64,000 bases of DNA. It comes from Pleodorina starrii. Taxonomy: Eukaryota; Chlorophyta; Chlorophyceae; Chlamydomonadales; Volvocaceae. This document shows positions 1 to 64,000 of this stretch, in pieces. The stretch spans positions 1,720,501-1,784,500 of the forward strand of contig BRXU01000024.1 of the NCBI GenBank assembly GCA_030267565.1, in the 5' to 3' direction. A program made the translations under genes and the position numbers. Under the pieces are notes generated by a model. The model made no database searches and had not been told where the DNA came from. It worked only from the letters and a program-made list of their open reading frames with translations. Numbering within the stretch: position 1 is the stretch's first letter; each line of letters starts with the position of its first letter.

Positions 1-389
1 ACCTCCGGGGTTAAGCCCAACTGAGCCAGTTGTGATGCTGCGCTTGCTCACGCAGCCACCTCACGTGAGGTCGGGGCGTCGGGCACAGCACTTTCCCGCC
101 CGCTTACCGTGCTCTTCCGTGCCACCAAGCCTTGACATGCTGTGGGGTACCTCACGGCGGACGAAAAAGCAAACGATGGGCGTGCACGTGGACCGTCACA
201 TTATTGTCCAAGCGACGGTGCTTCCGCAGCCGAGCCGAGGGCGGGACCGCGCCCTCCCCCGCCCGCGCGCCCCCCCAATGGCTGGCGGGCTTTGTGGTGC
301 CGTGATGACGAGTGAAACCCGTTGCACTGCACAAGTGACTTTCGGCCGCCGCACGCTTATCCGCTCGCCACAATCTTGCGTGTCCCCAG

Positions 390-573
390 AAAAAACCGCT
401 GGGCAACGCGCCCGAGGCCACCATGTTCGACCACTTCATGACCTACATCATGAACCTCTCTGAGCTGGTCCGGGAGCTCATGTCGCAGGGCAAGGGCTAT
501 GTGCCGCAGATCAACCACCAGCTCGTGCACTGCCGGCGGGTTCTGCCGTGGTGGATGGGGCAGGGAAGACCAG
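390..573 (+). CDS. GT49-like glycosyltransferase, C-terminal exon (gene enters from the left edge)
   Basis: This is one exon of a gene whose earlier exons lie outside the window. It starts after an acceptor (tgtccccag) and ends at the donor CAG|GTGAGC. It is in phase 0 at its start and phase 1 at its end, so at least one more exon should follow to the right; I could not place it. The peptide contains ATMFDHFMTY, SQGKGYVPQINHQL and HCRRVLPWW. It matches, residue for residue in its second half, the last exon of the minus-strand gene ending at 9,711 (TMYEHYLTYV, SQGAGYVPQLNPQL, HCRRVLPWW), including the same acceptor phase. The family assignment comes only from that paralogue, which carries recognisable GT49/LARGE motifs. 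The two genes converge across 9 kb of repeats. Confidence 0.6.
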
Positions 574-1683
574 GTGAGCTTGTGTGTGCGTGTTTAATCC
601 CAAGTGCCCCCCTTCACTTCACATCGTGCAAGCGCATGCACGGCTGCGTTAGGTGTCATCGTGCACTGTCTTGGGAGCGCTGCCAAACATACTTGCAACC
701 TTACCGTTACCGGACTGGCCCGGCCGCGTCTCCATCGGTTGTGGGCGCCTTCTTGGCCCATCTCCTTGCTTTCTGTGCCTCCTGCCGCCCCTCTGCTCGC
801 TCACGTGCTCACAGGCGAGTGGCGCCACTGAACAGAATGACGCGAGCGAGCGAATAAAGCCAGCCGAGCTTGGCAGGTTCACCACGCGGTTGTCCTGCTG
901 GCTGTGGGTCAGGCTCACGCGTGCAAGCGGTGGGGGTGTAGGCAATGGCGCAAGGTGATGTTGGTGCGAAGTGGCCAACCTCTTGGAGTCCAAGTTTGGT
1001 CATCTCTGGTTGAGGCGTAACCGACTCTTGTGGGTTGGCAGGAAGCCATAGAAAATGAAGGAGGCTGGCGGGCGGGTCATGGGAGGGGGGGAATGGGCCT
1101 GGTGTGGCTTTGGGGCTCTGGGTAAATGAAGCATTTGGGCGGGGTATGGGTGTGTTGTGCGCCAGGCTGCACATCGGTGCGGTCGATATGGGGATATCGC
1201 CGCAGCCAGGTTAAGGTTCGCGTGTGTCCAATTGTACCCTGCGGCGTGACAAATCACCCCGCTGATTCCCGTGTGTATGAGGGTTGGTGTTACAGGGTTC
1301 TCATGAGAGGGGCCACGTGGCGGGGTTTGGAGATCGGGGCAGCGCTTCGGCTCACCGTTACCGTTGGTGAGCGTTTGCAGGTGGGTTGTGAGGAAAGAGA
1401 GGAGTGTCACTTCAGGTCGGAAATATAAAGAGGGCATGATGATAAGTGGGGGGAGGAGATCAGCCCGGCCTGTGCTTCTTCAGCACTTGACATTGTAATG
1501 AATGGTCCGTACGCAGCAGCCGTAAGCGCCTGCATAAGACGTCCGATACAAATAACTGCATGGTGGTGCTTTCTTGTTCAAGCGCAACGCGGGTCAGGAC
1601 CGTGATGAATGGCAAGGAGCGTGGCTGGCCAGTTACTGCTGCTATGCCCCCTCCACAGGGTCCTCCGTAACTACCGTACTCAC
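574..1683. other. no recognisable gene (probable intron or 3' region of the GT49-like exon)
   Basis: Several short frames are open on both strands, but none shows family motifs or phase-consistent splice sites. I could not locate the stop-codon exon expected after 573. Confidence 0.4.
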
Positions 1684-1750
1684 CGGCCGACAGCGTGGTC
1701 TTTCCGGTGCCGCTGAGTCCGAAGAACAGCGTCACATCCCCGGCGGCGCC
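1684..1750 (-). pseudogene. PEP carboxykinase (ATP type), isolated P-loop exon fragment
   Basis: Read on the minus strand, 22 codons give GAAGDVTLFFGLSGTGKT followed by TLSA. This is the kinase-1a phosphate-binding loop of ATP-dependent phosphoenolpyruvate carboxykinase, the gluconeogenic enzyme that turns oxaloacetate into PEP. The fragment ends in GCC G|GTGAGT; joined to a normal next exon it would spell the canonical LSADP, so an original exon-intron border is preserved. The conserved residues before GAAGDV (the family's HCSANVG region) are not found upstream, and no other carboxykinase exon is visible within 2 kb on either side. I read it as an exon scrap, probably moved here by a mobile element, rather than a working gene. 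Confidence 0.65.
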
Positions 1751-2579
1751 ACACAGTGATCTTACTGATCTTATCTATGGTCGGCATCTGAGACGATAAT
1801 TTCAATCTGCAATGATAGTTCTAATCTGCAGCTATAGGAGTGTCCGCGAGTTGACAACAGCCCTGCTGATGCATCAATGATTTTCCTGAGCGGCAATAGC
1901 ACTAAGACCTGTCGGGCGGTCCCACACAGCCCCTGGCACGGTGCGAAAACCCCAAAATCCCAACACGCCCCCTCGAACCGAACCGAAACGGGGCTGTGAC
2001 GCCGCACTGGGTAGCCAGGTACCTCCCACGATCGTCTGACCAGCTTGGCCGTCAAGTTCTCGCTCAGCCGAAGCAACACACCGGAAAGTTCACAACACAA
2101 TAGCCAAATACCTGACGACCCAACACAGGCGCTGTTAACTGCGTATGCTCTCTGCGAAGTTTGCGCCCCCTTGTAGTTGAAACCTCGAAGCCACTTGCCT
2201 GCAATCCTATTCCCGGTTTCCCGCCTCACTGCTCAAGCAATCATCTCTCACCCCTCTCAAGACCTAGCCCCTTCACTCCTTCGCTCTTGTGAAGCATCGG
2301 ACCTACTGATCCTACTGACTCACACTCCCCTTCGCGGCTTGCTGGGCATTCCGTGCCTAATGGCCGCGCTCACGCCGTGCGTTGTTGCTCTCTCCGCTGC
2401 CTGTGCCGCCTGGGGCGGTTACGTCCACCAGCCAGTACGATCAGGTGCCGCGGTCACGTCCACCGCCTGCACGTTGAGGTGCTCTGCGACCACGGCCGTC
2501 ACCAGCGCGAACTGGTGCTGCGGTATAAGCAATACCGTCCCCACGGCTGCTCCTTCAAATACGTGTGGAACGTCTCGAC
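1751..2579. other. no recognisable gene
   Basis: A minus-strand frame is open from 2,229 to 1,771 but has no family motif. Around 2,420-2,580 the minus strand reads plausible protein (VFEGAAVGTVLLIPQHQFAL) without a recognisable family. I call nothing here. Confidence 0.35.
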
Positions 2580-2880
2580 ACTGCGGACTGCCTGGGGAAA
2601 AGGGTGTGTGGGGGGATGGGGGGTGGTAGCCCCGGGCCCCCCACAAGCGGGGGGAGGGGGTCTGGGGGAAGGGGGTTTGGGAGGAGGGGGGCGGCAGCCC
2701 CTTCCCCCCAGCCTGGCCCAACGCCTCTTACACACGGAAACCTATTCATGCATATGACGCATTGCAAGACATCGAACCAAATCTGCCATCATACTACTGT
2801 AACTGATGCATTGATGCATTGACACCAACATTACGGGCTCCAGGGGCTAAGTTTTTTCACTTTGAGGGCTCACGTTGTAA
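2580..2880 (+). repeat. dispersed G-rich repeat family D, copy 1
   Basis: This block runs from a stretch of G4-G6 tracts on the plus strand to the phrase acattacgggctccaggggc. An inverted copy lies at about 56,980-57,225, where the same order of features is found on the minus strand: the G-tract block, an acacacgg phrase, then acattacggg and ccaggggctaagttt. The copies differ by small indels. No coding capacity is evident. Confidence 0.6.
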
Positions 2881-3500
2881 CGTGACCAACGGGTCGGACC
2901 CGCGCTCCGCGCTGTGTCTGAAACCTCCGCCTTACACTGTGCAAGTGCCATCGCTCACTACCGACCATAGTCCCAACGGTGCTCGTCCGAGGAGCAAGCT
3001 GTATGGGAGTACTGTCGGGACATGCGAGGGTCATATATGCAGGCGGCAGTAGCCGACGTCGCGTGGGGTAACGATATTATGCTGTAATGGCTCGCGGTTA
3101 CCTTCCGTTGCCACATTACAGTATGGAGCACGGCGTTTGCGCTGGGCACCAGCACCACGTACGGCCCGGAGAATGGAGATGCTGCCGTCCAGCAAGGTAA
3201 TACCCTTTCTACACCTCGCTCGCTACGAGCCCATTGTGCAGGTCACTGATACCAGGTTGGCTGCGCCTGACGGGCCACCATCGTGGGCCGCCAAACTTCA
3301 GCAAGCAAGTGTCGGCACTCTGCGTAGAGGCCATGAGCGCGCCTTTAGAAGATAGCAACACACTTGGTCAGGATATGAAGCAGTCGACAGGCCTGCCGGC
3401 ACCAAAAGCAGCCAAGAAACACAATCAAAACATGTGGGTCCAGGGACAGCAGATGCATCACCGCCGGATGCCACCTGGCAGGGCGTGAGAGAGACACAAG
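2881..3500. other. no recognisable gene
   Basis: There are only short overlapping frames. Nothing matches between the G-rich repeat and the next dispersed block. Confidence 0.35.
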
Positions 3501-3825
3501 AGCAGGAGCCCGAGTTGCAGCGGATGGGTCAAGGGGTTGGTGTCGGCTTCCCTGAAGCCGGAAAAAGGGCGGGGACCCGTTCGATCCGTACGGGTGAAGT
3601 TGAGTCCTAGGGCGGCGAGGGCGTCAAGTGTGAGAGTGTCGACAGTCCTGCTGATAGACAGCCAGAGCTTTATATCCGAAATGCCTGCGGCTTCAGCAAT
3701 CCGCCCCATCACGCTCCATCTCCGTCGGCACTGTGCAACTCTTCCGGCCAGCGCATTGGCTGAAGTTACTTGACAGTAGACATGGAGTGTATCACTCACA
3801 TATCAGGCTGACTTGCAAGTAGAAG
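3500..3825 (-). repeat. dispersed block B, copy 1 (decayed retroelement-like coding)
   Basis: On the minus strand this reads ISDIKLWLSISRTVDTLTL and then GPRPFSGFREADTNPL. The same peptides, with substitutions, appear at 13,610-13,965. The paired phrase gggcgggg-cccgtt-tccgtacg is also shared with 4,490 and with 61,500. The block abuts a family A copy, as it does at 13.97 kb, so A and B probably belong to one longer element. No complete frame survives. Confidence 0.5.
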
Positions 3826-4225
3826 GACAGCGGAACTGTTTGCGAGGGTCGCGACGACGTGCACTTGCCGACGAGAGTGCAAGGGGAGTGCAAGGCCGCA
3901 CTGTGCGTGCATTTGCGGCTTGGCGTCCAACAACCAGTTTGCCCCTCATAGTTGTTATTCTTTGTTAATATGCGTCAAGTCGGTCGGACCGGCTAGCAAA
4001 GCTGTGGTGTGGTCGCGGGAAGAATGTTCGCTGTGCAAATATAGTTGGATGCCCAAACGAAGATTCATTCCACGCCGTCATGTCAGAATTCCATTATGAG
4101 GAACGATGTATCTTTTGAAATTGAAATAGGCCGAGAGGCGTTGGTTTGACCTCGGCCTCGGTCCATGGAGACTGCAGATCTGGTTTGTACTCAGACGATT
4201 TTGGTGGATACAGGAAAGATACCGT
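3825..4225 (+). repeat. dispersed family A, copy A1 (partial)
   Basis: It shares long phrases with six other copies in the window, for example tgcggcttggcgtccaacaa, cggtcggaccggctagca and ccgtcatgt. Orientation is taken from the copy at 57.4-59.0 kb. The start of the unit (the cctgtcgtctat section) is missing here. Confidence 0.7.
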
Positions 4226-4378
4226 GCAATTAAAGCATGTAATATGTTGCTTATATCGCGTTTCCGCGGGCCGAGATATTACAGTTGGTTGCCTATAAAA
4301 AAGACACCATGCAATAAAGAATGTAATATGTTCCTTATATCAAGTTTCCGCTGGCCGAGATATTACACTTGGAGACTT
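4225..4378 (+). repeat. two tandem copies of a roughly 80-bp unit (family E)
   Basis: The phrase catgtaatatgttgcttata, then tttccgc-ggccgagatattac, occurs twice in a row with small changes. A third copy stands at about 14,430-14,490, also directly after a family A copy. It may be the true end of the A-containing element. Confidence 0.6.
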
Positions 4379-4489
4379 GGTAGGTCATACACGGTCCCAT
4401 CCACGCGCCCAGCCACGCACGCACGGACATGGGCAATCCTACAGGGCGGGGCGGGGCGGGGCGCTTCGCGCTGGGGCCCCGACCATAAA

Positions 4490-4830
4490 AGGGCGGGGCC
4501 CCGTCAAATCCGTACGGTTTGAGTTGAGTCCTAGGGACTTGGGTCGAACCGCTGGATTCGCGCTGCGTAAGTGAGAACGCCTCTGGGGCTATGACAATGT
4601 GGTTTCGGGCAGTTTCACCGCGAGAGATTAGAGATACAATTGAACCGAGTCAGCTGGTGGGACTGCGGCCCTGCCCGGCGAGTGGTCCCCGACTCCCCGT
4701 GAATAAAGTGGACGTCTGTCACGTTGAGATGTAGCCGAAAGGCGGCGCGGAATGTACGTCCGTCCGGCTGAACAGGTTCCTGTCCACTCAATACCGCCAT
4801 TCCCACGCCGCATCCTAGGGATTTGGGAGC
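4490..4830 (-). repeat. dispersed block C, copy 1 (LINE-associated)
   Basis: Read on the minus strand it contains gtggacaggaacctgttcag, then ccgcctttcggctaca. The same block occurs on the plus strand at about 61,195-61,530, where it leads into a LINE C-terminal reading frame, and in part at 62,735-62,850. Multiple frames are open in each copy and none is clean, so it is decayed. Confidence 0.5.
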
Positions 4831-4854
4831 GTTATGTAGGTGTACGAGTCGGAA

Positions 4855-5845
4855 GAGACTAAGTTAAGGGATCCTGTCGTCTATCTACTTGCGCGGGAGA
4901 CCCAAATGGGGGCAACAGCTCTTCAGCAGCTCTTGATAGCGGATCTCGACAGCCATGACTTGGATCCGTCCCTGGTGGAACCCGCCGTACGGTCCGGCCT
5001 TCCCAACCCCAGCCCCGCAGCGTGCCATCATCAGGTTTATATCAGATGTTCAAAGCCGTCGCGAGTACGTAGAGCAGGCTGAGGTGCAAAGAAGCACAGC
5101 AGAATTATTTACGAGGGTCGCGACGTGCAAGGCTCCTCTACAGGTACTCGCATAGAGACGCTTGCCAGCTACAAAATTAGGACGGGGCATGTATACGTCC
5201 TCTAGTTATCTGACTGGACCTGTTGGGCGGACCCGCACAAGACGGCATCGTGTGCAGGAACGTGTGCACATTTGCGGCTTGGCGTCCAACAACCAGTTTG
5301 CCCCTCATAGTTTGTACCTTGCAACTATCGTTATTATTCGCATTAGTAATATATTCCAAGGCGGTCGGACCGGCTAGCAGAACTTCGGTGTGGTTGCGGG
5401 AACAATGGTCGCCATGCAAATATACCGGTATTTGGATGTCGGAACCATGAGACGCCGTCATGTACACATTTATATATGAATAACATGATACAATTTGGAA
5501 TAAACATAAGTTCTGGTTGCGTTGGAGCGAGTGCGGCCTCGGACCATGCACTCAGTCAAACATCTGTTATATTGATACGCGCAGAAATATTTATAGATGT
5601 CATATAGTCTTTTAAAGGCTATTAATCTTGTTTTACAACGTATCGAGCCATCAAGGTTGGTCGTCACTCAGCCGGGCAGGCAGCCAGCCAGTCAGCCAGG
5701 CAGTCACGGACAGGGCCTACGCCTTAAAACAACAGACATTCAAATTCCATATTAGATTCATTGCTTAGGGCCTGGCTAGGTTCCTTAAATGTGTTTATAC
5801 GTCTAGCCGTACAGTAGTGTCACCCTACATCATGGGCGAAATTAC
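4855..5845 (+). repeat. dispersed family A, copy A2 (near full length)
   Basis: The unit runs from cctgtcgtctatctacttgc through the cggtcggaccggctagca core. It ends in an AT-rich part, a CAGC/GGCA-type microsatellite (about 5,672-5,715, followed by tcacggacaggg) and a tail with gtcaccctacatcatggg. The order matches the copy at 57.4-59.0 kb. No conserved reading frame spans it. Confidence 0.7.
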
Positions 5846-6354
5846 GCACCGGACAGCACACGTTGAATTATCTAGCAGCGACGAAGGAGTGGCAGAGAAG
5901 TCTGGTTCTTACGAAGATAAATGTTAACGATTGGTCACCGTACGGTTGGTTGCCGTACGGTGTACGGCTTGCAGCCGGAGGCTGCGCCTCTTGTGGGGCA
6001 GCTGCCGTCTGGAGACGGCATCTGCCGTTGTTGTTTCATCTTTTGTGTTAGCCCTTCTGCCAGGGCTAGTACTCCCGCCTCCCTCCCGTCGCCAGGCCCT
6101 AGCAGGTGCCGCGCGAGTGTGGGGGCCGTGGTATGGGTTTTCGTGTCGTTGCAACGTGTGGTGCCGTTTGCCTGGCATTTCTGCTTGAGCGAGCCTGGAG
6201 TGAGCGGAAGGAGACAACCGGCCACTAGTTCAAAGTCAAAATCGTGACGGCCCTTGCAGGTTCCGTTTTGCAGGTTAGGTTGTTGGAGCCGGACGGTCAA
6301 GTTGTTGGAGCTGTTTCGCATCGTAGTGTAACAGTGAGGAGTTAGGTCTGAACC

Positions 6355-7930
6355 TTGATAAGGCGGAAGTCCTGCCGTTGGGCTCTGAGCCGGACGCTGG
6401 GAGCCCCGCTGCAGGCGTGGCGCGTGCCGCACCGGCCGGCCCTGCCGGTGCGGCTGGTGCGGCCGTCACCGCCCCCCGCAGCCTCCCAGGCCCCGCCGCC
6501 GCCGCCGTCGCCGCCGCGATGCCCCCCCCCTGCCGCCGCCGCCGTCGCAACTCCCCCGCCTGCTGGCGCCGCCGCGGCCCTCGTTGCGGCTATCCGGCGC
6601 CTGGCCCCTTCAGCTGCCGCCCCCTGGGCCCCCGCAGCTGCGGCGCCGGCGCCGGCGGCGGCGGCCCCCCACCCCGGCGCCCCCGCAACCCTGCTCGCGG
6701 TCCTGCGGACCGCTGCGGCCCGCTTGCTCGTGCTCGACGGCCTCGCCGCGTCGCTCGGCCCGATGGTGCCCCCTCCTGCCCCGCCGGGCGGCGGTCTGGG
6801 CTTGGCGGCGTCCCCCTTGCCCCTGCCTGCCTTCGTCGGCCCGGCGGCGCAGCTGGGTAAATTGCCCAGGCCAAGACGCTCGGTGTGGGCCTCCGCAACG
6901 ACGCTCAGAACGTGCCGGTGTGTCTTGCTGGGGTAGAGTCCGCGCTGACTTTGGTCGCCCGCCTGCCCCTCACCACTTTCGGCATGGCGGCGGCTGCGTC
7001 GGCCTACGCCCTCAGCATAGCGCTCAACCACATGGAGTTCCAGGGTCTGCCCCCTCGTGCCGACCTTGACCGCCGCCGCGGTTGTGGAGCGGAGGACGAC
7101 CCCCGCCATGTATGCGGCTGCACCCTACGCCCGCCTCGTCGGGATGAGCTTGGGGGTCCTCCCCCTGCCCCCCACAGTCGGCGGTGTATGGGATGTTGTG
7201 GGTTTGGCAGCCCTGGCGGCGCTGGAGAGGGGCCGCCAACGCATGTACCGGGGGTAATTAAAACAGCCCGGGGCGAGGGAACGCCGGGGGGCGCCCCCGC
7301 TGACCCCATGGGGTCGGGCTCAGTTGGTCGGTGTTGGTGCTGCGTTTGTTGCCGACTGCCGGGCCCGTGTCGCGTCGTGTGCGTCCCTGAGGAGCGTGCC
7401 GGATGGTTGGGAGGCGGTCCCGGCGGCCCAGGGCCCACCCCTTCCTCGCCAACCAGGCGGGCCGTGTTGTGTTTGTCGCTCCTCCGGACACTGCCTCTCC
7501 TCCCGGTTCCCCCTGACGGTCTAGGTGGGAGGGCTCCACACCGCTTGTGTGCTGCCTTTCGTTCACGTTTGTGACTGTATACACTGCATGCCGCGTGTGT
7601 GCTTGACTCGGTTGCGGTAAGCCCTGCATGGGCCTCCTGTGACCCCACTTGACTTTTGTGGGGGCACGGTGCTGGCGGGCCTGGTGGCGTCTTTTCTGTT
7701 TGGGTGGATTTAATACATTTGGTGGTCCTCGCAGCGTCTCTGCTGCTTGCGTAGGCTAGGGGTTTGGTGAGCCTGGTGGCGATGCGGGCTTGGTGCAGGT
7801 GGGCCTGTTGGCAATGCTTTAGGCGTCCCTTCGCCGGTGCCCCTGGGTTAGAATGAACAGTCTGACAAGCCTGTACGGCTAGGAACCGGTGTGACAACCG
7901 GTCCCCCTTGTAATCCTCGCATCCGAAATT
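6355..7930 (+). pseudogene. decayed LINE (L1-type), C-terminal end plus 3' UTR
   Basis: The reading frame must shift at least twice, near 6,865 and near 7,075. In the middle frame the peptide reads AKTLGVGLRNDA and then RLPLTTFGMAAAASAYALS followed by a NHMEFQGLPP phrase, the layout seen after the reverse transcriptase in chlorophyte L1 elements. The last frame ends GVWDVVGLAALAALERGRQ, a C-terminal motif repeated in the LINE scrap at 15.3 kb (VWDVICLAALTAMERAR). The segment 7,780-7,930 matches 59,165-59,320 and ends ccttgtaatcctcgcatcc, carrying a TGTAA poly(A) signal; it is the shared LINE 3' UTR. The Pro/Ala-rich stretch at 6,440-6,860 is not diagnostic. Confidence 0.6.
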
Positions 7931-9604
7931 GCGCCCTCCCGCCTTATAATCCTTGCAGCAGTTCAATATTTCAATACCAACGCTGAGCCTTCGAGGGCGT
8001 CGTGGCAAGCACTGAGGGTACCCACGGGGGTCGCATTCGGTTTCGTATGCACGTATTGTATCACATGTCTACGTAAGGAAATGGTGTCTTCGCCTATGCA
8101 ATGGCCTCGGCGGCAAATCCGATGGGCGGTCATGTCATTCCGAATGACGGAGCCATCAAACCAGAGGGCAACTGTCGTCTATCCGAAATGGACAATCGCA
8201 AGGAAAGCGAATTGTGTATGTGTGTTTTATCCTGGTCGGCTGGCCATTAATACAAGGGACATGCACGTACAGCGAGCCATTGGCCCATTGGCTCATATAC
8301 CTAATCGAATTTGCAGCACCACACGGCTTGAACGGGCTATTGGGGCATAAGAAAGGCAATCCTACCTATGCATGGGCAACGCTGTCAATCCGAAGGCCGG
8401 CTCCGTCAATCCAAAAGCCGGCGCCGTCCATCCCGTTGGCAACGCTCATCAATCCCATAAGAGAACTGTTAATCTGTGTCGAATCCGTGACACCACACTT
8501 CCGGACATCCGACATTGCGACTCCCGTGGGCACCCTCAGCAAGCAGTGCTTCTGGGGTGATGCGGCCGCCGTATGCAGCAAACCGGGGCCCGCTGGGCAC
8601 CTGCCCTACTCTGGTTGCAGCCCGTGGGTTACTGTCAGGCCAGCGAACGGGCCTAGTAGCGACTACATCTAGTAGCGAACTAGTAGCGACTCCATCGCTG
8701 GTCCTCGAGGCTCGGGCCTAAGAAACACTCGCAAGGGACACGGGATAGCTGCTCATTTGTTGCATTTATACTGATCCTCACTGCCGCCTTCCCCAAATCC
8801 TGCTCTGGGCTTACACCTTGGGCCCCGCCAATCTTACTCCCTTGTCACTGTCCTATTCAGGGACAGGAGGAAAAGCACACCGTAGAGCTCCAAGCGCTAG
8901 CAAGAGGGGAGGAACCGCGGGGCCCAAGCGCTTCCACTGCCCCACCAAATATTGCACTGCGCTGTGGACCGATTGCTTAAAAAGGCACCGACCATGATAA
9001 TGATGGACGTATCAAAGGTCCGGATGAGGATGGCTATGCACCGCGCCACCGTCCGTACCTGACTGATTTGCCACGCTCTCGACCCGAGGCGCAAGACTTG
9101 AAATGAAACATGTTTGTCTCATTCATGCGCAACGTCAGCAACATAAGGATACAACGATGACTGTGGGAAATTCTCAATTCGCAGTCCTCACAGATGTTGG
9201 CATAGGCCTCCATGACGACGACACCACCAGCCCTGGCTCCCAAATCCTGTCATCGACAGCATCCGCACGCCGAGGTGTGGGCTCGGTTCAGCGACCGTGG
9301 CAACCCAATGAACGTACGACCCATAACCCGTCAGATCTGCCTTCCCTTCCCTGGCCCACCCAACCCTTGTATACAGTCAGCTAAAAACCGGAACAATATA
9401 GGAAACGAATGCCTAACCCGGGGGTTGCAACCGCGTGGCCGCATGCAAAAGGGAATGGCGAAGCAGGCCTGGGTGGTGCGGTCCCTTGCGCCCGAGCAGG
9501 TCAATGCTTCGGTGGTCCTTGCGCTAAGGAGGCGGGTCAGCCGCCCACGCCTGCCTTGGGTCAGACCCATTCAGATTTTCATGCCACAAAAGCTTCCCGC
9601 CTGC
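7931..9604. other. no recognisable gene; probable 3' region of the GT49 gene
   Basis: No family motif was seen on either strand. On the minus strand a TGTAA signal (ttaca at about 8,811) lies roughly 900 bases after the GT49 stop codon and could end its transcript. A short ctagtagcga direct repeat lies near 8,655-8,690. Confidence 0.35.
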
Positions 9605-9703
9605 ACGCCTGTCACACGTTTGAAACACGGATGCAATTTACGTGCTGTGAGGCAGCCTCACAGCACGTAAATTGCATCCGTGTTTCAAACGTGTGACAGG
9701 CGT
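9605..9703. repeat. perfect inverted repeat, two 49-bp arms with a 1-nt centre
   Basis: The left arm (9,605-9,653) begins acgcctgtcacacgtttgaa and the right arm (9,655-9,703) is its exact reverse complement, with a single A between. Homology stops sharply at both ends. It lies seven bases beyond the stop codon of the minus-strand GT49 gene, so it would be in its 3' UTR, or just inside an intron if the GTAAGT next to the stop is used as a donor. Confidence 0.9.
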
Positions 9704-9710
9704 CACTTAC

Positions 9711-12700
9711 TCATGACGTTTTCCACCAGGGCAGCACCCGGCGGCAGTGCTGCAGCTGTGGGTTGAGCTGCGGCACATAGCCGGCGCCCTGTGAGATGAG
9801 TGAGCGCAAGGCCACCTGCTGAGACACCACGTACGTCAGGTAGTGCTCGTACATCGTGGCGTTCCCATTGCGACCGAATGTCGTGGACTGCGAGCAAGGA
9901 GACAAGTGTCCGGCAGAAATGTGATCATGCGAGGCAGGCAGGCAGGCAGGAGTGAAGGCGTGACTAGTTCCCCATGAGATCATGGGGTCAAGTCCGCCAG
10001 CCAACCTCTAAGTCGTCGATGAGTGAACGGGTGGACACCCCCGGCATGTCAGGAGCGCGCATGAGGTTACGGCTTGATGGGAGGTTGAGGTCAAAGATGA
10101 CGGGCCAAAACTCGCACGCTGAGTAGTGGGACGCGCAAAACTCATTCAGGTGGGGGGCGGTTGAGCGGACCCTGTGGTATTCCGAAGCGGTCAGCGGCTC
10201 ACGCACCCCACTTCTAACACTGATTGGCACCTCAGTGTGTTGACTTTGGTGATCATCAAGTTGGCAGCACTGGTGTGGTCGATAGCTGACCTTCCAACTG
10301 CACGGGCCATTCCTCACGCCCTCCACCGACAAAAATGTGTGCACAAGATGTACTGCAGTACATGCCCCGTCAGCGTACAAATTTCTTACTTGACCTCCCG
10401 AACTCTCATCTACAATATCCCGACATGGATGGCCGTTGTCTGCTGGTTGCATATGTACGACGCCTCCGGGCTCGCCCCACCCCATCCCACCCACTCAACC
10501 CACCTGGAGCAAGGCCTGGATGTTGGGGTCGGATGCGGATGCGGAGCTGCTGTTTACAATTCCGGCCCGGAGTTGCGCAATGGCAACTTTGGCGTGGGGC
10601 CGATGGACGAGCCAACACGACGGAAGGATGATGAATTGGAACTGCCAAAGCCGCCCCAAGGTTTCCGCGTAAGATACCTTGTCAAAGTACCACCCGCGGA
10701 AGCGCTGCATTCGGCATTAACGTGCACCGACACGCGGTCGACTCTTACGCAGAATTGAGTGGGTTGCTAAACGGATTTCCGAACGAGCGATACACCCTGA
10801 AAGCTGACAAGTGTGTGTTGGCGTGTACCCTGTAAAGCGCGTGCATCATGCACCGAGCGAGCCAACAGAAAGGGTTCGCCCCACCGTCGAGCCAACGCAC
10901 CTCATCGTAGCCTGGGTCATGGAATCTGGAAGGAAGGTCATCGCCGTCATCAAAGGCAGCCGACACCCGGATGGTTGAGTGATGCGAGCCGAGCAGCGCC
11001 CGCCGACAGTCAGTCAGTCCGTCAGTCAGTCAGCGGTCCATCCAGACACCCCCCGCGGCCGTGCATCCACACAGCCATCATCGGTCCATCAAGGCAGGAG
11101 CCATTGAGTAGTTCCGGGACGTAAGTGTGATGCCGTAATTGAGGATTTGTTTGTTTGCCAGGACGACTAGAGGGGCCCAGGTGGCAAAACAGCGGAAACA
11201 CACACTCATCGCAGCAGCGTGTTGTCACTGCGGCCCGTTGTAACACAGCGCAGATATGGATGCAGCCGCACAAACAGGTATTGGAGACACGTGGTGAATG
11301 GCTGGTATGGGCATTCTCCTGATCACTCAAGAAACTGGAAGGCTGATTCATTCACAGAAGCCTCCCAAAGATGGGGACACAACGCGTACATGTACGCTAC
11401 CGGTACTTACCGCCACATGATTCCCCAGGGCTCGAACCAGGTCCGGTAGGGCACCCCATAGGCTTGGTCGTCCGTTGCCCACCGTGAATGGTCAGTGGGG
11501 CCATGACAAGGCGGACAATGGCTGGTCTGGAACACGTCTATCGTCTTATTCCGCCAGAGCTCCACCAGGCTCGCCTTGTCGGCTGTCGATATGGGCGAGA
11601 CAGGATGTTGTGCCGCGGATGATAGGCCGGAGCAAACATGTGTAAGATATTGGCACCTCATATGGGAATGGGTAAGTGAGATATTTGTTGCGCGGGCCAA
11701 TACAATGCGCACTGCCGCCGTACACCGCCCACTTTCACCGCTGCCGACAACCTGCTCGCTACCCCTCGTCCCCTCCCTCAATTGTAATCCCTAACTGCGC
11801 CCAGCCCGGCGGCTGTCATGCCAGCGGCTTTTGTCACTCCATATCCCGTCCATTACTTTACACTTTGCGCACTGCCCCCTGGCGTTGGGTCTTGGGTGTG
11901 ACCCTGCCTGCTTGCCTGCGTCGGCAAAATTTATAAATCCACGGCCCCAAACCCTGAATTGCGATAATAGCCTTGAAATCTAAGATAGCCATCGGAAGGA
12001 TAACCAGCGTGATTGAACGCGGAGCTGTGAGTCGCACTTCTCATTGGAGCGCGACTGCCAGCGGCCTACGCAGCCTTTGTCGCGGAGTGAAATACAAAGA
12101 TCCACAAAAATAAACCACCGAATAGAGGAAGTAAGAAGACATTCCTTGAAAGGTCCCGACCGCGTCACTGCCGGCACAACCAAGTCAGCATTTGCGAGGT
12201 CTTAAAAGCAACTCGCCCGACTACAGGAATCCGCGCGAGTTTCCTCCAGGCGCTGATGCACTTTCAGTTGATCTGTTGGGAGTTGCAAGTTAACCGGCAT
12301 AGCAGCACTTGCCACGAGGCATAATCGAGAGTGACTCGCACTTCTTGGGCGGGGCCCCAGCGCGAAGCGCCCTGGGGGGGGGGTCCCCGCCCCCTAGGGT
12401 GTCCCCTGTCCGTGCCTGCCTGCCTGCGTGCCTGTCTGCCTGAGTTACGGCCAACCGTCTTCGCTCGATACGCTCGATTAGCAAGGTTAGTAGCCCTTAA
12501 ATAACTTGATAATAATCAGGAAATAGTTCTGTAATAGTACAAAACATGTTTGACTGATGGTCCGAGGCCGCACTCGCTCCAACGCATACAGCACTCCTAT
12601 TCATTCCAACTCATACCGTGTTGGTGTTCATATATTAATGTTAACATGACGGCGTCTCGTCGTATCAACACCCAACATGCATAGAGAACATTGGTCATAA

Positions 12701-15700
12701 CCACACCATAGTTCGGCTCCTGTAGGCCCTGGTCCGACTGCCTTGACGCATTTTACTAGTACACGTGGTTACAAATGTTGCAAGGGACAAACTATGAGGA
12801 TTTGCTGTTTGGACGCCAAGCCAAATGCAGGCGCGAAGCGGTCTTCTGCGGGGCGCCAAGTCCAGTCGGCAAGCCCTAATATAAATGGATGAACGCTGTG
12901 CAGCAAAGTGACATAACGTCATAACTTTGCGACGGCTTTGAACATTTGATGTAAACCTGATTGTGGCACGCGGCGGGGTTGGGGTTGGGAAGGCCGGACC
13001 GTACGGGTTCCACCAGGGACGGATGCAAGTCATGGCTGTCAAGATCCGCTGTCAAGAGCTGCTGAAGAGCTGTTGCCCCCATTTGGGTCTCCCGCGCAAG
13101 TAGACGACCCTTAACTCGCATGAGAAAGCTGATTCCGGTTTGTCATTCCCGCGAAGATATGGCATTTCTACGATTCCAATTATATGAATTTGCCTATCGC
13201 CTAACCTACCGTACATTCTCCCAAATGTGCTCGGCTACCAACCCTAACTGTTCTTGTCACATTGTCCACCACAGATCGCGAAACAACATTACAAACATGC
13301 AAGCATCGCCTGAGTCGGAACAAAGCGTCGGTGGTACCCACCGGAACGTCCCCCACCCTCCCACTGGAAGTGCACCCCCCCCTTCCACCGAAGATCACGT
13401 GCGAGGTGGCCACACGCAGGGACCCCACAGCCATGTACGGACCTCGCGACGCCTCCTCCGCTACGCGACTCGCCGTGTGCATGTCCAGCGACGGGTTGGG
13501 CTCCCACGCCGGTAAGATGAAGAGCTTGGGGGTCGGGGTTATCGAATGGGCGAGTATGAGCTGAACCCTGCGAGCGAGCCACCAGAGCACGAGTCAGCCA
13601 AGGATAAGGACAAGGGGTTGGTGTCGGCTTCCTTGAAGCCGGAAAAGGGCGGGGCCCCGTTGAATCCGTACGAGTTAAGTTGAGTGCTAGGGCGGCGAGG
13701 GCGTCAAGTGTGTGAGCGTCGACATTCCTGCTGATAGACAGCCAGAGCTTTATTCCCGAAGTGCCTGCTAGCGGAGTCGTCAGGAAGGCCTGCCGGCGCC
13801 GCGCGAATCACGTCATCCCGCTGGGTGCATGAGCGCATCGACCGAAATACGGCATCATTTCCAAAGCGAGCGACGAGGGCGTCAAGTGTGAGAGTGTCGA
13901 CATTCCTGCTGATAGACAGCCAGAGCTTTATTCCCGAAATGCCTGCTAGCGGAGTCGTCAGTGCGCAGGCTTCGCTACCGAGGTATTCGCCATAGAGAGG
14001 CTTGACAGCTTCAACATTAGGACAGGGAATGAAGAAGTCCCCTAGGTTGCCGACTGGACTTGTTGGGCGGCCCGCAGAAGACTGCATCGTGCGTGCATTT
14101 GCGGCTTGGCGTCCGACAACCAGCAGTTTGCCCCTCATGGTTTGTCCCTTGCAACCTTTGTAATAGTATTATGCGTCAAGTCGGTCGGACCGGCTAGCAG
14201 AGCTGTGGTGTGGTCGCGGGAAGAATGTTCGCATTGCAAATATACGGTAGTTGGTTGCCAAAACGAAGATTCATTTCACGCCGTCATGTCAGAATTTTAT
14301 TATGAGGAACGATGAATCTTCTGGAATTGATTATAGGCCGAGAGGCGTTGATTTGACCTCGGCCTCGGGCCATGGAGACTGCAAAACTGGTTTGTACTCA
14401 TACGATGTTTGTTCCAAATAATAAAGATACCATGCAATAAAGAATGTAAAATGTTGCTTATATCGCGTTTCCGCTGGCCGAGATACGTCACTTGGTTCGT
14501 TACACAAGCGCGCGCCCTTTGGGGCGCGGGCTGCCGTAGCGCCCCTTGCGGATGCGTATGTGTGTGTGTAGCGTAGCGTTGCAGGTGAGGAGGCGCGCGC
14601 AACTTCAGTCGTGCACGTGGAAATTGCGACATGTGACTTGCGACGAAAATACGATTGTGCACGCGCGGTACTAAGGGCGTTGTAGGGCCTAGCGTAGCGG
14701 ATCGTAGCGGAGCATAGCGGATCGTAGCGCTGCGTTGCGCGCGAGGAGGCGCGCACGCGACTCTAATCGCGCACGCTAAAATTGCGACTTGCGACGAAAA
14801 TGCGGAGCGGAGCGGAGCGGCGGAGCTTAGCGGAGCTATGCTATGCTCCGCTATGCTAGTAGCGCGCGTGCACGATCGCATTTCCCTCGCAAATCGCAAG
14901 TTGCAATTTCAACGTGCGCGATTACAGTCGCGTGCACGCTACGCTACACTACACAACTCTATGCTACGCTCCGCTCTGCTCCGCTCTGCTACGCTCCTCT
15001 ACACTCCGTTACGCTACGCTCTGCTACACAACGCTCTGGATGGAGGAAGCGTATGGAGGAAGCGATGAGATGGGATCCAACTCGTTTGGCGAAGATGCTT
15101 GAGCGCATCTGGGCCCACCGCAAATCAATGGTCCCCTTTGGCCGCTAGTATCTCCTCCTCCTGCACGGGCGGTTTTCTACTGTCGTGCTTTTAGGCGTTT
15201 TTGTTCCCTTGGGCCGTCGGCTCGTATGGTTTTTTTGTTCATGAGAGGGGCACGCACCCCCAACCATGTAACACCATCACCCGGGCAAACGTGTGGCTGG
15301 CGGAGCCACCGCCAGGCATGCAGCAGTGCGTGTGGGACGTGATCTGCTTGGCGGCGCTCACGGCCATGGAACGGGCGCGCGTGGGGCTGTGGGCAGTCAG
15401 GAACTCGCCCACCGCCCCGGATGACCCAGACCCAGTTGAGGTGGCCAAGGTGCGCGCAGCGCTAGAGTTCTGGCAGCGTGTGCGGGGGTTTGCGGAGCTA
15501 GACGTGCCAAGGCGGAGATGGGACGGGGTAGGGCCTGACCACCCCATCCTGGCGGTGGTCAACGGCCACTTCCGGTGTGTGCAGCACGCAGGGATGGGTA
15601 TGGAGGGAGAGGGAGGGGACGTGGAGGGGTGAGGGAGGGAACTAAGGGCATCGAGGCAGGGAGGCGTGAGAGGAGGGGACGCGGGGGGGTTCCTTTGGGT

Positions 15701-18700
15701 CCGAGAGGACTAAGGGTACAGAGACCGCCGCGGGCTGCCTTTTGTAGGCGAGGGAGGCTTTAGGGAGCGGGTATAGCGAGGGTGAGGCGAGTTGGCGAGG
15801 TGCCGCTTAGTGCGAACTATAGCTCCGTCACCTAGCCTGCTGCCGCAAGGCCCGCTCCCGACCTCCTGCCGCATCGAGGCTAAGCGGCGCTCTGGAGCTC
15901 GGCCTCTAGGGCCCCCCCCCCGGCCGCTCCGGGGCCGTCGTAGTAGGAGTAGCAGCAGGGGTAGGGCGCGCGCTGTCTTGGGTTATCCTTTGGTGCTGAC
16001 CGCCGACGAGCCGGACCAAGCTCGGGGCAGTTCCTCAGCGCTTTGTTTTCGCGCCTAGAGGAGCACCGCCAGCCGGTAGCAGGCCGGCCGGTCGCCCCGG
16101 CACTGCAAGGACTTCAGGGCGGGCAGGACAGCGCGGGCGCCGCGTAGTGCGCCGGCGTGACTGCTGTTTGTGCGGACGAAGGGCCCAGCTGCCGTGAGCT
16201 CATGCCTTTGGGGAGCCGCTGCGCCGTACACCCGTATATGGGGTGTACGACGCAGCCAGCTCTGCGTCGAGCAGGAGGGGGTAGCGGCCCCTCACGCCCT
16301 TCTCCCACCGCAAAGGGGAGAGTGCTTAGGCGGTCTTTCCGTCGGGGCTGGGTTAGCAGCCCCTGGCCAGCGTCAGGGCCCGGTCAGATACTGTAACGAC
16401 ACACACACACACACACACACACACGCGGACGGACATTTTGATCGGGGTAAGGCCTCTGCTTCTCTAGCAAGCTAGAGGCGCTACGGCTACTAGAGGCGCT
16501 ACGGCTACAGGGCGGGGGTCCCCTGGGCGCTTCGCGCTGGGGCCCCGCCCAAAAAGCGTTTGGTTGAGTTCTGCACACCCTACATTCCACCTCTCACGCT
16601 CGTGGGCCCCCTGCAAAGCGCACAGACGCCAAAGAGACCTTCGACAAAGTCCGACCCAACGCACCAGGTCGCATTGGTGATGAGCTGGTTGAGGGTGTTG
16701 CTGGGGCCCAGGTCCACATCGATCATCGCTGCAAGGGGTGTGGTCACCGCCGCCATGGCCGCGTTGCGCATGGCGTTGGTGGGCATGATGGCGGCCAGCG
16801 GCCGGTCCCACACGCGCTCTGTGAACAGCAGCAGCCGCAGCTGGCAGCCGCTGCCCGACTCCATCCGCTCGAAAAGCGCCTGGACCCAAGCAGTACACGT
16901 GGCGGGCACGTGACGAGCAAGAAAAGGGTAGGTGGCCAGACATGATGCTCAGAGGGCGGGTTTATGCGTCGGGGCCAAGCCCAAGGCCAACGGTGTGCGG
17001 AATGGATGGTTGGCCCCTATCGGTTGCCGCGCAGTAGGTCAGGTATCATGCGTCGTGGGGATCATCGCCACATCTGTGTACAGCGTGCAGCAGGTGCAGG
17101 AGATGAGCATGACTGAAGATAGGCATTGACCGCTCCCTTTCTTTAGGCTTGCATGTTGCAGGAACTGAGGTGGCTGCGGTAAGCCAACCCCAAAGGAAGA
17201 CGCCAGACCGAAACGCCCACAAACGCCCACCGTCTGCGTCTCTGCGTCGGCCATACGTGTGGCCTGACACCCAATTGTTTCTGAACCTGTATTGCGTTCT
17301 CTGTTTGCGGTTACATTTTGCGGGCCTGTGTAAATCGTATCGCGACCAACTTTCCGCTGACGTTTCGAGTAAGGGCGGAATCAACGCTCCACCAAACCGC
17401 AACGCCATTTTCGCCCCAGTGTCACTAGCGTCTTCACTGCGCGCCCTTGGTTAGCGCTTGGCTGGGCGGCCTTTTCATGTAGTGTATTCGTCAGCGACAT
17501 GAGGCCGATAGCGTTCTTGGGCACCGCCCCTGGGCGCGAAGCGCCTTCGGGGGGCGGAGGGCCCCCACGAACACCCCCATCAGTCCGCCTGTGCGTTAGT
17601 GCGTGCGCTTCTTGGGAACTTCCACGCCATGCATAACTGTAGATGTAGGTTGAATTCTTGTGATTGGTTATATCGTTGGAAGGGATTCGTAAACCATGGC
17701 CTGTGGCGTAAGTTACATATTAGTACAAGTTACTTGAATCGGTGCCGTCTGCTACTATAAGCGAGGACATCCAGCGATACTATGCTTTGCATAGAATATG
17801 GCGAAATTGTAATGACGCTGGCCAGAAAGAAAAAACATAAGCACATGGGCATCGAGGGTGATTAGACTACACTTTGCACCGTTGCTGTGCGCGCCCCTTG
17901 GAAGTAGTCCCGGGACCCTCGTGAGGAAACATCAATACAATTCTCCTTCCGTGTCGTAACAACGCTACCCCCGTAAGCAGCTGCTCGCGCGAAGCCGTAT
18001 TCTTCGTTTTTGGTTTGGGTTGGAGACACGAAGTTTGACAGATGTACAAACAGCAGGAGGGAGGCGGTGCCCTTTTTTCCGCGCTTTGCAAAGCGCAAAC
18101 CCTACTTGCCTTCTGCTGCCATTGCCCATGTTTCCACGATGCTTCGGTACACGGTTGTACCTCTGCCTGGGGTACTCAGAAATTTCATCCCAAGGGGATG
18201 GGATGGTGGGACATCCCCCCCATAGAGAGCGCGTGCATATGGGTGTGTTCCCCAACAGCGCTTGCCAGTTCCGACAAAGCTATCAACCCCTTGCTTGTCC
18301 CACAGCACATCACCGCACCTGCAGTTCGGCCCAGAAGGCATTGATCTGCGGACTCCTGCCTTGCTCCGTCTTGCCTAACTCGCTTTCATGAGTTTCATGT
18401 ACCCAAAGGGGTTCTGAAAAGCCGGGTTCCTGCTGCTGCAGCTGCTCCCTCTGCTGCTGCAGCCGACGGCGCTGTCCATTGCCGTTGCTGTCGCCACCGC
18501 CATCGCCCGTAACATTGCGCCGGTAGACCCGGCGGACAAGCACAGGCACATGAATGGCCGCTACCAGAGGCCCAACATAAGAGCGGCACCTGCAGCAGAC
18601 ACATGTTGTGACGTGTGACACGGCGGGCAATAAAGTCATAGCGGGAATTATGTGGAGGATCGTGCAGCTTGATCTCGGTGGGCGGGAGGCCGCATGTTCC

Positions 18701-19241
18701 ATTACAGCCAGCTGCAGTTAAATGAACATGCAAGTGAGTACATGAACGTATGAGATGCGCAACCTATTTGCACGGACCAAGGTCCCGGTCCTAGGGGCAA
18801 GCTGAGGGTGACATATGTCCACTGCAACGATGGTAATGCCGGCGCTGGCCGTGGCGGAATCCGGCCCCGGCATGGAGCTGTTGGCGGCTGCTATGTATTG
18901 TCGAACGGGGAATGGACAGACGCATCTACGGCAAACCATCAAATGGCTAGCACCCTTGGGTTGTCTGGTCTGGTGACTCAGGTGGACAAGCCTCAGGTGG
19001 CCCCAAACCCCTCCGGTGAGTTGTGCCGGTTGCATGCGCCTGCCCAACATGCAGCAGACCTCTATCTTGCGTGCCCGCAGCCTTGCCCGCCCATCCAATG
19101 AACTACGCTGACAGCCGATCCATCGCGACTGGATCGCACCGGACAGTACTCACTGCATCTCCAGCATCGGTAGCCGGTCGCGCGACACCATTGTAAACAC
19201 CGTCAGGGGCACGCTGCTGGTTCGATTCGACCACCACACGC
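9711..19241 (-). CDS. GT49 (LARGE-like) glycosyltransferase, 5' exons unresolved
   Basis: This is a predicted Golgi-type glycosyltransferase. Minus-strand exons are 19,241-19,154, 18,589-18,319, 16,879-16,665, 11,582-11,411, 10,925-10,901, 10,704-10,504 and 9,887-9,711. Codon phase agrees at every junction except that between 16,665 and 11,582. Family motifs in order: VPLTVFTMVSRDRLPMLEMQ; SYVGPLVAAIHVPV; the DxD site in AMIDVDLGPS within PTNAMRNAA..AMIDVDL; CHGPTDHSRW and FEPWGIM; RFRGWYFDK; and ILPSCWLVHRPHA. The 25-nt exon supplies FHDPGYDE between FEPWGIMWR and RFRGWYFDK. A stretch of some 40-60 residues normally found between the DxD part and the CHGPTD part (the family's VVPAFE region) is not visible. 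It should fall in the 5-kb gap at 11.6-16.7 kb, which is full of repeats, so the gene may be broken. The start exon and membrane anchor were not found. Confidence 0.7.
10901..10925 (-). other. 25-nt microexon of the GT49 gene
   Basis: It is bounded by the acceptor ccttccttccag and the donor GAG|GTGCGT. It takes the phase-2 end of the previous exon (TGG CG|) and gives a phase-0 end before CGC TTC. Without it the frame of the two flanking exons does not join and the conserved P-x-YDE-RFRG segment would be missing. Confidence 0.75.
12390..13120 (-). repeat. dispersed family A, copy A3 (inside the GT49 intron)
   Basis: On the minus strand it runs from gcgcgggagacccaaatggg through the family core to the AT-rich part and a CTGC-type microsatellite near 12,405-12,440. 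It is one of several insertions that enlarge the intron between the DxD exon and the CHGPTD exon. Confidence 0.65.
13565..13970 (-). repeat. dispersed block B, copy 2, with an internal direct duplication
   Basis: The minus strand again reads GIKLWLSISRNVDTLTLDAL next to FSGFKEADTNPL. The segment ggcgtcaagtgtg..gctgatagacagccagagc occurs at 13,700-13,790 and again at about 13,875-13,960, a direct duplication with a period near 175 bases. Confidence 0.55.
13975..14490 (+). repeat. dispersed family A, copy A4 (partial), followed by family E
   Basis: The core tgcggcttggcgtccgacaa through cggtcggaccggctagca is clear. It is followed by the family E phrase gcaataaagaatgtaaaatg at about 14,435, the same order as at 3.8-4.4 kb. 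Confidence 0.65.
14520..15050. repeat. fold-back region built from a roughly 100-bp unit and a TAGCG-type simple sequence
   Basis: Two direct copies (about 14,590-14,690 and 14,743-14,805) and one inverted copy (about 14,855-14,945) share a phrase like tcgcgcacg-taaaattgcgac followed by ttgcgacgaaaatgcg. They are separated by short tagcgtagcggatcg-type repeats, and the complementary gctacgctac-type repeats follow on the other side. The centre of symmetry is near 14,840. Confidence 0.65.
15201..15632 (+). pseudogene. LINE (L1-type) C-terminal fragment
   Basis: One open frame reads NVWLAEPPPGMQQCVWDVIC and then LAALTAMERARVGLW. The W-L-x-x-PPPG..VWDVxCLAALxAMExxR pattern is the end of chlorophyte L1 ORF2 proteins. 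The upstream domains are missing. It sits inside the GT49 intron. Confidence 0.6.
15633..16398. other. probable LINE 3' region; no gene
   Basis: GC-rich, purine-skewed sequence follows the LINE fragment, with no coherent frame. A short palindrome (gtacacccgtatatggggtg) lies near 16,215. This may be the untranslated tail of the LINE. Confidence 0.3.
16399..16424 (+). repeat. (CA)n microsatellite
   Basis: There is an uninterrupted run of CA dinucleotides, about 13 units long. Confidence 0.95.
16880..18318. other. GT49 intron, nothing else recognised
   Basis: The intron lies between exons that join in phase 0. It contains the phrase gggcgcgaagcgcc near 17,530, which is also seen near 4,460, 12,360 and 16,530 in either orientation. 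No gene is evident. Confidence 0.4.
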
Positions 19242-19715
19242 CTGCAAGATTAAGGCTGCAATAGGGGGCATTGGCGGATGCAACGAACATGGCGGAATCA
19301 GGCTGCAACAAGAGGGGTAACAGGGCGGGGGTAGTGGCGCCGGAACGAACCGCGCGGGCAGTTCCGCGTTTGTATATTGCATGGAAATACCGGCCCTGTT
19401 TGTGTGTGTTGCGCATCGTAGCGATTGCTTCTTAAAGGAACAGTAACTGCTAGGCGACATTGCTGCAACAAGGCCTAAATCATCACTCAGAATATTGATG
19501 ATAATGTATCGATGGGCAATACATTATGTATTAGTATGCTTTCACGAGTATGAAAACCCGGAATAGCCGGAAGATAGTTTCATGGTGTATGGCGACGAAC
19601 GAGCGAAACAGCACCGCGCGGCGCAAATGCAGTTAAGATCATGCACGACAAGTTAAGAGTGATAGTCTGCTGTATGAATGCATTTTGCGCCAGTCGTCTG
19701 CTCTCCGTTGTGCAC

Positions 19716-19841
19716 CTGGTAGGACGGCCAGCCAGCCAATCTTTGAACCCTCTGGGCGCTGGATCAAAGGCTTCGTTCCAGCAGGTTTTCAACAACACCG
19801 CCGGATGTTCTGAATCATTTCCGACTGTCGCAGCAAAGGAC
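19716..19841 (-). CDS. candidate exon, possibly the 5' part of the GT49 gene
   Basis: It is bounded by the acceptor cacgttcag and the donor CCAG|GTGCAC, and open in phase 2 in and phase 2 out. It encodes SFAATVGNDSEHPAVLL followed by WNEAFDPAPRGFKDWLA, which looks like real protein. It lies upstream of the GT49 exons on the same strand. It cannot join directly to the exon at 19,241, which needs phase 1, so another exon would be required between them. Confidence 0.3.
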
Positions 19842-20250
19842 CTGAACGTGCAAGTGCACATTTGATTGCAGCATCTTCTTTTGACAGCCGGGAAACCATG
19901 ATGTATGTACTCGACGAATGGGCGATGTCCGACAGCAAGGCACTGCAGCTTCACCCTTAATATACATATCGCCCACCTGATAACCGATGAGTACAAAAAG
20001 CCAAGGATGACTGCAGCTATAACTCGCATGGATTGTCTCCGTTCCATGGCGTGCACATGAAGCACTGCCAGCATAAAGTGCTAGAGCAGAAATCTCGGAG
20101 ACCGTCAGGCTGACTCTCTATATACGGTGTTTGCCACCCGATGACGGGATTTATACATTATTTATCATAGTGAGAAGAGCCACGTTATGTAAATTTCTTG
20201 GATTGCATTTTCTTTATTTTGGGCTCTTTTAGCCATGCAAGGTATCATAA

Positions 20251-21082
20251 TAGGCCCATTTCTATGGGCCGAAACCAGTGCTCGTCCCGCGGTACGGCAT
20301 TTCTATGAGCGAACTTTGCGCGTGTCGTCCACGTCGTATTCCATCTGGCCTTTGGGCTTGTTGGAATACGACAGTGCGTTATTGTAGTTTGGAGTAAGTT
20401 AAAAGTGGAGCTAGTGGAGCCAAATGCACATTTGCAAGTTTGATGTTAGGCATACGCGGCGTGTGATTGGCTTTCGAACGGTGTCAGTCCCTTGAAGAGC
20501 CGTGATGTTCAACACATAGTCCATCTACCTAGCATCTTACAATATGTCTATGACTTTGTTAGAAAGTATAATGTTTGAGCTCTAGGTAGTCAGTAAGTAC
20601 TAGGCTTGGAGCCTGAAATCTAGAGGCATGTCGCTGCCTAACTTGCTTGAACTCCACTGGCACCCCTGATCAGACGCTTAACCAGACTCAGATTAGCCAT
20701 GGGGCTGGCACTCCGGCTGCTTCAGGATTCCGACAAAGACGCCGACAGCAAGTGTGAACATGAGCATGTGCCACTTGGAGACGTTCCACATGACCAGGAA
20801 CGCCAGGCACATCCGACCATACAACTCATAAATCTCAGATAGTTCTTCATCAGTGAAATCTCCATTCATAGGCGTGTCCATATGGGGTAGAGTTGGACGT
20901 GGCCCTAGAGGCTGAGATTGTTAACGCTTCGTGCAGGCTTTTGTGGCATGTAATATTAACAAGTTCAGAAGAACAACGGAAGTGAAGTACTGCTTTCGCT
21001 TGGTCTCAGACGCCCATAGAAATGTCCTGTTTTTTTGTACTACCGAAACCAATGCTCGTCAAAAGCCATAGAAATGGGCCTA
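20251..21082. mobile_element. putative small DNA element with 17-bp terminal inverted repeats
   Basis: The left end reads taggcccatttctatgg (20,251-20,267) and the right end is its exact reverse complement (21,066-21,082). If TA is the target duplication, the element proper starts ggcccattt. Further copies of the catagaaatg motif and of gaaacca-tgctcgtc lie just inside both ends, so the ends share more than the 17 bp. The one notable frame inside is the 62-residue ORF at 20,693-20,881. No transposase is seen, so it would be non-autonomous. Confidence 0.5.
20693..20881 (-). CDS. hypothetical 62-residue membrane protein
   Basis: It begins with ATG and an acidic head (MDTPMNGDFTDEELSEIYEL). One or two hydrophobic stretches follow (MCLAFLVMWNV and HMLMFTLAVGVFVGIL) and it ends KQPECQPHG. 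I do not recognise the family. Codons are less GC-biased than in the PP2C or OPR exons. It lies inside the putative TIR element. It could be an independent small gene or a captured first exon of a membrane protein; no good donor site is visible near its end. Confidence 0.35.
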   Translation of the reverse strand: MDTPMNGDFTDEELSEIYELYGRMCLAFLVMWNVSKWHMLMFTLAVGVFVGILKQPECQPHG

Positions 21083-21287
21083 ATGAGCATGTAGCGAGGT
21101 GTAGCGCATGCATTTCTGCTTGCGTACACATTTAGCATATCATATCAAGTGGCGACTCAAGTAAGCACTGCTCTAGGGCATAGAAATAAAATAGTCTGAA
21201 TTAAGTGTTGTGTTGTACGTGGACTGGCACGAGCGTAAGTTGGAGCTCGTGTGTATATGTATATGGCTTTGGAGAAGGTCGCATTAA

Positions 21288-21495
21288 TTTACGGCAAGCA
21301 CTTTGTCGTGCACGTTTTTTTGGACGAGCAAGTTGGCAAGGCTGGCCGCAACCGATGTGAAGGTGGTATTAACTTACGACAGTGAATTTGTCGTGCACGC
21401 TTATTTGGACGAGCACGGTGATCCGGCTGACCGCAAGTCGCGACCGCAGCAATGTACGGCGAGAACTTTGTCGTGTACGCTTTTCGGACGAAAAT
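21288..21495 (+). repeat. three diverged copies of a roughly 80-bp coding-like tandem unit
   Basis: The copies begin near 21,291, 21,375 and 21,455. In one frame each they read YGKHFVVHVFLDE, YDSEFVVHAYLDEH and YGENFVVYAFRTK. The third copy continues open for about 85 more residues. The similarity is clearer in protein than in DNA, suggesting past coding function. I do not recognise the family. Confidence 0.4.
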
Positions 21496-21499
21496 CGTA

Positions 21500-22800
21500 A
21501 AAAGGAAAGCGGCCTTTCACCTTGCACTGAGGCCGATTACATGGCGCGAGAGTCTCAAGGAGTCGACGGCGTACTTATTGAAGCACGAATTTCATGTTTC
21601 GGCCCCGCTTCTCAAGCTGACTTCAGCGGCGGGCCTAGCGGCAAAGTTGACGGCTTCATGGCGTCCGCAGGGCGGCCACATTGTCCGTTATAAATGCAGT
21701 GCCAAGCTGATGCCGGGGCCGGCCTTCTGGCGTTGCAACATGAGCAGACTCAGGCGCGAAAACAGGAGCAGGCAAAAAGGCTGCTCTGCAACGCGCGTGT
21801 GCGCTAGCAAAATACCAAAACAGCAGCTGCCGTACGTACAGCAGCAGTACAGCAGTAACAACATGTGAAACTTCTTCGCTTGCATCAGCATTTAAAGCGG
21901 CGTGCAACAATAACAGTACCACATCCCCGTGGCTGTGGGTGTTGTTCCAGGTGTTGTGTGGTGCCACAGCATGTATGGGCATGCGAGCCCGGCTCAAAGG
22001 CCGCCGATAAGGGTAGCGCCGGCGACATGGGCCCTACTGTGGGCTTCAGGGCCGACGTAGCCGGCGGGAATGCGGGTTCTGACGACGACGGTGAGGACAC
22101 GGCACGACATAGTGTGGCATGAACGGTCAATGGCGGGATGACGGAAATGTGTTTCCCCTGACGGAGTACAAGCACCGGTGTACGGGTGTTCCTAGGCCGT
22201 GGATCGTGGGGACGTTGATTGTGAGGACGTGGTTGCACGGAACGCGGAAGGAGCGCGGCCTCCTGCCAGGCTGCATTCGGTTGTACTTGCCAACCCAACG
22301 TGTCTTCAAGACCGGGTGTGTGTGCGTGTGTGTGTGTGTCGGCGATGGGATTCGTGTGTTGTAAAGCCGTATGTGCGAGAGCAGTCATGGCTGCCGTCGT
22401 TGGCTTCGCACGGAGGACTGCGAAAACGCGTTCTCGAAGGTGCGCCACTCCTGGCGAGAAGCAGGCGATCATGATGAGGTACACGGCGTTTGCTCTACCA
22501 CCGTCTTGTGGCGGTGCCGTCGTTCTTCTCGATGCACGTGCACCTGAAAAAAGTCGCATGACGGACACATGCAGCAGGACCAGTTAAGCATTCATCAAGC
22601 ACAAGCGGCAAAGGAAGTGCGGCTAAAGGGCCTGGCTACACAACCGTCCAAAGCGCTGTGCTAATCTTCGGCATGGCTAACAAGCTAACAATCGGGTGAA
22701 CGTGTATACAGCACTCGAAATGGCATGGATTCGGCCCAAAAAACGCATGCCGCACAACGGCCGCACATCCGTGCGATGTCCGCTGTCCCAACGAACTCAC
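21500..22800. other. no recognisable gene; one (GT)n microsatellite
   Basis: Open frames exist on both strands (for example minus 22,568-21,885, Ser/Pro/Thr-rich) but lack supporting splice sites or motifs. A (GT)n run lies at about 22,316-22,339. Confidence 0.35.
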
Positions 22801-22914
22801 GTTGAAAGGTGGCCATATACCGTCCTCGGCCGCCCAGATCTCGTATTTGTCGTCGGCCGCAAGGATGAGCACCACCAGCACTCCGGCGACCTGTCCAATC
22901 GGCGACTTGAGCAA
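22801..22914 (-). CDS. candidate exon of an unrecognised minus-strand gene
   Basis: There is a clean acceptor (cgttctcag) and a clean donor (AAC|GTGAGT), with phase 0 on both sides. The 38 residues include QVAGVLVVLILAADDKYEIW and AEDGIWPPFN: a hydrophobic stretch followed by an acidic one, as at the N-terminus of a membrane-anchored secretory protein. It is upstream of, and on the same strand as, the GT49 exons, but the intervening exons are not found. The KDZ element begins 365 bases away. Confidence 0.35.
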
Positions 22915-23278
22915 CTGAGAACGATTGCATACTTGGCTCGTTTTCGGGAGTCCTTTTGCTTGTATTATATCAAATCCTATGACAATACACTTTCGATAAG
23001 GCGGCATCGGCGCATCACCACAAACATTATTCCCATCATGTGTCGTCCAGCGTCGTGCATCTCCTCCGCTTTTTGGAGACTTTGTGGTACACCGTATTTA
23101 TGGGCGTCTGTGTATCTCAGTTGTCATTTTCGGCATATGGATTGAAGAAGTGTGATTGCGGGTACTAAAAGAATACGGCAGCACATGGGCAGCATTTCCC
23201 GTGAGTTCCATGAATAGAGGTGGTCTTTTGTGAAGCCGCTGTTCGGGTAAGGTAGTGGGAGATGAGAGATTGGCAGTT

Positions 23279-23440
23279 CAGCTAGGTCACCCGGTAAGCA
23301 ATGCCGATATAAACGGTATGATGATTTTAGCAGAGTACCCATTCCAAAGGCATACGACCACACTTTGACCAGAATTACGGCGAACACGGAAGCACATTTT
23401 CAGTCAGTTTATACAACAGTATTCGGTATAGCATTTATTT
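23279..23440 (+). repeat. left terminal inverted repeat of the KDZ element
   Basis: It pairs with 34,143-34,296 on the other strand. The copies differ by substitutions and short insertions, for example in the segments following gtatgatgatt and preceding the shared tatacaacagta motif. The outermost four bases are CAGC. Confidence 0.8.
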
Positions 23441-23588
23441 GGAATACAAGCATTTGCAATTGCCAGGTAGTGCATGTAACCAAAGGGTTCCCCGGCCGCA
23501 TTGACCTGACTTTTTGACAGCGCTTTCGTCTAATGCCAACACTGGCATGCGTTGACCGCCTCGTAGGCCTGACTATGGTTGACCGGTG

Positions 23589-26500
23589 ATGGTGCACGAA
23601 GTCGAGAACGTAGAAGAAAGCCTGACGATGGCTTCAGAACAACTTTCCAACGCAGTCATTAGAAGCTTTCGAAGCAAGGCCTCTTGCTCTACATACTATG
23701 GAACGCATAATAGGTCTGTGAATTTCCAGCGGAACAAGGAGAACTTCGTGTACTCCGTGGTCGACGTCGCACACCGGGGCGTCGCGTTCCTGCGGGGGCA
23801 GGTGCGTGCGCGCGCGTGCCAGTGATGCACAAGTACTGGTCAGGGGTTATAATTTGAGAAGGGAGCCTGGATATGCTCCATACACATAATTGGCCCAAGT
23901 ACCCAGCAGCAACCCTAATGCCTCAACCCCCGCGCCAACCCCAACCCTCATCCAACCCTATCCCCACCCCGATTCCCCGCGAACCCTAAGCCCACCCCCC
24001 GATGCCCCATTCCTTTTGACTTGGTCCAGGGGGAGCGCGCTGGCCAGAGCCCCCAAGCTTTCCAGGAAGCCCTCGACACGGCATTTGAGGAGGTCCTGGC
24101 AGCAGGCAACTTGCCAAATGAGCGTGCTAGGGAAGCTTGCAGGGCAGACTTCCAACAAGTCGCAAAGTGGGTTGGCCTGGCAGATGTCATCCAGTACCAC
24201 GTACTGGCCCCCAGCAGGTGGGTTCTACTGGGCAGGGTGAACAAGACACCCAACCTCGTGTACATGTGTGCCCTGTCCCGACCGAAACACGGTTCTTTGT
24301 GCAGAGATCTCCAGGTTCCGGCGCAGTGCGTTGCAGTGGAGTCCGAAGAAGGCCCTCGCTTGCGCACCGGCCAAGAGATTTGGGACCTGCACATACAGCT
24401 GGGCCGGACGGCTGAGGCGATTGCGGACCCACTGTCTTCACGGAAACGGCGGGCTCCCACCCCCTTAGTCATGCGACTGAGGAGGGATCGGTGGAACGGC
24501 ATGGTAAGCGTCTGGCAGCTTTGCAAGTGCCCCTCTTGTCGTTATGGTGGCGGTTTGACACTCAGTATTGGCATTATGGTACTGCAGAGCCTTGTGGAGT
24601 ACATGACGGAGGAACTGCGCCAGGAGAACGACAGCACACGGCAGGCCCCTTTGCGACGTGGCGAGGATATGTGGTTCAATCCAGGTGCGATAAGCTGGGT
24701 CGTTGGGCGCGCTGGTACCCCTCGCTATGCATGGATCGTGCCATCGAAGGATGCATGTCCTGTGTTGTGTAGGGTCCCCGACCACGACTGATGCGACGCC
24801 GCCCTCCATCGGCGACACTGGCGCCTTTTCGGCCCTTCCAGCGGCGACGCAGCCACAGGACCCGCAGTCGCGCCTGAGACAGCAACAGTCCATTCCAGAG
24901 GAGGCCCGTCCGCCCGCTGTCGTAGCGGCGGCGGCCCCGCCCATTAGAAAAGTTAAGCTGGGAATTCGCTGCGGTATGCGGCCAATGCAGCTACAGCAGC
25001 TATCTCAGCTGCCGACACAGCAGCCTCCGCAGCCGGGGCTGCTGCCGCCGTGCACCGACGGCGCTGGCCCACCCGCCGTCCCGGCTACCTGGCCGCCCGG
25101 CCGTCAGCCGCAGCCGCGGCCGCTGGAGGAGCTAGTGGCTCGCCACAGCCCCTCGGATCCACCCGCCGGGCTCGCCGCGCCGTCGTCGGCGACGCTGTCA
25201 CTGCAGCAACAGCCTCCCCTGCAGCCACCACCGCAGCCGCAGCCGCGGCCGCTGGAGGAGCTAGTGGCTCGCCACAGCCCCTCGGATCCACCCGCCGGGC
25301 TCGCCGCGCCGTCGTCGGCGACGCTGTCACTGCAGCAACAGCCTCCCCTGCAGCCACCACCGCAGCCGCAGCCGCTGGAGGAGCTAGCGGCGCGCCACAG
25401 CCCCTCGGATCCACCTGCCGGGCTCGCCGCGCCGTCCTCGGCGACGCTGTCACTGCAGCAACAGCCTCCCCTGCAGCCACCACCGCAGCCGCAGCCGCTG
25501 GAGGAGCTAGCGGCGCGCCACAGCCCCTCGGATCCACCTGCCGGGCTCGCCGCGCCGTCCTCGGCGACGCTGTCACTGCAGCAACAGCCTCCCCTGCAGC
25601 CACCACCGCAGCCGCAGCCGCTGGAGGAGCTAGCGGCGCGCCACAGCCCCTCGGATCCACCTGCCGGGCTCGCCGCGCCGTCGTCGGCGACACTGTCACT
25701 GCAGCAACAGCCTCCCCTGCAGCCACCACCGCAACCGCAGCCGCAGCCGCTGGAGGAGCTAGTGGCTCGCCACAGCCCCTCGGATTCATCCGCCGGGCTC
25801 GCCGCGCCGTCCTCGGCGACGCTGTCACTGCAGCAACAGCCTCCCCTGCAGCCACTACCGCAGCCACAGCCGCTGGAGGAGCTAGCAGCCGCTGGTTACC
25901 TTTCATTTCTACTCCGAGACGATGGTCCTGACGTGGACGGCAACGACTGGCCCGGTGGCATTCCCTTCTCGCCGTGGGTGGCACCGTTATTGCAGCATCG
26001 TATTCAGCAGCCGACACCACCGACGCGCGCGGCCGGTGTGGGTGCACCCGTCGGCCTGGCAGCCTTGTCGCCGGCAACCCTGCTGCTGCAGCAGCAACCT
26101 CCTCAGCAGCCACCCCCCCTTGCAGGCGGTGGCCAGCTGGCAGCCGAGAACTCGCCGGCGGCCGGTGGCGAGCCGGCAGCGAGGACGGAGGTCGGCCCAG
26201 CCGCCGTTGCACCGGCTCAACAACAGGCAGACGTAGGAGACCTTGACGAAGGGTTGGACGAGGAGTTGGCCGCGGAGGAGGAGTTGGCCACAGAGGCGGC
26301 GGCAGCGTCGCCAGGTCACGACGATGACAACCTCCGTAAAACCATGGTCAAAGATGCGCTGGATGTACTGAACAAGCAGCAAGGCATGAACTTCCTTCGC
26401 CTTCGGGCCTGGTGGGAGCCGCCGGACCGTCGGGGATGGGCCCACAGGCCCGCACTACAGCGGTGCCCTTTCCACCACCACCGCCGGAAGGGCTGGTGAC

Positions 26501-27135
26501 GGGCCCCATCGCTGCCAACCACCAGCAGCAGCAGCCGCGCACTGCAGCCGCCGAGCCTGGGACAAGATTCGAGAAAGGGCAGGTAAGCCGTGCCAGTAGC
26601 CGTCTGTATCTACTATCCACAGAGATCCTTACCCGTCACTACATTGTGTTTGCAGAGGGCGGGGACGATCAAGGCTTTCGCCAAGATGATCGAGGACCAG
26701 AGGGACATCACGTGGGACCAGGCCATCGCCCATTGGCGCAGCATCAATGTCGCAGTGGGCGCCATGCCAGATGACAAGCTTATCGACGCTTGGAAGAAGG
26801 CGGCCAAGGCGGCGGGTATTGCTCACGGTGTCCCAAGCAAGCCCAGGGGCGCCCGGGGCGAGGTCACCCGCGGGGACCCGGCGGTCGCGGTGCCGGGTGT
26901 TGATGGCATCCGGCCCGGGGTGCAAGCGGACCCTCGGATGCGAGCGGACACCGCTGCGCTAGACTGGGACGCGAAGGTTGCCGCTGTGGAGAGTGCGCTG
27001 GCGGCGCCTAACCCCGACGGTGTCCGGGTGCAGCAGCTGTATGACGAGCTCCGAGCGCTCGCATGCCCGGTTCCAAACCGGGCCGAGATCCTGCAAAGGG
27101 TCTACAGCCGAATCGCGGTGGCGTTTTCCTCGTAG
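23589..27135 (+). CDS. accessory protein of the KDZ element with 41-43-residue tandem repeats
   Basis: The exons are 23,589-23,801, 24,030-24,503, 24,588-24,684, 24,773-26,582 and 26,656-27,135. Phases match at all four junctions. The long fourth exon needs a two-base frame correction between about 26,315 and 26,410. A 65-nt intron (26,315-26,379) would restore the frame, but its splice sites are weak; an indel is the alternative. The product would be near 1,000 residues. It has an N-terminal unique part (NFVYSVVDVAHRGVAFLRGQ; ADVIQYHVLAPSRWVLLG) and then a low-complexity middle of PLEELAARHSPSDPPAGLAA-type repeats rich in Gln and Pro. It ends in a charged tail with ITWDQAIAHWRSINVAVGAM. I do not recognise any domain. 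Its place inside the inverted repeats, converging on the transposase, makes it a transposon-encoded accessory protein. Confidence 0.65.
25107..25895 (+). repeat. in-frame tandem repeat of 123-129 bp in the accessory gene
   Basis: The anchor gctggaggagcta recurs at 25,122, 25,251, 25,374, 25,497, 25,620, 25,749 and 25,872, giving spacings of 129, 123, 123, 123, 129 and 123. All are multiples of three, so the coding frame is kept. The 6-bp difference is one extra Pro-Arg or Gln-Pro pair. Middle copies are nearly identical, which suggests recent homogenisation. Confidence 0.9.
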
Positions 27136-27644
27136 TTTTGATGGTTCGACCCTTAAATGGCGTTACAGGTTGTTACTTACCGTTGTACGTGTGTAGGTTG
27201 CCGTACAGTCGTGAATGGTCGCTTGTTCGCAAACCTATCTTATTTACAGGATTGATAAAATTTAGTTATTGGTTGCACAGGGCACAGCTACAGTAGCGCC
27301 GTCATGGTGCACAGCTACATGTCATGGTGCACAGCTTCAGTAGCGCCGTCATGGTGCAGCAGCGCCGTCATAGCACCGTCATGGTGCGGTGAGCTTGCGC
27401 CCCCCGCTTTGCTAAATGAGGGCTTCTTTTTTGAAGGGGCGTGTGCCACTGGTGCGCTATTTTCGTGTCGGAGGGCACGCACTGTGGGCAGTGCGGGTCT
27501 TGGACTTGTTGTGAGGGCAGTCCTTCCTCCCTCGCCCGAATGAGAGACTTTATCCCAAGGAGAGGGCTTGCCCCAATGTACAGTTGAAACGATAGGGGTA
27601 TAACAGGAGCCCAGCTGTCATATGCGTTCGGTGGGTTGGGAGGC
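27136..27644. other. 3' region of the accessory gene; no further gene
   Basis: Short repeated phrases such as catggtgcacagcta occur around 27,300-27,390. No TGTAA signal is seen here; the first one on the plus strand after the stop is near 28,121. Confidence 0.4.
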
Positions 27645-27981
27645 AGCCCAAAGGCGCCACGCTAACCCGGCCACCGCGTCACACCGAAAGCGCAGAGGGC
27701 ACAGGGGGGTGCCGGGTCGCAGCCCAAAGGCGCCACGCTAACCCGGCCACCGCGTCACACCGAAAGCGCAGAGGGCACAGGGGGGTGCCGGGTCGCAGCC
27801 CAAAGGCGCCACGCTAACCCGGCCACCGCGTCACACCGAAAGCACAGAGGGCACAGGGGGGTGCCGGGTCGCAGCCCAAAGGCGCCACGCTAACCCGGCC
27901 ACCGCGTCACACCGAAAGCGCAGAGGGCACAGGGGGGTGCCGGGTCGCAGCCCAAAGGCGCCACGCTAACCCGGCCACGCA
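27645..27981 (+). repeat. 76-bp satellite, about 4.4 copies, inside the KDZ element
   Basis: The unit begins cagcccaaaggcgccacgct and includes gcgtcacaccgaaagcgcag. Copies are spaced exactly 76 bp (for example gctaacccgg at 27,661 and 27,737) and differ by only one or two bases. There are no unique spacers, so it is a satellite and not a CRISPR array. Confidence 0.95.
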
Positions 27982-28178
27982 CGGCGTACGAGCAGCGAGT
28001 ACAGTTAAGACAGCTACCGGTATGCAGACCGGATTCGTCGGCTTCGCGGCTGCATCAGATTCCGACCGGCCCGACCGGAGCCAATCCTTGTGCGCCTCTG
28101 GTGCTGTTACGTTCCCATGTAAGCCAGCCAGCGATCCGCGAGCGCTCGCCTATCTCTAAACCTTTTCGGGTTGCACAG

Positions 28179-28787
28179 AAACGGCGGGCGGGCTCTCCCC
28201 TGGTCCGCTTGATCTCTCAGCGGCCCGCCAGTTCTCCCGCGGCGACCTTCAGCCCCACCTTGGACCTCTCCGCGCCCCCGCCTGGTTCCCCTTCCCCCAT
28301 CCTGGTACCGTCCACGGTGCGTCTTGCCGCCTGGAAGTCGTCTCCCAACACTTCAGGCCTCACTCCGCCGGGCTCGCAGGTGACTCCCCTCATTAGGGTT
28401 GTGGACTCGAGGCTGCGGCCTACCCTTCCTGCGTCGCCGGTCCCCGGCCCAGCCTTTTCCTTCCCTTCTCCGACCGCCTTGCCCACCGAGGGGCCCATCT
28501 TCGCGGCTCTACAGGTGCGAGCCTCGCCCTAACTGTCCTGATTCCCTGCCTCTTGCTACTCCTTTGCTCGTCGCCACCCCTCGGTATTCTCTGCCCTTAA
28601 CTCGCTACTCCGCCCCTGCCTATTCCCTGCCTTTCAGGCCCCGTTCGTCGGGCTGCCCGCCTTCGGCGTACCCGCCCGCCTCCCCAGTTTTTCCCCCGGG
28701 CCGGCCGCTGCCACCGGGCCTCCGAACTGCGGTCTGACCTACCCGGCACAGGAGGCCGGTCTGACCTACCCACGCGGGCGAAGGTGA
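28179..28787 (+). CDS. possible small Pro-rich gene of the KDZ element (3' two exons)
   Basis: Exon 28,179-28,514 lies between the acceptor ttgcacag and the donor CAG|GTGCGA. Exon 28,638-28,787 follows the acceptor cctttcag and ends in TGA. They join in phase 0 and give about 161 residues rich in Pro and Ser, such as LSAPPPGSPSPILVPSTVRL and GLPAFGVPARLPSFSPGP. An ATG at about 28,022 opens MQTGFVGFAAASDSD, but its only obvious donor is out of phase, so the first exon is unsolved. No domain is recognised. It may be a second accessory gene or part of a longer transcript. Confidence 0.4.
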
Positions 28788-29254
28788 TGATGGGCCTTCC
28801 CTTCCACGCCTCTCATGCTTCCGTTCCCACCGAAGCTTGTATCCCCAGCCCGCCACAGAGTCCCATGGATCCATCTACATCCCCTCGGGTTGTGTCTTGG
28901 CTGGTGGTGTGATGCGATCTGGGGCATGCTTTGATCACTTTGGGCTCCTGCGACCCACCAATGCGATTAGCGACCGCGTGACCGGGGTTGTGCTGGATTG
29001 CGTTGTGCTGTGCTGTGGTGCGCTGTGCCTTGGCATTCAATTCGGATGTGAGTGGCGCCGGCAGGAATGGCCGGCGATACAGCGTATTAAAATGGGAAAT
29101 GCATCCTCCAGATTCACTTCTGTGCTCCTGTCTCCCTTTTCCTGTAATCTTGTGGCTTTTGCCGAAGCTGCCAAGCTGAATGAAAGTGCTTTTGAGAAAG
29201 AGCGAACGAGACGAGGAGCGGGGACCGACTGCCAAGGGCCCTTACACTGCAGGA

Positions 29255-29570
29255 GAACTCAGCCTAACACCAGCCGCGCACGCGGCTCCCCAAGCCGCCC
29301 ACCAGCCGAGCGTGCAGCCACCCCACACGAAACCCCCACCCCGCGGCACGACCCCAAACCGCAACCGCGCACCACCGAACCGCCGCCACTGCGGCAAGAA
29401 CACACCTGAACCACCGCCCCAACAGGCGCCCCAACAGCCGGGCCGAGGCCCGGCGAAAACCACGGGCGAAACCCCCACCCCCCTGCTGCGCCACACACCG
29501 CCCAACCACACCCAGACAAAGGACCCCCCAGCCCCCCCCAAAGGCCGCCGCGCCCGGCCGTCAACCGGTG
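29255..29570 (+). other. T-depleted, A/C-rich strand-asymmetric segment
   Basis: The plus strand here is nearly free of T, made of phrases such as caccgccccaacaggcgccc. It is open in more than one frame because stop codons need T. It lies between the convergent genes of the KDZ element. A TGTAA on the minus strand at about 29,241-29,245 could end the transposase mRNA just beyond it. Confidence 0.6.
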
Positions 29571-29973
29571 AAGCTCTACTGAGTGAAAGGCAGAATGCCT
29601 GTAACGAGAGAGCTGAAGCGCAATAGTCTCACCACTCGATTACGGTTGTACGACAGTCGCACAGAACCAGACTTAAGAGGCTCCCATCGCTTCGCTCCGT
29701 CGCATCTAAGTCAACAAATAGCACACCGGCTCCAGCCCTCTAGGGGTCTGGAGCCCATTGTAACAAGTACTTGTACACGCAGGTGGTAAGCCGGCTGGTC
29801 CCCACGGTCTGTCCCCTAACCCTAAGTCCTCCGGAGGGCGTAAGTCCGCAAGCTCGAGCTAAAAATCCCCTGCAATCCCAACTGTGCCCCGGCACCCGTG
29901 CATACCGATACAGTCCTGAACCTATTAACATAAGTGGGCCGATGCGGCATCATCCCCGAGGCAACAATCAAAA

Positions 29974-32900
29974 CTAAACGCTGGGGATGCGGCTGTTCGT
30001 CAGCTCGGACTGCAGGGCCTCCATAGCCCTGAGGTGCCCATCCAACAGGAACACACTCCCTGCACATACCCCCAGCTTCTTCTGGCGCGCGGCCTCAACG
30101 CACAGCGCGGCCTTCCTCAGCCACGTGCCCAGACGGGACTTCTCATACCGCAAGAACCCCACCTCCTCGCGGGAGCGCGTTAGGGCGGCATCGGCTTCGT
30201 GGAAGAGGCGGCCGTGGTGTCGCCGCATGGCTGCTGCGCCACTGGACGGTGTGCACCAGGGCGCCAGCTCCCCCGGAACGTACAGCTGCTTTATTTGCTG
30301 CTCAGTTAACCTCACGACCACTTCTTGCCCATCACCCCCCACGCCCTGCCACACGTACATCTCCTCGAGCATGGATCGGATCTGCGCGCGCTTACGGCGG
30401 GCCCGCGCCTGGCTCCGCTTCGCGTCCTTGTCCGTGGCCCCCGCGAGCTCCCGCTCGGCGTGCGTCTGATGTATCTCCAACACCAGCGTCTCGACGCGCG
30501 CCTGGCACCTAGGGACGGGGTAGTGGGAAGATGGGTCGATTGGTTACTACCATGAGGCGAAGCCGACATGAGCGGGATGAACTTAAGTATACGGCTTCCA
30601 AAAGGGGTAGTGCTTCCTCTCCCCGCGGTCACATGTCATCGCCCCCCCCGCCCTCCCCTGCCGCCTCTGTCCGCTCCTTCGAAGTTGCCGACGACCCCCT
30701 GCCCAGACACCACAGGTGCGCCCAGCCCGCCCCGGCCCATACCTCTGCACCTCTCGCTCCTTGAGACGTTGCACGGCGGCGTCAAACAGTGGGTAGCCAG
30801 GTTTCCACTTGCCACGCTCCAAAGGGCTCATCTCCCGCGCCATCTCCATCTTCGTGAGAGCAGCCCGGAGCTTGGCGACCTGGGCTTCAGTGCTCGCGGC
30901 GGCCAGAGCCACAGCGGAAGCACTGGACACGACGGCCAACGAGGGCGCCTTGCCCTGCAGGGCCCTAAGCTCCATCTCGCGCAGCCGGAGCAACACGTAC
31001 TCCACCTGCGTAAGCGCTAGGTGTAAGTGCCATCCTTACCATCCCTTTCACACCCAACCCATTACTGCCGCCTACCTGCCATGCAGCCTCGTCCGGCTGC
31101 GCAGCGTCCTTGCTGGTCGGCACCACCGACTGCACGTACTCCGCTGCTGCCGCTGGAAGATCCACCACGCCGGCACGTGCAGCAGCGTCGACCACCTTGG
31201 CCACTTCCGCCACACCCTCGTCTGCGTGGCAATGAACACGTCAACGATAACGTCTGAAACCCGAACCCCCTCACTTTAAATTATAACCATTCCTTACTGG
31301 CTAGCTTCACGGTGTCACGGTACTTCATCTCCAGCAGCTTGACCATCTTCTTGAACTTCTTGCGCGACAGGGACCTAAGAACCGCCTCGACAAAGTCCCG
31401 TCTGCGCGCCTGCGTCATGTACCGAACCAGGCCCGCCACGGGCTGCACGAGGGGTACGAGCGGGAGACGACGTGAGAGACCTTCCTCCACAATGCAAAGA
31501 CGACACAGCGATTCAACGTGCATTCGGTAACACACCTTGGTGCCGCTCCAAAGCTGCTCAATTTCCTCGCCGATACGGCGCCCGGCTCCCTTCCTGTACC
31601 GCCCGCTGTTGGTCAGCTGGCACGCGACACCGTGGCCGTTGCCGTGCATCCAGTTGACCATGATCTCCAGCCCGGCAGCCTCGGGGGGCAGCTCGGGGTG
31701 CTTGGCAACATACCGTTGCCAAGTACTGGCGATGCGGCAGCCGAAGTCCATGTACACGTGCTTCAGGTCAGGCCGCTGCTGGATGATGTGACCCAGCATC
31801 AGGAGATAGTAAGCAAACTGCTCTGGTGTGCGCATATCGCAGAAGACGCTGCGCAGCGGGACTGTATGCATACACACAGCACCGCAAACGCCGTGAATGT
31901 CGCATGGCCCACTGGCGGACGGGGCGTCAGGGCGCGCACAGTGGAGCGATGACACACATGGTGCATCCCCATCAAAGGGTGTGCAGTCAAGCGTGGGATC
32001 TCCTATCGTGCTGCGCAAGTCGAGCTTCCCGGCCGAGTGCGCGGAGCTGACGCGCGCGTCAACAGGTCCGAAGTACCGGTCAAGGTGAGCTCGGGAATTT
32101 CCCGAACCAGTCCCGCAGTTCGCATAGTGACCAAGTTTGGTTACGGCGTCCAGCGACACTGCCAGTGGGTAAGCTGGCTGAGGCCCGGGCTCCTCCCCGG
32201 GCGACGTCTCCGGGCCTGAAATAGGGAGTACATGACAGGCATATTGGGGTGTGACAACAACGTCGATCACACTGTCACTAGGCCTCGTGGTCATGGGGAA
32301 CGCAATGTCGTACTTGCCATGATGGATTCGGTGGTGGTTGCTCGGCATTGCAAGCTCGACATTGCCGTGGGGACCCCCGGACAAGGGATCCCCCCGCCGC
32401 CCCGCTGTCGTGTGCCAGTCCGTCTTAGGTTGGTCGGCGGCGACGCGGCCACGCGCTCGCTTTCTTTCTGCTGGAGATAACAGGTAATCCTCAGGTAATA
32501 TTCCAGGTAACTGCGTTGCGTTCCCCTCGCCCCGGGCCCTTCTTATTACCCCCCGCCGGACAAGAATGCGAACTACCCAGCGAGAACCGCGCGCGCACAA
32601 CAAGGTAGCGAACCCGCAGTAGGGGGGGGGCGTTGCCTTGAGACTCCGCTTACAGCCGCGGGCCCTTACTATCCACTACTAGGAGCCTCATTACATTTCT
32701 AGTACCCACGGGGAAGGGCGCCTACCGGGAAATGCGGTCAAAAACGCGAAATACCAATCTTGCAATGTGGCATTTTATAAAGGGGAAGCTGTGTGGTCGT
32801 ACCTTCAGCGGGTTTAGGCAGCGTTGCACAGATGGGGCAGTCCGCGAAAGGCCCCGTGTCCATGCCTTCCACACCGAGCGCTTCGAGGGTGTCCACGCTT

Positions 32901-34004
32901 CCCGACGTCCGCAGGTAAGCGAAGAACGAGCCCAGGAATTGACGGTCATCCACGTGCTCGCCAGTACTCTCTTCCACGTATTCAGCGAAGTCTGCGGAAG
33001 GTGGGGTGCGCGGGTAAATAATGGTGTGAGGATGACATTGGCAGAGTGGGAAGCGCGGGACATCATGGGGTACATTGGGTAGGAGTCTGGGGGGCACGCA
33101 ACAGATCGGCAGGGTGCGCGGGTAAGTGGAGCGAGTCGCGTGAAGGGGGGAACGCAGGTCACACTATACGGAGGGTTGGGTGTGTGAAAAACGCGGAGCG
33201 TTTGATTGAACGACCGAACAGACATCAAGAGTCAAGCATGTTGTTCTTTGTGTCCGGTCTGCTGCGCCGCTCCATGCCTGGTATGTCGTCTGTCGATTAC
33301 CTACCGGTAGCGCTGAGCCCTTCCAACCCGAGCACGTTGTACGCCTCATGTACGTGTAGGTCGTACCAGACATGGGGGTCGACCGGGGAACTCGGGAAGC
33401 ATCCTGCTTCGACTGGGTGGGGTACGTACTGCACTTGGCACATCTGGCAGGTGACCGCAGGTACGTACAACGGCCCAGAGGATAGAAGGCCAATATAACG
33501 GACGGTCGTCGCCAGATCCTGCTTGAACCGTCCATCCAGATTGCCGGGGTGGTGCTGCGGGTCTCCGCAGCTGTGCTGCGTGCGCCAGGTGGAAGTCAGT
33601 CCATCCAGGCGGGTCTGGACTAACCCCAGCAGAGTGGCCGACACGTCGCGCTTAATTTGCGCGGGAATTGCTGCGTTCCGCAAGAGCTGCTTCTGGATCT
33701 CGGGGAACTGGAACCCCCACGCCGCCTCCTGCCTTTCCTGCCTTTCGGCCCAAGTGCGAGTATCCGGCGTGCGGTACGGACGCGGGCCCGTCGGATGGTC
33801 TGGCGGGAGATCTGTGTCCTGGTCTACAACTACGTCCTCGACGGGATAGTTTACTTTCAGGCGCTTTGTCGCAGTCCGGGGCACCAACTGGCCAGGTCTA
33901 GGCTGTCGTCGAGCTGAAATTGGTGTGGAATGGCCAGGGCAGCAAGACACACCGATAGAGATCTTGTTTGGAAGCCGCCGAAGTTTCTTCTCGCTCTCGG
34001 CCAT
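29974..34004 (-). CDS. KDZ-family transposase, six exons, 916 residues
   Basis: This is the DDE (RNase H-fold) transposase that cuts and reinserts the element at its inverted repeats. The exons are 34,004-33,305, 32,991-32,803, 32,215-31,298, 31,221-31,076, 31,005-30,743 and 30,508-29,974. All junction phases agree and the sum is 917 codons including the stop. The N-terminal half has a CxC-type zinc-binding region (HSCGDPQHH; VTCQMCQVQY; then GCFPSSPVDPHVWYD, the usual phrase of KDZ proteins) and CPICATLP at about residue 286. Catalytic candidates are Asp in AVSLDAVTK (about 319), Asp in HVYMDFGCR (about 453) and Glu in RIGEEIEQLW (about 513). HGNGHGVACQL and GRYRKGAG sit between the last two, as is typical of the family. 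The C-terminal third is Lys/Arg/Glu-rich helical sequence. The start is the first ATG in the open frame (MAESEKKLRRLP). Confidence 0.88.
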
Positions 34005-34142
34005 ATTAAAGAGTAAATTGGACAAGCATAGCGGTCTGTGTGTCGTTAGAGGACACGAATAGTGGTCCGAAACGTGACCTTCTATATGCAGAAGTTTGCA
34101 ACTTATTTACGACAATACATGTATCCCTGTGTAATTGGTGTA

Positions 34143-34296
34143 AATAGAATACCGAATGCTGATTACTGTTGTATAAAATGTGCTTCCGTGTTCGCCGTAA
34201 TTCTGGTCAAAGTGTGGTCGTATGCCGTTAAAATCTGTATCCTGCCACAATCATCATACCGTTTATATCGGCACTTCTTACCGGGTGACCTTGCTG
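34143..34296 (-). repeat. right terminal inverted repeat of the KDZ element
   Basis: It is the reverse complement of the left end and runs from a region ending tttaca to the terminal CAGC (GCTG on the plus strand). The neighbouring GGCAGTT at 34,297-34,303 repeats the 7 bp just before the left end. Confidence 0.8.
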
Positions 34297-34361
34297 GGCA
34301 GTTGGGGGCATTGACGTCAAGAAGGAGGTCGAATCAATATATTACAGTACATGGAATCAAG

Positions 34362-34612
34362 GTGGGGCGCGCCAGGCACGTTTCGCCGTCGAGTCGTGAA
34401 GGGCGGGGGGGCGAGCCAGCCACGCCTCGCTGTCAAGTCGTCAAGTCAGTCATTTATGAAAGGGGGGGCGTCGGGGCGAGCCAGCCACGTTTCACCGTGA
34501 AGTCAATCAATTAGTAAAGGGCGGGGGTGGGGGGGGGGCTCGAGCCAGGCACTTTTCGCCGTAAAGACGTCAAGTCAATCAATTAGTAAAGGGCGGCAGG
34601 CGAGGGGGATAA
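34362..34612 (+). repeat. tandem repeat family F, about four copies
   Basis: The copies share gagccagccacgtttcgccg, then aagtcaatcaattagtaaag and ggcgggg, with a spacing of 60-75 bases. Two to three further copies lie at 35,272-35,505, beyond an unrelated 660-bp segment. Confidence 0.75.
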
Positions 34613-35271
34613 AAAGATAATATCGCAGCGGAGAAGGAGACGGCGTTAGCGAACGAACCCAGAACCCAGCAATACTTACCAAACATACCTGTAACCTTAC
34701 CGAGCTGAAAAGCGCAGCGACCGCGTCGCCGCCAGTCCAACCCAGACGGACGAGTACGCGCGACAGCACAAGAACGGCACGAGCGCCCGGACAAAAAACC
34801 CGACAAATGGTAGACTCACCTGCGCTCAATGGAGGAAACGAATCGGAAAGGAAAGGGCGTGAGTAACGGCAATGGGCAGCGGTAATGTCAGCGAAGGAAG
34901 GAGCGAACAGGCAGGCAAGCAAGGCAAGACACACATAAACCAACGAATGAGCTGGGGCGGCGACGCGGTGCAAAAGAGGTCGGGAAGGGAGAGCGGGGCA
35001 GAGAAGAAAGGGATACGGGAGGGCAGAATGTACGACGGCAGGTGGCGAAATGCAGAAAAGAAAGGACAAAAGAAAAGAGAACGGCAAGGAGAATGGCGGA
35101 GGGGAAAGAGAACAGGAGAAGGAAGGCGGAGGGATGGAATGCGGGGCAGGGGAGAAGGGCGAAGGGGCATGAGGGCAGGGGCGAGGGCGAGGAAGGGGAG
35201 GAAGGACGGCAGGACGGAAAGGGCAGAGGCGGCGGCGGCGGCCCCGGCGGCGGCGGCGGCGGCGGCGGAAA
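34613..35271 (+). other. purine-rich tract flanked by family F repeats
   Basis: From about 34,840 to 35,290 the plus strand is almost all A and G, ending in a CGG-rich patch (35,228-35,272). The complementary strand therefore shows a long open frame of Pro, Ser, Leu and Arg that I regard as an artefact. At 34,665-34,700 the minus strand carries ttacaggtatgtttggtaag, which resembles overlapping splice signals but has no supporting frame. Confidence 0.5.
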
Positions 35272-35505
35272 GGGCGGCAGGCGGGTGGGGCGCCAGCCAG
35301 CCACGTTTCGTCGTCACTTCGTGAAACCAATCAATTCGTAAAGGGCGGCAGGAGGGGGGGGCCGAGCCAGCCACGCTTCGCTTGATTGACTTGACGGGTT
35401 GACGGCTTTGGTGACCTGGCGTACCCTCCTGCCCTTGACTAGATTGATTGATTTGACGGGTTGACGGCTTTGGTAACATGGGGCCATTCCCCGAGTAGCT
35501 GGAAA
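35272..35505 (+). repeat. family F repeats, second cluster
   Basis: The phrase agccagccacgtttcgtcgt with aatcaattcgtaaagggcgg is followed by two copies of gattgacttgacgggttgac / ttgacgggttgacggctttg. It matches the cluster at 34.4-34.6 kb. Confidence 0.7.
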
Positions 35506-36244
35506 ATGACACACCCTTTTGACATCCGAGTCGCTTTACGGAACTTCACGGACGCGGTTGAGCCAGATCAAAAGAATAAATTGACGTTGATGTCAAGTTG
35601 ACGCTTTGATTGACGCAGAAACAGGCACGGTAATATGACATCAAGATGGCCGCTGCCACTCAGTGAATAGTGGGGTGGTCGCATGGGCAGGAGACGGGTG
35701 TGGGTCACAGGCAACCTTCGCGGTGCATATGGCCAGCAGAGGTAATTTCTGGGCTCGCGTGTTTAGCAAACACAATTCGGGAGTAGCACGGAGTCCGGGA
35801 GTGTCGTAACCGTCGCACCCGACGCCAGGCGGTAACGCCAAGCATTCATACGCGCCGTTAGCCATGACTCTGTGCGGTGGCAATGGAACACGGCTGCAAC
35901 ATACCGTAATCAAGGGCGCCCCCAACACCTGTGCATGCATCCACGCGCGCCTCCCCAAGCGGACTGAACCTCATGTGCTCATGTGCTCCCCGTAACCGAC
36001 GGCCATGTATTTGCAGCGCAGCGTAAGCTGCGAACATACGGCTGTAGGCAATGGCAACCTGTGATGCGTGGCGAGGCCTGCCTTTTGGACGGCCGAAGGT
36101 GTAAGGAATAAATTTGGCGGAAGGAACGAGATTGTACGGACCGAAGTGAAACCATTCCTTTTTTTTCCAGGTCCTAAAACCCGATATATTCCTTTCAAGG
36201 AATCCAGTCCTTAAAAAACAGTCTATTCCGATAAAAACACTGTC
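35506..36244. other. no recognisable gene
   Basis: Frames on the minus strand (36,274-35,858 and 35,958-35,641) are open but show no motif. The sequence is less GC-rich than its surroundings. Confidence 0.35.
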
Positions 36245-36779
36245 CGGGACCCGGTCCGGGGCGGTCCCTTCCACGGATTCCCACTGCCCTTGTCCGACCC
36301 CTCAGGCGCCTACCCGCCCATCACCTTGCGGGTGGAGTTGGTCGGCACCAAGACCTCCAAGGGCCGCCGCGCGCTCCCCAAGACGTTGACGGTGGACTCA
36401 GAGCCCAAGCACTGCTTCGTCCGCACCCTGGCCCTGTTCTGGTCTCAGTCCCGCGCCCCCGACGCGCCACCCGGATCTGCCATCACCGACTACTTCTTCC
36501 GGCCGCTGGACCCAAGCCACCAGCGGTTCGAGGAGCGACTCCTCAGCAGCCAGGCCCTCTATGCGGGTCCGCAAGCACCTGCAGGATTCGGGCCTGCACC
36601 ACGGGGAGACGCCGCACGGCTTCCGCCGCGGTGCCATCCAGGCGCTCGCGGCGACTGGCGCCACGGACCAGGAACTGCACGAGTTCGCCCAGATCCAAAG
36701 CAAGCCCACCCTGGAGCTCTACACGGACACAACCCGCCGCACTCGGGCCCCCGCCCGGGGCCCCGCGCCGCCCACTTAG
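36245..36779 (+). pseudogene. tyrosine recombinase, C-terminal fragment, frameshifted
   Basis: The first frame reads LRVELVGTKTSKGRRALPKT and ends SHQRFEERLLSSQAL. After a +1 shift near 36,560 the second frame reads VRKHLQDSGLHHGETPHGF followed by RRGAIQALAATGATDQELHE and LELYTDTTRR. The HGFRRG (HxxR) box and the Tyr of LELYTDTTR fit the catalytic end of the tyrosine recombinases of Crypton and DIRS/PAT-type elements. No N-terminal recombinase domain is seen and the gene is broken. Confidence 0.6.
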
Positions 36780-36785
36780 CCTGCC

Positions 36786-36985
36786 AGCACCGGTAGGATT
36801 CTGACCTGCACCATGGGCAGACACCGCACGGCTGCCACCGTGGCGCCTCCAGGCGCCCACCGCGACCAGCCCCGTGCCCGTAACTGTGCGCGCCCAACCT
36901 GGACGCTACCCGGACACATTTCGCAGTATCCGGGCCCCGCCCGGGGCTCCGTGCCGCACCCCTTAGGGGCTGCGCCTACCCTCCC
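36786..36985 (+). repeat. diverged second copy of the recombinase HxxR segment
   Basis: The bases ggattctgacctgcaccatg and agacaccgcacggct line up with 36,585-36,640 of the recombinase, and cgggccccgcccggggc lines up with its end. It is a tandem duplicate about 210 bp downstream, with no remaining frame. A (GGGT)n run follows at about 37,000. Confidence 0.55.
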
Positions 36986-37212
36986 CCCAACTGACCCTGG
37001 GTGGGTGGGTGGGTGTTTTTCAATTGCCCGCCAAAGGCACTCGCCTGACCGGCTGGCCCATTATCTGCGTATACTGCGCGCCGATAATAATGCAAAATAT
37101 GTCCGCAAGCAGCGAGCCCATTCTAAACCTCCGAGTTCCTGTTCCGCCTGGGATTCAGTCTGTCGTACCGTACGACCGGCCCTGACCGGCCGAGCATTTA
37201 AACATGGCGTAA

Positions 37213-37312
37213 TCACCGACGCGCAGTCACAACCAGTCAACGGATGCGAGGCAAGCTAAACCTGTGCGTGTGCCGCGCATCCGTTGACTGGTTGTGACTT
37301 TGCGTCGGTGAC
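37213..37312. repeat. inverted repeat, 36-bp arms with a 27-bp centre
   Basis: The left arm (37,213-37,248) starts tcaccgacgcgcagtcacaa. The right arm (37,277-37,312) reversed starts tcaccgacgcaaagtcacaa. They match at 34 of 36 positions. It lies between the recombinase remnant and the gag-protease remnant. Confidence 0.85.
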
Positions 37313-37443
37313 GCACTCGTGCGCATTGTGAGCAATGCCGGTTCGCCGACTTTGTTCGGCACGGCTTCGTTCGGTGACGGTACGTTTGCTCCGTGTAAGC
37401 AGACTTCTCCGTTGGTTGAGGCTATATATGTCGGGACGCTGCG

Positions 37444-38232
37444 GTGTTCGCTTTAGCTGCGTCGGGCTCTCGTCGCTCGTGTAACGCCAAGACGAATTCG
37501 AGTGTTCCATCCGTTTCCGCGCCTTCACCAGCATTGCGCTCCGTCCGCACTTCCGAGTTTGAGCAACTTCAGCGTTTGACTGGTCGCTACTTAACGTGGG
37601 GTGCGTTCGCTCCTTCCAGTGGCCAGTGGCTGTGTGCGCTGAGTTCAGCTCTTCCGTCCACAGCTGTCCACAGCTTTCTGTCAGCCAACTGTGCTGGTCA
37701 TCGCGTTTGGGTGCATCCGCCTCCTGCACGCGCACATGAGTATCTGTCGCATTATTTGCAGTGCAAGGGCGTTGCGCCTTCATCGACCTCAGGTGGTTTT
37801 CTGTTACCCAAGTGGGCAACCGACCGATGCCGTACGCAGCTGTCCGACATGGTTAAGCTCCACGAGTACCATGCAGGGTACCACCTTTTGAGTGTCGCTT
37901 TGCCCCGAGGGAAGAAGCTCGTCTCCGGTTTGCCTTGCCCTGTCGAGTTATGGTTTGATGCCCCTTCTGCAGGTGACTCGAGGGTCCGGTTCGCAATGCA
38001 TTTCCGCGGTTAGGTCTGTCAGTCAGACGCCTCCATCCTCATCGACACAGGTAGCCAAGCGTCTGCGATGCTTAGTGCGGGCTCCGCGCGCCGTGTGGGC
38101 CTGGTGGTTTCGGCGCCCTCGACTGATCAGCTTTCCCATACCGTTACGTTGGGGGATGGGCGCATTGCGTCTAGCGTGGGTTTTGCCTCGCAATTGCACG
38201 CTACCTCTGGGCGTGCGGGCGCTCCACCTTGA
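37444..38232 (+). pseudogene. retroelement gag-protease remnant with an in-frame TAG
   Basis: The frame is open from 37,444 to a TAG at 38,011, then open again in the same frame to TGA at 38,230. Before the TAG it reads VKLHEYHAGYHLLSVALPRG and ends DSRVRFAMHFRG. After it, SDASILIDTGSQASAML and LSHTVTLGDGRIASSVGFA follow. LIDTGSQAS is the Asp-Thr-Gly active site of a retropepsin, and V-T-L-G-D-G is the usual second strand of that fold. No reverse transcriptase follows. The TAG could be a simple CAG-to-TAG mutation or a gag-pol readthrough codon. Confidence 0.6.
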
Positions 38233-38704
38233 CAATTTATGGGCGCCCGGACAAAGTATGACGGAAAGGGGCGAACGGCGACTGACGAAACTGTGCGTTG
38301 CATCTTGTGGCGGGTGCTTGTCCTCTTTGTGTCCCGGGGTGGTGAGCGGATAGAGTGCCGTCCGTACCAACTGTCCGACACATGACTACCCCGCGTTGAT
38401 TCGCCCATCAAATTATTTATGCATACAATGTATGCAACAATTCTAAAGTGTTTTCACCTGCAACTCTGCAGCTGTCCGGTCGTACGACCAATCCGTGCAC
38501 TGAACTTTCCAAAAGCTCATGCACGTTTTTTCGTGATTTAGAGACATTGTGTCCGACCTTCGAACAAACCTGCCTGCTTGAAAAGTAGAAGGGGTGGAAG
38601 GGTTCTCTCATCCGAGCGTGTTTCTCGCTTTTGGAATAGGAGGATTGGTATTACTTTGCTCTGGCCAAGTACTGTTTCGATCTCGCCGTAACGTAAACTT
38701 TTAG
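38233..38704. other. no recognisable gene
   Basis: This is AT-richer sequence after the retroelement remnant. The exon that should precede the one at 38,705 (ending in phase 2) was not found. Confidence 0.4.
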
Positions 38705-39642
38705 GAGCAGCGTTACGGTGCGGTTCGGCACCGACCGGATGTCGGAAGTCGGCGAGTTACGCCATGAGATTGTTGAGGAGGAAGGCACCGGTCTACCAGT
38801 GCTGCATGTGTACCTTCCGGAAGGCTTGGCGTTCAGGTAGGAGAGGGCTGAAAGATCTTGCCGGAGATCTCTTTTCGCCCTACCCACAGCGGCGCCCTTT
38901 TAAGCCATATTTCAATGTAAACTTTCGTTTGTTGCAATGTTCTCCTTACGGTTCGAGATCTCTGCTCACCGCTTGTCGCCACCCCGTGCACGGTCCACAG
39001 CGATGTGGCTGTGACCACAGGCAGCAGCCCTGACGTGGCTGAAGTCTTCATCGAGCTCATTGCTACGGAGAGGATTATTGGCCTGATCGCGTTGCCAGGT
39101 GTGTCCTGATTCCAGCAACAGGGCATGTGTAGTCGCAAAACAAGGCAAGCCTGTGCTGACGAGCTCGCAACACATTTTCACATTATGGTGATGCTTCTGA
39201 CGGTTGTGGTGATGATATCTGGCTTTGGGTGGATGATAGAATAAAGTAAGCGCGTGGGCGACAGTGTTTCAGGGTTCTGTCAACAGCCCGGACACGTGCA
39301 CTGAGCCCCTTTCTGTGATGAGATACGCGCATGTCGCACGCGGCGGACGGCCAGCAGCAGCGCGTTGTAGGGTGCAACAAGTACTGCACGCTACTGCCAG
39401 TTCAGAGTTTGCCCGTGATGGCCCCTCGACCCTCAAAGCCACCGCTGCTTCGTGGAGCGGGCACAATGACGTCACCGTTCAATCGGACGGCCTGCTACAC
39501 GCTGCAACTCACAGGTTACGCTATCGCCCAGGATGACTCCGTTGCCAAGTTTAACAAGAAACACCGGCGCTATGCGATGAGGTGTGCCGGCCATCTGCGC
39601 AGGGCCCTTGCAATGTCGGTGCAGCTGTCCCGGCCTTTATGA
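38705..39642 (+). CDS. unrecognised gene, last three exons
   Basis: The exons are 38,705-38,836, 39,001-39,098 and 39,515-39,642. The junction phases agree (2 to 2, then 1 to 1), and the stop is TGA. The joined peptide reads SSVTVRFGTDRMSEVGELRH and EEGTGLPVLHVYLPEGLAFS, then DVAVTTGSSPDVAEVFIELI and ALPGYAIAQDDSVAKFNKKH, ending in a basic tail. This has the texture of a folded domain, but I do not recognise the family. Exon 38,705 starts in phase 2, so earlier exons must exist; upstream lies a retroelement remnant that may separate or destroy them. No TGTAA signal is visible before the PP2C gene 300 bases further on. Confidence 0.5.
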
Positions 39643-39946
39643 CTGTTGCCAGAGCCTCAATATGTGGATGAGTGGGTCACGGAAGGGCTTGCACGAATTG
39701 GGCTTGTGGGCTGGCGGGTGCAGCGGATGGCAAAAATAAATGAGGTGCATCCGGGCTAGTTTTAAGGGCCCAGGTCAGATGGATAGCGTACTGGCACGAC
39801 TCTGCTGCGCAGGTGCAGTCCTGTCGACAGTCCTATCTGAACCCCCCCATTTTTGATGTCTACTACATGCCTGCAGGTTATCGCAAGTTGCGTCTGAGGT
39901 GGCCTCGGTGGTGCAGCCGCCAGCTGCTGTTGGAGTGGAGGGAACA

Positions 39947-42900
39947 ATGACTGCTGCCAGCGGTGACGAAAGCGCTCCTCCTGCAAAGCGCATCGCCTCA
40001 CCTGCTGCCCAGATGAAGCCCAGCGGTTCCACAATGGCCACGGCCGCTGCGGCAGCTCCCACCTCGCCGCCGCCAGCCCTGACGGGCAACATCTTCGACC
40101 TGCTTGACAATGACGACGTTTCTGACGATGACGGGGATGGGGATCGTGAGGCCGCCGCTAGCGTTGGGAAAAAAAAGAAGAAGAAAAAGAAGGGGAAGAA
40201 GGCAAACGCGGTTGGTGAGGGGCAGGGTGAGACGAAGGTGCTGGAGGTGCCAATTGCAAATGGAAATCACACGGGCGGCGGCAGCAGCGGCGATGAGGAC
40301 GAGGCCGTAGCCGCAGCGGGTGGGGAGGGAGCCTCAGGTGCGGCCAAGAAGAAAAAGAAGAAAAAGAAGAAGGGCGCTGCTTCAAGTACCGCCGCAGCGG
40401 GTGTTGGCACGGCAGTTGGTGGCGCCGAGGCAGAGGTGGAAGCTGCGGAGGCGGCGCTTCCTGAGGAGGGCCGCTCATCGCCGCCGCCGCTTACCCCGCC
40501 GGAGCCCACTGCTTCACTGCCATCCCGGCCTGTCCCCGCGTCAGCGCCAGCGCCGCCATCAGCCCCCGCGGCGGCTCCTCTGGCCAAGTCTGTCTCACGG
40601 GCCCTATCCGTGGACATGGTGGAGGACTTTGGGGAGAAGCAGCTCGGCGTGTTTGAGGTCGGAGCAGCAGTGCCCCACGACCCGCTGCTGGGCCCCGCGG
40701 TGTTCAACGCGCTGGGGAAGGTGCAGGTCAAGGGTGAGGACAAGTGGCTGGAGGTAAGTCTAGGAGGCTGATTGTCTAGTGCTGGGGATTGGGCTTCGGG
40801 CGAGGGAATATCACTCCATGCGTGGCGTGCTGGCTTCCGGGTGGACGAAGGTACCGTTGTCCTCTCCGCGCCGACGTAGCGTCGCGGCTTCTTGTGAGTG
40901 GGCCTAGCAGTGCCGCGGCGCAGCGCGTGGGCCTTCATGGGAGCAGTACGGTCAGCGCGTGTCACCAGCAGCTCAACCCTACCGGTGGGGCTGAGGTGGG
41001 GCGGAACGCCACACCCGAGGCGGCTGCCTTGTTTAGCGTGCAGCGCACCTGCTCGTGACTGTCCGTCCTCTAACTTCGGATTCTGAACTGCTTTGATTTT
41101 GGATTTCGTCATCTGCCTTGGCCTACATGATCCCTTCAATCCGTTAGTGTCAGCCCGTTACTGTGGCTGCTGCCGTAAATCTGGGCCGCCGCATGTGCGC
41201 CCAGTGCAGCATCATGAGGGCCCCATTGTTACGTCTGCTATGCAGGCGCCGACAAACGCATGGTCTGTCGGAGGGATTGAAGGTGAGCTGGGCTCCGGGG
41301 GGCCGCCGTCACTGTTTTCGGGGCCGCTAACGAATGCAGCCAAAGCCACGGTCAGCCAAAGCCACTGCTACCTGGAGGCTAACTCCTGGTTAGGAGCGGG
41401 CATCTGATTTGCGGTTGTGAAGTGGCTGAGTCAGCGGCCCAACAGCGGCAAATATCGCTGCACTTGGCATGACGGCAGGGCCCGGAGGCCGTCAGGGACG
41501 GCGTGCAGTCCACGATTCGCTCCATCCGCCGCCTTCTGCTGTGCCCGGCGCGCCCATGTGAGCTGCGCCGGGTCCTTGAGATGATGCAGTGCAAGATATG
41601 TATGTATGTCACAGTGTGGGGGGCTTTCTGGGCTCATTCTAGGGTGAGGGCACCGCCCTCCTATCGTTTATCAGCCACGAGTTTGTTCGCTTAGAGCACC
41701 ATCCACCACCGTCACACTGTCTAACGCCATACGAACTGAGAGTCCAAGGCGGTTGGTCCTGCCAACTAGGACCCCACCTCATCCGTGCACCCGACATCCG
41801 TAGAGACTGAGGGTTCAGCGATTGCCACCAATCAAACGTGTCATCTGCCCAATCAACTGGGGCCCAACTCCACATCTCAGCAGCTAGCCATAATCTCACC
41901 GCTCCCGACAGTGCCGGGGGTCTCCCCGGGAATCGAACCCAGGACCTTGAACCGTAAAGCCGGCAGTGTCAAATCCAGACCAGATATGACATTCGTTGGT
42001 GGCGACTGCCTTTCAGCTCGTGTTCCAACATTGCATGCTCCATGCTTGGACGGCCAGCGTTCCCGTGGCCTTGGCCTCTCCTGTCCCTTCAAGCCGAACC
42101 ACGATGCCGTGATGTACAGGTGCCGCCACGCCCGTCTCAGCATTTGGTATCTTTGACGGTCATGGCGGCCGCATGGCAGCCCAGCACACGGCTAAGCAGC
42201 TGCTGCCGCTCGTGGCGCGATTCGCGGAGCGCGCCGTGGGCCCTGACGCCTCCACGAACCCGGAGCAGCTGGTGGCGGAGGGCTACATCGCTCCGGAGCA
42301 GGCAGAGGAGGCGGAGGAGCTGAAACGTGCGCGCGTGGCTGCGGTGCAGGACGCCCTCATAGCACGCCTGCCAAAGGTGGGGAGGGCCGACGTTATTGAC
42401 AGCCAATGGTCGTACCGGTAATGCTCCGTCGTAATCGCGCCGACCGGCTCTGCGCGCTCTGCCCTCGACCCTTCCCTCCCGGCTCCCGCACACTGCGGTA
42501 CACACAGGCGCTTCATGCGGGATTCGTACAGTGCGATGAAGATGTCATTAGCCGTCACAAAGCCTCGGGGACAACGGCAACTCTGGCAATACAGGTGGGC
42601 ATGATGCGATGACCGCACGAAGAGGGCGTTGGGGTTCATGTCTTTTTGGGTTGGGAGTGATGTATGTGGCCCTGCAATCTATTATATATATCGGCGAGGC
42701 TGGGGGGGCTGAGTGCGCGGCCCTGCTGTCATCACGTCAAACCAGTACCACATACCGGCCCTGGTTCGTGGGATTGCTGGCCGCACAGCAACGTGGAGGC
42801 GCATCTGAACAGGTCATCGTCGCTGTGTTACGTGAAGGTCCCCTTCCGCGAGGGGTCGGCTTCTGGTCTGCGCTCGCGAGCGCCAGACTCATAAGTACCC

Positions 42901-45900
42901 CGCGGGCCTGTGATAGCGGACGAACCCTCGAGGCGTAACTTGGGTGTGTGCGACTTGTTGCTGCGGCACCTGGATCACTCCCTGACCCCGTCTGCATTCT
43001 TCAGGTGGGCTGGGAGCTGCTGGTCGCCAACGTGGGCGACAGTCTGGCCTACCTGGACACCGGGTCGGAGATTGTGGTGGTGAGTACGCAACTTGGTATT
43101 AGACAAGTGGTGGGCTGGTGGGCTGGTTCTCGGTGGGCGATGGGAACTGGAGCGGAGAACACCGAGTGTGCCCCCGCACCTGTGTGCTGCGCTGTGATGA
43201 GGGTATGGCAGGAGCCAAGGGGGCCGACCAAGCCCACCCGCGAATAGTAATGCGGTACAGAGAGGGCCATGATGTCTGAATGCTGAAGGAAGTACACTGC
43301 TGTCGCCAGTCTCACACGCAGTGCACACCTAGCTTCTTGAGTGGGCAGCCCGCTACACAGCTGACAGGGTGAACAGTTCAGTCGCCGCACGCCCAAGATC
43401 ATGTCCCGGTCCAGCTCAGCAGAGGCTCCGCGCTCAGGAGCAACTGATCCCGCCCTTCCTCTCGCGGTGTCCCATGTGCTTGTTTGTAGCTGAGTGCCAA
43501 CCACCGCGTCTCGGAGAGCGCGGAGGAGCAGAACCGGATCCTTCAAGCAGGAGGTAGGGCAGCGCGACAGGATGCGTGCACCGGCATGCGCGTTTCTTCG
43601 ACAGCCGAGCAGCAGCGATGCCGGCCCCTGCGCGCCTCCTGCGCGAAATCACGGTATTAGGCACGCGGTGCCCCACACTGCCCGTAAGGCCGATGTACTG
43701 CAAAGCCAGTACACCGCGGATCAGCATGCCCCACCCCGCTGCCGATATTTTACGTCCTGGCGGTCGGACGGGAAGGGCGCCGTGCAACATGTGTCCTGTT
43801 GTTGCACGTACGATGCGGTCTGGCTGGCCGGTGTTTCGCGGGGTATCTCGATATGCTCATCTCCAACCGGGGGCACGAGCGCGAGCCCGGATGCCTCAAG
43901 TCCTTGTTTGCTGATTGTTATGCCCCACAGGCCGCATTAAGCCCGCCATGTACGACGAGGATGATGACCCGGTGGATGGCTCCGCGGGAAGCGCCACGCC
44001 GCGCGAGGGGCAGCAGCTGCGGGTGTGGCCGGGGGGCATCAACATGACTCGCACCATTGGTAAGTAGGACGGGTGGTTTCATGGCGGTTTGGACCGGTAG
44101 TGGGCAAGATGGGTTTTTGGGCTGTGGCAAATAAGGAATGCTGCAATGCCCTGCCCCTTACGTCATCACTCAGCATACACGGCTGCTGCAATTCATGGCC
44201 AGCTTGCCCGCTGCCACTAACTCTGCCGAGATTTTCGCACCCACAGTACGGTAACAGAACCAAAACTAAGTGCGATATACTTGAATGTCCTGTTGCGCGA
44301 CCCGCTCGTTTCCCTTATCGAGGTGACGAGGCGGCCAGTGGGCTGCTCATCGCCGAACCGGCCGTACGGCAGATCTCCCTGCCCGTCACGGGGGCCCGCC
44401 TCATCATCGCGAGCGATGGGTTGTGGGACGCCGTCAACGCCAAGACCATCATTGGCCAGGTGAGGCCTGCAGCCGGCTTGGTTGGGCGGCCGAGCAGGGC
44501 GATCACCGGGGCATACCGCACCTACATGGCACTGCTCCCATTCCACTGAGCCACTCCCCCGCCCGCCCGCCAACCCAGTCCCTCACCTCCCCCGCTCAGC
44601 TCAGCAGCACGAGTTGGTTGTCAAGGGGGGGAGAGGGGGGTGGCACACGTAGACGCCCAGGCGGGCCGGGTCGGCTGGGGAGGAGGGGGGTTACGCTCGT
44701 ACGACACCTAGGCGCCTCGGTCGACGGCCTTGTCGTTTCATTTAGTTAGTGTTGTTCCTGATGGTGTTCCTGTATTGGAGGATGTTCTGCATTCCTGATA
44801 TGTAAGAATTCGAACGGGTTGGGACGCCCTGCCCATGACCGGCAACTCATGGGCCGGAAGCCCGTGCGTGTGCCTTGATGCTCTCCGGCACGTGCCCTGC
44901 CTGGACAGATTGTGGTGTGGAGGCGCATGGGAAGCACACGCCCGTGTACACGTGCAAACACGTTCTTCGCTCAACCCCCTACCGACACCTCCCGCATATC
45001 CGCTACCCGCCTCCCGCTACCCGCAGCTCCGCACCTGCAACGCCCGTGAGGCGGCCTCCAAGGCCGCTGTGTACGCCATGCGCAGCAAGAAACACGACGA
45101 CGATGTGACGGTGGTGGTGGCGGACTTCGTGCCCAGGCCCAGCGATACGCACGTGCCGGGCCTGCTCAAGCGCGCCTCTGGGCCGGTGGCGGCTGCGCTG
45201 GCGGCTTTGGCGGCCGCGGGCATGAAGGAGGAGCGTGCCGCGCAGTCGTGGCGGCCGCTTGAGACGCCATCCGAAAGCTGGAGGTGAGAGTCGGGACCGG
45301 CGGCTGTTCCGAGCCAGCCAGTTGTTGAGACCCCGGTTGGAGCGTGAAGGACTCTGGGCGCCTTCGGGAGGGCTGCAAAGTAGCGCAGCCTATTTACTAG
45401 CACCCACTGCCAACTGCCTCTTGAGCAGTGGGGTGGGAGAGGGCGGGCGCAGCAGGATATACGCTGTGCAGGAGCATGGTTTGGCCCTGGTCAGGTCAGG
45501 CGCCCAGGCCCGGGTGTTTCCGTCACTTGGCATCAGGTGACCCACCGGTACTGTCACGTGCACTGTGGTGCACGTGTTGTTGCTTTCTTGTGCAGAGAGC
45601 GGCATCGGGCCCACCGGCGTCGCGCCGCCGCCTACCTGCAGCAGCTGGACCTGGCAGAGAAGGCGGAGGCGGAGGAGGCGGAGGAGCTGGAGCGCCAGAA
45701 GCGGGCGGCGGTGGCCCCTGCGGCCGGTACGGCAGGCATCGGTACGGCGGTACGACTGCCAGCTGTTTCGGACACGTACCGCGAGCTGGCGGAGCTCAAG
45801 GTCAACGTGGAAGCGTAAGTTGCACATTGTGTTCCCCACACGTGTATTTACTGTGTTCCCCACACGAGCCATCCGTGTGTGTAACCGTTCGTTGCGCGAT

Positions 45901-48067
45901 ACTCACTGGGCTTCTGACAACTAAAGCGGCATCGCGCGGCAGAAAGCGCTTGTCAAGAGGCACGGCGGAGAGACAGCTTGATACCGGGCGTGGCGCGGGG
46001 GACTGGCTGAGGGATACTGTCCAGTGCCCGTGTGTGCATGATGCTGAAGGGAGGCATGTGTGCATGTGCATGTGCGAGCGCCAAATTTGAGGTACACATG
46101 CGCTGCAGCGGGGGCTGGAGGGGCGTCTGCGTGTGCATCAACACGTCGTGGGCAGCGGAAGCGCGCACACTAAAATTGCAAAGGGACGGACCTTCGCGCA
46201 GGGGCACGTGAATTCCAGTCCCAGGCGCCCCAGTCCCCGCGGTTTCCTTGATGACCTTGTGTTTTTTGCCGCGGGCGTACATCCTGTGGAAGCGGCTTTG
46301 TTGGGCAGTCGGTGCTGCGACATTGTTGCGGCTTGCACATTTTGGATCGTCACTATCGCGTTAGCCACGCACAGGCGGAAGGTCGCCCCCATGATGTTCG
46401 CTCCGCCTGTTCGGCTGCGTGGTCTGCATGGTCTGCTACCTGGTGCTGCCTTGATAGGTCCAACACGCACACGTTCTCCTTGCCTTGCCTCATGCCCTCC
46501 CTTCACGGCACCCTGAGTTCCTGAGGGCCTGGTGCCGCCATAATTACGGTTGCCGTGCAGCCTGGACGACGAGCCCGCTGCCGACTGGACCCAGGTGGAC
46601 CCGAAGAAGAAGAAGGACGACAGCGGCGGATTCGACCTCCGAAAGGAGCTCATGAAGGTCGCACGGCCCGGGGAGGTCAAGCCGCCGCGGTCACCTGGCG
46701 GCGGCGGTGGCCGTGAGGAGCGGACGGAGCCTGGCGGCCGTCGGGAGCGCCGAGGGCGGGGAGGGACCGATCGAGAGCGCAGACCGCCGCGTCGCGAACA
46801 TGACGGCTCTGCGGGGGATGCCACCGTGGCGCCGGCTGCAGCGCCGGCGGCGAACAGCGAGCCGAATGAGACGGTGGAATTGCTGCAGCAGCCCGAGCAG
46901 CAGCAGCCCCGCGGGGAGCGCCGCGAGAGGGTGAACAGGAGGGAGCGCGGCGGGAGAGGTGGCCGAGGCCGAGAGGGAGCCGCTGCGGGGGGACGCAGCG
47001 GCGGCTCGACAGCCACGGCGGAGGCCGCCGAACCCGGCAGCGGCGCCAGTGCGCCTTCGCCTACGGTGCTGTCGGGCGTCGTTAAGGCGGATGGATACCT
47101 GTATGTGCCCAGGTCGTTGCTCGCCGGTGGAGGCATGGCTGCGGCAGCGACTACGGCGACGGCAGCAACGGAAGCGGCAGCAGACACATCCGGTGCAACT
47201 GTGGAGGGCAGCGGTGGCGGTGCGGGGACCAGGGGCAAGCCACGGCGGGATCGCGTGCCGCGCGGCGGCGGGCGTAACCGCGGGGACGGCGCTGCGCCGT
47301 CGACAGGCGCTGTGCAGGACAGCGCAGGCGGGGTTGAGGCGGCGTTGTTGGGTGCGGATGACGCTGCGACTCCTGCGATGCCCAATCACCGAAACCAGCA
47401 GCGGCGGCGGCAGCGAGAAGCAGAGGTTGCGGCGGGTTCGATTCCGGCGGCGGTACGCGCGGCGGCGCCGCCGGCACACGTGCATGTGGCCACAACGTCC
47501 TCAAACGATCCAATCGTGGTCCTGGAGCCGGCTTCGGGGCACCATCAGCGCCGCCCGCCGTACGGCGTCTCCCAGCCTGCGCAGGTGCCGCAGCCGATGC
47601 AAGCGCCGCGGGATACGGCGGCAGCCACATTGCAGTACAGCAGCTCCGCCCAGTCCGGTTCAGGCGGGCAGACGGCTGCAGCGCCACCCGCGGCCCCGGC
47701 CGCCGCACCGGTGGCTGCCCACTTCCCGCCGGCGCAGCAGCACAAGCCTCCGCAGCATCGGGCCCTCGCGGCGGCCCCGCCGCCGCCTGCCGTCCCCAGC
47801 TATGCCGGGCCCATGGATTTCGGAGCCGGCTTTGGTCCGGGATCTAGCATGTGGCCTCCGTCGGGTGGCGGCGGTCAGTACGGCGGCTTCTCAGCGAATG
47901 GCGGAGCGGCTGTACCGAAGCACCCGCCGGGGCTGGCAACTGGGCCTCCGCAGAGGAGCGCTGATGAGGTGGCGGCTGCGGCGGCCGCGGCGGCTGCGGC
48001 GGCTGTGGCGCGAAAGGCGGCAGCCGCCAGAGGTGGTGGCGGTCAGTATGCGCAGGGACGCTCGTAA
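39947..48067 (+). CDS. PP2C-family Ser/Thr protein phosphatase with long N- and C-terminal extensions
   Basis: This is a metal-dependent phosphatase of the PPM/PP2C family. The exons are 39,947-40,753, 41,246-41,282, 42,120-42,376, 42,508-42,594, 43,005-43,079, 43,490-43,553, 43,931-44,059, 44,323-44,459, 45,027-45,283, 45,596-45,814 and 46,561-48,067. Every junction phase agrees, giving 1,191 residues. Core motifs in order: VKGEDKW (about 261-267), in the place of the usual MED box; AFGIFDGHGG (Asp 294); ASGTTAT; LLVANVGDS (Asp 408); LSANHR; IIASDGLWD; and HDDDVTVVV. The metal-binding Asp residues are present, so activity is likely. The N-terminal 250 residues hold two Lys runs separated by acidic stretches. 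The C-terminal 500 hold DPKKKKD, an Arg/Gly-rich stretch (GGREERTEPGGRRERRGRGG) and Ala/Pro/Gln-rich sequence, suggesting nucleic-acid or nuclear association. The ATG at 39,947 is the first in the frame, which opens at 39,857; an upstream exon cannot be excluded. Confidence 0.88.
41640..42005 (-). repeat. tRNA-derived SINE-like element in PP2C intron 2
   Basis: On the minus strand ggttcaaggtcctgggttcg runs into attcccggggagac. The 11 bases GGTTCGATTCC (41,929-41,939) match the Pol III B box exactly, with a T-stem around it. The 5' side (ggtctggatttgacactgcc) resembles a decayed A box. A true tRNA is excluded because the anticodon stem does not pair and the length is short. The 3' boundary is a guess. 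Confidence 0.45.
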
Positions 48068-49538
48068 TGGGATAGGCGGCTACATTCGTACGCATTTGGT
48101 GTGTAAGGTTCCGAGGGATAGTGCAGGTGAATCCAATAGCTGGCGGCGATCTATGCAGGAGGGTGTCACGCACTACCGGCACTACCGGCCACCAGCGTAG
48201 TGCTATAGCCCTTGTCAGTTCTATCGGCGGGGAGCTTTAACGACCGCAGGATGAGAGCTGCGAGATGGAGTACACAAGTCATAAGCCGCCCGTCTCTTCA
48301 GTCGCCTTGACGGCGGTGGAGGGCCTGGGACCCATACAAGTTTTTGTGCTGGTGCTGGTCAACTTACCGAAGGTCACATCGAGGCCTGTGCAAGACATGC
48401 TGACAGGGTCGTGGCCCGCATAGCAAAGCGAGGGGGGGGCGTTTTGTGATGGCGAGAGGAGGTACTGAAAGGTGGAGAGCCAGACACTGTTATGTGCAGA
48501 AGATTCGGGTCAATAATTGTTGTCTTGGTCGCAGGAGTTGTTTTGGCACCGGACCACTAGACACGAGGCTGTCGGAGGCTGTGTCCTGGGCTTGATCGTG
48601 GCGCTCTGTTTAAGGAGCATTATCTGTAAACGCCGCGCATGTTGCGCTGTGTGTCTTGGCCAGACACCATCTCAGTATTAGGGCCTGGAGGACAACCCTC
48701 CTCAGCGCCAGGCGGCTCATCCGGGCGACGGATAGCTGCTTAAAGCTGATGCATGGACATGAATTTGGGTCGGGAATACCAAGCGCAGCGCGCTACCTAT
48801 CTAGCGCGCTTTCCATCTTGTGGCCATGGCTTGACGCCGTCTTGCCAGCTACGGGCAGGTTCCGTTCAAAACCTCGAATGTGTCAAAAGCCTTGACCCCA
48901 CGATGAGATGGGATGCTTGCGGCTCGCTGAAATTGTGGTTAGCCCATCGGTAGCCGTAAACAAATGACGGCAGAGCCGTTTATGCTTGACAACGCGTTAC
49001 TGGGGACCCCAGCACCGAATGTGTTGCGAACCTGCGTGCTGCAGTGCGTTGCCACGCTTCGGTCCCTTTGCTCTGGTGAATCGTGCCTGGTGCTGGGTAT
49101 GGCTCCCAGGATGGAACCCACGGTTTGCATCACCAAGCCCCGCAAGCTCCCCCAACCCGCCGGTTGGCAGTTTGAACTGGCTAACACAGGAAGGAGCGGA
49201 ACGCGCTACAGCCAAGGGCCAACATCCCCTGTCCGAAGAGGACGCAGAGCTGCCACAAGTGCATGGCACCGCCTGGCACCGCTGGCTCTTGGGCACGTAA
49301 CAGCCTGCCTGCAAGCATGGTACCTTATGCCGGCCTCCTGCCTGTGCCGTGGTGCCACTCGGGGTGCTGCTTGCAGGGGGGCATCCATGAGAGCAATAGC
49401 AGCCGCCCAACAGAGTTGGGCGTTTTGTACGGCGGCTTGAAAGCATGTGTCAGCAAGAATTAATTAAGGAGTCGACCATTGTTCCATTGGCAATGTCATT
49501 GGGATCCTAGCGTTATGTGCTAATTTTCTGCAATTTGG
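48068..49538. other. PP2C 3' UTR and intergenic sequence
   Basis: TGTAA signals stand at 48,102-48,106 and 48,625-48,629; the second gives a 3' UTR of a length usual for volvocine genes. A plus-strand frame (48,964-49,440) is open but has no motif. Nothing else was recognised. Confidence 0.45.
48625..48629 (+). terminator. TGTAA poly(A) signal, probable end of the PP2C transcript
   Basis: TGTAA is the chlorophyte polyadenylation signal. This one lies about 560 bases after the PP2C stop. The nearer one at 48,102 is an alternative. Confidence 0.4.
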
Positions 49539-49913
49539 GTGATGATGGTGTGTTCAAACCATGCATATCGCATCTCCCAACTTGCGACCTTCGCACCTAT
49601 GTCGAACCTTGTCGAATGTATTCATAGCTCGCCGACGCACATTGAATTAAGATTGAAAGCGATTGATAAGTTTTATTCCACCGTACGCACGCTCACCGGC
49701 AAGGCGCTCACTTTCACTTTTGCAGACCGACACGCCACGTCAACCACCTCCGGTCAACTTGACCTGAACCTATACAATACTTTGCTTCGTCAGCCAAATG
49801 ATATCGGGCGTAAATACTTTAATTTGAAAGCAATTAGTGGTAGACTCTTCCATCTGGCTTCTTCAAGTGCTTACCCTTGTTTTTGTCCAAATTCTAGAGC
49901 AAGCACTTCATGA
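49539..49913 (+). CDS. hypothetical 124-residue ORF, AT-richer than its neighbours
   Basis: The frame opens MMMVCSNHAYRISQLATFAP and includes IELRLKAIDKFYSTVRTLTG. Codon choice is mixed (TTA, AGA, AAA, AAT are used), unlike the adjacent phosphatase and OPR genes. No family is recognised and no splice sites help. It could be a decayed mobile-element frame or chance. Confidence 0.2.
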   Translation: MMMVCSNHAYRISQLATFAPMSNLVECIHSSPTHIELRLKAIDKFYSTVRTLTGKALTFTFADRHATSTTSGQLDLNLYNTLLRQPNDIGRKYFNLKAISGRLFHLASSSAYPCFCPNSRASTS

Positions 49914-50429
49914 TATCCAATAGGAATGCTCCAAATAGCAAATCGTAGCCGGAAAGCGTTAAGCTTCGACTTGGGAACCTATGGCAGGCCCAGCGACAAC
50001 TTGCCTGCTTCCACGGCATCGATTGAGCGTGACAACGAGGGGAAATTTGATAGGTTATCGCCGTGGTGATCGGCCAATGATGCGCACTTTCAGGGGCGAC
50101 GAGGCGGACGCCCCCGACCCACAGGTGGGCCTGTGAGCCATTCACATTGGTCAATAATCTTCCTGTCAAGCAGTAGTGTTTTGGGGTCGTGCGGCGGCAG
50201 TCGCAACGGCAGGGGAGTGCGTGTAGTTGCGTACATCCCGGGCTGGCGACACATGGGCGACCATATCGCGTGCTGCGCTCGGGGGTGTGAATCATGCCAT
50301 CCTGCGTGGCATGTTTTGTGTACCCCGTCGTTCATAATAATGCGCGGCCGCCTGACGATGCGGTATTTCCCTCTGGCGCCCCTTCTCGAATAGCTGGACC
50401 CCGAGCAGCATCGTCGGAGGCCTGGGGCA

Positions 50430-53400
50430 TTGTGCGGCCCCTTGTCTTGCAACTTGCCTCGTCGTGAAGAAGCCCAGACACAGCAACAGTCGCAGCAGGA
50501 ACCGCAGCGACAAGCGCTGGGGAACTCAAGTTGCGGACAGCGGCGTGCTGTAAGAGACGGCGCCTGGGGTACGCCGGCGCTGCAGGACCGCGGCCGCGCC
50601 AGAAATGCGGCGGCGGACCTTGCTTCGGCGCTTGGGGTACCGAAGCCATGGACCGTGCAGGATCAGCCGTCGTACGCGCCGCTGCTGCTCCGGCGGGCAA
50701 CGGGGCCGTCGCCGCTCGCTGAGGATGCCCCTCTGCCATCAACAAGGCCGTACGACCCCGCTTCTGGAGGTGGCCTGGCGTGTGGTGGCGGCGGTTCTGA
50801 GACCAGCTGCTACGGCACCCGCGCTGACGGCAGTGATAGTACCGGAGAAGCATTGCTGGGTTCGCAGTACAGCGTTACGCAGGGCGGCGAGGGCCGGACC
50901 GAACTAGTTCGGGGCCCGCAGGCGAGCCTTGCGGTCAGCACGCCTCGGTTGTCTTTGTCTGCCGCCGCTGCCGCCATCCTGCGCTTACATGAGCAGCAGC
51001 GGCAGCGGCACGCCGCTCTGGTACCATTGTGGGATGGTCAAAGCCAGGGGAGGGTTCCGCTTCCGCCGCTAGGATTAGGCAGCCCTTGTTACCAGGCCAT
51101 CTCACAGCCGCCGGGCAGCAGCAGCAGCAGCCAGCGGGAGCCGCATGCGCCAGCGGCAGCAGCAGCAGCGGCTTCGGCATCAGTAGGACTGGTAGTCGCA
51201 GCGACGACAGGGACTGGGGAGGCGGTGGCGTCGTCAGCAGCGACGGCAGAAGTTCTGGGGCGGCGGCAGTGCCGGTTGGTTACGCTGCCGGCCGGTAACG
51301 ACGACGAGGAAGGGCAGGTGACATTACGGGCTGTGCACGGGAAACCGGGGCTTCGAAGACGGACGACTATGGCGGTGGAGGACCAAGCTGAAAGGTGCAC
51401 ACCATCACCACCGCGTGGGGGCAACCACGTTGAAAAGTGGCAGGGAAGGGCGCGAAGCCCGACGGCGGAGGACCGCCGCACGGCCCCTCTCATGCATCTC
51501 GCTTCCAGGCCATCCCCCGCCGCCGCTGGCAGCAACAGCAGGAGTAACAGGTGCAGCATTGCCAGCAGCAGGACTTGCGGCAGCAGTAGTAGCAATAGCA
51601 GTAGTAGCAATAGCAGCAGTAGCAGCAGCAGCGAGGCATCAGTTCTGCCCGTTCTTCTGCCAAGTCCGACCAGAACTGCAGTCGCAGCGGTGGCACTGTC
51701 GAAGACTGCCGTCCTCTCTGGGTTGTCATTCGGTGTCGCGGGCGGCGACAACGGCGGCGGGGGCGGCCGCGGCTGGGGGGAGGGTCGCGAAAGTGTGCAG
51801 TACCAAAGGGGTCACAACTCCTGCGGCAACGACAACAGCAGTGCTGGCGTAGGGCGGCGGGGGCCCACCAGCGCCGTTGCCGCCAGGCGGCTGATGCGCG
51901 CTATCACCGGCTGCCACCACTGGCGGCAGCTGCGTGCCCTACTCCAAGAGTACGGCGACTGCCTGAACGCTCTGCACGTGACGGCGGCACTTGGCAAGCT
52001 GACACGGATGCAGCTGCCGCCTCCGCCGTCTCCGTCGCCGCCGCGGGTGCCGCCAAGCTTGCCGGAGCGCGGCTCGCCCTGTCTGTCTCTGCCAGCTGGG
52101 GGGAAGTTGGCCCCCGCTGGTGAGGTTGCGGAGGTGCAGGTGGGTCGATGAGGTCGCCATGACACGTCTGCTTGAGGGTGGCTAGGGCCTATGGGCGGTA
52201 CGACCATGAATCAAAGGGTGGGTTAGGCGTTGGGGTTTGGGTATTGGCCATCTGCTTTGCTGCTGCTGCATACCTCGCATCCTCCAGTGTGAGGTTGCAG
52301 CAGCAAAGCAGATGGCCGTGGCAGGACCCCGGGGGTCCCGACGATGAGATGGGGTAAGAGCGGGGACCCTGACTAAGGCTCAAGCGGCTGGGCAGTGTCC
52401 CTCACAACAGCGGCGCTTCCTTAGCAGTCTCAGTGGGATCCTCCGGCGACGACACCCCCCCTTCCCCCTTGGTGACGGCACCGCGGAGAGGATGGCTGGT
52501 TGGTTGGTTGGTTGGTTGGCTGGTTGGGGAATGTGCGCAGCGGATGATGAGCGGGCCAACCAGCGTAATGACCCTGGCAGCCGCTGATGACGGCCAGGCA
52601 AGTGCCGTACCTTGATAGCCGCTTGAGTGGGTAACCATCGCGCCACGCTTTGGACCCCCCTGGCCCCTGGCCTAACAGATCTTGCTGTCACATCTGGAGA
52701 TTGCGCTTCGGCGCCACATAGATGTGGCGTGGGCAGGATCTGGAGGCCTCGCTGACCCGGGGGGCGGCAGCGGAAGTGGAGGCGGCCGTGGCAGCGACTG
52801 CAGCGGCGGTGGCGGTGTCAGACCCGGCCATGTCAACGCCATCACCGCCGGCTCGGCAGCTTGGATCGCGGACATGGCCTGTGAGGCATCCGCGACGGCG
52901 GCGGAGGCGGAGTTGTACGGCATCACCCCTCGGCTGGGGCCCCGCCAGCTGGCCACCAGCCTAGCGGCGCTGGCGCGGATGCGCTCCGTTGGGTGGCCCG
53001 TGGCGGAGGACCGGGCGCTACTGGGTGCGGCGGTTGCGCTTTCCGGCTTCTGGCAGCTGGAATCCTTTCCTTCCCAGGTGTGCGACCGGGTCGGGTCGGG
53101 TCGGGTCGGGCCGTTCACAACGCGATGCCATGCGGTCCTGCCAACTGCGGCCGAGTTGCCTGGGGGCGTGTTGGTGGTGGCGGGCGGCGCAGTGCGGTTT
53201 CGGGGCTGCTCGTTATCACACCGGCACCGGCACATGCCCGCAGAGAACCCCAAGGAAGAACGCCCACTCCCCCAGCTCCCGCCAACTGCAAGCTGCCATT
53301 TCCGGTGTCCCTCCCTCCTCCTCCGCCTCCTCCTCCTCCTCCAGGAGCTCACGACGCTGGTGTACTCGCTCGCAAAGCTGGGACACCACCCCGGCCGCAC

Positions 53401-55980
53401 CTGGCTGGAGGCCGCCTGTGATGCCGCAGCCGGGGCCGCGGCTCAGCGGCACATGTGCGCCCGCCAGCTCTCCACCTTCCTGTGGGCTCTCGCCACGCTG
53501 CGGCACCAGCCGGGGGAGGCATTCATGACGGCATGGACCAAAGCTGCCGTACGTGCCATGGCGCGCTTCAGCGCGTACGACATCAGTCAGGCGCTGTGGG
53601 CGCTCGCCACGCTGCACCGCGCGCGGTCGCCGCCACCTCTGGCGGCGGCGGGAGCAACGGCGGCGGCAGAGCTGCTCTTACCTTGCGCGACGGCACCGGC
53701 TCTGCCGCATGGCCTGCCGGAGGTCTTTGTGCGCGCTGCACTGGGCCGAGCTAAAGCCGTGCTGCGGTCAGCCGGCGGCGGCAGAGGCGACTGCGTTCCG
53801 CAAGACGTGTGCAACATCCTGTGGGCGGTGTCGCAGTTGCAGCTGGGGCCGCCGCGCGCATGGGTCACGGTGGTAGCGTCGGCGCTGCTGTCTGCGCCTG
53901 ACGCCGCAATCGCGAGCTGTCGGCCCGCTGACCTGGCGGGGCTACTGTGGGCACTTGCGCGGATGCTGCCGGCCTCGCCGCCGCCGCGTGGCGAGATGCT
54001 GCGGGTTGTCAGGGCGGCAGCGCGGCTGGTGGGCCAGTGCGGAGAGCAGGACATGAGCAACATCTTTTGGGCGCTGGGCAGCATGCGCTTTGTGCCGCCG
54101 CCGCGGGTGATGCACGCCTTCGGCTTGAGGTTGCTGCAGCTGTGCGTGCAGGGCGCCGCAGGGCCGCAGGTAGGAGGTCAGGTCCTCCCCCGGGGGGAGT
54201 GGACGGGGGAGTGGAGCGGAGCGGAGGTTGGGCGTCTTCGGAGTGGATGTCCAGGATGCCGCCAACAGCCCACAGGAGGACCCACATGCCCGCCCTGCGT
54301 GGCTGTTACGCGTGTGGTTGCATGCTCACCTCACCTCACCTCGCAAGCTCGATTCAAGGCAGCCTTATGGGTACCTGCTGGTAACTGCCGATCACCGCCC
54401 CCGCTGTTGCCCTGTCGCTCCACTTGCTGCTGCCCCGCTGTCCCCCCGTCCGTCCGCTGATTCGCAGCTCCTCTCCACGGCGCTCTGGTGCTGCGTGCGC
54501 CTGCACGTTCCGCCCCGACCGGCGCTGCTGCGTCAGCTGCTTGCGGCCGCCGCCCGCAGTGCGCCTCAGTTTGACCCCCGCAGCGCCCCGCTGCTGCTCT
54601 ACTCGCTGGCACGTCTGCATCACCTGGGCTGGCTGCCCGCCGAGGCGTGCCAGCCACTGGAGCCCGCACGTGTACGGCAGCAATCCCCGCAGTCGCTGCA
54701 GCACCACCGGGGACGGAGCACCATTGCGTGGCCAGCGTGGCCCGAGGTTGCGGAAAGCTGGCAGAGGGACGGGCAGGCGAAGCCGCGGAGTGGGGTTCGC
54801 GCGGACGGAATGTCGGCGGCGCCGCCCCCGCCAGCATCACTGCTGCCGCTAGATCTTGGCCCTTTCCTGGACGTGGCGTTGGGCGGGATGGCGGAGGTGG
54901 AGGCGGAGGTGGGCCGGCCGCGGCTCGCACTGCCGGTGCTGCTGTGGTCGGTTGCCCGATTAGGCCACCAGCCGGACGAGGGCTGGACGCGGGCCTACCT
55001 GGCGCACACATTTGAGGTGCGGAGGCGGGTGGACCTCAACAGGCGGGTGGGGGATAATGAAAACGATTGTTATCCGGGGGGGAGCGTCTCACCGCCTGCA
55101 AGGGCAAACGAGTGGCGGACAGCTGCGAGCAAAGGGGTAGGCCTTGCGTCCATGAATCGTGGAGTCTGAGAAGCGGTCTGCGGAGTGCTTCCGCTGCCGA
55201 GTGCACATCTCCCATTACGTGTGGTACGGCTTGTCGTCAAAGACTCTCCGTGAACGTTCATGTCGCATACCACCACCACAACCACCGCCACCACTGCCAC
55301 CGCAACCACCGCAACCACAACCACCGCAACCACCGCAGGTTTTGCCGCAGCTGAGCCTCGCCGAGGCCTGTCTGGTGGTGTCGGCGCTGTTGCGGCTGGG
55401 CCACCTGCCCCCACCGCTGTGGCTGGCCCGCATGGAGCAACTGATGGCTCGCAGCTGGGGACCCGCGGCGGGGCGGGAGGCGGCGGAGCTGCGGCGGGAG
55501 GTGCACTCGCTGACGCGTCGCACCGCCGCCGCCGCTGCTGGTGCGGTTGAGGCCACCGACGCTGCTGCGCCATGGGTGCCTGCGGTGGGACCTGCAGGCC
55601 CGGGGCCTCCCACGGCTGACGGCGCCTTCGCAGAGGCCCTGTCCCAAGGAAAAGTTCCCAAGCCTGCGGCCGTCATGGTGCGCCGTGAACAGCAACGAGA
55701 GTTTTGGCAGCAGCGGGAACGGCAGCGGCGGCGGCAGCGGGAGGTTGCTGCCCGGGTGCTGGGGCAGCGGCTGGCTGCGTGCAGGGCCCGGCTGGCGCAA
55801 CTGAGCAGCTGCATGACCAGGTTGAGGCGGGGCCTGGCAGTACTGGGGGCGCAGGTGCGGCAGCGGCAGGAGGGGCAGCAAAAGGGACAACAAGTGCGGC
55901 AGTGCGAGTCGCAGCAGCCGCAGGCGGCAGCAGGCGCAAGCGATGGAAGCGCAGTCGATGTGGCAGGAGGGGCCGCATAG
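50430..55980 (+). CDS. OPR (octotricopeptide-repeat)-like protein, probably organelle-targeted; start unresolved
   Basis: OPR proteins bind chloroplast or mitochondrial transcripts and help their stability or translation (TBC2 is an example in Chlamydomonas). The exons are (about 50,411 or 50,430)-52,139, 52,679-53,077, 53,345-54,169, 54,468-55,016 and 55,339-55,980, all joined in phase 0, giving at least 1,370 residues. Degenerate 38-40-residue helical repeats fill exons 2-5. Examples are LTTLVYSLAKLGHHPGRTWL, LSTFLWALATLRHQPGEAFM, VCNILWAVSQLQLGPPRAWV, LAGLLWALARML, MSNIFWALGSMRFVPPPRVM, LLLYSLARLHHLGWLP and LVVSALLRLGHLPPPLWLAR. The first exon is low-complexity (Ser, Gln, Ala runs). The last ends in a Gln/Arg-rich coil with no RAP domain visible. 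The frame is closed by a TAG at about 50,391 and has no early ATG, so an upstream exon with the transit peptide is missing from my model. Confidence 0.75.
52246..52317 (+). other. intronic hairpin with a perfect 21-bp stem
   Basis: The left arm (52,246-52,266) begins ggccatctgctttgctgctg and the right arm (52,297-52,317) is its exact reverse complement. Inside the 30-base loop, acctc (52,272-52,276) and gaggt (52,291-52,295) can pair further. It lies in the first modelled intron of the OPR-like gene (52,140-52,678). Confidence 0.8.
52495..52530 (+). repeat. (GGTT)n microsatellite in the OPR intron
   Basis: There is a run of ggttggttggttggttggtt that then degenerates to ggctggttgggg. Confidence 0.85.
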
Positions 55981-56979
55981 GCGTGGCGGCGAGGGCGGCT
56001 TCAGGGGAGGGCCCGCTGCAGAGATTGAGCGGACAGCAGCAGCAGGAGCATGAGCGAAGGTGGCGACGAGCGCAGCAGGAGAAATGGCGGTGGCAGCGCA
56101 GCGATGGCCACAACCCAAACCCTAGCAGAGCTCATCCCAACTTAACGCGCGGTGATAGCGACGAGCTGAGCGGCAGCAAGGGCAATGCGTCTGGTGTCGC
56201 CATTCGTATCCACAGCGGTTGCGACAGGAGCGTGTGAGACGCGTAGGCCCCAAGCCAGTGTAGCGGTCTAGGGGGGAGGCTGACAGCAAAGTCGCCTGCT
56301 GTGGCAACTGCCAGCGGCGCGCCGCGTCACGCTGCCACCATTTGAACCACCTTCACTAGCAACCCAATGGGCGCGTTGTAGGCTGCGGGTGAAACTCAAC
56401 CATGAGCAGGTGAATGGCTGGACTACGGCGTGGAGTTGAACTGCCCAAGAGCCTCCAAGAGTGATTGGCTCTACCCAGCGGCTGCCCATGGGGCCACAGT
56501 CGTTGCATGTTTGCATACCGCTAGGACCCACGCGTATGCGGTATTGCTGTCCTTGATGCTCTTGCTGTCGCATGGCATGTTTTATTTCAACATCGGAAGT
56601 TCGATTGTACTGTACTTGGCTGAGGTCGCTATTTTGGCTGTAGACACATCATAGGTTGAGACGGCCACAATACCGCTTCTATATACGAGGCGAGTGGCGC
56701 ATGGAACTGAGGGCTGCGGGGACGAGCAAATTACGGTGCCTGGTGAAAGATGTGAGTTGGTTACTTTGTGCTGCATGTCCATGTGATGTGATGTTGTCGC
56801 TTGTTGGCATCACCCAACGGCTTCATATCCGTTACCCCAGCATACGATCGCGGCTAACGGGACTGCCTTGTAAGATGACAAGCCCATTACGGTCCAGTAC
56901 CGTAAACACAGGGATGCTCCTCCAAGTAACCGACCAACCTAACAGACTCAAGGAGCATAACCACATAACCATGCATAAC
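55981..56979. other. OPR gene 3' region; no further gene
   Basis: Plus-strand TGTAA at 56,869-56,873 could end the OPR transcript, giving a 3' UTR near 890 bases. No other coding signal was recognised. Confidence 0.4.
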
Positions 56980-57225
56980 GGGCCAAACTTAGCCCCTGGC
57001 GCCCGTAATGTAGGTCGCTGTGTTCGGAAGGTGTTGTCGTTGGGAAGACGGTGCCAGCATGGAGAGGTTCCCGTGTGTCAGACGCGTTGGGCCCGGCTGG
57101 GGGTAGGAGGGCTGCTGCCCCCCTCCCCCAGACCCCCTCCCCCCCGCTGGTGGGAGGCGGGGGGCTGCCGCCCCTCATCCCCCCACACCCCCCTTCCCCC
57201 CGGGCACTCCGAATAGCAGTGTCCG
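56980..57225 (-). repeat. dispersed G-rich repeat family D, copy 2
   Basis: It is an inverted copy of 2,580-2,880. On the minus strand the order is G-tract block, acacggga phrase, acattacgggcgccaggggc. The C-rich plus strand has several runs of five or more C. Confidence 0.6.
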
Positions 57226-57414
57226 CTCCAACCGTGTTACAATGGAGCCGACAGAGATCCGAAATTGCAGCCAGTCACATTTCGCATCAGGTGCACGTCC
57301 TTAGGCCAATTGCAATGGTGCGTCACAGCGTCAGATCGTTATACGACATGATTGGAAGAGAAAGGGATTGCGGACTCGGTCTCTAAACGTTCACTGCATC
57401 TGATTAACCCTCTC

Positions 57415-59035
57415 AGGGGAAGGGGGGGAGGGGTACCGAGCCCTGCTCAGCACGAATAAACTCATTTGTGTTACATCTTACCAATGTATTCATGAGTATG
57501 AGTAGTTGCCTTACCGCTTGAAGACGGGGATGGACTCGAGTACCTGCGAGCAGACGAGTGTGCTTGCTTCCGTGACGCTACCTGCCGCGGGGCGGTGTAA
57601 TGTGCAGTCGACGCAGCGGAAACCTGTCAGTACTGACTATATAAACTCGCGAAATTACTCTTTCCATCGCCGCGACTTGCACTTCGCTCTCACCGGTACG
57701 GACCCGCCGTACCACCACCGACGAGCCGCTTAGGCTCTCGGCAAATACACAGAAAACCTTGGGACCTGGGGACGGTCGGGCGTGCCAAGACTGACATGAC
57801 CGTTACACATGTTCGGGTAGCGTTGCGCTTAGCTGCCGATAACCTTTGTTCTCAGGTGTCCGTGTGTCCGTTCGAGGTACCGAAGAAGTCCCTCTACTGG
57901 GGCTTCGTTTCACTCAGAAAACCTTCAGTTCAATTTTGCAAAGAGCCCCAGCACCGTTCCGCAGTTACTGGTACACCTAAGGTAAGGGTCCTGTCGTCTA
58001 TGTACTTATGCGGGAGACCTGCATGGGGGCAAGAGCTCTTCAGCAGCTCCTCTTGACAGCGCCTCCCTGGATCCGCACTTGGATCCGTCCCTGGTGGAGC
58101 CCGTACGGTCCCGCCTTCCCAACTCCAACCCCGCCGTGTGCCATCATCGGTTTACATGAGAAATTTAAAGCCGTCGCGACGTATGACGTAATGGTCGTGT
58201 CTCGTGTGTCGCCATTAGGCATGGACAGGACCGTACGTAGAGCAGGCTGAGGTGCAAAGAAGCACAGCGGAATTGATTGCGAGGGTCGCGACGTGCACAT
58301 GCCGACGAGAGTGCAGGGCTCCGCTACAGGTACTCGCATAGAGACGCTTGCCAGCTTTAAAATTAGGACGGGGCATGTATACGTCCTCTCGTGTTGAGTG
58401 GTCCCGCATAAGACGGTATATGACGGCATCGGGTGTGCATTTGCGGCTTGGCGTCCAACAACCACTTTGCCACTCATAGTTTGTTCCTTGCCACCTTTGT
58501 TTTTTTATGTAATATTAATATGCGTCAAGGCGGTCGGACCGGCTAGCAGAACTGTGGTGTGGTTGCGGGAACAATGTTCGCAACGCAACTATATTTGGAT
58601 GTCCGAAAGATGAGATGCCGTCATGTAAATATTTATATAGATTTATGGTGAAATAAGGAATGAACAGAAGTTCTGGATGCGTTGGAGCAAGTGCGGCCTC
58701 GGACCATGGAGCTCATGGAGTCAGTCTAACATCGTTTATACTGATACATGCACTATTGCTTTTAAGATTGTAATAAGATATTGCGAGTATATAAGGCTAT
58801 TACTTTTGCTTTACAGCGCATCGAGCCATCAAGGTTGGTCGTCACTCAGCCGGGCAGGCCGCCAGCCAGCCACCCAAGCAGCCACGGACAGGGCCAACGC
58901 CCAGGGAACGCCCCAACGCAACAGACATTCAAAGTCCATATAAGGTTCGGTGCCTAGGACATGGCGATGTCGCTGGGATGTCAAATTGTTATACGTGCAG
59001 CCGTACAGTTATGTCACCCCACATTACGGGAGCTA
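57415..59035 (+). repeat. dispersed family A, copy A5 (longest copy)
   Basis: It begins ggggaggggtaccgagccct with gctcagcacgaataaactca and continues with cagcaccgttccgcagttac. It then passes through cctgtcgtctatgtacttat, the common core, the AT-rich part and a CAGC microsatellite near 58,855. It ends gtcaccccacattacggg. The copy at the right edge of the window is the same unit inverted. No conserved protein frame spans it, so it looks non-autonomous. Confidence 0.7.
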
Positions 59036-59164
59036 CTTCCGTGTTGTTTTCCAGGAACTTGGTAGGCGCTTCCTGTGTCCGGTGCTCCGCTCGCTGTCTC
59101 TCGGTGGCGGACATCTCATTCTTCCCACCCTCAGGCTTTTGGGAGTGTGTGACATAATTCTTTT

Positions 59165-59320
59165 ACGCTTCGTGCGTCGTTCGGGCTTGGTGCTGGCGGG
59201 CTTTGCTTTCGGCACCCCTTCGCGGGTGCCCCTGGGGTGGGATGAACAGTCTGTCTAGCATGTACGGCTAGCAACCGGTGTGAAATCCGGTTCCCCTTGT
59301 AATCCTCGCATCCTAACGAG
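59165..59320 (+). mobile_element. truncated LINE 3' end
   Basis: The sequence from gttcgggcttggtgctggcg to ccttgtaatcctcgcatcct matches the 3' UTR of the LINE at 7,780-7,930, including the TGTAA signal. It is 5'-truncated, as is usual for LINE copies. Confidence 0.65.
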
Positions 59321-60589
59321 CTGTAATTTTCTCGTTTCGTCGGGGCCGATTTGACTCCTTACAAATAAAGGAATGAATTTTAGGGACGTCTAAAAATCTC
59401 TCAACCGTGAGACGCTGGGGGGAGGGGGTCCGCCTTCCCAGACCCCCCCCTGATGAATACTATGTCCCTACACATAAAGCCGGGTCGTGGGTCTGAAGAA
59501 TTCTCAGGCAGTTTGCACTTTGCAGCATGCAGCGGCCACATTTATCACGCTCGTCTCATATGTTTTTCGGGTGCTTATCCCGTTGTGGACCTCCTTGCCT
59601 GTGTGCGTCGGCAGCCACGCACTCTTCACATGTCCCCACCCGGCCAGAACACTTGCCACTTGTTTTGGGTTATGTCCCAGGTGATTATCACGACACGTGC
59701 TATCGCTCTGGCCCTTGCGCACGCGCTCTGTGTGCACCCGTGCCCTCTTTGCCCAAGCGGGCGATGGGGTTGGGATTCCTTGCTCCACCATCGTCGCCGC
59801 CCTCACCGTTGCCGCTACTATCGTCCACGCCGCTACCGCTGCTGCTGCCGCAGCCGTCGTTGTCGGGGCATATCGTTTATATTATTGCGCACATTGTGAA
59901 AAGATGGTGTGGCATTGCTGTCGGCTGTGACGAGGTGCGGTTGCAGCATTGCCGATGCTATGCCGACGTCCTCAGCGCCATCCGGAAATCGTTAGCTCAT
60001 GGTAATCTGAAAAGACACTTTGATGTGTAGGTGGATCTCCGCACTGGGACAAGCAGGGCTTGCGCGTTGCAAAGCGCGGAAAGAGGGCGACGCTCCCATG
60101 ATGTTTGTAAACCCGTCGCAGTTGGTGCTCCCCAACCGCTCAAACCATACGCCTTAGTGCAAGTAGCTATTTCTAATTGTAAGTGGAATGTCATGTAAGA
60201 TAGCTTTATCGTTGGTGCAGCGGGGTCGTTTGCAATCGGTCATGGCGCCTGCGTCTGCAATGTAGCTGCAGGGTAGTTGCTATCCAGATTGCCAACGGTG
60301 GCCAAGCTGTAAGTTGTAGACGTTTATGTTTCGGTTGACGGGCTGGCGCGTCGTGGAAGGAATACCCCATACTAAGCAACGTGTAGGGCGAGTACATACA
60401 GCAACCATACTGGCTCGGGTCCAGCTGGGGAGAACGGGGTGCTATTGAAGGAGTGGGGAAAATGGGTGCAGAGCGCAGGACACGTGGCAGGCGCCTTTGA
60501 AAGGTCTAAAGCTATGGCGGATCTGAACACCCGATGGTCGAGGGCCAAAGGATCTTTTTGGGAAGCGCCCCGCAGGGTTGCCCCTGTCC
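59321..60589. other. no recognisable gene
   Basis: A plus-strand frame near 59,700-59,930 (STIVAALTVAATIVHAATAA, then YCAHCEKMVW) is open but has no supporting splice sites. The codons may be chance in GC-rich DNA. Confidence 0.3.
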
Positions 60590-60625
60590 GTGGCTGGCGC
60601 GGCTTCCCAGGGTTGCCCCTGTCCT

Positions 60626-60672
<47 letters not shown>

Positions 60673-61195
60673 TTGGTTGGCTGGCTAGGGTGGCTGGCCC
60701 CTGCTGGCCGGCTGAGTGACGACCTAATTTAATCGCTCGATACGCTGTAAAGCAATATAAATAGTCATTGACAAACTTTATTGCAATATAAAAATAAAAT
60801 AGTTCAGAAGTCAATAGAAAGGTATCTGACTGAGTCCATGTTCCGAGGCTGCACTTGCTCCAACGCATCCAGCACTCCTATTCATTCCAATCGCGTTGTC
60901 CATATATGAATGTTAACATGACGGCGTCTCTTCGTTTCGACATCCAATTATATTTGCATAGCGAATATTGTTCCCGCGACCACACCACAGCTCTGCCCTG
61001 CTCTGCTAGCCGCTGCGACCGCCTTGACGCATATTACTTTTACAAATAATAACAAAGGTTGCAAGGAACAAACTACCAGGGGCAAACTGGTTGTTGGACG
61101 CCAAGCCGCAACTGCACACACGACGCGGTCTTGTGCGGGCCGCTCAACAAGTAGATAGGCGACAGGACCGACTCGCATGCCTACCTACGCTCCCA
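60590..61195 (-). repeat. dispersed family A, copy A6 (partial), with a (GGCT)n run
   Basis: It reads on the minus strand, with the core phrase at about 60,940-61,120. A GGCT microsatellite at 60,626-60,688 occupies the place where other copies have CAGC-type repeats. It passes into block C at 61,195 via ctcccaagtccctaggatgg. Confidence 0.65.
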
Positions 61196-62066
61196 AGTCC
61201 CTAGGATGGGGGAGGGGGGGAAATCCGTTGTTCAGTGGACAGGAGCCAACCTGTTCAGCCGGACGGACGGACATTCTGTGCCGCCTTTCGGCTACATCCC
61301 AACGTAACAGACGGCCACTTTGTTCACGGGGCCCACTCCCCGGACAGGGCCGAAGCCCCACCAATTCATTCGGTTCGATTGCATCTCGAACCGCTCGCAG
61401 TGAAACCACTGCCCGAAACCACGTTGTCAGAGCCTTAGAGGCGTTCTCGTTTAGGCAACGGGCATCCAGCGGTTCGGCCCAAGTCCCTAGCACACAACTC
61501 CACCCGTACGGATTTAACGGGGCCCCGCCCTTTTCCCGGCTTCAAGGTTGGCGCTGGACGGGTTCCCAGCGTTCCCGATGCACCGCACGCAGCGTGAGCG
61601 CGGACAACCGGCAGCGAAATGCCCGTGCGGCGTGCATATGCGGGAAGGTGATAGAAGGCATTTGTTCTGGGATTGTACAGTTGCCAAAGCCCTGAGAGAG
61701 GAGATGGAGACGGAACTAGATTATTTTGGTACGACAATGGATAGAAAGAGCATTTGGCTAGCCATTCAACCTTTGACGGTACATATGTATGTTTGGAAGG
61801 TTATGTGCCTGGCAGCGATAAGCGGGCTCGGCGTGGGAAGGCGGTTGCTGTATAGGGAGGGCGGTGGAGATACCCTTACAGGCCCTTACATCTCCGACCC
61901 TAAACAAGATAAGCGCAACGGTGGTGGCGGATTTTTGGGGACGATTGACTGCCTTCGCGGCGCAGGATATTCCTTTGCGGGGTTGAAATATGGTTCCGTC
62001 AAACCATCCGTTCCTTTCACGGAATGGATCCGGACAAATCATCTGTTCATTGCCGGAAACACATAA
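61195..62066 (+). pseudogene. LINE fragment: block C, then C-terminal zinc-knuckle frame
   Basis: Block C (61,195-61,530) repeats 4,490-4,830 in inverse orientation. From 61,548 a frame of 172 residues stays open to TAA at 62,066. It contains CPCGVHMREGDRRHLFWDC, a C-x-C-x10-H-x4-C knuckle of the type found at the C-terminus of chlorophyte LINE ORF2 proteins, then SIWLAIQPLTVHMYVWKVM followed by CLAAISGLG, the VW..CLAA motif also seen at 7.2 and 15.3 kb. It has no ATG and no reverse transcriptase. Confidence 0.6.
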
Positions 62067-62734
62067 TGAATGATATGTTGGACAGAACTAGGCTGGGGTT
62101 TGGTGTGGTTGTTGTTATTTGCGCAACATCGTGTGAAACTCCGCTGTATTTTTGTTCCTTTCGTACGTGCGTGGGTAGGTGCAGGATACGTGTGCTTTCC
62201 TCTTTAGGGCGGTCCCAGAACGGGGGAGGTTTTGCCTTGACTCCGATTCCCTTTTGCCTCCCCCTTCGTTAGCATGGGCACCGATTCGTTTCAGGGAATC
62301 GGAATTGGCACACGTAGTCGAAGACATTCATTTCCCATCATGGGATCCCTTTCCAATGAGGCGATTTCGCCGGTGAATTGGTTAGTGGCCTGGTCTAGAT
62401 GTTCTATTGAACATTAGACCCACAGAGTCGTGCGATCTCACTATGTAGCTGTTATCCAGCTCCACTGTAATTAATTAATTCTAGGAAGCCGGCACCCCTT
62501 GTTGCGGAAGGTGGTAGGCGCTAGCCAGCAGGAGCCAGCCGCCAAATCGGCAGCTGTTCACGGAAACGTTGCAATTTCTTCTGTGCTATTTTTGGGCTCG
62601 GCAGGTATTTGGTTTTTGGAGCCCAGGAGCGCGGTAAATCACGTCGATGGCGTTGGCAGTGCTTGAGGAGATATCAAGGCGTGGTTGGAAACGGATCGCT
62701 CAGCCACGCGCAAATATCTACGATGCGGGATGGG
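62067..62734. other. probable LINE 3' UTR, then unassigned sequence
   Basis: No frame or repeat was recognised beyond the LINE stop. Confidence 0.35.
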
Positions 62735-62850
62735 GGAGTGAGTGGACAGGAGCCAACCTGTTCAGCCGGACGTGCATTCCGCGCCGCCTTTCGGCTACAC
62801 CTCAACGTGTCAGACGGCCACTTTGTTTCACGGGGCCCACTCCCCGACTG
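62735..62850 (+). repeat. dispersed block C, copy 3 (partial)
   Basis: The phrases gtggacaggagccaacctgt and ccgcctttcggctacacc match 61,235-61,300. It stops at the start of the inverted family A copy. Confidence 0.55.
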
Positions 62851-62854
62851 ACCT

Positions 62855-64000
62855 TACTGTACGGCTGAACGTATAACGATTTGACACATCCCAGCGACCT
62901 CGTTAGGTCCTAAGTAGTGAAGCTAATTTGGAATTTGAATGTCTGTCGTTTTAGGGCATAGGCCCTGTCCGTGGCTGCCTGGCCTGGCTGGCTGGCTGTC
63001 TGCCCTGGCTGGCTGGCTGTCTGCCCGGCTGAGTGACGAGCAACCTTGATGGCTGGATACGCTGTAAAGCAAAATTAATAGCCCTTAATCACGTTATACT
63101 ATAGCAGCGTCTTAAAGGCAATAGTGCATGTATCTGTATTCTGAAAGATGTTCGACTGACTCCATGGTCCGAGGCCGCATTCGCTCCAACGCATCCAGAA
63201 CTTCTGTTCATTCCATATTGTACCATTATGTTCATGTATAAATACTTACATTACGGCGTCTCATCTTTCGGACATCCAAATATAGTTGTATTGCGAACAT
63301 TGGTCCCGCAACCACACCACAGTTCTGCTAGCCGGTCCGACGGCCTTGACGAATATTACTATTACATAAAAAAACAAAGGTGGCAAGGGACATACTATGA
63401 GTGGCAAAGTGGTTGTTGGACGCCAAGCCGCAAATGCACACCTGATGCCGTCTTATGCGGGACCACTCAACACGAGAGGACGTATACATGCCCCGTCCTA
63501 ATTTTAAAGCTGGCAAGCGTCTCTATGCGAGTACCTGTAGCGGAGCCCTGCACTCTCGTCGGCATGTGCACGTCGCGACCCTCGCAATCAATTCCGCTGT
63601 GCTTCTTTGCACCTCAGCCTGCTCTACGTACGGTCCCGTTCATGTCTATTGGCGACACACGACCATCATAATTCGCGACGGCTTTAGACTTCTCATGACC
63701 CTGATCGATGATGGGATGATGGCACACGGCGGGGTTGGGGTTTGGAGCGCCGGACCGTACGGGTTCCACCAGGGACGGATCCAAGTCATGGCTGTCGAGA
63801 TCCGCTGTCAAGAGCGGCTGGAGTGCTGTTGCCCCCATTTGCGTCTCCCGTGCAAGTACATACATAGACGACAGGACATTTCACTTAGGTGTAACTGCGG
63901 AACGGTGCTGAGGCTCCTTGCGAGATTGAACGTTGGTAAGACGTACAATAACACGAATAATGAGATTATTCGTGCTGAGCAGGGCTCAGTACCCCTCCCC
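62855..64000 (-). repeat. dispersed family A, copy A7, running off the right edge
   Basis: Read on the minus strand from the edge it gives ggggaggggtactgagccct, gctcagcacgaataatctca, cagcaccgttccgcagttac and cctgtcgtctatgta. It then gives the core, the AT-rich part, a CAGC-type microsatellite near 62,970-63,030 and the tail. It mirrors copy A5. Confidence 0.7.

Follow-up and report, generated by a model that had tools for sequence, protein, structure and literature searches.

What occupies the 11,018 bp at positions 23279..34296 of a 64,000-bp stretch of Pleodorina starrii DNA (C24:1720501-1784500; here, the window), and could it still move? The original prediction, made from the letters alone, was an apparently complete, possibly active KDZ transposon from a green alga. 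The source is as predicted, the genome being that of P. starrii. The assembly of strain NIES-4479 is described as 95 contigs and 136.1 Mbp (PMC10256686), and we searched 136,057,477 bases in 95 contigs.

Ends of the element and target duplications

We found that both ends of the element fit the predicted inverted motif, over 20 bp each, at 23279-23298 (plus strand) and 34277-34296 (minus strand). With up to three mismatches allowed, the motif had no match in 100 shuffles. The terminal inverted repeats are imperfect. They match at 90% over the outer 122 bp without gaps and continue, with gaps, to about 180 to 200 bp (left, 23279..23478, plus strand, ~200 bp; right, 34116..34296, minus strand, ~181 bp aligned). 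GGCAGTT touches both termini, as had been noticed, with one 7-bp copy at 23272..23278 and the other at 34297..34303. As a bare 7-mer, GGCAGTT occurs in the window at near chance frequency (13 found versus 10.9 expected); the duplication carries weight because of its exact position and because three sibling copies have 7-bp duplications of their own.

Searching the genome with each element end gave at least 14 matches per end. Among the matches listed, 14 ends make up five two-ended copies, three single ends (C39:982722, C38:712803, and C1:5870306), and one diverged end on C5. Besides the window copy, the two-ended copies are C1a (C1:2126713-2137385), C1b (C1:3280583-3293285), C2 (C2:3222599-3233152), and C22 (C22:1271584-1282140). 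All five have CAGC..GCTG termini. Four of them (window, C1a, C2, and C22) occupy unrelated sites, and each is flanked, at identical element ends, by an exact 7-bp duplication (GGCAGTT, GTCATAA, GTTTTGA, and GCCAATA). Because each of these four copies has its own exact duplication at an unrelated site, the ends are the insertion boundaries, as the original prediction held. The first duplicated base is G in all four, a hint of a target preference from four sites only. An eighth base matched on neither side in any of the four, so an 8-bp duplication was not found. C1b, the sole two-ended copy with a full-length second gene (gene 2, below), lacks a target duplication, and this counts against our best reading.

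The genome-wide end search that had been proposed thus yielded sibling copies; it did not yield the empty site that was hoped for. For four two-ended copies (window, C1a, C2, and C22), we joined the two flanks and searched the same assembly with them, and no empty site was found. With C1a, C2, and C22, the sole matches were the flanks themselves; the window copy gave eight further partial matches, none spanning the junction. An empty site at odds with these ends, named beforehand as a refuting observation, thus did not turn up, and neither did one that would confirm them. We also considered the 10% mismatch between the ends of the window copy as a measure of its age and rejected it, because C1b has the same two end forms, left and right. 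The 12-mers of the left end did not recur within the element, and Rfam at the gathering threshold gave no match in the window.

The transposase gene

The KDZ transposase gene lies on the minus strand (29974..34004). The best model, judged from the sequence and its homologues, appears to be one of seven exons (33305-34004, 32803-32991, 31536-32215, 31298-31442, 31076-31221, 30743-31005, and 29974-30508) and 885 residues. Its introns are GT-AG, its phases agree, and it has no internal stop. The original prediction was right about the phases and the open frame and counted six exons and 916 residues, and exactly 916 residues result when 31443..31535 (minus strand) is retained as coding. We treat this 93-nt in-frame GT-AG stretch as an intron. 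It is absent from seven of eight homologues (P0001 to P0007), and P0008, the most distant, has a different 11-residue insert at its position. The acceptor of exon 3 at 32215 is a good splice site whose spacing fits P0002 to P0005. The P. starrii male-strain model P0001, which differs from the window transposase at 3 of 633 residues, starts upstream of this acceptor and reads through it and so gives it no support.

The predicted KDZ identity was confirmed by profile search. The 885-residue model scored 100.2 bits against Pfam KDZ (PF18758; cut-off, 26.6) over profile positions 5-213 of 217, and a 1001-residue model that keeps the 93-nt stretch and a longer exon 3 scored 81.4 bits over positions 5-192. 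Genome-wide, eight KDZ matches lie above the cut-off: the five copies and C1:8717424, C1:8717998, and C2:7482206. The CxC3 profile stayed under its 26.6 cut-off with the transposase (E, 0.22; 11.8 bits) and likewise with the relatives P0005 and P0006 (E, 1.3e-4 and 6.2e-4). A search of solved structures with the transposase profile returned only one match, HEXIM1, at chance level (E, 0.7). D453 and E516 do not vary across the eight proteins in the alignment; P0002 to P0006 share D319, which is absent from P0007 and unaligned in P0008. We take D319, D453, and E516 to be candidate catalytic acidic residues of a DDE/D transposase, and the KDZ domain would be expected to have an RNase H-like fold.

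Of the five copies with two ends, three (window, C1a, and C1b) have an open transposase, and C2 and C22 have a common 1-nt deletion in exon 2 that causes a frameshift. As far as its sequence tells, the window transposase reads intact. It carries one change private to it among the five copies, H114P. It differs from the C1a transposase by five synonymous and three nonsynonymous changes and from that of C1b by one synonymous and two nonsynonymous changes, with no constraint visible in the latter pair. About 75% of changes are expected to be nonsynonymous under neutrality, and these counts are too small to show selection.

Gene 2 is broken in the window copy

The element holds a second gene, gene 2, on the plus strand (23589..26499) and convergent with the transposase gene; a 76-bp minisatellite (27643..27978) lies between the two. 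In the window copy, gene 2 has exons at 23589-23801, 24030-24503, 24588-24684, and 24773-26499. Annotated and public models splice out an extra 87-nt intron (24218-24304), and with this intron out, window gene 2 encodes 807 residues and its frame closes at the stop at 26497-26499. A 123-bp coding minisatellite with Pro/Gln-rich repeats (25108..25886, plus strand) differs in copy number between siblings. In C1b, gene 2 is full length, with six exons and 1477 residues in our own model; the public C1b model, P0015, starts further in and has 1252 aa. Relative to C1b, 1,331 bp of gene 2 are replaced in the window copy by 3 bp (26401..26403), and the leftover 3' part (26404..27135, including the last exon, 26655-27135) is not in frame with what lies upstream. 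The window copy is thus not complete, contrary to the original prediction.

Public models treat this junction in two ways. P0009 is identical to window gene 2 for 784 residues and then uses a 32-nt intron that restores the frame and keeps the C terminus; we think that this intron is an annotation artifact. The female-strain model P0010 ends in a truncated tail at the frameshift. Because P0010 has the same truncated tail, the deletion is not peculiar to one assembly; P0010 also has the same deletion junction, and the female strain may therefore carry the window copy. C2 and C22 have a common replacement in gene 2, different from that of the window copy, and in C1a a portion of the 3' end is missing. 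Full-length gene 2 is thus absent from all four copies that bear a target duplication.

A query with the N-terminal part of gene 2 found seven copies, each adjoining an end of this KDZ family, and two distant matches at 40 to 44% (C2:2694999 and C51:258532). The presence of gene 2 sequence in all seven close copies suggests that it may be kept for some reason. Protein searches with gene 2 parts matched only P. starrii (N-terminal part, six of six; C-terminal part, nine of nine). Because such searches depend on short words in common, and one of them was limited to scoring the best 7,988 candidates, homologues at a greater distance may have escaped detection. Pfam gave no family above the cut-off for gene 2 pieces and annotated models (two sets of 10 proteins, with three or four from gene 2 in each), and P0015 had no match among solved structures at an E of 0.1.

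Probable recent movement of the family

C2 and C22 differ by one substitution and one 3-bp gap in 10,554 bp and lie at unrelated sites, each with unique flanks and an exact 7-bp duplication of its own. The window copy matches C1b at 99.79%, and the copies form two subgroups that are about 98.4% alike; poorly aligned stretches were omitted from these comparisons except for the window-C1b and C2-C22 pairs. Because their flanks and duplications differ, transposition would be the simplest reading of the near-identity of C2 and C22; gene conversion may be an alternative. Overall, this KDZ family looks recently mobile. Since C2 and C22 have the same frameshifted transposase, this suggests that their last move took place in trans, assuming that the frameshift predates the move. 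"Possibly active" is therefore a reasonable description of the family, with near-identical copies at unrelated sites; the window copy itself, which has the private H114P, is a candidate for activity at most.

Model for the window element

We consider the window element to be, very probably, a copy of a low-copy P. starrii KDZ transposon in which a deletion breaks gene 2 and the transposase reads intact, from a family that works probably partly in trans. According to this model, the full element encodes the KDZ transposase and a convergent companion protein. The transposase would bind to the inverted ends, cut the element out, and integrate it so that 7 bp of target are duplicated; we infer this biochemistry from the superfamily. 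The window copy would have inserted at GGCAGTT. The internal deletion in gene 2 perhaps arose by faulty gap repair after excision, as the 3-bp filler suggests. Siblings with a broken transposase appear to have moved very recently, and the family would then work probably partly in trans.

How far the window copy could move on its own depends on gene 2. If gene 2 were a dispensable passenger, or if a shortened product were enough, the element would be fully autonomous and the window copy could move itself, a reading to which we give somewhat less than an even chance. It would account for an intact-reading transposase and for the fact that all four duplication-bearing copies inserted and none has a full-length gene 2, although the losses may postdate insertion and that of C2 and C22 is common to both. 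P0009 also models a gene 2 product running past the deletion; however, this route requires the 32-nt intron, and P0010 stops at the frameshift. Retention of gene 2 sequence in all seven close copies also argues against a mere passenger, and H114P, private to the window copy, may count against movement by that copy itself.

A family that is immobile throughout, with near-identity produced by gene conversion or assembly error, seems improbable to us. C1b without a duplication would fit such a relic, and C2 and C22 are suspiciously alike in a class of sequence, repeats, that can be misassembled. Their unique flanks and exact 7-bp duplications differ, however, and the transposase is open in three copies. 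We give practically no credence to an ordinary host gene pair lying between inverted repeats by chance. Multi-exon genes and low copy number might be expected of host genes, but the ends had no chance match in shuffles, copies lie at unrelated loci, and the product has a KDZ transposase domain; four independent duplications at identical boundaries refute this reading.

Comparison with known KDZ elements

The closest comparison that we made within the green algae is with Edaphochlamys debaryana, as proteins alone, with ends and duplications outside the comparison. Its KDZ-domain proteins P0003, P0004, P0005, and P0007 are 46 to 54% identical to the window transposase, and P0004 aligns with it over nearly its whole length. 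A short-word protein search returned no gene 2 homologue from E. debaryana. Chlamydomonas has annotated Zisupton and Kyakuja elements (PMC8226300). Kyakuja-3_cRei of Chlamydomonas reinhardtii, likened here by its description, is a green-algal KDZ element with imperfect inverted ends whose insertion into a gene was observed; its duplication is 8 bp, in contrast to 7 bp in the window element (PMC10828217).

KDZ proteins had been portrayed in the original prediction as known mostly from decayed or expanded families. A picture mostly of decay does not fit reports of active insertions in Chlamydomonas (PMC10828217, PMC12477816) and Cryptococcus (PMC12810828). A 31.7-kb KDZ element with active transposition in Chlamydomonas is cited in PMC12477816, which describes giant elements in Ectocarpus, KDZ among them, with accessory genes and with broken transposases taken to imply mobilization in trans. 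By their description, the Ectocarpus KDZ elements resemble the window family in length, accessory genes, and trans mobilization and differ in their brown-algal host and nested insertions (PMC12477816). KDZ1 to KDZ3 of Cryptococcus neoformans are also like the window family in kind, being about 9 to 11 kb long, low in copy number, and active, with inverted repeats of 139 to 241 bp (KDZ1: ~11 kb, 241 bp); they differ in their duplications (8 bp in KDZ1 and 4 to 8 bp in KDZ2 and KDZ3), in a CxC1 domain, and in being fungal (PMC12810828). KDZ elements that are active, that bear accessory genes, or that are mobilized in trans have already been published, from Chlamydomonas, Ectocarpus, and Cryptococcus.

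Fungal Kyakuja are described with 7-bp duplications and CA..TG termini, as in the window element; Kyakuja-1_LB and -2_LB are described as having no inverted repeats and as carrying TET/JBP genes (PMC12730594), whereas the window element has inverted repeats of about 180 to 200 bp and its gene 2, searched in pieces, gave no Pfam family above the cut-off. The 7-bp duplication, present in four of the five copies, is a weak discriminator given the 8 bp of the Chlamydomonas Kyakuja. Zisupton and Dileera are described with 8-bp duplications (PMC12730594), which the window family does not have, and the account of Pristionchus Zisupton reports inverted repeats and no detected duplications (PMC9297572). 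We file the element as KDZ only, at the superfamily level. We regard it as a real cut-and-paste transposon, with real boundaries and a real KDZ identity, from a superfamily already known.

In the part of the literature that we searched, we found no description of a KDZ element from colonial volvocine algae. The window copy is a deletion derivative in a recently mobile-looking family and adds a useful new example to a class that is already known. For a volvocine KDZ family, it supplies exact ends, 7-bp duplications, a transposase model, and deletion derivatives that differ from one another. As three strains of P. starrii have been sequenced, it offers a practical system for the choice between 7- and 8-bp KDZ targets and for the need for a companion gene.

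Gene 2 is the part worth following up. Tentatively, and we think it rather doubtful, this could be a two-component volvocine KDZ transposon in which the Pro/Gln-rich gene 2 protein, so far seen only in P. starrii and there in every one of the seven close copies, cooperates with the transposase, either to mobilize the element or to evade silencing, and complements in trans the copies that have lost it. Divergent gene 2 relatives, P0018 to P0020, for which no position was found in the genome, start with a segment that matches residues 43-68 of the transposase (in P0018, 26 residues at 54% identity), perhaps a fused relic.

We found a divergent relative of gene 2, the plus-strand companion gene of the KDZ element, among P. 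starrii proteins. It is represented by one protein in each of three strains (P0018, P0019, and P0020). Sequence comparison showed that a short N-terminal stretch of these proteins resembles the N terminus of the transposase. P0018 to P0020 may therefore be what remains of a KDZ element after fusion or rearrangement. We sought the genomic locus encoding them in the P. starrii genome and did not find it. In a sibling element on another contig of the same assembly (C39:981222-998221; L037/L038), the gene 2 repeat part is interrupted by ~11 kb of other DNA.

In the left flank of the element, we found that 139 bp (window 22979-23117) recur on contigs C18 and C34 at 99 to 100%. Thus, a second repeat adjoins the insertion. 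A short way beyond the right end of the element lie GC-rich imperfect direct repeats of families D4 and D9 (window 34361-34605).

Elsewhere in the window, a plus-strand open frame of 594 codons (52676-54457) has a weak FAST kinase-like match (PF06743), which at 26.3 bits is slightly below the cutoff of 27.4.
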